64,000 bases of DNA from Acidimicrobiales bacterium (GTDB lineage: Bacteria; Actinomycetota; Acidimicrobiia; Acidimicrobiales; Iamiaceae): NCBI GenBank assembly GCA_035547835.1, contig DASZTW010000005.1, forward strand, positions 496,001-560,000. Reading direction: 5' to 3'. The position numbers and the translations under genes are program-made. Position 1 is the first letter of the stretch. Every line of letters starts with the position of its first letter. A model generated the notes under the pieces. That model ran no database searches and was not told where the DNA came from. It saw only the letters and a list, made by a program, of their open reading frames with translations. Positions 1-64,000 of this stretch are shown here, one piece after another.

Positions 1-1009
1 CTGGCTCCGGTCCGAGGGCGCCGGCTCCCTCGTCGATTGGATCGAGAACTTCTGGTACGCACGGACCACCATCGGCCCGGCCAAGGCGTCCGAGGCGTCA
101 CATCCGTTCCGCGCCGGGGTGGCGCGGCCGGCGACCCGCAACCAACCGCGCCCTGTCGCGGTGCCGCCAGCCACCGCAGTCGGACTCCGCGCCCAAGGGC
201 GGAACCTCGCTTCGGCGTTCGACGGCAAGTGGGCCCCGGTGGTCCGGCCCGGCGGTCTGCCGACCGCGCTGTACACGACGTACTGGCGGCCGGACCCGAC
301 CCAGCCCGACATCGTCGTGGCCGGCATGTGGATCGACAGGAGCCAGACACACCCCAAGCTGGTCGCCGGTACCAAGGAGCCCGGCGGATCCGGGTGGCCG
401 TGGGGTGCCGAGATCCCTCCCCAACTCCGCACCCAGGTGTTGGCCGCGTTCAACGGCGGCTTCCGCATGAAGGACGCCAACGGCGGGTTCGAGGTCGACG
501 GAAGGGTGGCCGTCCCGCTGCGGGTCGGGGCCGCGTCGCTCGTCATCTCGCGGGACGGCACGGCGCGCATCGGCCGGTGGGGCATCGACGTGGGCCGGGA
601 TCCGACGGTCGTGGGGGTCCGCCAGAACCTGCAGCTCATCGTCGATGGCGGGCACCCCGTGCCTGGGCTCGACCAGAACGCCGACGGTGCATGGGGCACC
701 TCCCACGTGCAGCTCGAGCACACGTGGCGCTCCGCGCTCGGCGTCGACGCCCACGGCAACCTCGTCTACGTGGCCGGCGCGGGGCTGAACTTGCAGACCC
801 TCGCAACCGCCATCACCCAGGCCGGGGCGGTGCGGGCGATGGAGTTGGACATCCACGATCCGGTCGTGACCTGCAACTTGTACGAGCCCGACCCTGCGCA
901 CCCAGGGTCCGTCATCGCCCGGAAGCTGATACCCACCATGCAGCGTCCCGCGACCCGCTACCTCCAGCCCGACCAACGGGACTTCATCGCGATCGTCGCC
1001 GACCGATGA
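1..1009 (+). CDS. Phosphodiester glycosidase family protein (5' end outside window)
   Basis: The frame is open from base 2 with no start before it, so the gene begins upstream of the window; the visible part encodes about 335 residues. The region around FNGGFRMKDANGGFEVDG and LQLIVDGG resembles the NAGPA-type phosphodiester glycosidase domain, whose founding member uncovers N-acetylglucosamine-1-phosphodiesters. The first visible residues (LVDWIENFWYA) look like the linker found before that domain in actinobacterial secreted members. The signal peptide, if any, lies outside the window. The TGA stop overlaps the ATG of the next gene (ATGA), so the two are probably co-translated. The natural substrate of bacterial members is mostly unknown; a cell-envelope glycan is the natural guess. 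Confidence 0.75.
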   Translation, partial: WLRSEGAGSLVDWIENFWYARTTIGPAKASEASHPFRAGVARPATRNQPRPVAVPPATAVGLRAQGRNLASAFDGKWAPVVRPGGLPTALYTTYWRPDPTQPDIVVAGMWIDRSQTHPKLVAGTKEPGGSGWPWGAEIPPQLRTQVLAAFNGGFRMKDANGGFEVDGRVAVPLRVGAASLVISRDGTARIGRWGIDVGRDPTVVGVRQNLQLIVDGGHPVPGLDQNADGAWGTSHVQLEHTWRSALGVDAHGNLVYVAGAGLNLQTLATAITQAGAVRAMELDIHDPVVTCNLYEPDPAHPGSVIARKLIPTMQRPATRYLQPDQRDFIAIVADR

Positions 1010-2367
1010 CGCTGGCGGCGATCACCGCGTGGCCCTTCGGTCCACACGATCCGATCGGTCGCTTGTCGATCGTCGCCCACGACACCTTGTGGGTTGCCAC
1101 CGTGCTGGCGGCGCTTGTCGCCCTCGTCGCCCTGCGGCGCCTGAACCGCCGAGGCGCCACGCGGGTGGTCGTGGCCGCGGTCGGGTCGTATGCCGCGTCG
1201 GAAGGGGCCTGGCGGCTGCTGCGGGCAACCAGGACGTTCGACCCTCAGCCGCCGCACTTCCTTGTCGGGTGGGTCGCTACCGGCGTGTTCGGCATCGCCG
1301 CCACGTCCCTCACGTGGCAGGTGGGCTCCCGCGTCGATCGCCTGCTTCGCGCGGGGTGCGCGGTGGTGGCCGCGGTGCTCGCCGCCGCGTCGATCAACGC
1401 GTACTACGGCTACTACCCCACCGTCTCGGCGCTGCTCGGCCACCAAGCCCGTAACCAGATCTCCCAGGCCGAGCTCGGACAGCGCGTCCGCGCGACGGCC
1501 ACGGCGAGCACCGCCACGCCCAGCACGTCGGTCGGACAGCTCGGCGTGTCGGTACCGATCACGATCCCGCCGACCCGATCCGGCTTCCACGCACGCGGCG
1601 CGTGGATCTACCTGCCGCCGGCGTGGTTCCACAGCCCACGGCCGACACTCCCGGCCATCATGGTCCTGCACGGCACGCCCGGGTCGCCGGCCGACATGCT
1701 GCGCGCCGGCGAGGTCGATGCGGTGAGCGACCACTTCGAGGAGCTCAACGGGGGTCGCAGCCCGATCCTCGTGATGCCGGACATCAACGGCTCCTTCGGC
1801 GCCGACACCGAGTGCGTCGACACGCCGAAGGTCCACGCCGAGACGTACCTGGTCGACGACGTCCGCAACTACGTGATCAACCGCTTCGGCGCCGACCCGA
1901 CCCCGGATGGGTGGGGAGTGGTCGGCTACTCCGAGGGTGGGACGTGTGCCGTCGAGTTGGCCTTGCGACACTCCGACCGCTTCCACACGTTCGTCGATGC
2001 CGGCGGTCCGCCGCGCGTGATGTTGCGCTCTCCCACCGCCACGTTCCGCACCTTGTTCGGCGGGTCGCGAAGCGTCGCTCGGTCTTACGACGTGGCGTGG
2101 CTGCTCCGCCACCACCGCTACGACGGCATGGCCGGCTGGATCACCATGCCGACCATCGCAGCCCAGCTGAGATGGACCCTTCACATCGCGCACCTCGCCC
2201 GTCGCAGCGGCATCGACCTGTACGTGTCGACGACCCACCTCGGGCACACCTATCCCATGTTCCACCAGGTGTTCACCGACGCTCTTCCTTGGCTGTGTGC
2301 CCACCTGTCCTCTCCGGTGCTTCGCGCGCCGGCGCAGCCCGTGGGGACCCGGGCCGGGCCACCCTGA
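1006..2367 (+). CDS. Membrane-anchored alpha/beta-hydrolase (esterase family)
   Basis: This is a 453-residue protein. Three or four hydrophobic helices lie within about residues 25-145, followed by an Ala/Thr-rich linker and an extracytoplasmic hydrolase domain. The nucleophile elbow is GYSEGG (near residue 310), preceded by an oxyanion-type LHGTPG strand; the late HLGHTYPMFHQ stretch can supply the catalytic His. The layout matches putative esterases related to esterase D and the mycolyltransferase Ag85 fold, many of which act on cell-wall lipids or polysaccharides. The start ATG overlaps the stop of the glycosidase, giving a coupled pair. The reaction is inferred only at the level of ester hydrolysis or acyl transfer. 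Confidence 0.75.
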   Translation: MTLAAITAWPFGPHDPIGRLSIVAHDTLWVATVLAALVALVALRRLNRRGATRVVVAAVGSYAASEGAWRLLRATRTFDPQPPHFLVGWVATGVFGIAATSLTWQVGSRVDRLLRAGCAVVAAVLAAASINAYYGYYPTVSALLGHQARNQISQAELGQRVRATATASTATPSTSVGQLGVSVPITIPPTRSGFHARGAWIYLPPAWFHSPRPTLPAIMVLHGTPGSPADMLRAGEVDAVSDHFEELNGGRSPILVMPDINGSFGADTECVDTPKVHAETYLVDDVRNYVINRFGADPTPDGWGVVGYSEGGTCAVELALRHSDRFHTFVDAGGPPRVMLRSPTATFRTLFGGSRSVARSYDVAWLLRHHRYDGMAGWITMPTIAAQLRWTLHIAHLARRSGIDLYVSTTHLGHTYPMFHQVFTDALPWLCAHLSSPVLRAPAQPVGTRAGPP

Positions 2368-2543
2368 TGACCGACGCCGGCAGCGCCCTCCTCGGTCGAG
2401 ACTCGCCCGTCTGGGTCGATGCGACCCGCTGGGTGGCGCCCGGGATCGCTCGCCCGAGTCGCGGGTCACCGTTCGATTCGCCGGGCTGCGCCTGGCGAAC
2501 AGGCCCCGTGTCGATGGGCCGGCTCGCCCATCGGCTCGCCTCC

Positions 2544-3623
2544 TCAGCCGGCCAACAGCGCACCTGCGTCGTGATCGAGGGCGTGGCCGGCGTGACGCGT
2601 GGCCATCGCCATGAACATCCGGTCGCCGCGCTCGGTCCGCTCGACCAGCATCGAGGCGACGATCGCCATCACGAGACCAGCCCAGGTCTGGCGGCGGTAT
2701 TCGTACCAGCAGGCTTCCCACCCGTAGCCCTCGACGCCGGCGGCCAGCAGTCCCTCGTGATAGCTGCGGACGAGGTCGCGTTCGACTTCTCGCCGCGCGT
2801 CGGGCAGCAGACCGGCGCCGATGAAGTACGACACGTCCTGCACCCCGGGGCCGTGGGTCACGGTCTGCCAGTCGACCACAGCCACCGGCGGCGCCCCGGG
2901 CCCGTCGGCGAACAGCAGGTTGTCGAGGCGGTAGTCGCCGTGGACGACCGTCCACGGTGAGGTTTCCGCCAGCACGTACCCGGCGAGGTGGTCGACGAGT
3001 TGGCTGCCGGCCTCGCGGACTTCGGCGGTGAGCTCGGCGTCGTAACGCCGCTGGAACCCGTCCCACATCATCGGGATCAGGTTCATCATGAGCTGCTGAC
3101 CCATCTCGGGATCGCGGTGGAGCCAGGGGTACTCGGCGAGGCCCGCATCACCCCACCTGGGGGCGTGCAGCTTCACCAGCTCGTCGACCGCCACCTGCGC
3201 CTGCTCCACCGAACAACCTGCCAGCTGGTCGCCCGCGCGGCTGTTGGCGAGGTCTTCGAGGAGCAGCACGAAGCTGGCGGTCTCGACGTCGATGTCGGCG
3301 TACCAGACCTCCGGCGTGCGCATCGGCAGGTCGCCGGCGAGCTGCTGGTAGAAGCGCACCTCGTTCTCGTAGCTGCCCATCGATCGCGCCGTGGCGCGGC
3401 TGGTCTCGTCGGCAGCCGGCAGCTTGGCGATCAGCGTCGACGGCACGGCGGTGGGGCCGTCGAACGTGAGCGACGCCCGCAAGCTGTCGCACATCTGACC
3501 GGTCCCGACCGCCGCGAGGGCCACGCGGGTGACCTTGCGCCCCTCGAGCGCAGGCGAGAGCGCAGACGTGAACCATTCGGCGGTCAGCAGGTCGGGAGTG
3601 TCGGCGATGCGAAGGTCGGTCAT
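2544..3623 (-). CDS. Phosphotransferase of the APH / choline kinase-like family
   Basis: The 359-residue protein carries the family's kinase motifs: a catalytic loop VVHGDYRLDNLL near residue 226 (HGDxxxxN) and a metal-binding VVDWQ about 20 residues later. It belongs to the aminoglycoside phosphotransferase fold, which phosphorylates hydroxyls of small molecules with ATP. In actinobacteria such proteins often sit beside lipid or sterol degradation genes, and nothing here points to antibiotic resistance. The ATG overlaps the TGA of the truncated oxidoreductase upstream (ATGA), so both are read from one transcript. It converges on the esterase gene. The substrate is unknown. Confidence 0.75.
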   Translation of the reverse strand: MTDLRIADTPDLLTAEWFTSALSPALEGRKVTRVALAAVGTGQMCDSLRASLTFDGPTAVPSTLIAKLPAADETSRATARSMGSYENEVRFYQQLAGDLPMRTPEVWYADIDVETASFVLLLEDLANSRAGDQLAGCSVEQAQVAVDELVKLHAPRWGDAGLAEYPWLHRDPEMGQQLMMNLIPMMWDGFQRRYDAELTAEVREAGSQLVDHLAGYVLAETSPWTVVHGDYRLDNLLFADGPGAPPVAVVDWQTVTHGPGVQDVSYFIGAGLLPDARREVERDLVRSYHEGLLAAGVEGYGWEACWYEYRRQTWAGLVMAIVASMLVERTERGDRMFMAMATRHAGHALDHDAGALLAG

Positions 3624-4009
3624 GGCACCAACACCGCCCGGCCGACCGGTGCCCGGCTCTCGATGTACGCGTGGGCGTCGGCAGCCTCGGCGGGCGAGAA
3701 GCTCCGGTCGACGACCATCACGCGCAGCTCGGCGTGGAAGCCGTCGAGACCGACGGTCACCGCCCGATCACCCACCGACAAACTGGTGACGCCGTCACCG
3801 ACCGCATCGACCGCCCCGGCGCTCTGGTAGCCGGCGATGTGGGGCACCGCTCCGAGATCGCCGCCGGCCCGGTGCGGCACGTCGGCGCCCTCGATGCTCA
3901 CGACTTCGGTGCGGATCCGCACCATGGCGGGCCCGACCTCGGGACCCGGCACGTCTTCGTACCGGAACACGCTCGGTTCCCCGCTGGCGTAGTTGACCGC
4001 TGCCTTCAC
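3620..4009 (-). pseudogene. Internally deleted zinc-type/quinone oxidoreductase (MDR) gene
   Basis: The frame encodes only 129 residues, against about 320-340 for medium-chain dehydrogenase/reductases. It starts at a GTG behind GGGGAGG. Residues 1-95 match the N-terminal GroES-like catalytic domain (VRIRTEVVSIEGADV, HIAGYQSAGAVDAVGDGV, VGDRAVTV). From about residue 98 the sequence jumps to a typical MDR C-terminal end (FSPAEAADAHAYIESRAPVG followed by RAVLVP). The whole NAD(P)-binding Rossmann domain is missing, yet the frame is intact, which suggests an in-frame deletion of roughly 600 bp. It may be a decaying relic that keeps translation of the downstream kinase coupled, or a stable minimal protein. 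It cannot be a normal oxidoreductase. Confidence 0.7.
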
Positions 4010-4110
4010 GTGACCTCCCCTTCGGCAGTGCAGCCGATCGCTGCTGACCCCTGTCGCAGCACGGCGAGCGTACCGGCGAGTCGAGGCTCGGCGTGCCAGG
4101 CCTGCATCCA

Positions 4111-4126
4111 CGAACATGATTGTTCG
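4111..4126. promoter_or_regulatory. Operator-like inverted repeat between divergent genes
   Basis: CGAACA-TGAT-TGTTCG is a perfect 6-bp inverted repeat with a 4-bp centre. It lies between the leftward oxidoreductase/kinase pair and the rightward CMD gene, just upstream of a -10-like TATCCT at 4136-4141. The position fits repression of the CMD/SDR unit. The regulator is not known; two TetR genes lie within 3 kb. Confidence 0.45.
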
Positions 4127-4148
4127 CAGATCGGCTATCCTTGTCGAC

Positions 4149-4808
4149 GTGCCTGCGACCGACCCACGTCCGCGCATCGCCCCTGGGACCCCACGCGACC
4201 TCGGCTTGGTCAACACCGTGATCGCCAGGGTGCTCGGAGCCGCCACCGGCGGACCGCCGCCCAACGTGTTCACCACCCTCGGGCGCAACCGGCGGTTGTT
4301 CCGCTCGTGGCTCCGGTTCGCGAGCGGACTCATGCCGGGCGGGCGTCTGCCACGGATCGACACCGAGCTGGTGATCTTGCGAGTGGCGCACCTCAACCAT
4401 TGCGAGTACGAGTGGGACCAGCACACCCGCCTCGCCCGCGACGCCGGCCTCACCGATGCGGACCTCGAGCGCGTCACGACCGACGTCCACCACGACGAGG
4501 CCAATGACTGGACCGGCCGCCAAGCGCTGCTGTTGCGCGTGACCGACGAGCTGTCGAACGACCGCACCCTGTCAGCGGACGCCTGGGAACAGGTGCACGC
4601 CCAGTTCGACGACCAGGAGGTCATCGAACTGTTCTTGCTCATCGGGCACTACGTGATGCTCGCCATGACCATCAACGCGCTCGGCATCGCGGTCGACCCG
4701 CCGCCCACCCGCCAGCCCGGCACGTTCGTGCGGGCGGCCCGATCGGCCCTCGAACGACGCGGCACCTCGACCCCGCCGACAACCACCGATCATGAAGGAC
4801 GCACCTGA
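4149..4808 (+). CDS. Carboxymuconolactone decarboxylase (CMD/AhpD-like) family protein
   Basis: The 219-residue all-helical protein contains DTELVILRVAHLNHCEYEWD, with a single Cys and a His eight residues on, the remnant of the CxxxH active site of the CMD/AhpD fold. AhpD itself has CxxC and peroxidase activity; many actinobacterial relatives have one Cys and unknown activity. I chose the GTG at 4149 because TATCCT at 4136-4141 looks like a -10 box about 7 nt before it (probable leaderless mRNA). An in-frame ATG at 4116 would lie inside the operator-like repeat. The stop overlaps the start of the SDR gene (TGATG), so the two are co-translated. Confidence 0.7.
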   Translation: MPATDPRPRIAPGTPRDLGLVNTVIARVLGAATGGPPPNVFTTLGRNRRLFRSWLRFASGLMPGGRLPRIDTELVILRVAHLNHCEYEWDQHTRLARDAGLTDADLERVTTDVHHDEANDWTGRQALLLRVTDELSNDRTLSADAWEQVHAQFDDQEVIELFLLIGHYVMLAMTINALGIAVDPPPTRQPGTFVRAARSALERRGTSTPPTTTDHEGRT

Positions 4809-5677
4809 TGCTCGACCGCCTCTTGCCCAACCGGTCATCCGACCTCGCCGGCCGACGCGTGCTGATCACGGGCGCGGCACGGGGCATCGGGGCCCTCACC
4901 GCCCGGCGCCTCCACGAACGGGGCGCGCGTCTGGCGCTGCTCGGCCTCGAGCCCGACCTGCTCGGGCAAGTGGCCGCCGAGTGTGATGCCACCGCGTACG
5001 ACTGCGACGTGGCCGACCCCACCGCAGTCGAGAACGCCGTCGAGAAGGCTGTCGAGAAGCTCGGCGGGCTCGACGTGGCGATCGCCAACGCCGGCATCGC
5101 CGCACAGCTCCCGCTCATCGGTGGCGACCGATCCGTGTTCGAGCGGACCCTGGCCGTCAACGTCCTCGGGACGTACTACGTGGTTCGGGCCGCGGGGCCG
5201 CACCTCGCCCACGAAGGCGGCTACATGCTGATCACCTCATCGCTCGCCGCAGCCGTCCACCTACCGCTCATGGGTGCGTACTCCGCCTCGAAGGCCGCCG
5301 TCGAGGCGCTCGGCAACACGTTGCGGGCCGAGCTGGCCCCGACGGGCGCCAGAGTCGGCGTGGCCTACTACGCCGAGCTCGACACCGACATGACGAGTCG
5401 GGGTTTCGGTACCGAGGCTGCGAAGCGACTGACAGGTGGACCGGTGAAGCTGCACCGGGTCGCACCGGTCGGCCCGGCGATCGACGCGATCGAGCATGGG
5501 ATCGCGACCCGCGCACGGCGCATCGTGGCGCCCCGCTACGTCGCTCCGGTCATCCCGTTCCGGGCATTGGCCCAGCCGGTCGTCGACCGTGCGCTGCGGG
5601 GTCGGGTGGCGGCAGGGCTCGAGCTGGCGCGGTCCGAGCGGGTCGAGCTCACCACGCCCCAACCGACGGATGCATAG
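4808..5677 (+). CDS. Short-chain dehydrogenase/reductase
   Basis: The 289-residue protein has a TGAARGIG cofactor loop near residue 20, ANAG near residue 95, a catalytic Ser in ITSSLAA, and YSASK with the catalytic Tyr and Lys near residue 157. This is a classical SDR with a C-terminal extension of about 40 residues that could contact membrane or partner. A small in-frame duplication (ENAVEKAVEKLGG) precedes the NAG motif. It is translationally coupled to the CMD gene; CMD plus SDR pairs are common around oxidation of alicyclic or steroid-like compounds, which is only a hint at the substrate. Confidence 0.85.
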   Translation: MLDRLLPNRSSDLAGRRVLITGAARGIGALTARRLHERGARLALLGLEPDLLGQVAAECDATAYDCDVADPTAVENAVEKAVEKLGGLDVAIANAGIAAQLPLIGGDRSVFERTLAVNVLGTYYVVRAAGPHLAHEGGYMLITSSLAAAVHLPLMGAYSASKAAVEALGNTLRAELAPTGARVGVAYYAELDTDMTSRGFGTEAAKRLTGGPVKLHRVAPVGPAIDAIEHGIATRARRIVAPRYVAPVIPFRALAQPVVDRALRGRVAAGLELARSERVELTTPQPTDA

Positions 5678-5706
5678 TGGTGTGTCTGGTGGGTGAGGAG
5701 GTGGTC

Positions 5707-5841
5707 ATGGCGAGTCATCCGGTGCCGCTGGCAAGGACGCACGACGAAGGCGCCGTCGTAGCTGCGGTGAGGAAAAGGACGCCGCCCGGCGGTGCCGAGG
5801 GCCGCCAGGACCGCCCCGCCATTTGCCAGACGCACCATTAG
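5707..5841 (+). CDS. Possible small protein of 44 residues
   Basis: A GAGGAGG ribosome-binding site sits 5-6 nt before ATG at 5707, and an open frame of 44 codons ends at TAG just before the TetR start. The product is basic (VRKRTPP) with no recognisable family. The good ribosome-binding site is the only argument for it. It might instead be chance in GC-rich DNA. Confidence 0.2.
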   Translation: MASHPVPLARTHDEGAVVAAVRKRTPPGGAEGRQDRPAICQTHH

Positions 5842-5850
5842 GATCGATCC

Positions 5851-6522
5851 GTGCCTGCCCGCACCCCCGCTCCGTCGAGGTCGGCCCGCCTCCCGAGGGG
5901 CCGTCACGGCCTGAGCAGGTCGGAAGTCGCCCATGCGCAGCGCAGCCGCATGCTCCGCGCCATGGCCGACGCCATGGTCGAAAAAGGTTACGCCGGCACG
6001 TCGGTGGCCGACGTGATCCGGCGCGCCGGCGTGTCACGCGAGACCTTCTACCAGCAGTTCTCCTCGAAGGCCGAGTGCTTCATGGAGGCTTACGACGCCG
6101 CCGTCGGGTTGCTGCTCACCAGCGGCGAGGTCGATGCGGCCCGCGACGTCGTCGCCGGCGGCGCACCGGTCAGCGAAGGCGAGCGGCTGGCCCGCTTCGC
6201 CGAGCTGCTCGACCTCTACTTGTCGGCGCTGGCGAGCGAGCCGGCGTTCGCGCGGCTCTTCCTGCTCGAGGTGTACGCAGCGGGGCCAGAAGCGATGGCC
6301 CGGCGCGCGGCGGCCCAGGAGCGCTTCGCCGACTTGGTGGCGACGCTGCTCGGCGCCGCGACACCTGAAGCGCGCTTCGCCTGCGAGACGTTGGTGGCGG
6401 CCGTGAGCTCGATGGTGACGAGCCGGCTCGCGGCGCTCGACCTCGACGGCCTGCGTGCGCTCGACACCCCGATCATGGAGCTGGTGGAGCGGGCTCGGCG
6501 GGGACCGATCTTGCCCTCTTGA
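5851..6522 (+). CDS. TetR-family transcriptional regulator
   Basis: In this 223-residue protein, after a basic N-terminal tail of about 25 residues comes the TetR helix-turn-helix (GYAGTSVADVIRRAGVSRET followed by FYQQFSSKAECF) and a ligand-binding C-terminal half. The start is GTG. It follows the SDR gene in the same direction after 170 bases, so it may control the CMD/SDR unit, perhaps via the repeat at 4111-4126. Its stop lies inside a bidirectional hairpin shared with the next, convergent TetR gene. Confidence 0.85.
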   Translation: MPARTPAPSRSARLPRGRHGLSRSEVAHAQRSRMLRAMADAMVEKGYAGTSVADVIRRAGVSRETFYQQFSSKAECFMEAYDAAVGLLLTSGEVDAARDVVAGGAPVSEGERLARFAELLDLYLSALASEPAFARLFLLEVYAAGPEAMARRAAAQERFADLVATLLGAATPEARFACETLVAAVSSMVTSRLAALDLDGLRALDTPIMELVERARRGPILPS

Positions 6523-6542
6523 ACCGCCGGCGGCTCAAGAGG
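6515..6542. terminator. Bidirectional terminator between two convergent tetR genes
   Basis: CCTCTTGA pairs perfectly with TCAAGAGG, and the interior CCGCC/GGCGG extends the stem past one mismatch. It contains the stop codon of one TetR gene and reaches into the end of the other. There is no long U-tract, as usual in high-GC actinobacteria. Confidence 0.55.
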
Positions 6543-7140
6543 CCCGGCGCGCCGGCTCCCGGGTGGGGGTCAACGCCGCCTCGAACACGGCCGCGACGTC
6601 GGCGCCGTGGCTGGTGATGGTGTCGGCCCCGAGCTGCACCACCGACATCAGCAGCGACAGCAAGATCGAGACCATGCCGCTGGCCATCGTGGCGGGGTCG
6701 ATGTCGGGGCGGACCCGGCCGGCGAGCTGATCGGAGTCGATGCGATCGGCGAACGCCTTGCGGAGCTCTGCCACGGCGGGCAGGTCGAGCACCCGGGCGG
6801 TGACCTCTGGCTCGAGACCGGCGAGCAATCGCTCGGCCAACGGGAAGTCGGCCATCGCACCCACCAAGGCGAACAACGCGGACTCCCGCCACTCGGCGAT
6901 GTCGGCTTCGGCCACCACCTGGTCGAGGCCTCGGTGGATCAGACCTGCCGCGTCGTCGTCGACCGCTGCGAAGAACAACGCTTCTTTGTCAGGGAAGTAC
7001 GCGTAAGCCGCGGTGCCGCTCACGCCGGCATCACGCGCGATGTCGGCCACCGAGGTGGCCCGGTAGCCGTCGCGGCCGAACCGGTGGACTGCTGCGGTGA
7101 GAATCGCTTGGCGAGTCTGCTCGCCCTTGCCCTGCGCCAT
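6535..7140 (-). CDS. TetR-family regulator, likely repressor of the hydrolase/monooxygenase unit
   Basis: The 201-residue protein has an N-terminal helix-turn-helix (GYRATSVADIARDAGVSGTA followed by AYAYFPDKEALF) and a variable C-terminal ligand domain. It is divergent from the ferritin-like hydrolase and EthA-like monooxygenase genes, with a perfect 31-bp palindrome in the 68-bp gap. That arrangement mirrors ethR/ethA of Mycobacterium, although the protein is not an obvious EthR orthologue. The expected role is autoregulation plus repression of the downstream pair until a substrate or product binds. Confidence 0.88.
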   Translation of the reverse strand: MAQGKGEQTRQAILTAAVHRFGRDGYRATSVADIARDAGVSGTAAYAYFPDKEALFFAAVDDDAAGLIHRGLDQVVAEADIAEWRESALFALVGAMADFPLAERLLAGLEPEVTARVLDLPAVAELRKAFADRIDSDQLAGRVRPDIDPATMASGMVSILLSLLMSVVQLGADTITSHGADVAAVFEAALTPTREPARRAS

Positions 7141-7158
7141 CAGTCACAGAGGATATCA

Positions 7159-7189
7159 GAATTGAGGGATTGATGGAATCCCTCAATTC
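7159..7189. promoter_or_regulatory. Perfect 13-bp-arm palindrome, probable TetR operator
   Basis: Arms GAATTGAGGGATT (7159-7171) and AATCCCTCAATTC (7177-7189) are exact reverse complements around the 5-bp centre GATGG. The element is AT-rich compared with its surroundings and fills the gap between divergent tetR and hydrolase genes. Its length and symmetry fit a TetR dimer or a pair of dimers. It would block both promoters. Confidence 0.75.
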
Positions 7190-7192
7190 GTA

Positions 7193-7207
7193 TTACCATC
7201 GGTAACC
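7193..7207. promoter_or_regulatory. Second short palindrome before the hydrolase start
   Basis: TTACC-ATC-GGTAA (7193-7205) is a 5-bp inverted repeat, and GGTAACC at its right end is itself palindromic. It abuts the ATG at 7209, where no clear ribosome-binding site is visible, so it may overlap the promoter or initiation region. It could be a half-strength second operator or chance. Confidence 0.3.
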
Positions 7208-7208
7208 A

Positions 7209-8078
7209 ATGACGGACACCACGCAAACTCCCCGCAAGGTCCCGACCCGGCGCATCTCCTTCGAAGAGGGCCTGCGCGACGTGCCCAAGCACTACGCGGT
7301 CGATGGTGACCTCCTCCTCAGCCACTTCGGGGTGGCCTTGTCGGCCGTGTTCCCCGACGGCGAGGACTACTTCGTGCGATCGGTGCGGAACTTCCGTGAT
7401 CAGATCACCGACCCTGAGCTCAAGCGCCAAGTCAACGGCTTCATCGGCCAAGAAGCGATGCACGGGCGGGAGCACCGGGCGTTCAACGACCGCATGGACG
7501 AGCTCGGCTACCCCGTGAAGGTGGTCGAACGGCTGACCCGCTGGGGCCTGGCGATGCGCGAGCGCATGACCAGCCGGAAATCCAACTTGGCGGTCACCGC
7601 TGCGCTCGAACACTTCACTGCGACGCTCGCTGAGGTCGTGCTCACGAACCAAGAGGTGCGCGACCACTTCGGTCACGCCGAGGTCCGCAACCTGTTCGTG
7701 TGGCACGCGCTCGAGGAGAGCGAGCACAAGGCCGTCGCGTTCGACGTGTACAAGGCGGTCGGCGGCACCGAGCGCACCCGGGTCTGGGTGATGCGGGGCC
7801 TCCTCGTCGGCTTCCCGATCGGCATGGCCTTCCAGATGCTCGCGTCGCTGGCCCTCGACCGCGACTTCTACAAGCCGCGCAAGGTCCTGGCGAGCTGGCG
7901 TCGCTTCCGGAAGTCGCCCGTGTTCAGCAAGGAGGTCCGCACGCGGCTGCGCGACTACAACCGCCCCGACTTCCACCCCGACGACTACGACAACGCCGAG
8001 CTGATCGAGCAGTGGCGCGAGGAGCTGTTCGGCACCGCAGGCTCCTTGAACGACAAGCTCGCCGGCAAAGCTGCCTGA
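7209..8078 (+). CDS. Metal-dependent hydrolase, ferritin-like (PF10118 type)
   Basis: The 289-residue helical protein contains the pattern of the 'predicted metal-dependent hydrolase' family: FPDGEDYFVRSVR, FIGQEAMHGREHR, AALEHFTA and WHALEESEHKAVAFDVY. The Glu and His residues in these helices resemble a diiron ferritin-like site. The family often sits next to flavin monooxygenases, desaturases or lipid genes in actinobacteria and its reaction is not established. The next gene starts 11 nt after its stop, so the two form an operon behind the 31-bp operator. A late membrane-like segment (GLLVGFPIGMAFQML) suggests membrane contact. Confidence 0.75.
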   Translation: MTDTTQTPRKVPTRRISFEEGLRDVPKHYAVDGDLLLSHFGVALSAVFPDGEDYFVRSVRNFRDQITDPELKRQVNGFIGQEAMHGREHRAFNDRMDELGYPVKVVERLTRWGLAMRERMTSRKSNLAVTAALEHFTATLAEVVLTNQEVRDHFGHAEVRNLFVWHALEESEHKAVAFDVYKAVGGTERTRVWVMRGLLVGFPIGMAFQMLASLALDRDFYKPRKVLASWRRFRKSPVFSKEVRTRLRDYNRPDFHPDDYDNAELIEQWREELFGTAGSLNDKLAGKAA

Positions 8079-8089
8079 CCGGGGGATCC

Positions 8090-9586
8090 GTGGAACACCT
8101 CGACGTACTCATCGTCGGCGCAGGGCTTTCGGGCATCGGCGCCGGCCACTACATCCAGACCCAGTGCCCGTGGGCCTCGTACGCGATCTTCGAGTCGCGC
8201 GATGCCATCGGTGGCACGTGGGACCTTTTCCGCTACCCGGGCGTCCGCTCCGACTCCGACATGTTCACCCTCGGCTACTCCTTCGCGCCCTGGCAGGACG
8301 ACAAGGCCATCGCCGACGGCGCGTCGATCCTCCGCTACATCAACAAGACCGCGGCCGACGAAGGCATCGACGAAAAGATCCGGTTCCACCACCGCATCAC
8401 GAAAGCCGACTGGTCGTCCGACGACGCCGTCTGGCGCGTCACCGCCACCCGCACCGACACCGGCGAGACCATCGAGCTGACCGCCGGCTTCGTGTTCTCG
8501 TGCTCGGGCTACTACCGCTACGACCAGGGCTACCTCCCCGACTTCGAGGGGAAGGACCGCTTCGAGGGCACGATCGTCCACCCCCAGCATTGGCCCGAGG
8601 ACCTCGATTACGCCGGCAAGCGCGTGGTGGTCATCGGGAGCGGCGCCACCGCCGTCACGCTGATCCCATCGATGGCCGACGCAGCGGCGCACGTCACGAT
8701 GCTTCAGCGCTCCCCCACGTACATCGTCGCGGCACCCGACAAGGACCCGCTTGCCAACTTGCTGCGGCGCGTCCTCCCCTCCCGCATCTCTGGGCCCACC
8801 ATCAAGTGGATGCACGCGCTCGGCACCCAAGGGCTGTTCCAGCTCAGCCAGCGCCGGCCCGAGCTGGTGAAGAAGCTGCTGCGCAAGGGGGTGGAGCGTC
8901 AGCTCCCCCGCGGCTTCGACGTCGACACCCACTTCACGCCCCGCTACAACCCGTGGGACCAGCGGATGTGTGTGGTGCCGAACGGCGACCTGTTCAAGGC
9001 CATCAAGGACGGGCGGGCATCGGTGGTCACCGATCACATCGCCACGTTCACCGAAAAGGGCATCCGGCTCGAGTCCGGCCAGGAGCTCGAGGCCGACATC
9101 ATCGTCACCGCCACCGGGCTCGACCTCCTCTTCATCGGCGGCATCGAGCTCACCGTCGACGGCAAGGAAGTCGACATCGCGAATCGCCTGGCCTACCGCG
9201 GGATGATGCTCGAGGGCGTGCCCAACATGGCCATGGCCGTCGGCTACACGAACGCCTCGTGGACTTTGAAGTGCGACCTCACGTGCAACTACGTGACCCG
9301 GCTGCTGAACCACCTCCACGAGACCGGGCAGCGCCAGTGCACGCCGGTGAACTCCGACCCGAGCATCGAGCGCCAGCCGCTGCTGGGCCTCACGTCGGGT
9401 TACGTGACCCGCTCCGCCGACCGGTTCCCGAAGCAAGGCTCCAAGTTCCCGTGGCAGGTCCACCAGAGCTATCTGAAGGACTACCGGGCGCTGAAGGTCA
9501 AGGGCATCCACGACGACGCGATGGTCTTCTCGAACCCCGGCCCGGCGGCGAAGGCCGCCGACACACCGGAATCCGCTGTCGCCTGA
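8090..9586 (+). CDS. FAD-dependent Baeyer-Villiger monooxygenase, EthA-like
   Basis: The 498-residue enzyme starts at GTG behind GGGGGATCC. It has an FAD loop VGAGLSGIGAG (residue 10 on), GGTWDLFRYPGVRSDSDM typical of EthA-type enzymes, and an NADPH loop VIGSGATAVT near residue 182. Long stretches (IVHPQHWPEDLDY, YNPWDQRMCVVPNGDLF, VGYTNASWTLK) match what I remember of mycobacterial EthA, which oxygenates ketones and activates ethionamide. The expected reaction is NADPH- and O2-dependent conversion of a ketone to an ester. It is cotranscribed with the ferritin-like hydrolase and probably controlled by the divergent TetR. The physiological substrate is unknown. Confidence 0.88.
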   Translation: MEHLDVLIVGAGLSGIGAGHYIQTQCPWASYAIFESRDAIGGTWDLFRYPGVRSDSDMFTLGYSFAPWQDDKAIADGASILRYINKTAADEGIDEKIRFHHRITKADWSSDDAVWRVTATRTDTGETIELTAGFVFSCSGYYRYDQGYLPDFEGKDRFEGTIVHPQHWPEDLDYAGKRVVVIGSGATAVTLIPSMADAAAHVTMLQRSPTYIVAAPDKDPLANLLRRVLPSRISGPTIKWMHALGTQGLFQLSQRRPELVKKLLRKGVERQLPRGFDVDTHFTPRYNPWDQRMCVVPNGDLFKAIKDGRASVVTDHIATFTEKGIRLESGQELEADIIVTATGLDLLFIGGIELTVDGKEVDIANRLAYRGMMLEGVPNMAMAVGYTNASWTLKCDLTCNYVTRLLNHLHETGQRQCTPVNSDPSIERQPLLGLTSGYVTRSADRFPKQGSKFPWQVHQSYLKDYRALKVKGIHDDAMVFSNPGPAAKAADTPESAVA

Positions 9587-9597
9587 GCGCGGCTCCT

Positions 9598-10659
9598 TCA
9601 GGCGGGCAGGACCGCGAACGCCCGGACCCGGCCGATCCCCTTCAGGTTGCGGGGGCGCAACGCCCGCTGCTGCAACGTGTCGTCCTCGGCCAGCTCCTCG
9701 GCCAGCGCTTCGTTCACGAGGACGCTGCCGGGCCGCGCCAAGGCCGTGAGGCGACTCGCGAGGTTGACGGTGGGCCCGAACAAATCGCCCTCGTGGCGCA
9801 GCACCGGGCCGAGCGCCAACCCACTGCGGACCATGAGATCGTCGTGCAGCTTGCGGATCACGTCGCTGAGCTCCACCGCTGCCGCGACCGCGGCCCGGTG
9901 GTCCGTCGTCGAGAACATCACCTCGTCGCCGATCATCTTCACCACTTGGCCTCCCGCCTCGCCGATGGCGTTGGTGGCGGCGGCGCCGAAGTCCTCGATC
10001 AGGACGGCGAGCTCGTGCTCGCTCAACTCCTGGCTGAGCGCGGTGAACCCAACGAGGTCGGAGAAGCCGACCACCACATCGGAGCCGACCTCGCCCGTCT
10101 CGAGCGACAGGCTCTGGCGCTCCGCCTCGACGGCGAGGTGGCGGTGGTACAGGTACACGAGGAGCCGGTCGATGGCGAGTGCCTGCGCGCCCATCGCGGC
10201 GATCATGTCGGCCGCCACCATGGGCTCGTCGGCGCCGTCGAACATCGCGTCGAGGCCGCTGATCACAAGGTCCTCGTGGGCCGCGGCGATGCCTCGCATG
10301 GCGCGGCTCATCACCCGCGTCTGCTGGACGGCCACTTCGGGCTTCACCAGCCCGTTGCGCACCAAGGTCGCCGCGATGGACACGGCCTCCACGTCGGCAT
10401 CGGTGAAGAAGCGGGTGCCCTCGGGAACCGATGCGAATCCCATGGCCTGCCACAGCCGCAGTGCCAGCTCCGGCTCCACCCCGGCGAGGTCCCACACCTC
10501 TTCGGGCGTCCAGCGACGGGGACCCGGCAGCGCGATCCGCTCACCGACCAGCGCCACCACGCCGCCGACGCCGTGCCGGTGGTACGCGGCGTCGAACTCG
10601 GCGCGGGTGATGCCTCGTGCGGCCGCGGCCTGCCACAGGGGATCGTCGGCTTCAGCCAT
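9598..10659 (-). CDS. Adenylate cyclase with Rv1264-like regulatory domain
   Basis: The 353-residue protein has an N-terminal helical domain (about residues 5-170; RRWTPEEVWDLAGVEPELAL and FFTDADVEAVSI) matching the adenylate cyclase regulatory domain known from the pH-sensing Rv1264. A class III cyclase domain follows. Metal-binding Asp residues appear in VGFSDLVGFTALS and KMIGDEVMF; NLASRLTALARPGSVLV is the end of the catalytic core. The expected product is cAMP in the cytoplasm. I chose the ATG at 10659; further upstream the frame loses cyclase-like sequence. Its stop faces the monooxygenase stop 11 nt away. Confidence 0.85.
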   Translation of the reverse strand: MAEADDPLWQAAAARGITRAEFDAAYHRHGVGGVVALVGERIALPGPRRWTPEEVWDLAGVEPELALRLWQAMGFASVPEGTRFFTDADVEAVSIAATLVRNGLVKPEVAVQQTRVMSRAMRGIAAAHEDLVISGLDAMFDGADEPMVAADMIAAMGAQALAIDRLLVYLYHRHLAVEAERQSLSLETGEVGSDVVVGFSDLVGFTALSQELSEHELAVLIEDFGAAATNAIGEAGGQVVKMIGDEVMFSTTDHRAAVAAAVELSDVIRKLHDDLMVRSGLALGPVLRHEGDLFGPTVNLASRLTALARPGSVLVNEALAEELAEDDTLQQRALRPRNLKGIGRVRAFAVLPA

Positions 10660-10801
10660 CGCCACAGTTTTGCGGCTCGGCAGCCATCGCGCGCCAAGAC
10701 GACCTGTGGCACCTGACCGCCCCGAGCGGGCGGTGACACCTGACCGCGCCGGCTGCCTACCGCGGGTAACCGATGTCCGGCGAGACTGGTCCAAACGACC
10801 T

Positions 10802-10819
10802 GCCGGCGGGACCGCCGGC
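10802..10819. promoter_or_regulatory. GC palindrome upstream of the desaturase gene
   Basis: GCCGGCGG-GA-CCGCCGGC is a perfect 8-bp inverted repeat in the 273-base gap between the divergent cyclase and desaturase genes. The same gap has a partly repeated CACCTGACCG (near 10711 and 10736). It may be an operator or a leader hairpin. In DNA this GC-rich, chance palindromes are frequent. Confidence 0.25.
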
Positions 10820-10932
10820 CCGGACGCCGAAGCCGCGACCCGCCGCAGCGGCCGTCGCAACTACCATTGCTCATCCCTCGGATCCGTGCGGCCAGGCTGC
10901 ACCGAATCCTCCTGTTGATCGGAGCACTCTCC

Positions 10933-12171
10933 GTGCAAAAGGCAATCGCCCGCCCGGCCGACGAGCGAGTGAACTTCGCGACCTCGATTCCGATGATCGC
11001 CTGCCACTTCGTGCCGCTGCTGGCGATCTTCACCGGGGTCACCACCAAGGCCGTGATCTTGTGCGTCGCGCTCTACTTCGGGCGCATGTTCTTCATCACC
11101 GCCGGCTACCACCGCTACTTCGCCCACCGGAGCTACAAGACCAACCGGGTCTTCCAGTTCATCCTCGCCGCCGGTGGCGCAACGGCCGCGCAGAAGGGGC
11201 CGCTGTGGTGGGCCGGCCACCACCGCGACCACCACCGCTTCAGCGACACCGAGCGCGACATCCACTCACCCCAGAAGGGCTTCTGGTGGAGTCACATGGG
11301 GTGGATCCTGTGCGACAAGTACAACACCGTCGACTACGAAGCCAAGATCAAGGACTTCCACCAATACCCGGAGATCCGCTGGGTCGAGAAGCACAACGGC
11401 TGGTTCCCGATCGGCCTCGCAGTGCTGTGCACGCTGATCGCCGGATGGTCCGGGCTGCTCATCGGCTTCTTCCTCTCCACCGTGCTGCTGTGGCACGGCA
11501 CGTTCACCGTGAACTCCCTGAACCACGTGTTCGGTCGGCGCCGGTACGCGACCACGGACACGAGCCGCAACTCGGCGATCCTCGCCCTGTGGACCATGGG
11601 CGAGGGCTGGCACAACAACCACCACTACTACGCCGCGTCGGCTCGCCAAGGCTTCTTCTGGTGGGAGTACGACATCAGCTACTACGTGCTGAAGGCGCTC
11701 AGCCTCGTCGGCGTGGTCTCCGACTTGAAGACCCCGCCGCGCTGGGCGCGTGACGCCGCAAGGGTGCGCGACGGCCAGCTCGACATCGGCATGTTCCGGG
11801 CTCACTGGCAGCGGGCCACGGCCGCGTTCTCTGCGGCGACTTCCCACGCCAGCGACAAGTTGTCGTCGGCCAAGGCAGCCCTCGCCGACCGGCTCGGCGG
11901 CGAGTCGCCGGCGGCGTCGCCGGCCACCGCCACCGAGGCCACGCCGCTCGAGGGTGTGGCGGGCGTGTCCCTTGCGACCGAAGCGCTCAGCGCAGACACT
12001 CCGGCCGAGCAAGATGCCCGCTCGCGGCGAGAGCAGATGGAAGAAGTCGTCCGGGCGCACCGGGCGGCACTCGAGGAGAGCATCGAGACCACGCTGCGCC
12101 ACGCCGAGGCGCTGTCGAGGGCCACGAAGCTGCACCAACGTGAGCTGAGACTCGCCGCCGCGGAGAGCTGA
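10933..12171 (+). CDS. Acyl-CoA/acyl-lipid desaturase with coiled-coil C-terminal extension
   Basis: In this 412-residue protein, residues 1 to about 280 form a membrane desaturase with the three His boxes HRYFAH, HHRDHHRF and HNNHH, and hydrophobic pairs between them. This is the delta-9 acyl-CoA desaturase class, inserting a double bond with a di-iron centre, O2 and reduced electron carrier. The GTG at 10933 is preceded by GGAG at a good distance. The last 130 residues are unusual: an Ala/Ser-rich segment, then a Glu/Arg-rich helix (SRREQMEEVVRAHRAALEES) that should form a coiled coil. Such tails are seen in some actinobacterial desaturases, and their role is unknown. Confidence 0.88.
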   Translation: MQKAIARPADERVNFATSIPMIACHFVPLLAIFTGVTTKAVILCVALYFGRMFFITAGYHRYFAHRSYKTNRVFQFILAAGGATAAQKGPLWWAGHHRDHHRFSDTERDIHSPQKGFWWSHMGWILCDKYNTVDYEAKIKDFHQYPEIRWVEKHNGWFPIGLAVLCTLIAGWSGLLIGFFLSTVLLWHGTFTVNSLNHVFGRRRYATTDTSRNSAILALWTMGEGWHNNHHYYAASARQGFFWWEYDISYYVLKALSLVGVVSDLKTPPRWARDAARVRDGQLDIGMFRAHWQRATAAFSAATSHASDKLSSAKAALADRLGGESPAASPATATEATPLEGVAGVSLATEALSADTPAEQDARSRREQMEEVVRAHRAALEESIETTLRHAEALSRATKLHQRELRLAAAES

Positions 12172-12173
12172 GC

Positions 12174-12192
12174 CGGGGCCGCTCGGGCCCCG
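12174..12192. terminator. Terminator between convergent desaturase and acidic-protein genes
   Basis: CGGGGCC-GCTCG-GGCCCCG forms a 7-bp GC stem with a 5-nt loop in the 32-base gap between two converging genes. It has no U-tract. Confidence 0.5.
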
Positions 12193-12203
12193 CGGACCAC
12201 CGA

Positions 12204-12962
12204 TCAGGCGTCGTCGAGCTCGGACAGGCGCGGCTGGAGCACGCCGTCGACGGTTGGGCGCAACGGCTCGGTTCGGATCGGGCGATCGATGCCGTTGACC
12301 CCGCCGTTCATCGTGGCGTTGCGACGCCCACCGGTCGCGTCGGACGGGCGGGCCGCAGACGACGTACGGATGACCGGCCGCACCCTCCGACCCCTCGCCA
12401 CGAGCGGCGCGGACCGAGCGCCCGCCGGCCGCGCCGGCGTACCGGATCCGGCCCGGATCGGCTCGCGGCGCCGCGCCACATGGTCGGGGTCGTGCTCGTG
12501 GCCGGACGCGGGTGATGGTTCGGCAACGAGGTGCGGCGCAGGCTCGGGGGCCAGCGCCAGCGGCTCGTGCTCCCATGGCTCGACGCGCTCGGCCCATCGC
12601 AGTGCCGGCGCGCGCGGCGGCGCGAGAGGCAGTACTTCCTCGGCCAACCATGCCACCGGATCGAACGGCTCCGGCTCCGGCTGCCGCTCCGGCTCCGCCT
12701 CGGGTTCGACGGCGACCGGCTCCGGCTCCGCCTCGGGTTCGACGGCGACCGGCTCGGGTGCCGCGAGCGGGTCGACCGGCGCGAACGACTCGACCTTGGG
12801 TTCCGGTCCGACCTCGCCAGGCGCGATGGACAAGTCGTCGTTGCCGCGGCCCCAGAAGGACCCCGAGCCGGCGAGCTCACGACCCCACTGCAGGAGGTCG
12901 TCGTCGGACGGGCCCGTGGGGAGGTCGTCGAGCTCTCGCCGCCGCCGCTGTCGTCCGACCAT
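12204..12962 (-). CDS. Pro/Glu-rich hypothetical protein with EPVAVEPEAEP repeats
   Basis: No family is recognised in this 252-residue protein. An N-terminal segment (LDDLPTGPSDDDLLQWGREL) is followed by a strongly acidic Pro-rich centre with tandem EPVAVEPEAEP units (about residues 70-100). The C-terminal third is basic and Arg-rich, with no membrane segment. The low-complexity acidic/basic split suggests a disordered adaptor that may bind nucleic acid or a protein partner. It lies 15 nt downstream of carD in the same direction and may be cotranscribed. The DNA repeat (GGTTCGACGGCGACCGGCTC twice on the + strand, near 12703 and 12736) shows recent expansion. Confidence 0.6.
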   Translation of the reverse strand: MVGRQRRRRELDDLPTGPSDDDLLQWGRELAGSGSFWGRGNDDLSIAPGEVGPEPKVESFAPVDPLAAPEPVAVEPEAEPEPVAVEPEAEPERQPEPEPFDPVAWLAEEVLPLAPPRAPALRWAERVEPWEHEPLALAPEPAPHLVAEPSPASGHEHDPDHVARRREPIRAGSGTPARPAGARSAPLVARGRRVRPVIRTSSAARPSDATGGRRNATMNGGVNGIDRPIRTEPLRPTVDGVLQPRLSELDDA

Positions 12963-12977
12963 ACGCCCGCCCTGCCG

Positions 12978-13457
12978 TCAGTCGAGCCCGGCGTTCAGCT
13001 GCTCCAAGGCGTCGTCCTCGGACACGTCGAGTGCAAAGCTGAGCTCTGAGACCAAGATGCTGCGAGCGCGCTCCAGCATCGACTTTTCCGCGGTCGAGAG
13101 CCCCTTCCCCTTCTCACGGAGGGCGAGGTTCCGGACCACTTCGGCGACCTGGTAGACGTCGCCGGACTTCATCTTCTCCTGGTGGTTCTTGAAGCGTCTG
13201 CTCCAGTTCGACGGCTCGCGCACGTCGCGCTTGCCGATCAGGCGGAAGAGGTCCTCGACGTCGGAGCGGCTGATCGGCGGGCGCATACCGACCTCTTCGG
13301 CCTTGTCGGTTGGCACCGACAGCGTGAGCTCGCCGTGCACCATCTCGAGCACGAGGTATTCACGGACCTCGCCGAAGGCGTCGCGCTTCTCTTTCTTCTT
13401 GATGATCGCGGCGCCGTGATGTGGGTACACGACTCGGTCACCGACGTTGAACGCCAA
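12978..13457 (-). CDS. carD: CarD-family RNA polymerase-binding regulator
   Basis: The 159-residue protein opens with FNVGDRVVYPHHGAAII, the start of the Tudor-like RNA polymerase interaction domain. The C-terminal helical DNA-binding half includes REPSNWSRRFKNHQEKMKSG, where the conserved Trp that wedges the promoter bubble can be seen. CarD stabilises open complexes, notably at rRNA promoters, in actinobacteria. Length and domain order match the mycobacterial protein (162 residues). The mycobacterial neighbours (ispD, ispF) are not here; carbonic anhydrase lies upstream instead. Confidence 0.95.
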   Translation of the reverse strand: MAFNVGDRVVYPHHGAAIIKKKEKRDAFGEVREYLVLEMVHGELTLSVPTDKAEEVGMRPPISRSDVEDLFRLIGKRDVREPSNWSRRFKNHQEKMKSGDVYQVAEVVRNLALREKGKGLSTAEKSMLERARSILVSELSFALDVSEDDALEQLNAGLD

Positions 13458-13522
13458 GGGAGTCCTCCAACTCCGTCTCCGCTCGGAAACGGACCCCCTA
13501 TTGTGCCAGGCGAGGCCACACT

Positions 13523-13548
13523 TCCTGAACTCATCGCCGAGTTCAGGA
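13523..13548. promoter_or_regulatory. Perfect 10-bp inverted repeat between carbonic anhydrase and carD
   Basis: TCCTGAACTC-ATCGCC-GAGTTCAGGA sits 9 bp past the carbonic anhydrase stop and 66 bp before the carD start, both on the minus strand. It could be the terminator of the first gene or an operator for carD. The stem is less GC-rich than the surroundings, which favours a protein-binding site or a modest hairpin. Confidence 0.4.
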
Positions 13549-13556
13549 GCCCTGCA

Positions 13557-14060
13557 TCAGCCGTCGACGTGGTCGACGACTTGGGCGACCAGGCCGGTAT
13601 GGACGTCATAACGCCATCCGACCAGCTCGGTGCGGTCGCTGATCAGGTCACACGAGCGGATCCGCGCGAGGTCGGCGCGCAGCGTCTCGTCGGGATCCTC
13701 GATCGGCCGGAAGTCCCACGCCGACGCGTCGCGGCCGGACGCCTCGCTGACCGCCTGGACGATCGCCGCGTTGGTGCGACCCATCGCGCAGTCGGTGTGT
13801 GGCATGAGCACCACACGATCGACGTCGAGCAAGTTGACGCTGAGCACGAGGTTCCGAAGCACGTCGTCGGTCACGCGGGCGCCCGCGGATCGGATGATCT
13901 TGGCGTCGCCGGGCACCAGCCCGAAGATCCCGAGCGGGTCGATTCGGCTGTCGATGCACGTCACCACCGCCAGGTGGCGCGCCGCCTTTCCGGTCAAGTC
14001 GTGCTCGGTGAAGGTGGCGGCGTACTTCTCGTTGGCATCGATCAGATCGTCGAACATCAC
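13557..14060 (-). CDS. Beta-class carbonic anhydrase-like protein
   Basis: The 167-residue protein has VTCIDSRIDP with the first Zn-ligand Cys and the Asp/Arg dyad, and MPHTDCAM with the His and second Cys ligands about 60 residues later. It belongs to the small beta-class carbonic anhydrases (compare mycobacterial Rv1284) that interconvert CO2 and bicarbonate in the cytoplasm. Two consecutive Met codons begin the frame, and the second could be the real start. No transporter or carboxylase is adjacent. Confidence 0.88.
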   Translation of the reverse strand: MMFDDLIDANEKYAATFTEHDLTGKAARHLAVVTCIDSRIDPLGIFGLVPGDAKIIRSAGARVTDDVLRNLVLSVNLLDVDRVVLMPHTDCAMGRTNAAIVQAVSEASGRDASAWDFRPIEDPDETLRADLARIRSCDLISDRTELVGWRYDVHTGLVAQVVDHVDG

Positions 14061-14121
14061 CGCCGATCTTGGGCGACCACCTTCGCCGACGCCAATCCTG
14101 CGCAGGTCGGACCATCCGCAC

Positions 14122-15036
14122 TCAGTGGAAGCGCGGCTCCTGCCAGTCGGGGAACACGTCGGGCAGGTCCTCGGACACCTTCATCCGGAATTCCGGTGGT
14201 CGCTTCTCGAGGAAGGACATGACACCTTCTGTGGCATCAGCCAGCCGACCCGTGGCGAGCACCCCTCGGGAGTCGACACGGTGAGCCTCCATCGGGTGCG
14301 ACGCACCTTGCATGCGCCACAACATGCGCCGGGTGAGCGCCACCGACACCGGGGCCGCGGCGACGAACTGTGCAGCCAGCTCCCGCGCCGACGGCAACAG
14401 ATCCTCCGGCGCGTGGACGCTACGCACGAGGCCCCCCGCCAGCGCTTCCGCTGCATCGAACACGCGGCCGGAGTACAGCCACTCCGCCGCCTGGCTGATG
14501 CCCACCACGCGCGGCAAGAACCACGTCGAGGCGCCTTCGGGCACGATCCCCCGCTGGGCGAACACGAAGCCGAACCTCGCCGTCTCCGAAGCCATGCGGA
14601 TGTCCATCGACAGCGGCATGGTGGCGCCCATGCCGACCGCCGGCCCGTTGATCGCGCCGATCACCGGCTTCAAGCTGTTGAAGATCCGCAGCGTGACGAG
14701 GCCCGCGCCGTCGCGGTGGCGGGCCATGCGACGCGATTCTTCATCGGCGTCATCGGGCAGGAGGTCGCGGCCACCCCACGACGAGGCATCGGCGTCGTCG
14801 CGCGACTCGTAGTCGAACGTCGCACCTCCGCTCGACAAGTCGGCCCCGGCGCAAAAGGCGCGGCCCCGCCCGGTGACGATCACCGCCCGCACCTCGTCGT
14901 CGGCGTCGGTGAGGTCGAACGCCTTGACGAGCTCGACCACCATGGCGGGCGTCCCCGCGTTGAGCTTGTCGGGGCGGTTCAGCTCGATGGTGGCGACGCC
15001 GTCAGCCACCGAGTAGGCGATGTCGGTGAAGTCCAT
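14122..15036 (-). CDS. Crotonase-family enoyl-CoA hydratase/isomerase
   Basis: The crotonase fold is clear in this 304-residue protein: TIELNRPDKLNAGT, AFCAGADLSSG (oxyanion site) and GPAVGMGATMPLSMDIR. The two hydratase Glu residues (in GCELA and QPE in rat enzyme) are replaced by Thr and Ala. Instead a Glu appears in IVPEGAST, the position used by delta3,delta2-enoyl-CoA isomerases of the ECI/PECI type. That argues for double-bond isomerisation rather than hydration. An insertion around residues 75-110 (DADASSWGGRDLLPDDADEE) is longer than in typical members. It is likely a standalone gene. Confidence 0.85.
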   Translation of the reverse strand: MDFTDIAYSVADGVATIELNRPDKLNAGTPAMVVELVKAFDLTDADDEVRAVIVTGRGRAFCAGADLSSGGATFDYESRDDADASSWGGRDLLPDDADEESRRMARHRDGAGLVTLRIFNSLKPVIGAINGPAVGMGATMPLSMDIRMASETARFGFVFAQRGIVPEGASTWFLPRVVGISQAAEWLYSGRVFDAAEALAGGLVRSVHAPEDLLPSARELAAQFVAAAPVSVALTRRMLWRMQGASHPMEAHRVDSRGVLATGRLADATEGVMSFLEKRPPEFRMKVSEDLPDVFPDWQEPRFH

Positions 15037-15088
15037 CGCCGCACCCTAACGGGGCGCATCGGCAGGTCAGTCCCGTCTGGGTGCTACG

Positions 15089-15985
15089 TCAGACGTCGAG
15101 GAAGCGCGTGACGGCGACCAACGACCCGACCGCGCCCACGGCGGCACCGATCACTGCCAACAGGAAGCAGATCCCCGTGGTCTGACCACCGGTGACGACG
15201 AGCCCGGTGAAGATGTTGTTCGATGAGCTGTCGCGCGACGCGTTGTCGAGCAACAAGTGCAACGTGATCACCGAGATGATGGCCGGGACCGCGCCCAGTA
15301 GCCCCTGGATCAGACCCTCGACCATGAACGGCACCCGGATGAACCAGTTCGTGGCGCCGACCAGCTTCATGACCTCGATCTCGCGCCGACGGGCGAACAT
15401 GGCCATGCGGATCGTGTTCAAGATCAACATCGACGCGGCGAGCAACAAGAACACCGCGGTGCCGAGGATGACGCTCGACAGCACGCCCGAGACCCGCTCG
15501 ACGGTCTTCACCGCGTCGAGCGCGAACGTGACCTTGTACACGCCGGGTGCGTTGGCATAGGAGTTGCCCATCGCCTGGATGGCGTCGGCTTGGAGGCCCT
15601 TGGGCTTCACCCGGTACGACGTGGGCACGTCCTTTTCGGTGATCACGTCGATGAACACGGGGTCGTTGCGGAACAGGTCCTTGTACTCGGCGTAGGCCTG
15701 CTTCTTGTCGAAGTACGTGACTTTGGCGACTTTGGGGTTCGCGTTGAGCTGGCGGCCCACTGCGTCGATCTGGGCCTGCGACGCGTCGGCCTTCATGAAG
15801 ACGATGAACTGGACGTCGCCCTTCCAACGCTTGGTCGAGTGCGCGACCGCCTTTTGCACCACGAACGCCGAGCCCACGAGCGCCAGCGAGACGGCGACCG
15901 TGAGGATGGACGCCACCGTCAGCGTGAGGTTGCGCTTCAGGTTGGTGAGCGTCTCGCGTGCGACGTAGTCGACTTTCAGGGCCAT
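15089..15985 (-). CDS. ftsX: Cell division ABC transporter permease-like protein FtsX
   Basis: The 298-residue protein has one N-terminal helix (TLTVASILTVAVSLALVGSA), an extracytoplasmic domain of about 130 residues, then three helices at the C-terminus, the FtsX/MacB-type layout. With FtsE it transmits ATP-driven movement to cell-wall hydrolases (RipC-type in mycobacteria) at the septum. It lies 27 bases downstream of ftsE. In most actinobacteria smpB follows; here it does not. Confidence 0.95.
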   Translation of the reverse strand: MALKVDYVARETLTNLKRNLTLTVASILTVAVSLALVGSAFVVQKAVAHSTKRWKGDVQFIVFMKADASQAQIDAVGRQLNANPKVAKVTYFDKKQAYAEYKDLFRNDPVFIDVITEKDVPTSYRVKPKGLQADAIQAMGNSYANAPGVYKVTFALDAVKTVERVSGVLSSVILGTAVFLLLAASMLILNTIRMAMFARRREIEVMKLVGATNWFIRVPFMVEGLIQGLLGAVPAIISVITLHLLLDNASRDSSSNNIFTGLVVTGGQTTGICFLLAVIGAAVGAVGSLVAVTRFLDV

Positions 15986-16012
15986 TGCGCTACTCGGAGA
16001 AGGGGGCGGGGG

Positions 16013-16690
16013 CTACTCGTAGACACCGCGTGCCTGGTCGCGGATGATCGACCCGCGGTCGAGCTCGATCACCCGGCGACGCATCGAGTCGACGATTGCA
16101 CGGTCGTGCGTGGCCATGACCACGGTGGTGCCGGTCAGGTTGATCCGGTCGAGCAGCCGCATGATGCCGACGGACGTGGCCGGGTCGAGGTTGCCGGTGG
16201 GCTCGTCGGCCAGCAGGATCAGCGGCCGGTTGACGAACGCCCGCGCGATGCACGCCCGCTGCTGCTCACCACCGGACAGCTCGTGCGGCAAGTTGCCCAT
16301 CTTCTTGGCCAGACCGACCAGTTCCAAGATGGCCGGCACCTGCGTGCGGATCACGTGCTTGGGGCGACCGATCACCTCGAGGGCGAACGCGACGTTCTCG
16401 TACACGGTCTTGTTGCTGAGGAGCTTGAAGTCCTGGAAGACGAACCCGATGTTGCGCCGCAGGAACGGCACTTTCCAGCTCGACAGCTCGTCGATGTCCT
16501 TGCCGGCCACGAAGACCCGGCCCTCGTTGGGCGAGTCCTCCTTGGTCAGCAGGCGCAACAAGGTGGACTTGCCGGAGCCGGACGGGCCGACCAGGAAGAC
16601 AAACTCGCCCTTTTGGATCTCGCAGCTGGCGCCGCGCAGCGCGACGACGTTGCCCTTGTAGGTCTTGGTGACGTTTTCGAGCGTGATCAT
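16013..16690 (-). CDS. ftsE: Cell division ATP-binding protein FtsE
   Basis: The 225-residue ABC ATPase has Walker [10 protein letters not shown] near residue 37, signature LSGGEQQR, and Walker [14 protein letters not shown]. It is the FtsX partner, next to prfB as usual in actinobacteria. The frame starts [13 protein letters not shown] and no other start is plausible. Confidence 0.96.
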
Positions 16691-16720
16691 GTGGGTGCGC
16701 GGCTCACGAACGGGGCGTGT

Positions 16721-16739
16721 GCGACCGTTCGGCGGTCGC
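16721..16739 (-). terminator. Hairpin in the prfB-ftsE gap
   Basis: GCGACCG-TTCGG-CGGTCGC forms a perfect 7-bp stem in the 149-base gap after prfB and before ftsE. It may terminate prfB transcripts or attenuate read-through into ftsEX. The strand is assigned because both flanking genes read leftward. Confidence 0.4.
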
Positions 16740-16839
16740 GGCAGGGATCCACGCTACCACTGCCCTTGGTGCCCTCCGGGTCATGGGACGGGCCGTCGCG
16801 AACGCCGCTGCCATGATCGGCGCCGTGCCAGGTGTGCGC

Positions 16840-17955
16840 TCATGCGCCAGCGGGGTCCTGTGCGCGACGCCACCGGAGCCATGCCTCGATGAACGGGTCG
16901 AGGTCGCCGTCGAGCACGGTCTGCGGGTTCCCGCTCTCGTGGTCGGTGCGCAGGTCCTTCACCATCTGGTACGGCTGCAGCACATACGACCGGATCTGGC
17001 TGCCGAACCCGACGCGCTGCTGGTCACCGACGATCGACGCCAGCTCGTCGGCGCGCTTTTGGCGTTCGAGCTCGGCCAGCTTCGCCTTCAGGATCTGCAT
17101 CGCCCGGTCCTTGTTCTGGTGCTGACTGCGCTCGTTCTGGCAGCTCGTGACGATGCCGGTCGGCAGGTGGGTGATCCGCACCGCCGAGTCGGTCACGTTC
17201 ACGTGCTGGCCACCGGCACCCGACGAGCGGAACACGTCGATGCGCAGCTCCTTGGGGTCGATCTCGATGTCCGATTCGGCCTCGTCGATCATCGGCGTGA
17301 CCTGCATCGCGGCGAACGCGGTCTGGCGCTTGCCCTGCGCGTTGAACGGGCTGATGCGCACGAGCCGATGCACGCCGCGCTCCGCCTGCAGGTAGCCGTA
17401 CGCGTAGCGGCCTTTGACGATGAAGGTGGCCGACGAGATGCCGGCCTCGGTGCCGGCCGTGACCTCGTCGAGCTCGACGTCGAAGCCTTTGGCCTCGCAC
17501 CAGCGCAAGTACATGCGGAGCAACATGTTCGCCCAGTCCTGCGCGTCGGTGCCGCCTTCGCCGGAGTGCACTTCACAGATCGCGTCGAGCTCGTCGTGCT
17601 CCCCCGCGAACAGCGACCGCAGCTCCAGCTCGTCGAAGGATCGGGCCAACGCCGCGACCGTGTCCTCGATCTCGACTGCGGGCGACTCGTCGCCTTCCTC
17701 ACGGGCCAGCTCGAACAACGTGTCGGCGTCATCGAGCTTCCCGGCGAGCCCGTCGTAGCGCCCGAGGTCGTCGACCACCGCAGCCAGGTCGCCGGTCACC
17801 TTGCGGGCCTTGTCGGGGTCGTCCCACAAGTCGGGGCGCGAGGCCTCGGTCTCGAGCTCGGGACGCTCCCGGCGCAGCTCGTCGACCCGGAGGTAGGTGG
17901 CCGCTTCGTCCAGCCGGCGCCGCAAGTGGGCCAGGTCGTCGGTGAAGTCGCGCAT
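16840..17955 (-). CDS. prfB: Peptide chain release factor 2
   Basis: The 371-residue protein has the stop-codon anticodon-like SPF (VRISPFNAQGKRQ), which marks RF2 and recognition of UGA/UAA, and the catalytic GGQ loop SSGAGGQHVNVTDSAVR. I start at MRDFTDDLAHLRRRL (ATG 17955); upstream residues in the same frame do not look like RF2. The N-terminal part reads without interruption, so the programmed +1 frameshift with an in-frame UGA found in many bacteria is absent, as in other actinobacteria. Confidence 0.96.
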   Translation of the reverse strand: MRDFTDDLAHLRRRLDEAATYLRVDELRRERPELETEASRPDLWDDPDKARKVTGDLAAVVDDLGRYDGLAGKLDDADTLFELAREEGDESPAVEIEDTVAALARSFDELELRSLFAGEHDELDAICEVHSGEGGTDAQDWANMLLRMYLRWCEAKGFDVELDEVTAGTEAGISSATFIVKGRYAYGYLQAERGVHRLVRISPFNAQGKRQTAFAAMQVTPMIDEAESDIEIDPKELRIDVFRSSGAGGQHVNVTDSAVRITHLPTGIVTSCQNERSQHQNKDRAMQILKAKLAELERQKRADELASIVGDQQRVGFGSQIRSYVLQPYQMVKDLRTDHESGNPQTVLDGDLDPFIEAWLRWRRAQDPAGA

Positions 17956-17994
17956 GGGACTCACAGGATCGCACGCAGCTGGCAACATCGTGCA

Positions 17995-18281
17995 ATGCCA
18001 TCGTTCGAGGACTTCGTGTCCGAGGCGGCCCACGCTCCGATCGACGGCTGGGACTTCTCGTGGCTCGACGGCCGGGCAACCGAGGAGCGACCCTCGCCGA
18101 CACCTTCTTCGACGTCGGCGCGGTGGTGTACTACCTCCGCCTGGTCGTGTGGGCGGTGCCGAACTTCGACGTCAGGGGCCATCGCGACCGGTTGCGGGCG
18201 ATGCACGACCGCATCGAGCACGAGGGAGCGTTCGTCGCGACCGCGAAGCGATTCCTGATCGAGGCGACGAAGCCGGCCTGA
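17995..18281 (+). pseudogene. Remnant of a class I SAM-dependent methyltransferase gene
   Basis: ATG at 17995 opens 32 codons (MPSFEDFVSEAAHAP then DGWDFSWLDGRATEE) typical of the N-terminus of an actinobacterial methyltransferase family. At about 18088-18105 the reading frame must shift. The following frame (FFDVGAVVYYLRLVVW, FVATAKRFLIEATKP to TGA at 18281) matches the family's C-terminus. The central part with the SAM-binding GxGxG region, some 150 residues, is missing. This is therefore a deletion plus frameshift relic lying between prfB and secA. The identification rests on remembered family patterns. Confidence 0.65.
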
Positions 18282-18293
18282 GCCGGCCCCGGC

Positions 18294-18296
<3 letters not shown>
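18279..18296. terminator. Hairpin spanning the end of secA
   Basis: TGAGCCG-GCCC-CGGCTCA is a perfect 7-bp stem that contains the stops of both the methyltransferase relic and secA, which converge here. Confidence 0.4.
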
Positions 18297-21035
<2,739 letters not shown>

Positions 21036-21117
21036 GAGACGGTCGAGTCTACCTATCCCCGGAGCGCCTCGACCCCCGGCCACCACCCGGGACGAGCCCC
21101 CTCTGGTTCGCCACCGA

Positions 21118-21834
21118 CTACTCGATGTCGAGCAGCTTCTCCCGCACGGCGTACATGACGGCTTCCATCCGAGAGTGCAGGTGCAGCTTCTCCAAGATGT
21201 TGCGGACGTGGTTCTTGACCGTGTTCTCCGAGATGAACAGCTTCTGACCCACGGCCTTGTTGCTCAACCCTTCGGCGACGAGCCGGAGCACCTCGAGCTC
21301 GCGATCGGTGAGCGTGGGCGTCGGCACCGACGGCCGGGTGTCGGCCTGACGGGCCAAGGTGGTGAACTCGGTGAGCAGCTTGCCGGCCATCGAGGGCGAG
21401 ATCAGGCTCTGGCCCGACGACACCGACCGCACGGCGTGACCCACCTCCTCGATCGAGATCTCCTTGAGCAGGTAGCCGGCGGCACCGGCCTTGATGGCCT
21501 CGTAGAGGTCTTCCTCCTCGTCGGAGACCGTCAACATGATGATCTTCGCCGTCGGCACGACCTCCGCGATCCGCCGGGTGGCGTCGATGCCCGACATGCC
21601 CGGCATCCGCACGTCCATGAGCACCACATCGGGCGCGGACTGCTCGGCCAGGGCAGCGGCCTCCACGCCGTCGTCGGCCTCGCCCACCACTTCGATGCCG
21701 TCCTCGCTCTCGAGCACCATCCGCAGACCTCGCCGGAAGAGGGCGTGGTCGTCGCAGATGAGCACCCGCACCGCTGACAGATCCTCGTCCGCCTCGGCCG
21801 TGGCGTCGGGTTCATCCGAAGTCATCGCCTCCAC
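21118..21834 (-). CDS. NarL/LuxR-type response regulator
   Basis: The 238-residue protein has a receiver domain ([20 protein letters not shown], phospho-acceptor Asp in [14 protein letters not shown], Lys in GYLLKEIS) and a C-terminal LuxR helix-turn-helix ([18 protein letters not shown] then [14 protein letters not shown]). No histidine kinase is adjacent, so it is an orphan in this window. It sits 36 bases from hpf and 83 from secA in the same direction. A start at a second Met three codons in is possible. Targets are unknown; the location suggests control of stress or dormancy functions. Confidence 0.92.
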
Positions 21835-21869
21835 GGTAGTTCGCTCACCCCTCCTGAACGGCTGTACCC

Positions 21870-22484
21870 CTAGCCGGCTTCGTCGATCAAGCCGATGTCG
21901 CCGTCATCGCGTGCGTAGACCACGGCGGCCCGCGACGTGTCCGCGTTGGTGAAGAAGAAGAACCCGTGCCCCAGCAGCTCCATCCGCACCACGGCTTCCT
22001 CCGCCGTCATCGGCATCATGGCGAACCGCTTGCTCTTCACGATCTTCGGCTCACGGGTCGCATCGGCGCCCCCCGCAGCCGGCCTCGCGGCCCCCTCGCC
22101 GCCGCCGGTCGCAGGCTCGGCCGACGCCGCTCCGGCCGCGGGGACCGCTGCCCCGGCGTCGGGTCTGGCCGGCCGGACACCGCGGCTACGGCCCACCAGC
22201 TTCGACTTGAGGCGGGCGAGCTGCTGGCCGAGCTTGTCAACCGCCTTGTCGACCGCCACGAACTGGTCGGTGGCGCTCACTTTGGTGCGGACGTGGTGAC
22301 CGTGGCCTTCCAGCGTGATCTCGCACATCTCACGCTCGGCGACCCTCGAGTTCCGGTGCCGGGTGAAGTGCACCTCGGCACGCTCCATGTCGAGGAAGCG
22401 GTCGAGCCGGTTGACCTTCTGCTCGGTGAGCGACCGGAGCTTGTCCGACACCTCGATGTGTCGACCGCTGACGGTGATCTCCAT
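21870..22484 (-). CDS. hpf: Long-form ribosome hibernation promoting factor
   Basis: The 204-residue protein has the N-terminal HPF/YfiA domain (MEITVSGRHIEVSDKLRS to about residue 100), an Ala/Pro/Gly-rich linker, and the C-terminal dimerisation domain (VVKSKRFAMMPMTAEEAVVR-like, ending LGHGFFFFTNADT then VVYARDDGDIGLI). Long HPF makes 100S ribosome dimers in stationary phase. The ATG at 22484 follows GGGAGGGG at ideal spacing. It is downstream of the comF-like gene, as in other actinobacteria. Confidence 0.93.
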   Translation of the reverse strand: MEITVSGRHIEVSDKLRSLTEQKVNRLDRFLDMERAEVHFTRHRNSRVAEREMCEITLEGHGHHVRTKVSATDQFVAVDKAVDKLGQQLARLKSKLVGRSRGVRPARPDAGAAVPAAGAASAEPATGGGEGAARPAAGGADATREPKIVKSKRFAMMPMTAEEAVVRMELLGHGFFFFTNADTSRAAVVYARDDGDIGLIDEAG

Positions 22485-22512
22485 GCGGCCCCTCCCAGGG
22501 TCGTGCGGATGG

Positions 22513-23142
22513 TCATGCCGATGGTAGGTCGGGCGACGGCAAGTCGGCACGGGGTGGGGTGTGCGCAGCCGCGAGCGCCGACACCTCGGCCGCGCCAGCC
22601 GAGCGCAGGACCCGAGCCGCCGCCGAGATCGACGCCCCGGTGGTGATCACGTCGTCGACGACCAGCACGCGTGCCCCGGCGGGGACCGACTCCCACGCGC
22701 GGCACGCCAGCGCGGGGCCTTCGGCCCGGTGCCGGGCGTCTCGCCCGGTCTGCGCCGGGCCCCGGCGCCGCACCAGCAGCGGCATCGCGCTGGCACCGCG
22801 CTGTCGTGCCACCGCGCGGGCGAGCAGCTCGGCCTGATCGAACCCGCGGGCTCGCCGGCGTTCGGTCGTCGTGGGAACCCAGCAGATCACCGCCGGGGGT
22901 GGGTCAGCGTCGATCAACCCCGCCATGCCCCGTGCCAGCCAGTCGAGCGCACCCCTGGCGTTGTGATACTTCAACCGGGCCACCAGCTCGCGCCCCGCAC
23001 CCTGGTAGCGCAACAGCGCCGCCGCCCGGGCGACGCCACACGGAGGCGTCAGCGCGCCACACGGCACCAGGCGAGCGAGGCACGACCGGCAGGGCGCCGC
23101 GCCTCGGCGGCCACAGATCGGGCACACGCTTCCCAGCAGCAC
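22513..23142 (-). CDS. ComF-family phosphoribosyltransferase-like protein
   Basis: The 209-residue protein has an N-terminal Zn-finger-like CPICGRRGAAPCRSC and a PRTase domain with the PRPP loop VLVVDDVITTGAS. ComF-like proteins support DNA uptake in some bacteria, but in actinobacteria without competence genes the role is unclear. Its place before hpf is conserved in the phylum. Confidence 0.85.
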   Translation of the reverse strand: MLLGSVCPICGRRGAAPCRSCLARLVPCGALTPPCGVARAAALLRYQGAGRELVARLKYHNARGALDWLARGMAGLIDADPPPAVICWVPTTTERRRARGFDQAELLARAVARQRGASAMPLLVRRRGPAQTGRDARHRAEGPALACRAWESVPAGARVLVVDDVITTGASISAAARVLRSAGAAEVSALAAAHTPPRADLPSPDLPSA

Positions 23143-23177
23143 ACCCGCAGGCTAGGGACGGGGTGCGACAGCGCTGC

Positions 23178-24674
23178 TCAGTCCCCGTTCATGGGAATGC
23201 GGGGGCGGGTCGAGTTCGCCGGGTCGGCCTCGTGCCGGCGCAGCCGCTGGACCGCGTCGGACAACTGGCGGCTGACTTCCGCGAGTTGCTCACGGGAGCG
23301 TCGATCCGAGGTGAGGACCTCCTCGTGCAGCGCCGTGAAGGACTCCTTCGCCGAGTGCAAGCCACGCGACAGGTCGCGAAGCTCGGCTCGAAAGTCGTCC
23401 AGGTACGCCGAACCGGGCAGGTCGGCGAGGAGCGCGCCGACGCGGCTCTCGAGCTGCCGCAGCCCGATCTCGACCTCTGGCACCACTCGACCAGCCACCG
23501 CACGCGACACCGCCTCGGCGGAAGGCGCGTTGGCCGACTCCGACCCGTCGCCCCCGCCCCACGCCCCGCCGACCGCGTCGTGGACCACTTCGGAGAGCTC
23601 CTGGGTGTCGAGCTGGAGCGACACGTTGCCGAGCGCGGACGACACCGAGCGCTCGATCGCGGCCTCCACGGTCTGCTCCACCACCGACGCGAGCGCGGCT
23701 TGCACCGCCTGCTGCACGGCGGGCTGCACGGCGCCTTGCACCGCCTGGTGCACGGCAGGGTGCAGGGCGCTCTGCACGGCCTGATGCACGGCAGCCTGCA
23801 CCGCTCGCTCCACCGCTGGGTCGACCGCGCCGTGCATCGACGCGGTGACGGCCTCGGCAAGTGCCGGGCCGACGGCCGCCTGAACGGCGGGGCCAACTGC
23901 TGCGTCGACCGCGGTGCGCACGGCCGGACCGACCGCTGCCGCAACGGCGGGGCCGATCGCTGTGGCGATCGACTCGCCTTCGTCTGGATGCGGGTGCGCG
24001 CTCCCGACGGCCCCGAACGTGGTGACCCCCAGCGGGTCGACCGGCGCGTCGAAGAGCGAAGGGGCGGCTGCGTCGCGCAGGTCGCTCGGTGCGCCGATCT
24101 CGGCGTCGGGGTCGTCTTGGTGTCCGTTGCTCGCCGACGAGGTGGGGCTGGCATCCGTCGAGTGGGTCGCCGCGTCCATCGACGAGAGCGACGCGGTGTC
24201 GAGGGATCCCGCCCAGCGATGAAGCCGCTGGGCCCACGAGTCGTCGGCGTCCGCGCCGACCGGCTCGTGCGGGACCTGAAACACGAGCTCCTCGTGCGGC
24301 GCGGCACGCAACAGCACTCGAACGGTGCCGTCGGGCTCGAGCGACCGCACCTCCACGTCCTGTTCTCCGCCGACCGCCGCCAGGGCGCGGCGGATGGCGA
24401 CCGATGCGCTGCGGTACGAGAGGGCTGGCGGGCTCGGCGCAGGGCCCGGGGGGCCGTCGACGTCGCGGATGACCACCAGGTAGGTGGGTGGCTGGCTCGG
24501 GTGGTCGGCGAGGTACGTGTTGAGGAGCAGATCCTCGTCCCGCTCGGCGAGCTCCCCCATGAGCCGTGCCATCAAGCGACCGGACTGCTCACGGGATTCC
24601 TCCGTGATCGACGTCACGGCCTTCCGCAGCAGACCGTCGATCTCGCCAGAGGTCAACGAGCGGGTTGACACCAT
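23178..24674 (-). CDS. Uncharacterised coiled-coil protein A with tetrapeptide AV repeats
   Basis: No known family is recognised in this 498-residue protein. Residues 1-135 form a globular-looking domain (IDGLLRKAVTSITEESREQS, RLMARLMGELAERDED, then VEVRSLEPDGTVRVLLRAAP). A Ser/Asp-rich linker follows. Residues about 245-360 consist of AVxxAV-type tetrapeptide repeats (AVGPAVQAAVGPAL, QAVQSALHPAVHQAVQG), likely one long amphipathic helix or solenoid. Next comes VSLQLDTQELSEVV and a C-terminal coiled coil with LESRVGALLADL. There is no signal peptide or membrane helix. ATG at 24674 follows GGAGGTGG. The N-terminal domain and VSLQLD motif recur in the protein at 60541-61992, so they are paralogues. 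Confidence 0.75.
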   Translation of the reverse strand: MVSTRSLTSGEIDGLLRKAVTSITEESREQSGRLMARLMGELAERDEDLLLNTYLADHPSQPPTYLVVIRDVDGPPGPAPSPPALSYRSASVAIRRALAAVGGEQDVEVRSLEPDGTVRVLLRAAPHEELVFQVPHEPVGADADDSWAQRLHRWAGSLDTASLSSMDAATHSTDASPTSSASNGHQDDPDAEIGAPSDLRDAAAPSLFDAPVDPLGVTTFGAVGSAHPHPDEGESIATAIGPAVAAAVGPAVRTAVDAAVGPAVQAAVGPALAEAVTASMHGAVDPAVERAVQAAVHQAVQSALHPAVHQAVQGAVQPAVQQAVQAALASVVEQTVEAAIERSVSSALGNVSLQLDTQELSEVVHDAVGGAWGGGDGSESANAPSAEAVSRAVAGRVVPEVEIGLRQLESRVGALLADLPGSAYLDDFRAELRDLSRGLHSAKESFTALHEEVLTSDRRSREQLAEVSRQLSDAVQRLRRHEADPANSTRPRIPMNGD

Positions 24675-24811
24675 TGGACCACCACCTCCCTCGGTTACCC
24701 GCGGAACCACCCTATGCGCCCTGCGCAACATGGTCGGCGCGCAAACAGGTACGGACCCCGCTCACCATCGTCCGCGGTGATCAGGCGGGGTGGGCCCGCC
24801 ATCGCGACTGC

Positions 24812-25966
24812 TCACGGCAGAGGCGGCCTTGAGCGCTCGGCGCCCGAGGCGGGATCGGCGCTCGGGGCCTCGAGCGCCGCGACCGTGTCACGGACGGCGG
24901 CCTCGATCCCGCCCGGGTGCACGTACGCCTCGTGGTCGAGGAGCACCAGCAGCCCGGAGCCGCCGAGCCGCTCCACCTGGGCCCGCGCCGCGACCGGGTC
25001 GAGGCCGCCATCGAGCACGGCGACGGCTGCCGGCAAGTCCTTCGGCCCATCGTTCGACACGTCTGGAGGGTCGGGCGGGCGTCGGTCCGGCCCGGCACCG
25101 GCCTGCGCCGAACTGCGACGGTGCACCGGGCGCCGGCAGGCGGCGACCTGGGCCACGACGTCGTCGGCGCCACCCCAGCGCGACCCGTCGATGGCGCCAC
25201 AGGAGATCACGTCGGCGCCAGCCAGCCGCAGCAGTCTGGCGAGTGTGTCGGGCGCGAGACCGAAGCGCTCGGACCGCAACCACGGCGCGAACCCGGTCCG
25301 GGGAGCGAAGACCGGTACGCCGAGGTCCGCTTCACGCAGCAGCCGGACAGTGTCGAGGCCTTGCACACCCGCGTGCACGATCAGGCCGCCGGCGCCCATG
25401 TCGACCGCGACGCTTGCCCGGTGCATCACGGTGCCGGCATGGCCGGTGACGTTCGCGAAGTACGTGACATCGTCAGGGGTGGCGGCGCCCACGGCAGCCA
25501 CCCGATCCTCGATCGGGCACCACGGCGGGTCCGCCAAGGCCACGGGATCGACGATCACGTCGACCCCGCCACGGACGAGATCCGCGGCCACCGATCCCAG
25601 CTCGCGCGGCGACGATCCCGATGCCGGCTCGAGCACTGCGCCGACCATCACCCGGTCGGGTGCATCGAACGCCGGACCCGGCAACAAGCCGTCGGGCAGG
25701 TCGAGATCGACCAGGCGGCACTCGCGCACGTCGGCCCGGTCCATGATCTCGCCGGCCACGACGGTCGCGAGGAGCAACGTGAGATCGTCGCCCCAGAACT
25801 CCACGGGGAACTCGAACGTCACCCGGCCGCGGGTGCCCGCCCCCGGCTCGACGTCGGCCACCTGCGCCCGCGCCGACGCCGACCCCCACGGAACCCCGAC
25901 TGACGCCGATTCGGCCAGCGAAGCGGCCGACTCGACCGGATCGAGCAGGTACGTGGCCCGGATCAC
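24812..25966 (-). CDS. Divergent RuBisCO-like protein (RLP)
   Basis: The 384-residue protein follows the RuBisCO large-chain layout: an N-terminal alpha/beta domain (residues 1-100, IRATYLLDP, CRLVDLDLPDGLLPGPAF), then a barrel. Barrel landmarks are VMVGAVLEPASGSSP (106-120), ADLVRGGVDVIVDPVALADP (128-147), PIEDRVAAV, ANVTGHAGTVMHRASVAVDM (171-190), LLRLAGADVIS (245-255), VLDGGLDP (317-324) and HPGGIEAAV (350-358). The catalytic KPK strand is LEPAS. The KxDE metal site is IVDPV. The HR pair has become APR, and the GGG phosphate loop is replaced by DHEAYVHP. All canonical catalytic residues are therefore lost. GTG at 25966 lies 10 nt after the SDR stop. The function is unknown; it cannot be a carboxylase. 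Confidence 0.8.
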   Translation of the reverse strand: MIRATYLLDPVESAASLAESASVGVPWGSASARAQVADVEPGAGTRGRVTFEFPVEFWGDDLTLLLATVVAGEIMDRADVRECRLVDLDLPDGLLPGPAFDAPDRVMVGAVLEPASGSSPRELGSVAADLVRGGVDVIVDPVALADPPWCPIEDRVAAVGAATPDDVTYFANVTGHAGTVMHRASVAVDMGAGGLIVHAGVQGLDTVRLLREADLGVPVFAPRTGFAPWLRSERFGLAPDTLARLLRLAGADVISCGAIDGSRWGGADDVVAQVAACRRPVHRRSSAQAGAGPDRRPPDPPDVSNDGPKDLPAAVAVLDGGLDPVAARAQVERLGGSGLLVLLDHEAYVHPGGIEAAVRDTVAALEAPSADPASGAERSRPPLP

Positions 25967-25976
25967 GGCTGGTCCA

Positions 25977-26831
25977 CTACCCGGCGCCGAAGAGCTCCAT
26001 CGCGGACGCCGGCGGCCGACCGGACACGATGCGCTCGACACGATCGGCGATGCCCTGGTTCATGTCCGGGTGGGTCAGCACGTAGAAGCGGCCCGTGCGC
26101 ACCGCGTCGACGGCGGCCGACGCCACGAGGTCGGGTGAGATGCCGTTGGCGATGAAGCCCGCGATGGCGTCGCGCGTCGCATTTTCGACCTCGGCGTCGG
26201 GATCGCCCGGCGCGGCAGGCCCGCCGGGGCGGTTCCGCGACGACTCGTCGATGCGGGTCTTGACCCATCCCGGGCACACCACGGACGCGCCGACGCCCGG
26301 CGCGACCATGGCCAGCTCAGCCGACAGCGTCTCGGTGAGCGTGACCACCCCGTGCTTGGAGACGTTGTAGGGCCCCATGAACGGCGGCGAGGTGAGGCCG
26401 GCGACCGACGCGGTGTTGACCACGTGACCTTCACCTTGTTCGACCAGCAGCGGGACGAACGCCTTGACGCCGTGGATCACACCCCACAAGTCGACGCCGA
26501 CCACCCAGTGCCAGTCGTCGAGCTCGATCTCCCAGAGCTGGCCACCGCCGCCCACGCCGGCGTTGTTGCAGATGACATGCACCGCCCCGAACGCATCGAG
26601 CGCGGCGTCCCGCAACGCCACGACGTCGTCCCACTTGGCGACATCAGTGACCACACCCACTGCTTCGGTGCCGCCGCCGCGGTGGCTGGCGACCACCTCG
26701 TGCAGCGGACCCGGCTCGATGTCACCCAGCACCAGCCGGGCGCCTTCGCGGGCGAACGCGGCCGCCATCGACCGCCCGATCCCCGATGCGGCGCCGGTGA
26801 TGACCACCGTCTTGCCGTTGAGCTCCTCCAC
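25977..26831 (-). CDS. Short-chain dehydrogenase/reductase
   Basis: The 284-residue classical SDR has ITGAASGIGRSMAAAF with the cofactor loop, Asp after the second strand (LGDIEPG, which favours NAD(H)), CNNAGVGGGG, NTASVAGL and YNVSKHG with the catalytic Tyr and Lys. GTG at 26831 follows GGGGGA. The downstream RuBisCO-like gene begins 10 nt after its stop, making a probable operon. The family is very large and the substrate cannot be told. Confidence 0.88.
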   Translation of the reverse strand: MEELNGKTVVITGAASGIGRSMAAAFAREGARLVLGDIEPGPLHEVVASHRGGGTEAVGVVTDVAKWDDVVALRDAALDAFGAVHVICNNAGVGGGGQLWEIELDDWHWVVGVDLWGVIHGVKAFVPLLVEQGEGHVVNTASVAGLTSPPFMGPYNVSKHGVVTLTETLSAELAMVAPGVGASVVCPGWVKTRIDESSRNRPGGPAAPGDPDAEVENATRDAIAGFIANGISPDLVASAAVDAVRTGRFYVLTHPDMNQGIADRVERIVSGRPPASAMELFGAG

Positions 26832-26916
26832 GTCGTCCCCCGATCGTTCGTCGCAGCCGCACCGTACCCGCCCCGCGGCGGGTGCGGTGCGGCCGCGATG
26901 TTCGGGGAACGGGTGG

Positions 26917-28629
26917 TCAGACGGGCTCCGCCTGCCGGCTGGTCTCGCCGCCTTCGACCTCGACGGGCACCATCTCCACGGGCGCCGGCAGCCCGGATGC
27001 GAACCCGCTGGGCGCACTGGCCTGCCCCTGCGGGTGCGACGAGCCGGCCGGCACGTAGCCGGTGAACTGGAACTCCGGCCGGTACGCCGGGCTGCCGTGC
27101 TCGTGGAGGTCGAGGCCTTGCAGCTCGCCCTGCTCCGACACCCGCAGCATCTTGATGGCGCGGACCCCGAACATGAGCGCCAGACCGCCAGCCAGCGTGC
27201 ACGCGGTGATCACCACGCTGCCCAACACCTGGGCACCGAGCTGCTGGAGGCCGCCGCCGTAGAACAGCCCCTTGACGACCGTCGACGTGTCGGCGCCGTT
27301 CGGCGTGGGCACGCCGTACTGGCCAGAGGCGAACAACCCGAGGCTCAACGTGCCCCAGATCCCTGCCCCGCCGTGGACGGCGACCGCACCGATGGGATCG
27401 TCGATCCGCAGCCACTCGATGAAGTCGATGCCCCAGATGCACACCAGCGCCGCGATGGCTCCGATGAGGACCGCGCCGGTCGGCGACACCCAGTAGCACG
27501 GGCAGGTGATCGCCACGAGCCCGGCAAGGAAGCCGTTGGTGGTGATCCCGAGGTCCCAGAACTTCACTCGCTTGTACATCCACGCCATGGCGACCAGCGC
27601 ACCGGAGCAGGCGGCCAGCGTGGTGTTGGCGGCGACTCGCCCGATGCCGGCGCTGTCGAGCGCCGACAAGGTCGACCCGGGGTTGAAGCCGTACCAGCCG
27701 AACCACAAGATCACGCCGCCGAGCGCCGCGATGGTGAGATCGTGGCCCGGCATGAGGCCACCGCCGTCCCGCTTGAACACGCGGCCCAGGCGAGGACCGA
27801 GGGCGATCGCTCCGGTGAGGGCCAGCACGCCGCCGATGGTGTGGACCACCGTCGAGCCCGCGAAGTCGTGGAAGACGACCCCGCCTTTGAACCAGCCGTG
27901 GAACCAACCCATGGTGCTGCCGAGCCAGCCGCCGGGTCCCCAGATCCAGTGACCGAGGATCGGGTAGATGAAACCGCTCACCCCGACGCTGTAGAGGAGA
28001 TCACCCTTGAAGTCCGTGCGGCCGACCATGGCACCCGATGTGATGGTCGAGCACGTGTCGGCGAACGCGAACTGGAACAGGAAGAACGCCAGGAACGCCA
28101 CACCGGTCGAGCCGTACGTGGCGGTGGCGCCCGCGCCGTTCAAGAAGAAGTTCGTGTGCCCGATGAGCCCGTTGCCGGTACCGAACATGAAGGCGAACCC
28201 GAACGCCCAGAACAGCAACCCGCACAACGCCGTGTCCGCGACGCACTCGAGGAGGATGTTCACCGTCTCCCGGGTGCGGGCGAAGCCGGCCTCCAACATC
28301 ATGAAGCCGGCCTGCATGAAGAACACCAGGAACGCCGCGACGAGCGTCCACGCCGTGTTCGTCGCGTTGACCACGTCGGTCACGTTCGGGGCGGCCGCCT
28401 GGCCCTTCACGAGGGGCATCGCGCTCGCGACGCCCGAGGCGAGCCAGGTCAGCAGAGCGATCGCGCCGAAGAGCGCGACGATGCCGAGCATCTTGGCGCC
28501 CAAGTAGACGCCGAAGAACTTCCGGCGCTCGGGGTCCCGCACGGCTGCGCGGACGCGGTCGCGCCAACTCAGGCCGACCGAGGGTGAGATGCCGCCCGCG
28601 GACACGCCGGCGAACGATGCTTGCAACAT
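26917..28629 (-). CDS. amt: Ammonium transporter Amt
   Basis: The 570-residue protein has about 11-12 membrane helices. Family landmarks are FFMQAGFMMLEAGFARTRET, FADTCSTITSGAM, HDFAGSTVVHTIGG with the first pore His, and VAVHGGAGIWGTLS with the second. It carries an N-terminal extra hydrophobic segment and a hydrophilic tail of about 80 residues (from FGVRAIKML), where PII proteins usually bind. No glnK gene is next to it. ATG at 28629 follows GAGGAGG. A 14-bp inverted repeat about 85-120 bp upstream may carry nitrogen control. Confidence 0.96.
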   Translation of the reverse strand: MLQASFAGVSAGGISPSVGLSWRDRVRAAVRDPERRKFFGVYLGAKMLGIVALFGAIALLTWLASGVASAMPLVKGQAAAPNVTDVVNATNTAWTLVAAFLVFFMQAGFMMLEAGFARTRETVNILLECVADTALCGLLFWAFGFAFMFGTGNGLIGHTNFFLNGAGATATYGSTGVAFLAFFLFQFAFADTCSTITSGAMVGRTDFKGDLLYSVGVSGFIYPILGHWIWGPGGWLGSTMGWFHGWFKGGVVFHDFAGSTVVHTIGGVLALTGAIALGPRLGRVFKRDGGGLMPGHDLTIAALGGVILWFGWYGFNPGSTLSALDSAGIGRVAANTTLAACSGALVAMAWMYKRVKFWDLGITTNGFLAGLVAITCPCYWVSPTGAVLIGAIAALVCIWGIDFIEWLRIDDPIGAVAVHGGAGIWGTLSLGLFASGQYGVPTPNGADTSTVVKGLFYGGGLQQLGAQVLGSVVITACTLAGGLALMFGVRAIKMLRVSEQGELQGLDLHEHGSPAYRPEFQFTGYVPAGSSHPQGQASAPSGFASGLPAPVEMVPVEVEGGETSRQAEPV

Positions 28630-28710
28630 TGGACCTACCTCCTCGGCGGCAAGGTAGGAAACGCGTGTTGCTCGATCGTCTCGTCGACGTGTCGACCCGG
28701 TGAAGAGGAC

Positions 28711-28750
28711 CTGACACCAACCTGGCGACGACGTGTCAGGTTGGTGTCAG
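28711..28750. promoter_or_regulatory. Perfect 14-bp inverted repeat upstream of the amt gene
   Basis: CTGACACCAACCTG (28711-28724) and CAGGTTGGTGTCAG (28737-28750) are exact reverse complements around a 12-bp centre. The element is 82 bp before the amt ATG and outside the separate GC hairpin that ends ahcY. Its location suits an operator, for example for a nitrogen regulator. It could also fold as an RNA hairpin. Confidence 0.55.
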
Positions 28751-28767
28751 GCGCTCGGATGGTTCCT

Positions 28768-28806
28768 GACGCGGCCGCCCCCGGACGGGCCGGGCGCGGC
28801 CGCGTC
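28768..28806 (-). terminator. GC-rich terminator of ahcY
   Basis: GACGCGGCCGC pairs with GCGGCCGCGTC (11 bp), and the loop holds a further CCCGG/CCGGG stem. It starts 8 nt past the ahcY stop. It has no U-tract. Confidence 0.65.
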
Positions 28807-28813
28807 CGGCCGA

Positions 28814-30256
<1,443 letters not shown>

Positions 30257-30334
30257 TGCTCCTCCAGGCGCGCCGAACGACGCGCTTCGTTTCACGACGG
30301 ATTCAGGGCTGGGGTCACCTGACACCACTCATCT

Positions 30335-30368
30335 CAGCCCGGCGGGGCTGGTCGTCCAGCCCGGCGGG
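30335..30368 (-). promoter_or_regulatory. Hairpin and direct repeats in the ahcY leader
   Basis: CAGCCCGGCGGG occurs twice (30335-30346 and 30357-30368), and between them GGGCTGG-TCGT-CCAGCCC forms a 7-bp hairpin with a tetraloop. It lies about 80-110 nt before the ahcY start. It does not resemble the SAH riboswitch as I remember it. It could be an attenuator or the terminator of the isomerase gene upstream. Confidence 0.35.
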
Positions 30369-30431
30369 CCAGTGTAGACGCCACGGGATCGCCGCCCCAG
30401 CGACGCCGCGGGTCATCGGCCCCGGAGATCG

Positions 30432-31463
30432 TCAGCGGGCGAGCGCCGCCTTCAGGTCGTCGAGCACCGGGATCGGCCCCGGATCGACACCCGCGGCCGC
30501 CGCCAGCTCGAGACTGACGAAGTCGCCGAGCAGGCACAGGTCGAGGAGTTGGGCCACCTCACCCTCACCGGCCGCCCGCACATCGATCACGCCGCCCACC
30601 ACCTCTCGGCACAGCTCGGTGACGAGATCGAAGCGACGCATCTCCTGGGGGTGCTCGTGGTCGTGGCGCAGGTTGACGAGCGTGAAGACCTGCCGCGTGA
30701 CATCGCCGTGCTGGCCCCATCCGCAGATCTCGTTGTGGCACAGCTCCGGCATCGTGTTGGCGAATGCCGGCGCCTTGGCGTTCTCGTTCACCTGGCACTT
30801 CCATCGCTGCGCGGCGACCCGCCCGATCGGCCCGGCGCTGTACACCAGCGGCAACGTTCGGCCGATGGCACGGGCGATCGGCGCCGCGGGTGACTTGTCA
30901 CCGACGAGCTCGTCGCGACGCCGGTCGAGCTGCTCGACTGCGCGCTGGACCCACTCGGTGGCACCCGGGAACAGCCCCATCTTCTCGAACGCGACGAGCA
31001 CCGGCACGGCCATGGCGCCGAGCCCCGAGCGCGGCATCGCGATGTCGCCGGGGAGCCCGATCACCGGCGACCCCCACGAACCAGCCAGGTCCGCGAGCTG
31101 CCCGCCGGCCGTGACCGCAAGCACGCGACCACCCGACAGCGCCGCTTCTTGCACGGCTTCGATGGTCTCCTCGGTGTTGCCGGAGAAGGAGATGGCCACC
31201 ACCAGCGTCGACTCGTCGACGAACGAGGGGGGTTCGTAGCCTTTCGCGACGACGATCGGCACGGCCATGAAGGGTCCCGCCACCGCTGCCACGAGATCGC
31301 CGGCGATGCCACTGCCGCCCATGCCCAGCACGAGCACGTTGGCGATGTCGTCGTGTGCGGGCAGGCCCTCGAGGGCCTCCCCCACTCCGATGGCCGCCGC
31401 GACCTGCTCGGGGAACGCCGCCGTGACGCCCCAGATGTCGAGGGAATCGAGCCGATCACCCAT
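30432..31463 (-). CDS. Bifunctional phosphoglucose/phosphomannose isomerase (SIS)
   Basis: The 343-residue protein has tandem SIS subdomains: NVLVLGMGGSGIAGDLV and VAISFSGNTEETIEAV (phosphosugar-binding Ser/Thr loop). The C-terminal part has VNENAKAPAFANTMPELCHN with the catalytic Glu and His. The family interconverts fructose-6-P with glucose-6-P or mannose-6-P. Placed 9 nt after the Trm112 gene and next to manB, it should feed mannose-6-P to ManB and so GDP-mannose. Gene order matches the mycobacterial manB block. Confidence 0.9.
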   Translation of the reverse strand: MGDRLDSLDIWGVTAAFPEQVAAAIGVGEALEGLPAHDDIANVLVLGMGGSGIAGDLVAAVAGPFMAVPIVVAKGYEPPSFVDESTLVVAISFSGNTEETIEAVQEAALSGGRVLAVTAGGQLADLAGSWGSPVIGLPGDIAMPRSGLGAMAVPVLVAFEKMGLFPGATEWVQRAVEQLDRRRDELVGDKSPAAPIARAIGRTLPLVYSAGPIGRVAAQRWKCQVNENAKAPAFANTMPELCHNEICGWGQHGDVTRQVFTLVNLRHDHEHPQEMRRFDLVTELCREVVGGVIDVRAAGEGEVAQLLDLCLLGDFVSLELAAAAGVDPGPIPVLDDLKAALAR

Positions 31464-31472
31464 CGCCGGGCC

Positions 31473-31709
31473 TCAGTCTTCGAAGGTGGGCCTGATGCCG
31501 TCGGCCTCAGCTTTGGCGAGCAGGCGCTCGTGCTCGGCGTCGTCGACGGTCGTGGCCTCGTCGATCAACATCACGGGGATGTCGTCGTCGATCCGGTACT
31601 TCCGCTTGAGCCGGGGGTTGTAGAGGAACCCGTCGGCCTCGAAGGGCAGCAGCGGGCCCTTGTCCTCCGGGCAGGCCAGGATCTCCAACAGCTTGGGGTC
31701 GAGCGCCAT
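31473..31709 (-). CDS. Trm112-like small zinc-ribbon protein
   Basis: The 78-residue protein begins MALDPKLLEILACPEDKGPL, which with YNPRLKRKYRIDDDIPVML is the Trm112/YcaR fold. Only one Cys of the zinc ribbon is kept. Eukaryotic Trm112 activates methyltransferases; the bacterial role is unknown. It is nested between manB and the PGI/PMI gene with gaps of 2 and 9 nt, so the three are one operon. Confidence 0.88.
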   Translation of the reverse strand: MALDPKLLEILACPEDKGPLLPFEADGFLYNPRLKRKYRIDDDIPVMLIDEATTVDDAEHERLLAKAEADGIRPTFED

Positions 31710-31711
31710 GC

Positions 31712-33067
31712 TCAGGTCTCCTTGGTGATGAGCGCGCGCAGCTCGTCGACCCGCGCGTCGCAGGCTTCGCGGGTGGCTGCCTCGAGGTTCAGGCGCAGCA
31801 GCGGCTCGGTGTTCGAGGGACGGACGTTGAACCACCAGTCGCCGAGGTCGACCGTGAGGCCGTCGAGGTGGTCCTGGTCGGCAGCTGCGTACGCGTCGCC
31901 GATCTGCTCGATGACCTGGTTCGGGTCGGCGACCTCGAAGTTGATCTCGCCGGAGTCGGCGTAGCGCTCGAACGGCTTGCGCAGCTCCGACAACGGCTGC
32001 CCCGAGGTCGCCACGAGCTCGAGCACGAACATCGAGGCGATCAACCCGGAGTCGGCCCGGTAGTTGCGCCGGAAGTAGTAGTGCGCCGAGTGCTCGCCGC
32101 CGAACGCCGCGCCCGTCTCGGCCATGACGGCCTTCACGAATGAGTGGCCGACCCGCGTGCGCACCGGGGTGCCGCCCTTCTCGGCGATGATCTCGGGCAC
32201 GGCCTTCGAACAGATCAGGTTGTACAGGATCGTGGCGCCGGGCTCCTTGGCCAGCACCGAGCTGGCGACCATCGCCGTGGTGGTGGAGCCGGACAGGCCG
32301 ACGCCCTGCTCGTCGACCACGAACACGCGATCGGCGTCGCCGTCGAAGGCCAGACCGAGATCGGCGCCCGAGTCGACGACCCGCTTGCACAGGTCGACTT
32401 GGTTCGCGGGGTTGATCGGGTCGGCCGGGTGGTTGGGAAACGTCCCGTCGAGCTCGGGGTAGAGCACCTCCAGCTCGAAAGGGAGCGCGTCGAACACGGC
32501 GGGCACCACGAGCCCGCCCATGCCGTTCGCGGTGTCGGCGACGACCTTCAACGCCCGTAGGCCGGACGTGTCGATGAAGGAGCGGACGTGATCGGCGAAG
32601 GCACCCAGCAGGTCGCGCTCGGTGCGCTTGCCGGTGAGCTCGGCCACCGGCAACGTCGCGCCGGCCAGCTCCTTGATCTCCGTCAGCCCCGTGTCTTGCC
32701 CCACGGGCGCCGCGCCTCGCAAGCAGAACTTGATGCCGTTGTACTGCGCCGGGTTGTGCGACGCCGTGAACATCGCGCCCGGCGCGTCGAGCGAGCCCGA
32801 CGCGAAGTACACCAGGTCGGTCGAGCACAACCCGAGGTCGATGACGTCGATCCCCTGGCTGCGCACGCCCGTTGCGAACGCGTCGACCAGGTCGGGACCA
32901 CTCGGTCGCATGTCGCGGCCGACCAGGATCTCCGCGACCGTGGCGTCGCCCCGCACGGCGAACGCGGCGAAGGCGGCACCGATGCGGTGGCACAGCTCGG
33001 CGTCGAGCTGGTCGGGAACGGTGCCGCGCACGTCGTAGGCCTTGAAGACCGTGTCGATGGCTGCCAT
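31712..33067 (-). CDS. manB: Phosphomannomutase/phosphoglucomutase
   Basis: The 451-residue protein belongs to the alpha-D-phosphohexomutase family. It has the phosphoserine loop TASHNPAQYNG near residue 100, metal loop DGDADRVFVVDEQG near residue 240, sugar loop GGEHSAHYYFR, and phosphate-binding RPSNTEPLLRLN at the end. It converts mannose-6-P to mannose-1-P for GDP-mannose. The ATG at 33067 is chosen; GTG four codons earlier is possible. It is first in an operon with the Trm112 and PGI/PMI genes. Confidence 0.93.
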   Translation of the reverse strand: MAAIDTVFKAYDVRGTVPDQLDAELCHRIGAAFAAFAVRGDATVAEILVGRDMRPSGPDLVDAFATGVRSQGIDVIDLGLCSTDLVYFASGSLDAPGAMFTASHNPAQYNGIKFCLRGAAPVGQDTGLTEIKELAGATLPVAELTGKRTERDLLGAFADHVRSFIDTSGLRALKVVADTANGMGGLVVPAVFDALPFELEVLYPELDGTFPNHPADPINPANQVDLCKRVVDSGADLGLAFDGDADRVFVVDEQGVGLSGSTTTAMVASSVLAKEPGATILYNLICSKAVPEIIAEKGGTPVRTRVGHSFVKAVMAETGAAFGGEHSAHYYFRRNYRADSGLIASMFVLELVATSGQPLSELRKPFERYADSGEINFEVADPNQVIEQIGDAYAAADQDHLDGLTVDLGDWWFNVRPSNTEPLLRLNLEAATREACDARVDELRALITKET

Positions 33068-33226
33068 GGCGCCGGCCACCCTACTTCGGGTGCTCTCCGC
33101 CCGGCGTCGCTCGCCACGCTTGGTTCACGGTCTCGGAGTTGCCGGCTCATCTCATCACCGCGCTGATCGGTTTCGGCGCGTTGATGCTCGGAGCCGTCTC
33201 GATCGTCCACTGAGCTCGGGCGCGTC

Positions 33227-33258
33227 GAGCGATGGGCGCGCCGAGCGATGGGCGCGCC
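33227..33258. repeat. Tandem duplication of a 16-bp unit
   Basis: GAGCGATGGGCGCGCC occurs twice in direct tandem. It is non-coding as far as I can see and probably arose by slippage. Confidence 0.7.
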
Positions 33259-33464
33259 GGTCGGCGTGCAACGCCGGCATGTCGAAGACCTGCGTGGCTG
33301 CTTCACCTTCAGCGGTACGAGCTGGCCGACCGAGTGCAGCAGAGCTCGGTCTGCTCGAACTCCACCTTCCAGTCCCGCTGATCCATGACGAACCGTACGC
33401 AGAGTACGTACGACCCTGCGGTGACCCTGGCCAGCAGGCTTGCCCAAGAGATTTCGGCGTCGGG

Positions 33465-33493
33465 TTGTGACCCGAACTCCAGTTCGATATAGT
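33465..33493 (+). promoter_or_regulatory. Promoter for the HNH gene
   Basis: TTGTGA and TATAGT are separated by exactly 17 bp, close to the primary sigma consensus (TTGACA, TATAAT). This is one of the few AT-rich patches here, and it lies 100 bp before the GTG start at 33594. Confidence 0.55.
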
Positions 33494-33593
33494 GACGGTT
33501 CCCCTCTCGGGGCCGAGGGTGTTGCCGGTCCCCTCCTGATGCCGCCGCGCCGTGCTCGTGCTGCCCGCGCGCCGTACCCGAGAGGAGGCCCCG

Positions 33594-35348
33594 GTGGACG
33601 ATCCCTCGTCAGCCGACCACCCGCCACTCGATGACCATCCACCTCCGGCCGGTCACCCACCTGCCGAGGTCGAACAGCTGCTGACCGAAGCCGAGGAGGT
33701 GCTCCGGCGGCTCGAAGCCGCGGCGGTCGACACCCTCGATGACGACTCGCTCACCTCGCACATCAAGACCCTGCAACGGCTGCGTTGCCGGCTCGAGGCG
33801 ACTGAGGCGCACACGCTCGCCGCGTGGGACGGTCGCCGGTGCTGGCAACCGTCGGGAGCCCGGAGCGCGCCGGCCTGGCTCGCCTGGCAGCTGCGCCTCC
33901 CGATCGCGGAGGCCCGCCGCCGCGTCCGCCACGCGAGGGTGTGTCGCCAGTACGGGGCGATCGCCGAGGCGTGGGCTGAGGGCGAGATCGATCGCACGCA
34001 CGTGAGCGGCCTGCTGGCGGTCCGCAACACCCGCACGGCCGACGCGTTCGACGACGATCACGTGGACCTGCTGGATCTCGCCCGCTCGTGCACGTTCGTC
34101 GAGTTCAAGGGCCGCTGCCGCATGTGGGAGCTGATGGTCGACCCCGACGGCGCCGAGCAAGGTGCCGCGGCCGACCGGTCGAGCCGTGCCGTGCACCTGT
34201 CCCGCACGTTCGGCGGCATGTGGTTCGGGAAGATCACGCTCGACCCCGTGTCGGGCGAGATCGTGGCGGGAACGCTGCGCTCGATCGAACACGAGCTGTT
34301 CCGCCGCGACCGGGCAGCCGCCAAGGAACGACTCGGGCGCGACCCGCAGGCCGACGAGCTCGGCCGCACACCCGCCCAACGCCGTGCCGACGCGCTCGTC
34401 GAGATGGCCGTCCGAGCCCGCACCGCACCCGCCGACGGGCGGCGGCCCGCTCCGCTGTTCTCGGTGGTCGTCGGGCTCGAGACCTTCCGTGGACCGATCC
34501 TCGAGCTGTTCAACCGCACCGTGCTCACACCCGGCAGCGCCGCGGCTTGGCTGTCCGAGGCCGACGTCGAGCGGATCGTGTTCGATGGCCCATCACGCGT
34601 GATCGACGTCGGGGCCAGGCGCCGGTTCTTCACCGGCGGTCTGCGGCGAGCGATCGAGGTCCGCGACCGCACCTGCTACCACCCGAGCTGCGACGAGCCA
34701 CCGGAGCAGCCCGAGATCGACCACGTCCAGGAGGCCAGCCGGGGAGGCCCCACCACGCAAGACAACGGTCGCCTCGCCTGCGGCTTCCACAACCGGTGGC
34801 GCTCCACCCACCCGGAGGCGGCGGATCCGGAGAATCCGGCGGCCGACAGTCCCGACCAGCCCGACGGACCGAACAGCCCCGGCCAGCCTGACGGACCGGA
34901 TGGCGCCGGCGGGGCGGAAGAGCACGCCGGGGCGAACCTGGGCCTGGCCGGTCCCGGCGTTTCCGGCACCGCGCGAACCGGCACGGGGGACAACAGCCCG
35001 CCGCTCGACGGTGCGGGCAGTGGGTGCCGTCAGGGCGAAGGCGGGTCCGGCGGAAACGACGGATCTATCGGAGACGACAGATCGGACCGAGACGACGGAT
35101 CGGACGGCCGCGGCGGCAGTGGCGAACCGTCACCGACGACCGGTGGCGACGAATCGGACCGAGACGACGGATCGGACGGTCGCGGCGGCAGTGGCGAACC
35201 GTCACCGACGACTGGAGACGACGGATCGGACCGAGACGACAGATCGGACGGCCGCGGCGGCAGTGGCGAACCGTCACCGACGACCGGTGGCGACGAATCG
35301 GACCGAGACGACGGATCGGACGATGGCGAACCGGAGCCGCCCGACTGA
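33594..35348 (+). CDS. DUF222/HNH endonuclease-domain protein with repetitive acidic tail
   Basis: In this 584-residue protein, after GTG at 33594 (behind GAGAGGAGG) comes the DUF222/13E12-type helical domain (about residues 20-340; SAPAWLAWQLRLPIAEARRR). An HNH nuclease motif follows: CYHPSCDEPPEQPEIDHV and NGRLACGFHNRWRS near residues 360-400. The family is abundant in actinobacteria, often multi-copy and intein- or mobile-element-like, with no defined role. The last 180 residues are low-complexity, ending in 24-residue repeats (RDDGSDGRGGSGEPSPTT) encoded by 72-bp DNA repeats that also form the end of the opposite gene. Confidence 0.85.
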   Translation: MDDPSSADHPPLDDHPPPAGHPPAEVEQLLTEAEEVLRRLEAAAVDTLDDDSLTSHIKTLQRLRCRLEATEAHTLAAWDGRRCWQPSGARSAPAWLAWQLRLPIAEARRRVRHARVCRQYGAIAEAWAEGEIDRTHVSGLLAVRNTRTADAFDDDHVDLLDLARSCTFVEFKGRCRMWELMVDPDGAEQGAAADRSSRAVHLSRTFGGMWFGKITLDPVSGEIVAGTLRSIEHELFRRDRAAAKERLGRDPQADELGRTPAQRRADALVEMAVRARTAPADGRRPAPLFSVVVGLETFRGPILELFNRTVLTPGSAAAWLSEADVERIVFDGPSRVIDVGARRRFFTGGLRRAIEVRDRTCYHPSCDEPPEQPEIDHVQEASRGGPTTQDNGRLACGFHNRWRSTHPEAADPENPAADSPDQPDGPNSPGQPDGPDGAGGAEEHAGANLGLAGPGVSGTARTGTGDNSPPLDGAGSGCRQGEGGSGGNDGSIGDDRSDRDDGSDGRGGSGEPSPTTGGDESDRDDGSDGRGGSGEPSPTTGDDGSDRDDRSDGRGGSGEPSPTTGGDESDRDDGSDDGEPEPPD

Positions 35349-38300
35349 TCGGCCCGCAACGGAGCCCGCCGCAACTGGTCCGACACGGCTCGAGCCGGCG
35401 CGCTCACGCCATCGGGTCTCACCGGCTCAGCCGATGTCCCGCCGCCCATCGCACCGCCTGACGCCGCACTACTAGGCGCCGCGCCGCCCGACGCCGCGCT
35501 ACCAGGCATCGCACTACCAGGCACCACACGGCCGGACACCGCGGGCGGCCGCTCCTCGAGTTGGAGGTAGCGAGGACGGCCGCGCGGCCAGCGGTCGCCG
35601 ATCACGACCGGGGCCAGGCGCGCCAGCACCAACGCCACGACCACCCCGGCCAACGTCAGGACGATCGCGAGCCAATCCATCGACGTGCGGCCGTAGTGCA
35701 GACGCACATGTGTCGACGTCGGTACCACCACCATGAAGTTGGGCGTCACCCGCCACGGCCCCTTGGCACCCGACGCCTGCCAGTTCGGAAAGTACGACGT
35801 GCGGATCAGCACCGGCGTCCCGGGCCGATCGACGTCGAACGAGATCGTGTCGGTCCCGAGGTGCACGTGCGACACCTTGGCAACCCTGACCTTCCGGCGC
35901 GGCGTCGTCGGAAGCGGATCAGGACTGGTGGTACCGAGTCGATGCTGGATGTCGGCGCCGATCCCGGCCCACCTGGTCGACCAGTTGGCCGAGTCGGTCT
36001 TGACCCGCGGCCAGTTCGACGGCCCACCGGCCGCGAACGGGATCGCCCACCGGCCCGGGTCGTAGAACCACGAGACCGCCGGGTCGAGCCACGAGTGCTG
36101 CCCCGGCGCCCGGTCCCACACCGCCGGCAGGTAACCGAGACCTTGCACCGGCGCGCTGCCGACGACGCGGTAGATGTGCCACGGGCCCGACGTGGCGAGC
36201 GGCTCGAGACCGGCCTGCTTGCTGGCGGCGGCGACCGCGGCGCTCGACTCCGCCAGGTAGTACTTCACGCCCATCAGCCGCATCTCCGGCACGGCCGCGT
36301 TGAGGTCGAGGGTTCGGTACGGCAGGTTGCGCTGCGGGTTGCTGGGTTGAGCAGAGGCCTGTGACGCGAGCAGCCAGTGGTACGGCGTGGTGCTCGACGA
36401 CTCGAAGTAGAGCCCTTCTTCCGACCCGATGCACGAGTTCGTCCAATACGGCAGGAGCATGAGCGCCATCGGGGTGCCGTAGTCACCCTCGAGGTTGTTG
36501 TCCTGCTCCCACAGCGCCCGACCGCAGCCGCGCTCGCGGCCGATGCGACCCATCGTGTCCATCAACGCCTTGTACTCCGGCCACCCGTGCACATATGCCT
36601 TTTGCTGCGCGTCGTACACACCGGTCTTGCCTTCGTAACCGCGGTAGTTCCACTCGGCCCACGCACGCATGTCGTTGTGGTCGAACGACGTGAACCACAG
36701 CCACTGATGCTCCTGCGCGCCTGCCTTGTTGGTGACCGGTTGGCCGTTGCGGGTGACGGTCGAGTGCCCCGGCAGGATCTGCAGCGGGAACGCGACCACA
36801 CCGAGGCCGACGGCGGCCAGCAGCGGTGTGGCGACGAGCGCGCCGAGCCGACCCCGACCCTCGTGCCCGCTGGCCCCGCCTTCGGTGTGGGCGAACACCA
36901 TGGCGACCAACGCCACCGCGAACAGCAACACGTAGCCCCCGACGGCGGGCGACACGCCACCCGATCGCCATGGGCGAGCGGTGAAGAACGCGACGTACGC
37001 ACCCAGCGCCACGAGCGCGGACGCCACGAACAGCGTGCGCATGCCGAACGGCTGGTCGCCGTCGAGGCGAGTCGACAGGTCGCTCAGGAGACGCAGCGCG
37101 CCGGTGACGCCCAGAGCGGCGAGCAGGAAGACCGACAGGTAATAGAAGGGCAGGATCCGGGCGTTCCACAGCTGGACCTCGGGAATGAGGCAGAACGCCA
37201 GCGCGGTCACCGCCACGCAACCCGCCAAGAAGTACCCCACCCGGTTCCGGTACACGACCGTGAAGGCGAGACCGAGCACCGCGAGTGCGGCGATCCACAG
37301 TTGGTGCTGGGGGAGCAGATAGTCGAGCAAGTTCGTGCTCGGATACGGCAGCTTGTCCCAGCCCATGTCGTTGGTGAGCCGGTGGTTCCACAGGAACGGC
37401 ACGGTCCAGAACGCGGACAACGATCCCGCCACGACGAGCACCGGCGCCAACCACTGCACCCGCCGGGGCCGGAACTGCACCACCAGCAACACCAGCGTGG
37501 CGGCGAGCGCGAAGAACACGGGCAACAGGTGGCACAGCCCCACCAAGGCCAAGAGCACGCCGGCGAGCACCCGGTGTCGGCCGGTCTTGAAGCCCCGCAG
37601 CAGCACGCCGAAGTACACGAGCGTCAACGACAGCGCGATGGAGAACGAGTACTCGCCCGCCATCGTCGACGCCATGTTGCCGCCGATCAGGTTGCCGATC
37701 CCCTGGTAGACGGGCTCGCGGTTGAACAGGTAGAAGAGGGCCGCCACCGCGAACAGCGGCGGTGCCGGGAAGCGAAGGTCGGCCAGCTTGGCGAACGCCC
37801 AGGCGGCCAGCGGGAGCGTCCACAGCCCGAGCACGGTGACGAGCTTGAAGGCGATGCCGTACTGCATCGGCACCGCCCACAAGACCGCGAGCACGCCGAC
37901 GATGGTGAGGGCCCGTCGGAACCTCCACAAGCGGGGGACGAACCATCCGCTGGCGAGCAAGGCCACGGCGGCCACCAGCGCAGGGGCGAGCACCCAGCTG
38001 CGCAGGCCCGCGTACAGCAGCGCGATCAGCAGCGCGGGCACCACCATGTAGAAGCCGTACAGCGGGTAGCCCGCGAACCAGTCGGGGGTCCAACCCGTCA
38101 CGCGACCGTGTGGCAACAGATGCTCGACCAGGTACTTGGGGCCGATCACGTGGGCTCCCATGTCGCCGCCGGTGGGCGTCGACGCGTGGAACACCAGATC
38201 GGGGTGCACCGCGTAGAACATGAACAGCGAGCACCCCACCAGCACCACGAGGGTGACCCAGCCCTCCGCCGGCATGGCCAGCCAGCGGTCGATGCCGTCC

Positions 38301-38560
38301 GCGATCAACTCCCCCGGCGCCCGACGATCACGGTCGGACCGCTTCCCGCGTGGCCGTGATCCATGGTCGGGTGGCCGGCCGGGCGCGAACCCGCCGGCCA
38401 CGGACCTGCCGGGCCCGTACCCGCCAGCCTCCGACCCGTCGTGCTCGAGGTCGACGAGCCGCACCGGCCGCAGCTCGCGCCGGCGCGCCGGGGCCGCCGC
38501 CTCGGGGGCGAGCGGTTCGGCGTGGTCCGCGCCCGTCGCCTCCTCTTCGACGTCGGTCAT
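35030..38560 (-). CDS. Very large polytopic membrane protein, GT-C/YfhO-like
   Basis: The 1176-residue protein has an acidic and basic cytoplasmic N-terminus of about 100 residues, then at least a dozen hydrophobic helices between about 110 and 600. An extracytoplasmic domain (TRNGQPVTNKAGAQEHQWLW to about 1000), a final helix and a Pro/Ser tail follow. GGDMGAHVIGPKYLVEHLLP followed by WFAGYPLYGFYMVVPALL resembles the catalytic loop and membrane part of GT-C type glycosyltransferases using lipid-linked sugars; assignment is by layout only. The last 106 residues overlap the HNH gene on the other strand over 319 bp, through the 72-bp repeats. The true C-terminus may be elsewhere if the repeat region expanded recently. 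Confidence 0.7.
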   Translation of the reverse strand: MTDVEEEATGADHAEPLAPEAAAPARRRELRPVRLVDLEHDGSEAGGYGPGRSVAGGFAPGRPPDHGSRPRGKRSDRDRRAPGELIADGIDRWLAMPAEGWVTLVVLVGCSLFMFYAVHPDLVFHASTPTGGDMGAHVIGPKYLVEHLLPHGRVTGWTPDWFAGYPLYGFYMVVPALLIALLYAGLRSWVLAPALVAAVALLASGWFVPRLWRFRRALTIVGVLAVLWAVPMQYGIAFKLVTVLGLWTLPLAAWAFAKLADLRFPAPPLFAVAALFYLFNREPVYQGIGNLIGGNMASTMAGEYSFSIALSLTLVYFGVLLRGFKTGRHRVLAGVLLALVGLCHLLPVFFALAATLVLLVVQFRPRRVQWLAPVLVVAGSLSAFWTVPFLWNHRLTNDMGWDKLPYPSTNLLDYLLPQHQLWIAALAVLGLAFTVVYRNRVGYFLAGCVAVTALAFCLIPEVQLWNARILPFYYLSVFLLAALGVTGALRLLSDLSTRLDGDQPFGMRTLFVASALVALGAYVAFFTARPWRSGGVSPAVGGYVLLFAVALVAMVFAHTEGGASGHEGRGRLGALVATPLLAAVGLGVVAFPLQILPGHSTVTRNGQPVTNKAGAQEHQWLWFTSFDHNDMRAWAEWNYRGYEGKTGVYDAQQKAYVHGWPEYKALMDTMGRIGRERGCGRALWEQDNNLEGDYGTPMALMLLPYWTNSCIGSEEGLYFESSSTTPYHWLLASQASAQPSNPQRNLPYRTLDLNAAVPEMRLMGVKYYLAESSAAVAAASKQAGLEPLATSGPWHIYRVVGSAPVQGLGYLPAVWDRAPGQHSWLDPAVSWFYDPGRWAIPFAAGGPSNWPRVKTDSANWSTRWAGIGADIQHRLGTTSPDPLPTTPRRKVRVAKVSHVHLGTDTISFDVDRPGTPVLIRTSYFPNWQASGAKGPWRVTPNFMVVVPTSTHVRLHYGRTSMDWLAIVLTLAGVVVALVLARLAPVVIGDRWPRGRPRYLQLEERPPAVSGRVVPGSAMPGSAASGGAAPSSAASGGAMGGGTSAEPVRPDGVSAPARAVSDQLRRAPLRADQSGGSGSPSSDPSSRSDSSPPVVGDGSPLPPRPSDLSSRSDPSSPVVGDGSPLPPRPSDPSSRSDSSPPVVGDGSPLPPRPSDPSSRSDLSSPIDPSFPPDPPSP
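35081..35322. repeat. 72-bp tandem repeats read in both directions
   Basis: Units start at 35081, 35153, 35225 and 35297 (the last is partial). The spacing is exactly 72 bp, so each unit adds 24 codons without shifting either strand's frame. On the + strand they encode the Asp/Gly/Ser tail of the HNH protein. On the - strand they encode a Pro/Ser tail (VVGDGSPLPPRPSD) of the membrane protein. Confidence 0.9.
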
Positions 38561-38642
38561 CGTGTGAAGTCTCTCATCCGGCGTGGCCGGTCTCTTCGCG
38601 ACCATCCACGGCGCGAGCGCGCCGACCACCGCCCGCCACGCG

Positions 38643-39395
38643 TCAATGGTGCGTCAGGAGGAGGATGACGCTGGCGGTGTTGAACGAGAGGTGCGCGGCC
38701 ACCGAGGGGCCCAAGCGGTCGAAGCGAAACGCGAGCCACGCCAGCACCAGGCCGAACGCGATCAACGCGGGGAGCTGCGCCAGCTCGAAGTGCGTGGCGC
38801 CGAAGACGATGGCCGAACCGAACAGCGCCACCGTCACCCCCCACTTGCGCTCCAGCGACCGCAACAGCAGTCCGCGGAAGAACAACTCCTCCACGAACGG
38901 CGCCCCGATGGCAACGATCAACACCAACAAGACCACCCCGAGCGGGTCGTTCGCCTTGTCAGTGAGATCGCGGGCCACTTTGCTGAGGTCGATCTTCTTG
39001 TTCTGCAGGTGCTCGAGCAGCTTGACCCACGGCAACGAAACCAGCGGCACAAGCAGGAACTGGCAGGCCACCCCGACGACGACACCCAGCGCGAGATCCG
39101 GCACCGGCCTCGACCAGGCCCGGAAGTCGGTGCGCAGCCCGTTGCCGCGCTGCCACGCCGCATACAAGACCGAGCCCAGGTAGCCGAACCACAGCGGGAT
39201 CTGCAGGACCGCGATCAGCCACAGGGGATAGTGGTTCGTGTGGATGTCGGTGTAGCCGGCCGCGGCGATGATCGCCGAGCCGATGACGACCGCCCCGAAG
39301 TTGGCGACCAACCAGCCGACGACCGCGTCACCGACCCCCCAACGGACCGGACGCGCTTCAGCAGTCGGCTGCACCATCCGCTCGGGCTCGATCAC
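38643..39395 (-). CDS. CPBP-family intramembrane metalloprotease
   Basis: The 250-residue protein has six to eight hydrophobic helices and the three CPBP/Abi motifs: FVEELFFRG (EExxxR), FGATHF (FxxxH) and HLSFN near the C-terminus. These are the zinc and catalytic residues of the Rce1-like family, whose members cleave prenylated or other membrane substrates. GTG at 39395 overlaps the stop of the DUF3499 gene (GTGA), so translation is coupled. Confidence 0.88.
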   Translation of the reverse strand: MIEPERMVQPTAEARPVRWGVGDAVVGWLVANFGAVVIGSAIIAAAGYTDIHTNHYPLWLIAVLQIPLWFGYLGSVLYAAWQRGNGLRTDFRAWSRPVPDLALGVVVGVACQFLLVPLVSLPWVKLLEHLQNKKIDLSKVARDLTDKANDPLGVVLLVLIVAIGAPFVEELFFRGLLLRSLERKWGVTVALFGSAIVFGATHFELAQLPALIAFGLVLAWLAFRFDRLGPSVAAHLSFNTASVILLLTHH

Positions 39396-39892
39396 GCAGA
39401 CGCGACGCGGTGAAACAACGAGTCCTGCGCGACCTCGACCCCCGCGGGGACGGCGAGACCCATGCCCGCTCCGCCAACCCGCTGCACGGCTGCTGCGGCC
39501 GTCGGTGGGACCACCGGTGGCGCTACGGGATCGGCGTCTGCACCCAAGACTGGCTCGATCACCACGCCCGCCGCCGACTGCACAGCGGAGATGACCGACG
39601 CGCCCCCCTCCGCCACCGAACGCCCCGCCGTGTCCCCGGCCGAGGCAACACCCGCCGGAGCGCCGGTGGGGTCGGCCGGCGCGTACTGCTCGGTCACCTG
39701 CGGGCGCTCGTCGCGCAGCATCCAGCCGCGGGGCACGGAGAGCCGGTCGCCGTGATCGGCGCACAGGTCGTGGACCATCGGGTGTGACTCCTCGGTGAGC
39801 GCCACCAGCCAGACCACCCGTCCCTCATAGTCGTAGGAGAGCGTGACCGTGGCGTCCGCCACGCAGCCGGGTCGTGCACACGTGCGACGCAT
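39392..39892 (-). CDS. DUF3499 family protein
   Basis: The 166-residue protein begins MRRTCARPGCVADATVTLSY, which with HDLCADHGDRLSVPRGW gives a Cys-rich zinc-ribbon-like module of about 65 residues, the DUF3499 pattern found beside manB in many actinobacteria. The rest is Ala/Val/Pro-rich and probably disordered. The function is unknown. It is coupled to the CPBP gene downstream. Confidence 0.8.
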   Translation of the reverse strand: MRRTCARPGCVADATVTLSYDYEGRVVWLVALTEESHPMVHDLCADHGDRLSVPRGWMLRDERPQVTEQYAPADPTGAPAGVASAGDTAGRSVAEGGASVISAVQSAAGVVIEPVLGADADPVAPPVVPPTAAAAVQRVGGAGMGLAVPAGVEVAQDSLFHRVASA

Positions 39893-40049
39893 GGAGCTGC
39901 AGGCTAGTGCTCGGCCCACGACGATCGGCGATGGTCACGGCGAACGTTGGCGGTCGCGGCACGGGGTGTGAGCACCGTTGCCCCGCCGCCGCGCTGCCTG
40001 TTTCGCCAGCCGCGTTTCGCGGCGCCTTCATCGACCACCCCTAGCATGG

Positions 40050-42035
40050 ATGTCCATGACGCCGCAGGGTCCGCCCCCGCCACCACCGCCGCCGCCTCCG
40101 CGGCGCCCTTCGGGCGGCCCCGGCGGGCCTGGTGGTCCCGGCGGCATGGGCGGGCCGGGCGGCATGGGCGGCCAAGGCGGGCAAGGCGGCGGGAACCGGC
40201 CACCCGTGCGGGTGGAACCCGGCTGGCCGAAGTGGATGGTCTGGGCGATCATCGCCGCGGTCGTGGTGTTCGTCGGCGCGCTGGCGTTCCTCGGCAAGTC
40301 GAGCGGCAAGTCGATCTCCTACACCGACTTCTTGACGAAAGTGAACGCCAACCAGGTCAAGTCGGTCTCCTACAACAACTCCAACGGCAAGATCGACGGC
40401 AAGCTCACGAACGGTCAGTCGTTCTCGACCACCGGCTTCGTGCCGTTCCCCGACAAGGACCTCGCCACGTTGGCGAAGCACAAAGTCGACGTGAAGCCCC
40501 ACACGCCGACATCGAGCTGGTTCGACTCGATCCTGCCGTTCGTGATCTTCCTCGGCGGCTTCGGGCTGCTGTTCTGGTTCTTCCAGCGGCGCGCGGCAGG
40601 GCAGGTCAACGGGATCATGTCGATCGGCCGTTCGCGGGCCAAGACGTACTCCACCGAGCGACCGGCCACCACGTTCGCCGACGTCGCCGGCTACGAGGGC
40701 GTGAAGCAGGAGATCACCGAAGTGGTCGACTTCTTGCGCCACCCCGAGAAGTTCGGCCAGATCGGCGCCCGGATCCCGAAGGGCGTGCTGCTGGTGGGCC
40801 CGCCGGGCACCGGCAAGACCCTCATCGCCCGGGCAGTGGCCGGCGAGGCGGGGGTGCCGTTCCTGTCGGTCAGCGGCTCGGACTTCATGGAGATGTTCGT
40901 CGGCGTCGGCGCCAGCCGGGTCCGTGACCTCTTCCAGACGGCCAAGAAGCTCGGCAAGGCGATCATCTTCGTCGATGAGATCGACTCGATCGGCCGCAAG
41001 CGCGGCGCCGGCCTCGGTGGTGGCCACGACGAGCGCGAGCAGACGTTGAACCAGATGCTGTCGGAGATGGACGGCTTCGAGGCCACCGAGGGGATCGTGA
41101 TGATGGCGGCGACCAACCGGCCCGACATCCTCGACCCCGCGCTCTTGCGGCCCGGCCGCTTCGACCGGCAAGTCGTCGTACCGTTGCCCGAGCTCGAAGA
41201 GCGCCGGGCCATCTTGAACGTCCACTGCAAGGGCAAGCGGATCGGCCCCGACGTCGACCTCGACAAGGTCTCGAAAGGCACCCCCGGCATGAGCGGTGCC
41301 GACTTGGCCAACCTCGTCAACGAGGCCGCCCTCCACGCCGTGCGCGAGACCCGGGCCGAGATCACCATGGATGACTTCGAGTACGCCCGCGACCGCGTGC
41401 TGATGGGTCAGCGGCGCGACTCGATGGCCCTGTCCGACGAGGAGAAGGAGTCGATCGCGTACCACGAGGGCGGTCACGCGCTGTGCGCGGCGGTGCTCGA
41501 GACCACCGACCCGGTCCACAAAGTCACCATCCTCCCCACCGGCATGGCGCTGGGCATGACCCAACAGCTCCCCGACAGCGAGCGTCACATCTACCGCCAG
41601 GACTACATCGAAGAGTCGATCGTGGTCGCGATGGGCGGCCGCTGTGCCGAGGAGCTCGTCTACGGGGTGGTCTCCACCGGGGCGAACAACGACCTCGTCG
41701 TGTCCACCGAACGAGCCCGCAAGATGGTTCGCGAGTGGGGCATGAGCGAGCGGATCGGCCCGATGGCGTGGGGGTCGCAAGGGCAGGTGTTCCTCGGCGA
41801 GGACATCATGCACAGCCGCGAGTACAGCGACGAGACGGCCCGCGTGATCGACGAGGAAGTCGAGCAGATCCTGCGGCGCTGCGAAGAGCGCTGCCGGCAG
41901 CTACTGCGCGAGCACCGTCCCGCGCTCGACGGCATCGCTGCGGCCCTGATCGAACACGAGACGATCTCGGGCGACGAGGTACAGCGGATCATCGGCGGCT
42001 CCGCCAACGGCAAGGTCACCCAACCCATCCGTTGA
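40050..42035 (+). CDS. ftsH: Membrane AAA+ zinc protease FtsH
   Basis: The 661-residue protein starts with an unusual cytoplasmic Pro then Gly/Met-rich tail of about 60 residues (runs of 10 Pro and repeated GGPGG). Transmembrane helix 1, a short periplasmic domain and helix 2 follow. The AAA core has [19 protein letters not shown] and second-region [19 protein letters not shown]. The protease has HEGGH with zinc ligands. It degrades membrane and regulatory proteins. The start is ATG 40050 or 40056; no ribosome-binding site is seen, but CTAGCAT just before may be part of a -10 box, so the message may be leaderless. Confidence 0.96.
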
Positions 42036-42071
42036 CACGGCGGGCGGGTCGAGGCGCAGCCGATCCGGACA

Positions 42072-42097
42072 CGCACCGGCCCCCTCGGACCGGTGCG
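42072..42097. terminator. Terminator between convergent ftsH and thioredoxin-like genes
   Basis: CGCACCGG and CCGGTGCG form an 8-bp stem over a 10-nt loop in the 67-base gap between converging genes. Confidence 0.6.
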
Positions 42098-42102
42098 GCG
42101 AT

Positions 42103-42528
42103 TCAACTCGGCGGCGTGTCGAGACCGGCGACCGTGCCGGCGAGCTCACCGTCGGGCGGGCGGCCCACGAACGAGGCCCGCACGACACCCGCCGAGTCGA
42201 TGACCAGCACTGTCGGCACGGCCTCGATGCCGTAGCGATCGTGCAGCGCCCTCTGACCCTGCCAGGCCACTTCCTGCACCGCGACGGTGGATGACGCGAG
42301 CGGCGCAGCTTGCGCCCAGACCGCGGCGCAGCTGTCGCACGTGGCCGACGTGAACACCGCCACCAGCCATGGGACGTCGGGCGACGAGAAGTCGGGCCGA
42401 TGGACCTGGCCGGGCACCGCCCACGTACGCCCCTGCACGGGTGCACCAGGGCGGGTACGGCGCTGCAACACCCAGGCCACCACGACCGCGACCACGATCA
42501 GCGCGCCAGCGACGATGAACTTCACCAT
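42103..42528 (-). CDS. Membrane-anchored thioredoxin-like protein
   Basis: The 141-residue protein has an N-terminal helix (VAGALIVVAVVVAWVL), a short linker and a thioredoxin fold with FTSATCDSCAAVW (CxxC) and the cis-Pro in IEAVPTVLVID. The CDSC dithiol differs from thioredoxin CGPC. It is probably extracytoplasmic or tethered, handling disulfides or quality control of surface proteins. It lies downstream of the DUF5719 and GT2 genes in the same direction. Confidence 0.82.
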   Translation of the reverse strand: MVKFIVAGALIVVAVVVAWVLQRRTRPGAPVQGRTWAVPGQVHRPDFSSPDVPWLVAVFTSATCDSCAAVWAQAAPLASSTVAVQEVAWQGQRALHDRYGIEAVPTVLVIDSAGVVRASFVGRPPDGELAGTVAGLDTPPS

Positions 42529-42540
42529 GTACGGAACCTC

Positions 42541-42583
42541 ACCACGAACCGGGCTTCACCACGAACCGGGCTTCACCACGAAC
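42541..42583. repeat. 17-bp tandem repeats before the thioredoxin-like gene
   Basis: ACCACGAACCGGGCTTC occurs twice in tandem (42541-42557 and 42558-42574), followed by a partial third copy. The array occupies the 87-base gap after the DUF5719 gene and just upstream of the thioredoxin-like start. It could be slippage or a site for repeated protein binding. Confidence 0.75.
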
Positions 42584-42615
42584 ACGACCGACCGGGTTGC
42601 GCGAGCTCGGCACGT

Positions 42616-44127
42616 TCACGGGAAGCGGATCGACGCCCGAGCGGGAACCCCGAGCATGAAGCTCAGACCTCGGGGCTGCTCTTGCAGCGCGCCGGCGAGG
42701 ACCGGGCGGTCGGCTTGCACGACCACCGACGCAAGGCCGTCACCGCCGAACTGGTCGGCGGCGAAGTCGGCCCGGTCGTGCGGCGCGATCTGCTGGGTGG
42801 CCGTCACCCGGCCGCCCTTGCCGTCGAGGCGCCGCAGCCGCACCGTGACGGACCGGTCGCCGGGGTTCGACACCGTCACGAATGCCTGCCCGGCCCGCCC
42901 GTCCACCGCCCCGAGCACCCACTCCTCCGCCTGCACCGGTGACCCTGGCGTGACCACCAGGCCATGCGCGCTCGACGTCTGCCGCTCACCGAGGCGCTCG
43001 ATCGCGACCGGCACGCCGTTGGTGGATTGGATGAGCACCGAGTAGTTCGAGTTGCCGGGGATCTGGCGCAGCTTCGAGGCGTCGAACGTAGTGACGGACC
43101 CGGCCTGCACCTGGACCGGGATCGCGGGGATCTGGCCGACACCCGCCGGGTTCGCGACCCCGATGTGGACGGCCACCGTCGCGTCGGATTGGCCGGGGTT
43201 GTACAGCACGAACTGGTCGGCGTGGCCATCGGCCTTGGTGCTGTAGGGCCACGCCCATCCGGTGCTGAGCGTCGGTTGGCCAAGGGCGAGGCTCAACCCC
43301 TTCCGCGGGCCACCCAGCGGACCCGCAGCGCCACTTCCGTCGAAGCTGATCATCCGGGCAGCCACCACCCGGCCGGTGGGTGCCGTGACGGTCGCGCCGA
43401 GGGTGGCCCGCCGGCGCTCCACGTCGCTCACCCGCTGCACCACCACTTGCCCCGACGGCACCGGCACCCCTTGCAGGCTCGGCGGTTGGCGTGGCCCGTC
43501 GGGGGTTTCGAGCGCCACGTCGACGCTCGCATCGTCGGGGTACGGGTTGTAGAAGACCAAGTCCTCCGTGGTACCGGTCTCGCTCTCGCCCATCGGGAAG
43601 TACCAGTTCGACGAGGTCCGGCTGGCGCAGGGCGTCACCGACGTGGCCCCGTCATGGCTCACGAGCAGGTTCGGCACCACCTCCCCGTGGTCGACCACCA
43701 CCGTTGCCGCGACCCAGTTGCCCTTCACCATGCCGGCCACGTCGACTTGCGCCGCACCTTCCGCTGGCACCGCGACCGTGGCCGCTCTGGTGGAGCCGGA
43801 ATCCGACACTGCGTTGACCACCACTCGAGCTGGCGATGGTCCGGCGTTGGCGAGGACGACGACCCCGGGAGCGGTCGGGTTGGACGTGGAGCTGGCGACA
43901 CAGAACCACGCAGTGTCGAGCGCGGCGCGACCGGCCATGACCGGCAGGTACGAGCCGGCGTTGGCCGGGGTGCGCGGCGGCACGGTGGGCGCCGGGTTCC
44001 CGTTGGCGGACACTTGGATCGGCCGTGCGTCGTGGCCGCGCACCGTGCGGTGGTGGCGACCGTCGGCCACCGCGGCGCCGATCAACAGCACCGGGACGAG
44101 GAGCAACGCGAGGAGGCGGCGGGTCAT
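42616..44127 (-). CDS. DUF5719 family secreted or anchored protein
   Basis: The 503-residue protein has an N-terminal helix (LLALLLVPVLLIGAAVA) as signal or anchor, then a beta-rich chain with repeated LYNPGQSDATVAVHI- or FYNPYPDDASVDVAL-like blocks, as in the actinobacterial DUF5719 family. This family regularly follows a large GT2 membrane protein, as here; its ATG overlaps that gene's stop (ATGA). It is probably an envelope partner of the glycosyltransferase. The function is unknown. Confidence 0.82.
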   Translation of the reverse strand: MTRRLLALLLVPVLLIGAAVADGRHHRTVRGHDARPIQVSANGNPAPTVPPRTPANAGSYLPVMAGRAALDTAWFCVASSTSNPTAPGVVVLANAGPSPARVVVNAVSDSGSTRAATVAVPAEGAAQVDVAGMVKGNWVAATVVVDHGEVVPNLLVSHDGATSVTPCASRTSSNWYFPMGESETGTTEDLVFYNPYPDDASVDVALETPDGPRQPPSLQGVPVPSGQVVVQRVSDVERRRATLGATVTAPTGRVVAARMISFDGSGAAGPLGGPRKGLSLALGQPTLSTGWAWPYSTKADGHADQFVLYNPGQSDATVAVHIGVANPAGVGQIPAIPVQVQAGSVTTFDASKLRQIPGNSNYSVLIQSTNGVPVAIERLGERQTSSAHGLVVTPGSPVQAEEWVLGAVDGRAGQAFVTVSNPGDRSVTVRLRRLDGKGGRVTATQQIAPHDRADFAADQFGGDGLASVVVQADRPVLAGALQEQPRGLSFMLGVPARASIRFP

Positions 44128-47100
44128 TGGTGCCACATCCGCTCACGAACGGGATCTGCCGCGGTGCGGGGCACGGGAAGCTGCACCTCACGGCGCTCGC
44201 GTCGACGATCAGCCCCATTGGCTCGCCGCCACAGCACGATCAGCAGGATCCACAACGCGACCTGGCCGATGGCGAGCAGCATCCACCCCACCGGGGTGTC
44301 GTAATGGAGCGATGCCGAACCCGACTTGGTGACGTCGTAACGCTGGACCGCGCCGAACGCCTCGGACCGTGCCATCGATGTCCCGTCCACGCGGAGCTTC
44401 CAACCGGCGTCGTCTGCTTGGTCGACCAACAGCTGGCCGGGCTCGGCGATGGTGCCGTGCGCCGAACGCCGGTCGCTCGCCCACGCCAGAGGGGTGCGCT
44501 GGGTCGGCTCCACGAGACGGGTGGCGTCGCCGAGCTGCGAGCCGTCGGCGACGCTGCCGGCAGGCAGCACCACCGGAGTCGGCCGCCACGCCCGGTTGAC
44601 CCACACCGTGATCGCCGGATTCAGCGCGTTGAGGGGTTGGAGGTCGAGCTGGTCGTCGAGCGCGGCCGTCAAAGCGGCTGGCGGCGGCCGGTGGTGCACC
44701 GAGCTCGGCAAGGGCGCGATCTGCGACGGCACGGCGAGGTAGCGCACACCAAGGGGTGCGAGCAGGTGGCCGAGCTGCGCGGTGTCACCACGCAATGCCA
44801 TGCGGATCGCCGCGCCGAGCTGCGCAGAGCTACCCGGCCACGGGTTGGCCCAGCGGTCGCCGAGCGAGGGCAGGCCCTGGTTCGACGTCCCGTACGACAA
44901 GTGGTCGTCGAGGCGCCACCCGGCAACCGGCAAGTCGTCGGGGTCGGACACCCACAACACCCGGAAGGGATCCTTGTGGGCTTCGGACTGGATGAACGAC
45001 AACGTGTCCTCAAACCCCGAGCTCGGCAGCTTCCACGAACCGTCGACGGCCGCGCCCAGCGTGGGGAGCACGCCGGCCACCAGCCCGGCGGCGGCGACCA
45101 CCGATGCGAGTTGGCGCCACCCGAAGCGGTAGCTCGGCAAGTCGACCTCGAAGGCGGCCACGCCGAGCGCGGCCGCGAGCGAGAGCCCCGCGGCAGCAGG
45201 CGCCAACAGCACGTCGGGGGTCGGCAGCGCGGCGTGGAGCCAACCGGCCTGCCCCGCCCAGAGCAAGCCCCAAGCGGCGAGCGCCACCGTCCAGCCACGC
45301 ACGGCCCACTCGAGGCGCCACCCGCGACCGATCAACAACGGCAGCGCGGCGACGACGAGGAACGCCCATCCGAGGGGCGCGGCGCCGAGCGGTCCGGACT
45401 CGAACCGCAACAGGTGTGCGAACGGCAGCGAACCGCCGACCGCACTGCGCGGGCCCGTGAGCACACCGAGCTGGCGGCCGTCGTGCACGAACCCGAGCAG
45501 CCAGGGAAGGTGCAACACCCCCGCGACGGCCAACCCACCGACCGTGGCGATCACCACCCGCAGCGAACCGCTCAGGCGGAACACCACCAGCGAACCGACG
45601 ACCACCCCGACCGCGATGACCACCAGGGCGAGCGCGGCCGCGGGAGCGACCAGAGCAGCGACCGCCACGGCGAGACCGAGACCCAACGACTGCGCGGCGA
45701 GCGGCCGGGTGGGCCGCGTGGCTGCCGTGTCCGCCGTCGCCGCGGGCATGCCACGACGCCCATACGGCGCGACGCCGGCGGCGCGGCACACTCCGAGCAA
45801 CAGCCACGGTGCAAAGGCCCACGTGACCAACGCACCCCACTCCCCCTGCGCGATGGCGTTGTACGGGACCGGAATCGCCACGTAGACGATCAGCGCCACC
45901 GCGCGAGAGCCCGACGACCCGATCGGGCGGGCCAAGCGCCACGAGCCCCAAGCACCGAGCGGCAACATGGCGAGGATCGCCACCTTCCGCAGCACTCCGA
46001 CGGCGCCGAAGAACACCAGACCGAGCAGCCCGAACGCGCCCATCCCTGCGGGAGCACCGCCCGTGGCCCCGAGACCGACATCGCGCCAACCGCTCCACCA
46101 CGACTGCAAGAGGTCGATGGGACCGTGCGAGAAACGGGCGAACTCGCCGACGGCCGGCAAGTCGCCGAACAGCAGCCCCCGGCTGCCGGCCAACAGCACG
46201 ATCGCCACGCCGACGATGGCCGCCACGCCAACCCGGCGGGGGCCGGATCGGCCGGGATCGGACCGGCGACGCCGGCGAGCCATGATCCGCAGCTGATCGT
46301 CGCCGGCAGCGAGCTGGCCCCGGATGAACGCGGACACCCGGGCACTCCCCCGCGTCTGCAGGTTGCGGATCTCCCGATCGGGGACCCGGCGGACCGCCTG
46401 CAGCTGGCGGCGGCGGGCGCGCAGCGAGGAGAGCTGGCGGAAGTTCCACCACCACCCGTCGAGCTCGGCACGGCTGCGTTCCGTGCGACCGGCGACGAGG
46501 CCGTAGACCGCTTCGAGCAGCGACACGACCACGGCCTGGGGCACGATCCACAACAGCGACGCCCGCGAGTAGCAGGTGAGCAAGGTGCGGATCCGGTGAC
46601 GCGCCCGGAGCCGCACTTGATCGGTGTCGGTTCCCCGCTCGTGATCGGCCTCGCGGTGACGTACCCGCGCCGCCGGCGCCACCATGACCCGCGCGCCCGC
46701 CACATGGCTGCGCCACGACAGGTCGAGGTCCTCACCGTGGCGCGCGATGTCGGGCGAGTAACCGCCGATCGCCGCGAACAGGTCGGCCCGCACCAAAGTG
46801 CAGGCACTCGGGACGGCAAAGACGTCCCGGACGGCATCGTGTTGCTCCTGGTCGAGCTCGCCGGGATCGGCGTACGGAGCGAGCACGCCTGCCTTGTCGA
46901 CTGCGACGCCGACCTGTTGCAAGATGCGCGGATCATCCCAGTCGACGAGCTTGGGCCCGATCACACCGGCGTTGGAGCGGAAGGCTTCCTCGACGAGCTG
47001 GCGCACCGCGTCGGGGTCGGGCGCGATGTCGTCGTGGCACAAGCAGTAGAACGCGGCGCCGTCGACCAGGTCGAGCACTTCGTTTGCTGCCGGGCCGAAG

Positions 47101-47576
47101 CCCGGGTTGTGCTCGAGCCGCTTCACGTATGCCGTGGGCAGCACCTCCGCGACCACGGGGGTGGGGTCGTTGGCGCTGCCCGCATCGACCACCAGTACCG
47201 ACAAGTTCGGGTACGTCTGCGCGGCGAGCGCAGCCAACGTGTCGCGAAACCACGGACCGGGATCGTGCGTGACCACCACGGCCACGACGGCTGGCGCCAC
47301 CTCCGGTACGGCCGCCACGACGCCCGTGTCGTCGGGACCGAGGTCGTACGGCGCCATCTCGGGGACCTCGTCGCCCCCCGCGCCACCGACGTGAAGGGGC
47401 CGGGAGCGCCGCGGCGACCCACCGGGCGGCGCGGGCGCGGGCGGCGCGTCCGACACGTCGGCTGCCGCCTCCGGCGGTGGGGCGGACGCGAGCGTGCCGG
47501 CGAGCTTCCGGTGGCGGGCCTCGGGAGTGGGAACTCTGCGGTCGGGCGCGGCCAAACCGGAATCTTGCGTCTCCAC
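44124..47576 (-). CDS. GT2 glycosyltransferase fused to large polytopic membrane domain
   Basis: The 1150-residue protein has a Pro/Ala-rich start of about 90 residues, then a GT-A domain (VVAVVVTHDPGPWFRDTLAA, LVVDAGSANDPTP, CLCHDDIAPDPD with the metal-binding Asp residues, GGYSPDIARHGEDLDLSWRS). From about residue 430 come many hydrophobic helices and extracytoplasmic parts. It is the actinobacterial GT2/DUF5719 partner seen near manB in streptomycetes. A role in arabinogalactan or other envelope glycan is likely. GTG at 47576 is a provisional start without a strong ribosome-binding site. Confidence 0.85.
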   Translation of the reverse strand: METQDSGLAAPDRRVPTPEARHRKLAGTLASAPPPEAAADVSDAPPAPAPPGGSPRRSRPLHVGGAGGDEVPEMAPYDLGPDDTGVVAAVPEVAPAVVAVVVTHDPGPWFRDTLAALAAQTYPNLSVLVVDAGSANDPTPVVAEVLPTAYVKRLEHNPGFGPAANEVLDLVDGAAFYCLCHDDIAPDPDAVRQLVEEAFRSNAGVIGPKLVDWDDPRILQQVGVAVDKAGVLAPYADPGELDQEQHDAVRDVFAVPSACTLVRADLFAAIGGYSPDIARHGEDLDLSWRSHVAGARVMVAPAARVRHREADHERGTDTDQVRLRARHRIRTLLTCYSRASLLWIVPQAVVVSLLEAVYGLVAGRTERSRAELDGWWWNFRQLSSLRARRRQLQAVRRVPDREIRNLQTRGSARVSAFIRGQLAAGDDQLRIMARRRRRSDPGRSGPRRVGVAAIVGVAIVLLAGSRGLLFGDLPAVGEFARFSHGPIDLLQSWWSGWRDVGLGATGGAPAGMGAFGLLGLVFFGAVGVLRKVAILAMLPLGAWGSWRLARPIGSSGSRAVALIVYVAIPVPYNAIAQGEWGALVTWAFAPWLLLGVCRAAGVAPYGRRGMPAATADTAATRPTRPLAAQSLGLGLAVAVAALVAPAAALALVVIAVGVVVGSLVVFRLSGSLRVVIATVGGLAVAGVLHLPWLLGFVHDGRQLGVLTGPRSAVGGSLPFAHLLRFESGPLGAAPLGWAFLVVAALPLLIGRGWRLEWAVRGWTVALAAWGLLWAGQAGWLHAALPTPDVLLAPAAAGLSLAAALGVAAFEVDLPSYRFGWRQLASVVAAAGLVAGVLPTLGAAVDGSWKLPSSGFEDTLSFIQSEAHKDPFRVLWVSDPDDLPVAGWRLDDHLSYGTSNQGLPSLGDRWANPWPGSSAQLGAAIRMALRGDTAQLGHLLAPLGVRYLAVPSQIAPLPSSVHHRPPPAALTAALDDQLDLQPLNALNPAITVWVNRAWRPTPVVLPAGSVADGSQLGDATRLVEPTQRTPLAWASDRRSAHGTIAEPGQLLVDQADDAGWKLRVDGTSMARSEAFGAVQRYDVTKSGSASLHYDTPVGWMLLAIGQVALWILLIVLWRRANGADRRRERREVQLPVPRTAADPVRERMWHQ

Positions 47577-47652
47577 GATGCGCTCAGGGTAGTCGCCGCC
47601 ACCCGGCGGCTCCGGCACCCCCCTGGCTCCTGGCTGTAGCAATCGTCACAAC

Positions 47653-47689
47653 GCAAGTGCTTGCAACTGTTTAACAGAAGGCGTAGTGT
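47653..47689 (+). promoter_or_regulatory. Promoter and palindromes before the coiled-coil gene
   Basis: TTGCAA (47661-47666) and TAGTGT (47684-47689) are 17 bp apart. GCAAG-TG-CTTGC (47653-47664) overlaps the -35, and CTGTT-T-AACAG (47667-47677) lies in the spacer. Both are positioned like operators. The area is clearly AT-richer than its flanks. Confidence 0.5.
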
Positions 47690-47750
47690 TGCTAGCACAA
47701 CGGCGCCGGACGACGGTGCTCCCCAGACGCTCAACCCGGAGGAAACCCCC

Positions 47751-48110
47751 ATGGCCGAGTTCCGGCTCGACGACATCACCAAAGCCGCCAAGGACGCCGT
47801 GTACGTCACGGTCGGACTCGGCGTGATCGGCTTCCAGAAGCTCCAAGTCCAGCGCAACGAGCTCGAAAAGAGCCTGAAGGAGCAGCTGACCGAGCTCCGC
47901 AGCGAGCTGAAGAAGCTCAGCGGCAACGTCGAGGGCCAGCGCAAGGTCGCCGAAGAGCGCATCGCTGCCGTCGAGCAGCAGGTCGCCGCGCTCCTCGACC
48001 AGGTGCAGGGCCGTCTGCCCGAGCAGGCCGCAGAGCTGGTCGCCCAGGCCCGCACCGCCGCCAAGGACGCCCGCGAGCAGGTTCGCGGCCTCGTCGGTCG
48101 AGCTGCCTGA
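47751..48110 (+). CDS. Small coiled-coil protein (HbhA/apolipoprotein-like)
   Basis: The 119-residue, almost entirely helical protein has a short hydrophobic stretch (AVYVTVGLGVIGFQ) at residues 17-30, then heptads (NELEKSLKEQLTELRSELKK, VAEERIAAVEQQVAALLDQV) and an Ala-rich basic end. ATG follows GGAGG. It resembles short heparin-binding hemagglutinin-like or phasin-like proteins that coat membranes, lipid bodies or polymer granules. It stands alone, with its own promoter and strong terminators. Confidence 0.7.
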   Translation: MAEFRLDDITKAAKDAVYVTVGLGVIGFQKLQVQRNELEKSLKEQLTELRSELKKLSGNVEGQRKVAEERIAAVEQQVAALLDQVQGRLPEQAAELVAQARTAAKDAREQVRGLVGRAA

Positions 48111-48126
48111 ACCACCTCGAAGACTG

Positions 48127-48153
48127 GACACCGGCACCCGCCCGCCCGGTGTC
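48127..48153 (+). terminator. First hairpin after the coiled-coil gene
   Basis: GACACCGG pairs with CCGGTGTC (8 bp, 11-nt loop), starting 17 nt after the stop. Confidence 0.55.
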
Positions 48154-48224
48154 GTGATCGGCCGCCATCGCAACGATGGCGAGCCGCACAAGAGATGGGC
48201 CGCTCCCCCCGGCGGCACTCTCGA

Positions 48225-48263
48225 GGAACTGGGACCCGATCTCCCCCGACGGGTCCCAGTTCC
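48225..48263. terminator. Strong 14-bp hairpin between convergent genes
   Basis: GGAACTGGGACCCG and CGGGTCCCAGTTCC pair perfectly over 14 bp around an 11-nt loop. It is midway between the coiled-coil gene and the opposing SpoIID gene and can stop transcription from both sides. Confidence 0.65.
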
Positions 48264-48318
48264 GCGTCGTGGCGACGAACGCGACCCGGCCTCGGCCACC
48301 GCCACACCAATGGTCAGG

Positions 48319-50322
48319 TCACGAGAACCGCAGGCGGTACTCCGGTGACGTGTACAACCCGTGCACGAGCGGCGCCGGGGAGCCGCCTGACTTCACGACC
48401 AGCGAGTACCAGGCGTCGTAACCGGCGGGATCCGCGACCCGACGCAACATGGCCAAGTAGCCCTCGTGGACCATTGCCCGCACATCCCACCGTTGGTGGA
48501 ACTCGCGGGCGATCGAGAACTGGTAGACGAGGTCGCCCCGGGTGTGGGTCGCGAGCCAGTTCGTCCACATCTGCAACCCCCCGGGATCCGCGGTCCGACC
48601 GAACATCTGCACGTACATCTCCGACACGAAGTCGCGGTTCGAGGGCGGGTTGTGGACACTGCGGAACTCGCGGCTGTTGGCGAAGTTGGCGGCGAGCTGT
48701 TGCGGGGTCATGCCCGCGGCCACGTACTTCTGCCAGCCGAACGCGCCGCCGAGGTCCGGCACCCGGCCGAGGACGCCGAGGTACAGCCGTACGACTTGAC
48801 CGAAGACGGCGTCGGCTTCCGGTGAGGTGAAGAACGCCGTCACGACGGCTTCCGGTGTGGTGCGCCCACACGCGATGGCGTCGACCCATCTGGCCGCCTG
48901 GGAATCGGGATCCCGGGCGAGGACGTCGTGGTATTGCTGGGTCACCATGGCGGTGATCGACGGGAACGGCGGTGACGGGCTCGACGCGGCGGCGCAGTTG
49001 TTGGTCACTTGGAACCAGTTGGACTCGAGCCCGAACGCGCTGCGGAAGTCGTCGCCGCTGAGGTTCACCGACCCGCCGCTGAACACCAGCGTCATCGAGG
49101 TGACCCGACCTCCCATGTCGCCGAGACCGTTGCGGCCCGTGATGTCGATCGCCTGCAACGTGCCTTTCCCGTAGCGCTGCTCGATCGCGGTGCGGGCGAT
49201 GCTGGCCGTCCACGTGTGGTTGGGGTTGCCGGCCACTGCGTCACCGTCGTCGGGCACGGCGGTGAACACGCCGCCAGCGGTGTAGCCACCTGTCGACGCC
49301 GAGAACTCGGTGGCGGCGATCACGTTGCCCGGCAGCAACCGCACTTGGCCGGCGGTGGAGCTGATCGCCTGGTTCGACCGAGCATCGACCACCGTCGATG
49401 TCGTGCCGCCCTGCACGATCCACTGCCCTGGATACGACTGGCACGACGAGTCGCAGGTGTCGGCGTACGAGTAGCGATGCGAGCCCAACCCGTAGCTGCG
49501 GGCGGCGACAGCCTGCGCCTGGAGGGCCGCCATCCCCGCGCCGTTGGCGGCGTCGGCCCAACTGGCCGGCATCTCGCGGGGCACGACCGACTGCAGGTAG
49601 CTCTCCACGGGCAGCACGTTGACGAGCGCTTGGCCCGAACCGATGTCGACCGCGCGCAGCTCGCCGATCACGTGGCGTTCGAAGCCGGTCTGGCTCGGCT
49701 CACACACCGCCAACGTGTCCTGCACGCTCGTCGCACCGCTGACGGCGGGGAGCATCTTGATCGACGCGCCCGACACGGCGGGGCCGGGGGTCCATGGGCC
49801 TGCACAGCCCGGCGCCACCCAGCTCGCCCACGCGGACGGACCGGTGCGCTCGAGCCGCAGCGCCTGACCCAGGACCGGATGCGACACGCCGTCGGGTGTG
49901 ACGTAGCGCAGCGTGCCCCGCTGCAGCAGCACCGTGGCGTCGGGATACGCCGTACCGGTTCCCAACAAGCTGGTGGGCGACAGCTGCGTGAGCGCCACGC
50001 TCAGCGACCGGGTCCCGACATCACCGGCGGTCGAGCCTTGGTAGTAGTGATCGGTGATCTGCTGCCACGTCCAGTGCGATCCGGTGGCATAGCCGTACGC
50101 ACCCCACTGGCCCATGCCCCGCCCGTGACCCCAACCATGGCCCTGGAAGCTGACCGTGTCGGGCATCGTGGTCACGACCGCGCGGGCTGAGGGCAGCGTC
50201 GCGGACGAGACCCGCAGGGCCGCCGCGGGCGCCGCTGCACCTGCAATCGCGGATCCGAGCACCAGCAACGACACGGCCGGCGCGATCCACGCGCGCCGGC
50301 CCCCCAAACGATCCCGCACCAT
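48319..50322 (-). CDS. Secreted SpoIID/LytB-domain protein with DUF4214 repeats
   Basis: The 667-residue protein has a signal peptide (AVSLLVLGSAIAGAAAPAAA). Residues 55-75 are VSFQGHGWGHGRGMGQWGAY, and with ALVNVLPVESYLQSVVPREM and ALQAQAVAARSYGL they match the SpoIID/LytB (amidase enhancer) domain, which cuts or remodels peptidoglycan glycan strands. The last 220 residues hold four DUF4214-type repeats (YHDVLARDPDSQAARW, LYLGVLGRVPDLGGAFGW, MYVQMFGRTADPGGLQMW, GYLAMLRRVADPAGYDAW). In other proteins these sit at the end of surface or S-layer proteins. A wall-located remodelling enzyme is likely. Confidence 0.85.
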   Translation of the reverse strand: MVRDRLGGRRAWIAPAVSLLVLGSAIAGAAAPAAALRVSSATLPSARAVVTTMPDTVSFQGHGWGHGRGMGQWGAYGYATGSHWTWQQITDHYYQGSTAGDVGTRSLSVALTQLSPTSLLGTGTAYPDATVLLQRGTLRYVTPDGVSHPVLGQALRLERTGPSAWASWVAPGCAGPWTPGPAVSGASIKMLPAVSGATSVQDTLAVCEPSQTGFERHVIGELRAVDIGSGQALVNVLPVESYLQSVVPREMPASWADAANGAGMAALQAQAVAARSYGLGSHRYSYADTCDSSCQSYPGQWIVQGGTTSTVVDARSNQAISSTAGQVRLLPGNVIAATEFSASTGGYTAGGVFTAVPDDGDAVAGNPNHTWTASIARTAIEQRYGKGTLQAIDITGRNGLGDMGGRVTSMTLVFSGGSVNLSGDDFRSAFGLESNWFQVTNNCAAASSPSPPFPSITAMVTQQYHDVLARDPDSQAARWVDAIACGRTTPEAVVTAFFTSPEADAVFGQVVRLYLGVLGRVPDLGGAFGWQKYVAAGMTPQQLAANFANSREFRSVHNPPSNRDFVSEMYVQMFGRTADPGGLQMWTNWLATHTRGDLVYQFSIAREFHQRWDVRAMVHEGYLAMLRRVADPAGYDAWYSLVVKSGGSPAPLVHGLYTSPEYRLRFS

Positions 50323-50376
50323 CGTTCCACGGTACCTGCGCCGCGGTGCTGCTCCCGGGCACCAAACTTGTCAGCC

Positions 50377-51507
50377 ATGCGCGTCGCCGTCGACTGCACC
50401 CCGTTGTTGACCCCACACACGGGCATCGGTGTCTTTTGCGACCACCTGGTCCGCGGCCTTGCCGCGCGCCACGACCTCGACCTCGTCGCGTTCGCCCTGA
50501 CCTTCCGCGGCCGAGGGCGGCTCGCCGCGCAACTGCCCGACGGCGTCACCGTCGTCGATCGCCCCACGCCCGCCGCCTTGTTGAAGGAGCTGTGGCGCCG
50601 CGGTGACCGACCGTCGGTGCGCTTCCTCACCGCGGGCGCCGACGTGGTGCACGGCCCCAACTTCGTGGTGCCACCCAGCGCAGGCGCGGCCGAGGTCGTG
50701 TCGGTGCACGACTTGGGACCGCTGCACTTCCCGCATCTCGTGAGCGCCGACGCCCGGCGCGTTCCCGACTTGCTCCGGCGGGCCATCGGTCGCGGCGCGT
50801 GGGTGCACACCGATTCCGCGTTCGTCGCCGCCGAAGTGGTCCGGTACCTCGACGCCGATCCGGCGCGGGTGCGCGCGATCCACCCCGGCGTCGCCGTCGC
50901 GAGCGAAGGACCGGGCACCACCCCGGGCGACGGCGCGGCCCTGGCGGGTGGCGGCCGCTACCTGCTCGCGCTCGGGTCGGTGGAACCGCGCAAGAACGTC
51001 CCCGAGCTCGTGCACGCGTTCGACCGGTTGGCCAGCACACACGCCGATCTGCGCCTGGTGATCGCCGGGCCCCACGGTCTCGCCAGCGCCGACGCGGCCG
51101 AGGCCATCGGCGCCGCGGCGCACGGCGACCGCGTCGTGCGCCTGCAATGGGTCGACGACCGCCAGCGATCCGCGCTCCTGCGGGGGGCGGCCGCGTTTGT
51201 GTACCCGAGCCGCTACGAGGGTTTTGGCTTCCCCCCACTGGAAGCGCAGGCGACCGGCACGCCGGTGGTCACCACCCGCGCCGGGTCGCTGCCCGAAGTG
51301 GTGGGCGATGGCGCGATCATCGTCGATCCGACCGCCGGCCCCGACCTGGTCGACGCGCTGGTGGCCGCGATCTCACCGCTGCTCGACGACCCGACGCCGG
51401 CGGCGGCGTTGGTCGAGCGAGGTGCACGCAACGTCGCGCGCTTCACCTGGCCGGCCTGCGTCGACGGGTTGGTCGAGCTCTACCGAGCGGCGTCAGCGGC
51501 GAGATAG
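50377..51507 (+). CDS. GT4-type glycosyltransferase
   Basis: The 376-residue GT-B fold enzyme has MRVAVDCTPLLTPHTGIGVF at the start, GSVEPRKNVPELVHAFDRL, and the GT4 nucleotide-sugar site YPSRYEGFGFPPLEAQATGT with the ExxxxxxxE pattern. It transfers a sugar from a nucleotide donor in the cytoplasm. Its 3' end overlaps the 3' end of the opposing GT4 gene by 28 bp. A TTG three codons upstream is an alternative start. Confidence 0.88.
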   Translation: MRVAVDCTPLLTPHTGIGVFCDHLVRGLAARHDLDLVAFALTFRGRGRLAAQLPDGVTVVDRPTPAALLKELWRRGDRPSVRFLTAGADVVHGPNFVVPPSAGAAEVVSVHDLGPLHFPHLVSADARRVPDLLRRAIGRGAWVHTDSAFVAAEVVRYLDADPARVRAIHPGVAVASEGPGTTPGDGAALAGGGRYLLALGSVEPRKNVPELVHAFDRLASTHADLRLVIAGPHGLASADAAEAIGAAAHGDRVVRLQWVDDRQRSALLRGAAAFVYPSRYEGFGFPPLEAQATGTPVVTTRAGSLPEVVGDGAIIVDPTAGPDLVDALVAAISPLLDDPTPAAALVERGARNVARFTWPACVDGLVELYRAASAAR

Positions 51508-53051
51508 GCCCACACCTCGGCGGCGTAGTCGTCCCACGTCCGGGTGGGCGACCGCTCCGCCTCGGCACGGAGGCGTGCCCGCAGGTCCGGGTCGTCGAGG
51601 AACCTGGCCAGCGCCTCGGCAAGGTCGTGGTCGTCGCGTGGATCCACGAACAACGCCCCGCCGTGGGCCGCGATCTCAGCCATCGGCCCGAACCGCGACG
51701 TGATCACCGGCGTCCCGGTGGCGAGCGCCTCGGCAACCGGGAGGCCAAAGCCCTCGTTCAGCGACGGGAACAGCACCACATCGGCCATCTCGTACGCCGC
51801 CCAGAGCTGGTCGTCGGGCAGCGCCGTGACGCTGTCGACCAGTCGCCCGCCTGCCCGCAGCTCAGCCACGCGCCCGCGCACCTCGTCGCTCCGCCAGGAC
51901 TGCCCGCCGACGAAGACGACGTGGAAGCGGTAGCCCTTGCGCCACAACAACTCGGCCGCGTGGAGCACGGCCAAGTGGTTCTTGCGCGGCTCGTGGCTGC
52001 CGACGACCAGCACCATCGGGATCGACGGCAGACCAAGCTCCTCAGCCACCTGGGCGCGTGCTTCGGGCGTGGCCTTGCGCGCCTCGACCGCCAGCGGGAC
52101 AGCGCGGATCTCCGGGCCCTCGACCCCGGTGCCGCTCAAGATCGTGCGCCACCCGGCGTACTCGACCCCGGCGCCTTCGGAGATGGTGGCGACCCGGTCG
52201 AGGTGGCGGGTCACCGACATGCCATACGCGAAGAACCCACCGACCTCGATGTTCACGGTCTCGTTCGACGTCATCGGCACGCAATCGAACCCGATCGATC
52301 CTCCGGTCGTGCCGGAGAAGCGGAGCATGGCCGTCAACGCGCGCACCCGGTTCCGCTCGACGGCCACTTCTGGCAGCAGGTAACGGCAGTTCCACGGGAT
52401 CAACACCGTGGGATCAGCGGGGTCGGCGTCGTCCGACATCCCTTCGCCGGACAGCGCTGCGGCGACCTCGGCGGTGGTGAGACGGTGCATCGACGTGCCA
52501 CGGCCGCCCCACTGCACGAACACGGGATCGTGGTCGCGCGACCAGCGGCGCGCGGACTCGCGGGCCACCCGCTGGATGCCGGTCGCCAACCGCGTGCGAG
52601 CGGTGTGGTGGAGGTCGACGATGATCTCGCCGGTGACGACTTCGACCTGGGGCCATCCCATGTCGTCGGGGATCTCCTGCGACAGCACCGCATCCGGCGC
52701 GATGTTGAGCGACCGGTCGAGGGCGTGGTCGAGAGCGAGGGCGATCGCTGCCTCGGGTCCGTCGAGGCGGGCGCGGCGGGTGGCCTGCACGATCATGTCC
52801 GGGGCCGGGAACCGCGCCGCGAGCACGGCGTGCAGCAGCCAGATCTTCGAAGGGTCGGGCCGACCGTCGATCGGCCGCAACACACGGATCGCCTGCTCGA
52901 CGAGGTCGATCGTGGTGCGCCCGGGCGACGGCGCCTCCCCCAAGGCGGCCGCGAACACGGCCAGCCGGCCGCGCAGCGCCTCGCGGCGGGTCCTCCGACC
53001 CGAGTCGACGCGCGACACCAGTGCGGCGGCGGCGTCGCCGCGACGTCTCAT
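51480..53051 (-). CDS. GT4-type glycosyltransferase with N-terminal extension (paralogue 1)
   Basis: In this 523-residue protein, about 110 residues precede the GT-B domain (IWLLHAVLAARFPAPDMIVQ). The catalytic half contains LATGIQRVARESARRW, IPWNCRYLLPEV, VGSHEPRKNHLAVLHAAE and SLNEGFGLPVAEALATGTPV. It shares all of these features with the next gene upstream, so the two arose by duplication. The ATG overlaps that gene's stop (ATGA). Last of a coupled FkbM-GT-GT operon. The donor is unknown; GDP-D-rhamnose is plausible from context. Confidence 0.87.
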   Translation of the reverse strand: MRRRGDAAAALVSRVDSGRRTRREALRGRLAVFAAALGEAPSPGRTTIDLVEQAIRVLRPIDGRPDPSKIWLLHAVLAARFPAPDMIVQATRRARLDGPEAAIALALDHALDRSLNIAPDAVLSQEIPDDMGWPQVEVVTGEIIVDLHHTARTRLATGIQRVARESARRWSRDHDPVFVQWGGRGTSMHRLTTAEVAAALSGEGMSDDADPADPTVLIPWNCRYLLPEVAVERNRVRALTAMLRFSGTTGGSIGFDCVPMTSNETVNIEVGGFFAYGMSVTRHLDRVATISEGAGVEYAGWRTILSGTGVEGPEIRAVPLAVEARKATPEARAQVAEELGLPSIPMVLVVGSHEPRKNHLAVLHAAELLWRKGYRFHVVFVGGQSWRSDEVRGRVAELRAGGRLVDSVTALPDDQLWAAYEMADVVLFPSLNEGFGLPVAEALATGTPVITSRFGPMAEIAAHGGALFVDPRDDHDLAEALARFLDDPDLRARLRAEAERSPTRTWDDYAAEVWAYLAADAAR

Positions 53052-54556
53052 GGCGCCGCTCCGACCAGCGCCTGCCAACTCGCCGACGCATAATCGGACC
53101 AGGTGGTGGTCGGGCGGGCGGCGATCTCGCCGTGCAACTCGCGGAGCAAGTCGTCGTCGGTGAGCAGGCGACGCATGCCTTCGTGCAGCGAGTCGTCGTC
53201 GCGCGGATCGACCAACAAGCAGCCGCCCGCCGCGCCGATCTCGCCCACGCTCCCGACGTCGCCGATCACTGCGGGCGTGCCGACCGCGAGCGACTCGACG
53301 ACCGGCAGCCCGTAGCCCTCGTGCACCGAGGCGAACACGCTGAAGCGCGCCGACCGGTACTGCTCGTCGAGCGCCTCCTCGCTGATGGCCAAGTGCTTGT
53401 GCACCGGGTGGCCGAGGGTGGCGAGGCGGTCGATCTCGTCGTGGATGTCGTGCACCCAGGACATGCCGCCCACCAGGTGCAACTCGAAATCATGGCCCTC
53501 GCGCCACAGCCGTTCCGCTGCGAACAGCACCGACAAGTGGTTCTTCCGCGGCTCGAAGCTCCCGACCATCACGACGCGCGGGCGACCCGAGGGGATGTCG
53601 ACTGGCTCCGGCGGCATCGGTGGCGCCGGCAGCTCGCACACATGGACGTCGGGGCCCGGCAGGCCCTGGTTGGCGAGCATCTCACCAAAGCCGCGGAACT
53701 CGACCGCGGCCGCCTTGCTGATGGCCGCGACCCGGCTGGTGTGCTTGATGACCGTGAGGTACTTCAGGAACTGGTCGGAAAGACCCACCGGCACCATGTC
53801 GGCGCTCACTGCGGGGATCAGGTCGTAGCCGATGGCCGCCAAGCGCGAGCCCGAGCAGTCGGCGAGCGCCGCCAACCGATCGCACGAACCGGCCTCGAGC
53901 GACTCGGCCAGCACCACCGTGCAGTTCCACGGCACCACGAGCGCGGGGGTGTCGTCGTCGGGGATCGTTGCCCCGACCGTCGACGCCGGCAGCGCGTGAC
54001 CATCGGCTTGATGCTCGTTCCACTGGAACACACGACGGCGCTCCACGGCGGTCAACGTCCGATAGCCGCGGAAGCCGTCGGACCACGCCACAGGCACCAG
54101 TTCGCCGAGCTCGGCCCAATACGGCGACGCCGACCGCACCACCCGCTGGATCCCGGTGTGCAGATCGTGGCGCGCGGTGTGGCTCACGTCGAGCACCACT
54201 GCGTCGCGCACGATCTCCATCGGCCAGGCGGCCAGCGGGTTGTGGCGCGCGGCGGGATACCACTCGTCGAGCAGCCACTCCTCGGCCTGGCCGGGGGTGC
54301 GGAGCTCGAAGGCTCGCCGGGCCCGCGCCACTTCGTGGGAGCCGGGGAAGCTGGCGGTGAGGGCCACGTGCAACAACCACACCGCGCCGGGCTCGCGACC
54401 GCCGACCGCCACTTGCACCAGGCCGGCCAGCAGGTCCGCGGCCTCGATGGCCGAGTCCTCGCTCGGGTCGGGAACCTCGACGTCGAGCACCTCGGCAGCG
54501 GCCCGCAGGCGATCACGCAAGCCGGTGAGAGGGAGCGGGCGGTCGGTCTGGCTCAT
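53048..54556 (-). CDS. GT4-type glycosyltransferase with N-terminal extension (paralogue 2)
   Basis: The 502-residue tandem paralogue of the following gene has VWLLHVALTASFPGSHEV in the N-terminal region, LHTGIQRVVRSASPYW, VPWNCTVVLAESL, VGSFEPRKNHLSVLFAAE and SVHEGYGLPVVESLAVGTPA. It overlaps both neighbours by ATGA, ensuring linked translation. The shared LLHxxLxAxFP region before the GT domain may be a small docking domain. Confidence 0.87.
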   Translation of the reverse strand: MSQTDRPLPLTGLRDRLRAAAEVLDVEVPDPSEDSAIEAADLLAGLVQVAVGGREPGAVWLLHVALTASFPGSHEVARARRAFELRTPGQAEEWLLDEWYPAARHNPLAAWPMEIVRDAVVLDVSHTARHDLHTGIQRVVRSASPYWAELGELVPVAWSDGFRGYRTLTAVERRRVFQWNEHQADGHALPASTVGATIPDDDTPALVVPWNCTVVLAESLEAGSCDRLAALADCSGSRLAAIGYDLIPAVSADMVPVGLSDQFLKYLTVIKHTSRVAAISKAAAVEFRGFGEMLANQGLPGPDVHVCELPAPPMPPEPVDIPSGRPRVVMVGSFEPRKNHLSVLFAAERLWREGHDFELHLVGGMSWVHDIHDEIDRLATLGHPVHKHLAISEEALDEQYRSARFSVFASVHEGYGLPVVESLAVGTPAVIGDVGSVGEIGAAGGCLLVDPRDDDSLHEGMRRLLTDDDLLRELHGEIAARPTTTWSDYASASWQALVGAAP

Positions 54557-55569
54557 CCCCGACCGCGGACAGCTCGTTGCGCGGCTTTGACTCGGACGCC
54601 CGCCCGCTTGAGGGCGTCGACCTTGTCAACCCCGCGCCGCACAGCCCGCAACGGCTTGGTGACCTTCCACGACACTGTGTTGTAGATCTCGTTGACCAGC
54701 GCCTCGCCCCCGGTGGGGTCGGCCGACTCGGCCCATCGCTCCAAGTACTTGGCACGCCACCGCGTGACAAGCCCCGCCAGCTCGTTGTTGGCCGCCTCCA
54801 ACTCGCCGACCCGCGCCGTGAGCAGTGCGAGCTGGCCCCGCTCAGGGTCACGCAGCGCTTGCAACTCCCGCTCGGCCGGCGTGGTGAAGTCGTCGAGCCC
54901 CCCAGCCGGGTAGCTCAACTTGGCGGCAAGCTGCTCGGCGTGCTCGTCGGCCACGTAGAAGCGGGACAAGCCGTCGAACAAGCAGAACTGGTAACCCGCG
55001 TCGAGCACGAGCTTCTCCCAGCTCTCATGCGCCTGCAGCGTGCTGAGCGGGGCGGTGGACTCGACGACCAGGACCCACGGCCGCCAGCGCTGGAAGTCCA
55101 TGCCTTCGAGGACCTGGCGCTCCGCGCCCTCCACATCGACGACCATGAAGTGGATCGGTTCGTCGGTCCAACCGGCCTGTTCGATCGCGTCGGCGAGCGT
55201 CAACGTGGGCACGGTGATCTCGACCACGTCCCAGCCCGCCTTCAGGTGGCGCGAGCTGATGTCCTCGAACATCGTCGACAGGCCGGTGCCCGGCACCTCG
55301 AACATCGTGATGTGCTCGCCGCTCTGGTTCGAGATCGCCGCCTGGACGAGTTGGTCTTCCGGCCGCTGCGCTCGGTGGAGGTCGGCGAACGAGGGAACCG
55401 GTTCGCAGGTGAGACCCCGCCAGCCGTGGTCATAGAACGCGCGGGTGATGGACTGGTCGGTGGGATGGTTGGCGCCGACCTCTACGTACCGCCCGTTGGT
55501 GACCTGGCGCAACGCCCGCCACAGCACGACGTCCTCGCCCTGCTGGGCGTGTGAGGGAAACCGGGGCAC
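54553..55569 (-). CDS. FkbM-family SAM-dependent methyltransferase
   Basis: The 338-residue protein has QQGEDVVLWRALRQVTNGRY and VEVGANHPTDQSITRAFYDH (SAM site), FEVPGTGLSTMFED, and VVDVEGAERQVLEGMDF with the conserved DxEG. FkbM enzymes O-methylate sugars or polyketides. A C-terminal helical tail of about 100 residues (ERELQALRDPERGQLALLTA and a basic end) is added, as in glycan chain-terminating enzymes with coiled coils. It heads the operon with the two GT4 genes; methylation may cap the exported glycan. Confidence 0.85.
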   Translation of the reverse strand: MPRFPSHAQQGEDVVLWRALRQVTNGRYVEVGANHPTDQSITRAFYDHGWRGLTCEPVPSFADLHRAQRPEDQLVQAAISNQSGEHITMFEVPGTGLSTMFEDISSRHLKAGWDVVEITVPTLTLADAIEQAGWTDEPIHFMVVDVEGAERQVLEGMDFQRWRPWVLVVESTAPLSTLQAHESWEKLVLDAGYQFCLFDGLSRFYVADEHAEQLAAKLSYPAGGLDDFTTPAERELQALRDPERGQLALLTARVGELEAANNELAGLVTRWRAKYLERWAESADPTGGEALVNEIYNTVSWKVTKPLRAVRRGVDKVDALKRAGVRVKAAQRAVRGRG

Positions 55570-55577
55570 CGGCGCAG

Positions 55578-55583
55578 TATAGG
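55578..55583 (-). promoter_or_regulatory. -10 box for the FkbM operon, probable leaderless start
   Basis: On the minus strand TATACT ends 8 nt before the GTG at 55569, which leaves almost no room for an untranslated leader or ribosome-binding site. No good -35 is seen. Leaderless messages are common in actinobacteria. Confidence 0.45.
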
Positions 55584-55722
55584 TGGGTCGTTCGCGGGCC
55601 CCCGGAGGCTCGAAGTCCCGCGATCGGCCGCCGCCGCCACGGCCGCGGGCACGGCTCAGCGTCACCAACCTGGGAGGGCGAGGCACTAGCGTTGCACCCT
55701 CGATGCACGTGAGCAGCCCCTG

Positions 55723-56685
55723 ATGTCCACCGTGTCGCCAACCCGCGACCTCGTCCACGAACCGCTCCGGCACCCCGAGGCGGAATCCGGCGCGCGGGAG
55801 ATCTCCAAACGTCCGACCCCACTCGAGCGGGTGGTGCACCTCTGGCGGTTCCGCGAGCTGCTGGTGAACCTCGTCCGCAAGGACCTCAAAGTGCGCTACA
55901 AGAGCAGCGTCCTGGGGTTCTTCTGGTCGCTGCTGAACCCTGCGCTGTACATCGTGGTCTTCAGCTTCGTGTTCGGCGTCTTGATGACCAACGGCGTGAA
56001 GAACTTCGCGCTGTTCATGATGGCGGGCCTGCTGCCGTGGAACTTCTTCGTGGGCTCGGTGATGGGCGGGACCGGATCGATCGTCGCCAACGGGCAGCTC
56101 GTCACCAAGGTCTGGTTCCCGCGCGAGGTTCTGCCGCTCGCCACGGTGGGCGCCAGCCTGGTGCACTTCTTCCTCCAGTCGCTGGTGCTGCTCGGCGCGC
56201 TGCTGGTGTTCCGCCAGATCCCGTCGGGCACGTACCTCGTGTCGTTGGCCCCGGCGCTGCTCGGCGTCGTGGTGTTCACGGCCGCGGTCACGATCATCTT
56301 CGCGGCGCTCGACGTGTACCTCCGCGACATGCAGCACTTGGCCGAGCTGATGACGCTGGCCTGGTTCTGGGCGACGCCGATCGTCTATCCGGTCACGCTG
56401 ATGGGCAACAAGATCGCCGAGCACGGCTGGTCGACGGCGTTCCTCTGGATGAACCCGATGACGGCGTTCGCGGTTCCGTTCCAACGGGTGCTGTACAACA
56501 ACGGCGTCGGTCCGCACATCGACACGCTGAACCGCGCCAAAGACGCCGTGGGAGCGCTCCCGCACAACACCGTGTTGTGGTACACGGCCATCCCGACCAT
56601 CGCCCTCGCCGGCTCGTTGGTCCTGCTCTACTTGGCGCTGGCGCTGTTCAGCCGCCTCGAGGACAACATGGCGGAAGAGATCTGA
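55723..56685 (+). CDS. wzm: ABC-2 type polysaccharide export permease (Wzm/TagG-like)
   Basis: The 320-residue protein has a cytoplasmic N-terminus, the interfacial helix LVNLVRKDLKVRYKSSVLGF then FWSLLNPALYIVVFSFVFGV, and six hydrophobic helices. Family landmarks are LLPWNFFVGSVMGGTGSIV, VWFPREVLPLATV and TPIVYPVTLM. Paired with the ATPase 25 nt downstream, it moves a lipid-linked glycan across the membrane. Divergent from the FkbM-GT operon. Confidence 0.92.
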   Translation: MSTVSPTRDLVHEPLRHPEAESGAREISKRPTPLERVVHLWRFRELLVNLVRKDLKVRYKSSVLGFFWSLLNPALYIVVFSFVFGVLMTNGVKNFALFMMAGLLPWNFFVGSVMGGTGSIVANGQLVTKVWFPREVLPLATVGASLVHFFLQSLVLLGALLVFRQIPSGTYLVSLAPALLGVVVFTAAVTIIFAALDVYLRDMQHLAELMTLAWFWATPIVYPVTLMGNKIAEHGWSTAFLWMNPMTAFAVPFQRVLYNNGVGPHIDTLNRAKDAVGALPHNTVLWYTAIPTIALAGSLVLLYLALALFSRLEDNMAEEI

Positions 56686-56709
56686 TGGGCTGGTCGCGCT
56701 GATGGGCGG

Positions 56710-57966
56710 GTGGAGCTGATGGACCCGAACGCCATCGAGGTCGAGCACGTCACCAAGGCCTTCAAGCTGTACCGCGACAAGGCGCAGTCCGCGAAAGAGC
56801 GCGTGATCAAGCTCGGTCGCATGCCGTACGAGGAGTTCAAGGCGCTCGACGACGTGAGCTTCGAGGTCGCGCAAGGCGAGACCGTCGGGCTGCTCGGCCA
56901 CAACGGCTCCGGCAAGTCCACGATGCTCAAGTGCATCACCGGCACGTTGCGGCCCACGTCCGGCCGCATCCGAACGTTGGGGCGCACCGCCGCGCTGCTC
57001 GAGCTCGGCGCCGGCTTCCACCCCGACCTGACCGGCCGCGAGAACGTGTACCTCAACGGGTCGATCCTGGGCCTCGACCGGCACTACATCGACCGGGTCT
57101 TCGACGACATCGTCGACTTCTCCGAGATCGGCGCGTTCATCGACAACCAGGTCAAGCACTACTCCTCGGGCATGTACTCGCGGCTCGGCTTCGCGGTGGC
57201 GGTCAACGTCGACCCCGACGTGTTGCTCGTCGACGAGGTGCTGTCGGTGGGCGACGAAGCGTTCCAGCGCAAGTGCCTCGACCGGGTCAAGCAGTTCCAG
57301 CGCGAGGGCCGGTCGATCCTGCTGGTCAGCCACTCCGCCGACCTGATGCGCCAGACGTGCGACCGGGTGGTCGTGCTCGATCACGGCAGGGTCGTCAGCT
57401 CTGGCGAGCCCGGCCAGGCGATCCGGGACTTTCGCGACACGCTGCTGGCCGGCGGGCTGGCGCAGACCAACGAGGTCGACGTCGCCGCCAACCGCCCGCC
57501 GCCGCCCACCAAGGAGATGTGGTTCACCGAGATCCTCATCGAGTACCCGGGCGGGTCGGACCAGTGCCACCCTGACGACCCAGTCCGGGTACGGGCGCAG
57601 TTCGACACCCGCTCGCGCATCGACGACTGGATCGTCGGTTTCATGATCCACGACGCGGCCGGGAACCTGATGGTCGGCAACAACTCCGAGATCCTCGGCG
57701 TCGAGTTCGCGCCCGCCGACGGCCCCGGCGAGGTCACGTTCGACTTCGCGCGGCTGCCGCTGCTCGACGGCACCTTCATGATGTCGTTCGACCTCACGAC
57801 GCACGGCAGCGGCCGCATCTACGACCACCGCGAAGGCCAGGACTTCCTCAAGGTCGTGAACCTCACCAAGTCGATCGGCGTGGCCAACATCCCGATGGAG
57901 ATCCACCTGCGATCGGACTCGCCCCGCCCCGATAGCGTGCGCGCGGCGATGGAGGCGCAGCCGTGA
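56710..57966 (+). CDS. wzt: ABC ATPase of polysaccharide exporter with C-terminal cargo domain (Wzt-like)
   Basis: The 418-residue protein has an N-terminal ABC domain (GLLGHNGSGKSTMLKCITGT Walker A, LELGAGFHPDLTGRENVYLN, VKHYSSGMYSRLGFAVA signature, VLLVDEVLSVGDEAFQ Walker B). About 165 further residues form a beta-sandwich-like domain (MWFTEILIEYPGG to the end). In Wzt of E. coli O8/O9a such a domain binds the modified end of the glycan. With an FkbM methyltransferase next door, recognition of a methylated cap is plausible. The start is GTG at 56710. Confidence 0.92.
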   Translation: MELMDPNAIEVEHVTKAFKLYRDKAQSAKERVIKLGRMPYEEFKALDDVSFEVAQGETVGLLGHNGSGKSTMLKCITGTLRPTSGRIRTLGRTAALLELGAGFHPDLTGRENVYLNGSILGLDRHYIDRVFDDIVDFSEIGAFIDNQVKHYSSGMYSRLGFAVAVNVDPDVLLVDEVLSVGDEAFQRKCLDRVKQFQREGRSILLVSHSADLMRQTCDRVVVLDHGRVVSSGEPGQAIRDFRDTLLAGGLAQTNEVDVAANRPPPPTKEMWFTEILIEYPGGSDQCHPDDPVRVRAQFDTRSRIDDWIVGFMIHDAAGNLMVGNNSEILGVEFAPADGPGEVTFDFARLPLLDGTFMMSFDLTTHGSGRIYDHREGQDFLKVVNLTKSIGVANIPMEIHLRSDSPRPDSVRAAMEAQP

Positions 57967-57990
57967 GCCCAAAGCGATGAAGGCACACCG

Positions 57991-58899
57991 ATGAAGGCAC
58001 TGGTCACCGGTTCGACCGGGTTCGTGGGCCGCCACCTCGTCGCGCACCTCGACAGCTGTGGCGACGACGTGGTGGGCAGCGATCTGCTCCACGACGGCGT
58101 CGACATCTGCGATCCCGGCGCGGTGGGCACCCTCGTGCGCAGGGTGCGGCCCGACGCCATCTACCACTTGGCCGGCTGGGCCGACGTGGGAGGCTCGTGG
58201 TCGGCACCGACCCAGGCGTTTCGCGCCAACGCCGAAGGCACGCTGAACGTGCTGGGCGCGGCGACCGAGACCGGGGTGGAACGGGTGCTCGCCGTGTCCA
58301 GCGCCGACGTGTACGGGAAGGTCAGCGAAGCCGAGTTGCCGCTGACCGAGGACTCCCCGCTGCGCCCCGTCAGCCCCTATGCCGCCAGCAAGGTGGCAGC
58401 CGACTACCTCGGTCTCCAAGCCTGGTTGGGTCGGCAGCTGCCGGTGTTGCGGGTGCGGGCGTTCAACCATCTCGGTCCCGGTCAGACCGACAAGTTCGTG
58501 GCCTCGGCGCTGGCTTCACGGATCGCCCGCGCCGAGGCAGATGGAACCCACACGATCACGGTCGGGAACCTGTCGGCTCGCCGCGATTTCACCGACGTGC
58601 GCGACGTGGTTCGTGCGTACCGCCTCCTCGTCGAGCGCGGAGAGCCGGGCGCGGCCTACAACGTCTGCTCCGGCACCGACGTGTCGGTCCAGGAGCTCGC
58701 CGACGACTTGCGTGACCTGGCCCGGCTACCGATCACGTTCGAGACCGATCCCGACCTGCTGCGCCCGGTCGACGTGCCGGTGCTGCGGGGCGATCACGCC
58801 CGCCTGACGGCCGCCACCGGGTGGGAGCCCGAGATCCCCTTGCACCGCACGCTCGTCGACCTGCTCGACGACTGGCGCAAGCGGGTCGCCAATCCCTGA
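57991..58899 (+). CDS. rmd: GDP-6-deoxy-D-lyxo-4-hexulose (GDP-4-keto-6-deoxymannose) reductase-like epimerase
   Basis: The 302-residue extended SDR has VTGSTGFVGRHLVAHL, a catalytic Ser/Tyr in SADVYG and YAASKVAADYLG, and RAFNHLGPGQTDKFVASALA, typical of Rmd/NDP-sugar epimerases that act after Gmd. The expected product is GDP-D-rhamnose. It is 24 nt downstream of wzt. gmd follows after one opposing regulator gene, which strengthens the assignment. Confidence 0.82.
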   Translation: MKALVTGSTGFVGRHLVAHLDSCGDDVVGSDLLHDGVDICDPGAVGTLVRRVRPDAIYHLAGWADVGGSWSAPTQAFRANAEGTLNVLGAATETGVERVLAVSSADVYGKVSEAELPLTEDSPLRPVSPYAASKVAADYLGLQAWLGRQLPVLRVRAFNHLGPGQTDKFVASALASRIARAEADGTHTITVGNLSARRDFTDVRDVVRAYRLLVERGEPGAAYNVCSGTDVSVQELADDLRDLARLPITFETDPDLLRPVDVPVLRGDHARLTAATGWEPEIPLHRTLVDLLDDWRKRVANP

Positions 58900-58921
58900 T
58901 CGGTCCCCCAGCAGTCGACGC

Positions 58922-60489
<1,568 letters not shown>

Positions 60490-60523
60490 ACTGGCGCGGC
60501 TCGCACCACCGGCCCGCGGAAGC

Positions 60524-60542
60524 GAGCCGTCCGCGACGGCTC
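60524..60542. terminator. Terminator between gmd and protein B gene
   Basis: GAGCCGTC-CGC-GACGGCTC is a perfect 8-bp stem with a 3-nt loop in the 51-base gap between converging genes. Confidence 0.6.
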
Positions 60543-61992
60543 AGGCGCCCGTGTCGCTCGCGGGATCGTCCACCAGGCGCAGCGGGTGGTGACCCGCACT
60601 CGCGTCGCGCCTCGTGCGGCGCCCCGCGAGGTGCTCGACTTCGTCGAACCCGCCCGTGTCGTCGTTCACGCCGAGCCTCGCCGCAGTGCGCTCGAGACTG
60701 CGCGTGAGGCGACCGAGGGAGCGCACGTCGACGCTGGCGTCGAGGTGGCGGACCAGGGCGCCCAGCCGCTCGGTGACCACGCCGAGATCGCCGGCCAGGC
60801 GCGTCAGGTCGTCGGCTCCGGGTCGGTCAGCTCGCCGCTGCAGCGCCGAGCTGACGTGCGTCTCGACTTGCCGGCCGAGCAGCCGGAGCTCGCCCTCGAG
60901 GTTGCGCTCCAGGCGAGACAAGTCGCCGCTGACGTCGGCTTGCCGGTCGCGTTCCACCGCCGCGAGCATCCGTACGGCATCGCGCAGGCCCGCGTGCAGC
61001 TCGGCGAGCTCGGCGGCCTCCGCTCGGGGCCGGCGCTGACTTTCGGCGAGCTGCTCCGCGAGTGAGGCGACCGCCGCCTCCGAACGCTGCATCTGCGCGG
61101 CCAGCACCGCGAACTGCTGGAGCGACTGGTCGCGGAACTCCTCTTGCACACGCCGTAGCTCTTCGTCGAGTGCCGGCACCACGCCGCCTTGCGCTGCGGG
61201 GGCGCCCTCGGACCGCAGCGCGACAGTGCTGAGTTGACCGGCGACCGCTTCCGAGACGAGCTCGGCCACACCGGCAACGTCGACTTGGATGCTCATCTCG
61301 GCCAGGGCGGCTTCGATCGCCGCGGTCAGCTCGCCAGAAGTGACGGGATGCGACCCGGCCGGGGCGGGAACCAGGTCGCTCGACGCCACGCTGGGCATCC
61401 GCAGCGCGTGACCGGCGCCATGGCGCTCGTCGGTGTGCGCCGCGTCGTCGACTTCGTACCCGTCGTCGGCATCATCGGCATAGGCGTGCTCGCTGGTCGA
61501 GCGCGACGGCGGGACGATCGGCACCGGACCGGTGAGCGGGCCGGTGGCGGTCGCCGGCGGCGGGAGAACGGCCGCTCGGGCCCTCACGTCGTCGGTGAAC
61601 AGATACGACAGAGGTTGTCCTGGCCTCGCGGCCAGGACCACCTCGTCGTCGGAATCAGCGGGCACCACCACCAGCTCGACGCTCCGCATGGGATCGCGCG
61701 AGCGGGCCGCGGCTTCCCGGATGGCAGCCCCTGCGGTGAGATCGCGGATGACCGACTCGGGGACGATGTCGCCCGTGCGGTGCACTTCGACCTCGAACGC
61801 CGCAGGGCCCGGTTGTGGGGACAGGAGGCGGCCGATGCGGGAGGGATCGGCTTGTGCCAGCTGCTCGAACAACCGGGCCACCATCTGGCCACCAACCGGG
61901 TCCGCGGCGACGTGCGGCGACGTCATCGCGCCACGGAGCATGGCCTCGAGCAAGTCGGGCCCGGCCCCGGGGAACGGGGGATGGTCAGCCAT
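60541..61992 (-). CDS. Uncharacterised coiled-coil protein B, paralogue of protein A
   Basis: The 483-residue protein belongs to no known family. Its N-terminal domain of about 130 residues (LLEAMLRGAMTS, MVARLFEQLAQADPSRIG, ELVVVPADSDDEVVLAARPG) aligns by eye with that of the protein at 23178-24674. A Pro/Asp-rich linker follows, then MSIQVDVAGVAELVSEAVAG, matching VSLQLDTQELSEVVHDAVGG of protein A. A long coiled coil completes it (RRVQEEFRDQSLQQFAVLAA, LERNLEGELRLLGRQVETHV). It has no export signal, so it is cytoplasmic. It is 9 nt downstream of the choice-of-anchor P gene and belongs to that operon. Confidence 0.75.
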   Translation of the reverse strand: MADHPPFPGAGPDLLEAMLRGAMTSPHVAADPVGGQMVARLFEQLAQADPSRIGRLLSPQPGPAAFEVEVHRTGDIVPESVIRDLTAGAAIREAAARSRDPMRSVELVVVPADSDDEVVLAARPGQPLSYLFTDDVRARAAVLPPPATATGPLTGPVPIVPPSRSTSEHAYADDADDGYEVDDAAHTDERHGAGHALRMPSVASSDLVPAPAGSHPVTSGELTAAIEAALAEMSIQVDVAGVAELVSEAVAGQLSTVALRSEGAPAAQGGVVPALDEELRRVQEEFRDQSLQQFAVLAAQMQRSEAAVASLAEQLAESQRRPRAEAAELAELHAGLRDAVRMLAAVERDRQADVSGDLSRLERNLEGELRLLGRQVETHVSSALQRRADRPGADDLTRLAGDLGVVTERLGALVRHLDASVDVRSLGRLTRSLERTAARLGVNDDTGGFDEVEHLAGRRTRRDASAGHHPLRLVDDPASDTGA

Positions 61993-62001
61993 GTGCGGTG
62001 A

Positions 62002-62841
62002 TCAGGACGCGACGGGAGCGACGCGTTGACGCCGCTTGCGCACGTACAAGACGCCACCGGCGAGCACGGCGATGCCACCGACGATCGGCAGACCCTCCAT
62101 CGGGAACGACGGGATCGGGCTGGTCGCGGCGTTGACGCCGCACGTCACCTTGCCGATGTTCACCGAGGTGCCCGTGGCCGTTCCCAACACGCTCAGCGCG
62201 TCGAGGTGCAGCGCGGTCGCGGTGACCTGGCCACCGCTACCGGCCACCGTGGCCGGGGAGATCGCCAAGTTGGCGATGCCCGGGATGTTGACGTTGGGCA
62301 GCGAGATGTTGATCGGCGTGCCGTTGGCCAGTTGCAGGTTGACGATCTGCGCGTGCGCCGTGGCGTTGCCCGACGAGTCAGCCGTGCACCACTCCAGGAC
62401 GGCGTCGGCCTTGATGGCCCCGCTCAGCAGCGACACGCCACCGGAGGGTGCGCCCGTCACGGTGCAGGTGCCGTCGTTGCCGATCTGGACCAGGCCGCCC
62501 TGGCCGACGGCGCCGGCGCAAGCAGCCGAAGTGCCATCGGTGAACGCCCGAGCTTGCTGGACCAAGGCGCCGGCGGTGGCCACGCCACCGAGTGAGCCCA
62601 ACAGGCCCACCGAAGGAGCGGTGTTGCCGGTGTGGGTCTCGGTAGTGCCGTCGTTGGCGGCGGTGTAGACGCCGGTGTCGACGGTCGGGATGCTGAGCAA
62701 GGTGACGTCGATGGCGTGCCCGGTCGATTGCGAGGTGTCGGCATACGCCGGCACGGACATCAACAGCACGCCGACGGCGGCGAACGCGACCAGGGCGAAC
62801 ACCCTCGATCGTGCGCGTCGGTGATGGGTTGGCTTCTTCAT
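62002..62841 (-). CDS. Choice-of-anchor P family surface protein
   Basis: The 279-residue protein has a signal peptide (basic start, then VFALVAFAAVGVLLMSVPAYA) and a beta-rich exported domain (LHLDALSVLGTATGTSVNIG then KVTCGVNA). It ends in a hydrophobic helix (GLPIVGGIAVLAGGVLYV) with a basic RKRRQR tail, the mark of choice-of-anchor P proteins that are membrane- or wall-anchored. Its ATG overlaps the stop of the GT2 gene (ATGA) with GGAGG in that gene's last codons. Confidence 0.82.
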   Translation of the reverse strand: MKKPTHHRRARSRVFALVAFAAVGVLLMSVPAYADTSQSTGHAIDVTLLSIPTVDTGVYTAANDGTTETHTGNTAPSVGLLGSLGGVATAGALVQQARAFTDGTSAACAGAVGQGGLVQIGNDGTCTVTGAPSGGVSLLSGAIKADAVLEWCTADSSGNATAHAQIVNLQLANGTPINISLPNVNIPGIANLAISPATVAGSGGQVTATALHLDALSVLGTATGTSVNIGKVTCGVNAATSPIPSFPMEGLPIVGGIAVLAGGVLYVRKRRQRVAPVAS

Positions 62842-64000
62842 GTTTCCTCCCGCGTTGAGACTGAGACAGTCGGTGCAGTGATGGTGGTTCTACGGGCGAA
62901 CCGGCCGGTCACGAGAACCGGTCGCGGCGATTCGTCGGCCGGGGCGGCGAGGGCCGCTGCCGGATAGACGGACTGGAGCTGGCTCTGGTAGGGCGAGGCG
63001 ACCGCGGGGCGCAGGGCGACGGTCGGCCGACGCCGGGCGAAGGAACCCCGGGTGCTGAACCCGCCGGCGAGGCGCCGGGCGAAGCCGGGCAGCGGTCCGT
63101 GCGCCAGCCGAGGCACCAACCGCTCCGTCTTCTTCCAGTCGTGGCGCGACGCCACCAGCCGGATGAACGCCCACCACACGGCCAAGTGGTGGAAATACGT
63201 GTAGCCGACGTTGACGGCCGCAGTGGCGAACGCCTGAGGCCACGACAAGTTGGGGGCGTTGCGGCGCTTGTGGATCGGGCCCCAGATCATGAAGGGCGCC
63301 AAGCCGAACAGCAGGAACAGCGGCAAGATGCCCCAGGCGCCGCCGCGGAACCAGCCCATGAACCCGCCCGGGCTGGTGGCCAGGTAGTAGAGGGCAACCG
63401 CGGTGACGCCGCTGTACACCAGGCCACCGATGAGCTGCAGCCACGGCAGGCACAAGAAGTACGCGATCTCGAGGGCGCCGGCCGTCGAGACCTTCATCGA
63501 CCGCATGACCGGCCACAAGTACCGGATGCACTGCATCGAGCCCTGCGACCACCGACTGCGCTGGCGCAACAAGGGCCGCAAGCTCTTCAGGCCTTCCTGC
63601 GCCACCCATGTGTCGTGGCAGTACTCGTTGCGGTGGCCGGCGAGCAGGACGTGGATCCCGAGCTCGAAATCCTCGAGCAGCGCGCCGTGCCATGGTTCCG
63701 CCTCGGGCCCGCCGATCTCTCGCAGCACGGACAGGCGGCTGAACTGGCCGTTGCCGCCCATGCCCACGCTGTCGACCTTGCGACGCAGCAGTTGCATGCC
63801 GGCGATCGGGCCGGCGAACTCGAGGTCCTGCAACCGGATGAGCATGGAGTCGCGCTGCAACTCGCTGAGCGGGCCGCCGGGAGCGTCGAGGTGGTCGGTG
63901 ACCCGGACCTCGATCTGCACCGCACCCACGGCGGGGTCGCCGAAGCAGCCGTCGCCCGCCACGATCGAGCAACACGCAGGGTCGAGCCGCGCGTCGGCGT
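62838..64000 (-). CDS. Processive GT2 (cellulose synthase-like) glycosyltransferase, 5' end outside window
   Basis: The C-terminal 387 residues are visible and the frame stays open to the window edge (ADARLDP just before the edge recalls the DxD region). LLEDFELGIHVLLAGH holds the catalytic ED and RQRSRWSQGSMQCIRY the QxxRW motif. Four or five membrane helices follow, then a basic tail. This is a family 2 membrane synthase building a linear glycan and extruding it. It is first gene visible of the operon with the choice-of-anchor P protein and coiled-coil protein B. Confidence 0.9.
   Translation of the reverse strand, partial: ADARLDPACCSIVAGDGCFGDPAVGAVQIEVRVTDHLDAPGGPLSELQRDSMLIRLQDLEFAGPIAGMQLLRRKVDSVGMGGNGQFSRLSVLREIGGPEAEPWHGALLEDFELGIHVLLAGHRNEYCHDTWVAQEGLKSLRPLLRQRSRWSQGSMQCIRYLWPVMRSMKVSTAGALEIAYFLCLPWLQLIGGLVYSGVTAVALYYLATSPGGFMGWFRGGAWGILPLFLLFGLAPFMIWGPIHKRRNAPNLSWPQAFATAAVNVGYTYFHHLAVWWAFIRLVASRHDWKKTERLVPRLAHGPLPGFARRLAGGFSTRGSFARRRPTVALRPAVASPYQSQLQSVYPAAALAAPADESPRPVLVTGRFARRTTITAPTVSVSTREET

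Follow-up and report, generated by a model that had tools for sequence, protein, structure and literature searches.

The locus described here raises the question of what becomes of a RuBisCO-like protein (RLP) when its catalytic residues have been replaced. It lies in the window, the 64,000 nucleotide stretch of an Acidimicrobiales (Iamiaceae) genome that was analyzed, where the RLP gene occupies positions 24812..25966 of the minus strand and specifies 384 aa from a GTG start that aligns with the start codons of its relatives. We interpret the product as an orphaned relative of the RLPs of the RLP-MtnA type (see below). Both the open frame and the RuBisCO fold of its product had been proposed in a preliminary description of this DNA, and both were confirmed; the relation to RuBisCO is not a chance one. 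The catalytic domain matched the Pfam model PF00016 (RuBisCO_large) with 59.6 bits (3.8e-16, cut-off 30.1), and the N-domain model PF02788 scored 17.3 bits, below its cut-off of 20.7. The best PDB match, by sequence (phmmer, 1tel, 4e-19) and by Foldseek (1tel, E 9e-27), was the Chlorobium RLP (1tel, 1ykw), although identity is only about 24% and the EP and VDPV of the window RLP align with intact KP and KDDE in the Chlorobium protein. An AlphaFold2 model built on a 13-sequence alignment (mean pLDDT 80.7, pTM 0.81) has an N-domain plus a TIM barrel with eight strands, and in VIA-align it matched 340 residues of 2zvi (Z 36.4, rmsd 2.8), the same fold as MtnW (YkrW), the DK-MTP-1-P enolase of Bacillus. 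A relative (L030) models better (pLDDT 91.8, pTM 0.91) and aligns with RuBisCO and RLP chains at Z 38–40. Model confidence is low in a Pro/Arg-rich insert of about 27 residues (residues ~285–311; 25034..25114, minus strand) that is absent from 12 relatives. The NCBIfam matches were to the form III, OiaX and MtnW models, all far under their equivalog cut-offs: an assignment as OiaX decarboxylase was rejected at 70.1 bits (NF042437, cut-off 700), and MtnW gave 39.9 bits (TIGR03332, cut-off 513.6). A 26-base tandem repeat (24820–24874) within the 3' end of the gene falls in a C-terminal extension.

Active-site residues were located by alignment and are numbered according to spinach RuBisCO. At the positions of K175, K201, D203, E204, H294, G403 and G404 the window RLP has E, V, P, V, P, H and E. 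The catalytic Lys (K175), found within KPSLG or KPPLG in 12 relatives, is replaced by E113 (25628..25630); the KDDE motif (K201, D203, E204) aligns with V139-D140-P141-V142 (25541..25552), H294 with P222 (25301..25303), and the phosphate loop G402-G403-G404 with D344-H345-E346 (24929..24937), all on the minus strand. Alignment with form I RuBisCO and the other rows places S at the H327 position and D319 (25010..25012, minus strand; Gly in 12 relatives) at that of S379, while the K334 position is occupied by S in the 37-row alignment but by R when the protein is aligned pairwise with the PDB match. R295 survives as R223, directly after P222, and loop 7 retains its Gly pair 380-381. The other 36 RuBisCO and RLP rows all have K175, K201, D203 and H294, and 35 of them have E204, the exception being L049 with H. 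This L049 (genome G529) is a divergent RLP, with H for the Glu of KDDE and HP for HR, that groups with MtnW on long branches.

The motifs LEPAS, IVDPV and DHEAYVHP had been quoted correctly in the preliminary description, and the 37-row alignment bears out that neither the catalytic nor the carbamate Lys is left, and that the metal ligands and active-site His have gone too. The further statement that all canonical residues are gone is true of K175, K201, D203, E204 and H294 but goes slightly too far, as R295 and two loop 7 glycines remain; similarly, the HR pair is altered in its His (now P222) but not in its Arg (R223), and replacement of the GGG loop, though real, is not special to the window RLP, since the loop is already changed (GSAAY or similar) in relatives that keep the other catalytic residues. 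The carboxylase set of forms I–III (K175, K201, D203, E204, H294, K334 and GG 403-404) is not found in the window RLP, which falls within form IV as the introduction of PMC4958253 defines it, i.e., RuBisCO homologs with substitutions that rule out carboxylation. The Global Ocean Sampling report (PMC1821046) gives N123, K177, D198, F199, H327 and G404, six of 19 active-site residues, as poorly conserved in RLPs. Beyond known RLP variation of this kind, the window RLP has lost K175, K201, D203, E204, H294 and G403, the catalytic core, and no paper announcing an RLP without the Lys/KDDE/His set was found in the open-licence literature searched.

Relatives came from a scan of genome_contigs, which returned 12 actinobacterial loci, and from genome searches, which returned 14 genomes: nine came from the order, and widening to the class and the phylum added three and two, respectively. 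The two sets overlap in eight, giving 18 distinct relatives, and every one keeps the K175, K201, D203, E204 and H294 positions. Identity of the window RLP to the loci (L030–L041) is 44–50% for nine of the 12 and 37–38% for L039–L041. The tree and alignment comprise 37 rows, with genomes seen twice (G087, G089, G285, G255, G051, G559, G549 and G565) entered once, as the genome_contigs locus, and with two weak, uninspected matches (L008, L009) left out. In the tree the window RLP is a single long branch (1.08) within a 16-row actinobacterial clade with support 100/100, a membership to be read with long-branch caution, and this clade lies within a wider one of 19 rows (100/98). All other members of the 16-row clade retain the catalytic residues. 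The idea of a lineage without any of them was thus not upheld, as the loss is confined to one branch, and a deep separate clade is rejected by the nesting of the window RLP among actinobacterial RLPs. Within the same clade, L035 has G in place of R295, and L033, L035 and L036 keep Lys, KDDE and His with no MtnA seen adjacent (L033 ends soon after the RLP).

No second RLP lacking these residues was seen among the matches in searches of the family (24 genomes), order (397), class (395) and phylum (396), overlapping sets in which matches were viewed under E 1e-5, 1e-15, 1e-20 and 1e-20, respectively. The window's genome is the sole RLP carrier among the 24 of its family, with none in the other 23, and no close relative was found in the searches. 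The plasmid collection gave 170 records, all below 60% identity (31.8% being the highest among the 10 listed), and the scan of viral_contigs gave no relative. The actinobacterial RLP-MtnA group, as we define it (14 genomes and loci L033–L036), consists mostly of short proteins similar in length to the window RLP. In contrast to the rest of the group, the window RLP alone is without equivalents of K175, K201, D203, E204 and H294, has no MtnA as neighbor, with no MtnA match in its genome, and carries the insert.

The genes around the window RLP follow the anchor order of G031: PMM, PGI, SahH, RLP, ComF, HPF, response regulator and SecA. In the window, where all of these are on the minus strand, they are a phosphomannomutase/phosphoglucomutase (PMM, 31712..33079; 632.7 bits, cut-off 618), a phosphoglucose/phosphomannose isomerase (PGI, 30432..31463; 61–63% identity in G031, G087, G036 and G124), an adenosylhomocysteinase (SahH, 28814..30256), the RLP, a ComF-like protein (22513..23142; 77.5 bits, under the cut-off of 233.55), a ribosome hibernation factor-like gene that we take to be HPF (21870..22484; no NCBIfam match at 1e-20), a NarL-type response regulator (21118..21834; under the cut-offs of named models) and SecA (18294..21035; over cut-off). 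The window differs in having an ammonium transporter (26917..28629, minus strand), absent from those loci of the relatives and the family that were examined, and a short-chain dehydrogenase/reductase (SDR) between SahH and the RLP, and in having no MtnA. In G031 the full order is PMM, an 82-residue gene, PGI, SahH, RLP, MtnA, YczE, ComF, HPF, response regulator and SecA; G087, G036 and G124 run from PMM through MtnA and YczE (in G036 a gene on the opposite strand separates SahH from RLP), and the short contig of G089 shows SahH to MtnA, YczE and the response regulator. The locus is thus common to the window and to G031, G087, G036 and G124, and to G089 as far as its contig shows, which is only part of the RLP-MtnA group: G559, G549 and G565 have PMM, PGI, RLP and MtnA with no SahH between, G051, G255, G285 and G100 have RLP and MtnA beside other neighbors, and in G761 and G960 the two genes are apart.

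Identity between the window and G031 anchors is 46–68%, apart from 38% for SahH, and it is PMM, PGI, the response regulator and SecA (61–68%) that carry the synteny. The window SahH occupies the same place as in G031, G087, G036 and G124, but is only 38–39% identical to theirs and 77–81% identical to those of its own family; being of another type, though passing the same model, it was dropped as an orthologous anchor. The locus has accordingly undergone remodelling, and orthology does not extend to all anchors. The two SahH types (38% identical) can be compared at 28814–30256 of the window and 8403–9701 of L020, the same place in each, and both exceed the ahcY cut-off; between the window's family and G031, one type may have replaced the other in place. 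These neighbors also bear on an artefact, i.e., a chimeric assembly, frameshift errors or contamination. The assembly is a draft of 22 contigs, but the gene sits with conserved neighbors in a contig of 902,705 bases, next to a SahH that is close to those of the family, its frame is unbroken and can be aligned with the relatives over its full length, and the replaced residues are scattered substitutions and not a shifted stretch, so that this explanation is largely refuted and we consider it highly improbable.

The SDR gene (25977..26831, minus strand) does lie 10 nt upstream of the RLP, as described previously. Inverted repeats occur between the transporter and the SDR and between SahH and the transporter, from which the SDR and RLP may share a single transcript. 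A functional partnership of the two proteins, which had also been proposed, was rejected on the distribution of the genes. An SDR 53–60% identical to that of the window is present in the SahH–HPF stretch of seven of the ten family loci examined (one of them bounded by ComF instead of HPF, at a contig end), all without RLP, and is therefore a family trait of the locus, not tied to the RLP. An SDR adjacent to the RLP was found in none of 18 re-annotated relatives' loci; in G051 and G255 one of 29–30% identity lies three genes away.

MtnA is present in all 14 genomes with a residue-keeping RLP (fragmented in G549), adjoins the RLP gene in 12 of them, and in G031 scores 372.5 bits against TIGR00512 (cut-off 279). 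For MTA phosphorylase, 13 of the 14 gave a match, over cut-off in 11 and below it in G761 and G089; G960 gave none. In the window's genome there was no match to MtnA or to MTA phosphorylase, absences that rest on an assembly 96.7% complete. Among 17 other genomes of the family, MtnA was found only in G014, in two pieces, and a full-length MTA phosphorylase match in 12. Neither ARD nor MtnB exceeded its cut-off in any of 29 genomes; G960 has one weaker ARD match (24 of 27 bits), and weaker MtnB matches in 18 of the 29 are, by inference, other class II aldolases. The only PNP_UDP_1 place in the window's genome is L141 (contig C4, 3694–4446), a divergent nucleoside phosphorylase/nucleosidase-like protein with 94 bits to HpnG and 87 bits to MTA/SAH nucleosidase, both below cut-off; it could possibly be a nucleosidase that offers an alternative means of MTA disposal.

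Two known pathways provide a context for the relatives. In PMC4958253 and PMC5893883, the DeepYkr RLPs of R. rubrum and R. palustris are described as MTRu-1-P 1,3-isomerases of the MTA-isoprenoid shunt, acting after MtnP and MtnA. The relatives share the methionine-salvage context with Bacillus MtnW, but differ in having no MtnB or ARD over cut-off, and an MtnW-type enolase route is disfavored on this ground. With MtnA and MTA phosphorylase found and ARD and MtnB not over cut-off, the relatives resemble the MTA-isoprenoid route and not the Bacillus enolase route. By analogy with the DeepYkr enzymes, whose partners MtnP and MtnA they would share in genomes that appear to have no oxygen-dependent route, the relatives may carry out MTRu-1-P isomerization, and the RLP-MtnA group that they define is a candidate oxygen-independent MTA salvage route. 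For the window RLP itself, the likeness to DeepYkr is one of fold and ancestry only, as it is without the catalytic residues. No paper announcing an actinobacterial RLP-MtnA locus was found in the open-licence literature searched.

Loss of the job along with MtnA and MTA phosphorylase could have left a pseudogene in the making, open only by chance. This neutral decay is the main rival to the reading that we prefer, in which the protein is retained as a folded pseudoenzyme, and we regard it as rather doubtful. In its favor are the failure to find the two enzymes, the long branch of the window RLP, the low-confidence insert absent from 12 relatives, and the restriction of RLP to one of the 24 family genomes searched, the family having mostly lost the gene or never had one. 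The codon-position pattern fits as well: changes at positions 1+2 versus position 3 number 96:31 on the window branch and 31:28 on that of L030 (p=0.002; p=5e-5 against L031 and p=0.025 against L034), with third positions near saturation (0.48–0.58 different), and this 3-fold excess at positions 1+2, with about the same amount of third-position change on the window and L030 branches, indicates that selection has been relaxed or changed, which is likewise consistent with plain relaxation. The intact frame alone is weak evidence of constraint, as the probability of no stop under neutrality is 0.27 without indels, or 0.007 if indels make up an assumed 5% of changes. Codon-position GC (0.80/0.55/0.87) is gene-like and counts against decay, but it is not a decisive test of constraint, since neutral simulation hardly alters GC over the time needed. 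A similar reservation applies to the pLDDT of the model, which may be carried by the relatives in its alignment.

The location of the changes speaks against decay. In 12 relatives 72 columns are invariant, and the window RLP retains 56 of them; the losses affect 11 of the 22 barrel-mouth sites and 5 of the 50 remaining ones (Fisher p=4e-4). The mouth was taken as strand end to +5, a definition chosen once the lost residues were already known; with two alternative widths, p was 0.0007 and 0.001. A codon-aware neutral simulation predicted 5.2 of 16 losses at the mouth, with P 0.001 for at least 11. Outside the mouth, changes affected 5 of 50 invariant and 25 of 61 variable sites (p 2e-4; 3e-4 to 0.018 for four alternative choices of reference rows), although part of this contrast may predate the loss. 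As a control, L148, which is 51% identical to L030 (the window RLP being 48%), keeps its catalytic residues and has 1 mouth loss, 8 other losses and 6 gaps, a pattern distinct from that of the window RLP (p=0.011). Six extra control relatives jointly have 6 mouth and 19 other losses; of these relatives, L003 and L005 are near neighbors of base-set rows. The concentration of losses at the barrel mouth suggests that the fold is still under constraint at sites away from the active site.

Another reading is a rebuilt pocket, with E113, D319, D344, H345 and E346 beside the conserved D140 as a candidate metal- or ligand-binding site for a new reaction. These acidic and His residues lie where strands 1, 7 and 8 end, and D140 on strand 2; strands 7, 8, 1 and 2 are neighbors in a TIM barrel. 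Four acidic residues and one His stand where the 12 relatives have K, G, G, S/A/M and A/Q/R/G, and the accelerated replacement could reflect positive selection. Against this, there is no second sequence in which the five residues are conserved, and no gene linked to the window RLP stands out as a new partner, so that a new active site seems unlikely, more so than decay. If real, it would be a natural neofunctionalization of the RuBisCO scaffold, in which the whole enolization machinery was dropped after the pathway disappeared.

The preferred reading, of an orphaned MTA-salvage RLP that can no longer perform its ancestral chemistry and persists as a folded, non-catalytic pseudoenzyme, has in our estimate about an even chance of being correct. 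By synteny the window RLP is related to the actinobacterial RLP encoded beside MtnA, whose substrate, and presumably that of the ancestor, is most likely 5-methylthioribulose-1-phosphate, formed from methylthioadenosine (MTA) by MTA phosphorylase and MtnA. Both supplying enzymes were apparently lost from the window's genome, and the general-base Lys, carbamate Lys, Mg ligands and active-site His are gone from the RLP, whichever loss came first; we are highly confident of homology, residue loss and missing supplying enzymes. In RuBisCO, proton abstraction depends on Mg held in place by a carbamylated Lys, and with these residues gone the enolization of a sugar phosphate by such chemistry is no longer possible. 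Since the predicted fold and most of the non-catalytic invariant residues are kept, retention as a non-catalytic folded protein is most likely. A present role in ligand binding, or in a structural or partner function, is an evenly balanced proposition, and binding is a possible form of it. The history is preserved in a common locus, in relatives that keep the residues and in two supplying enzymes that were not found, making this a natural case of what becomes of the RuBisCO fold once its pathway is lost.

Several smaller features of these loci were also observed. Following the RLP in the window is a gene for a 498-residue protein (23178-24674, minus strand) with no NCBIfam match and no Pfam match over cut-off, in which 12/36-base tandem repeats at 23695–23804 encode an Ala-rich stretch of AV.QAV repeats. 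Perfect hairpins of 17–18 bp, unlike each other in sequence, lie between SahH and the RLP at 8358–8396 of L020 and 2696–2734 of L021, equivalent places in two related genomes, and neither position has an Rfam match. In L020, a raiA RNA (4279–4529) adjoins the HPF gene.
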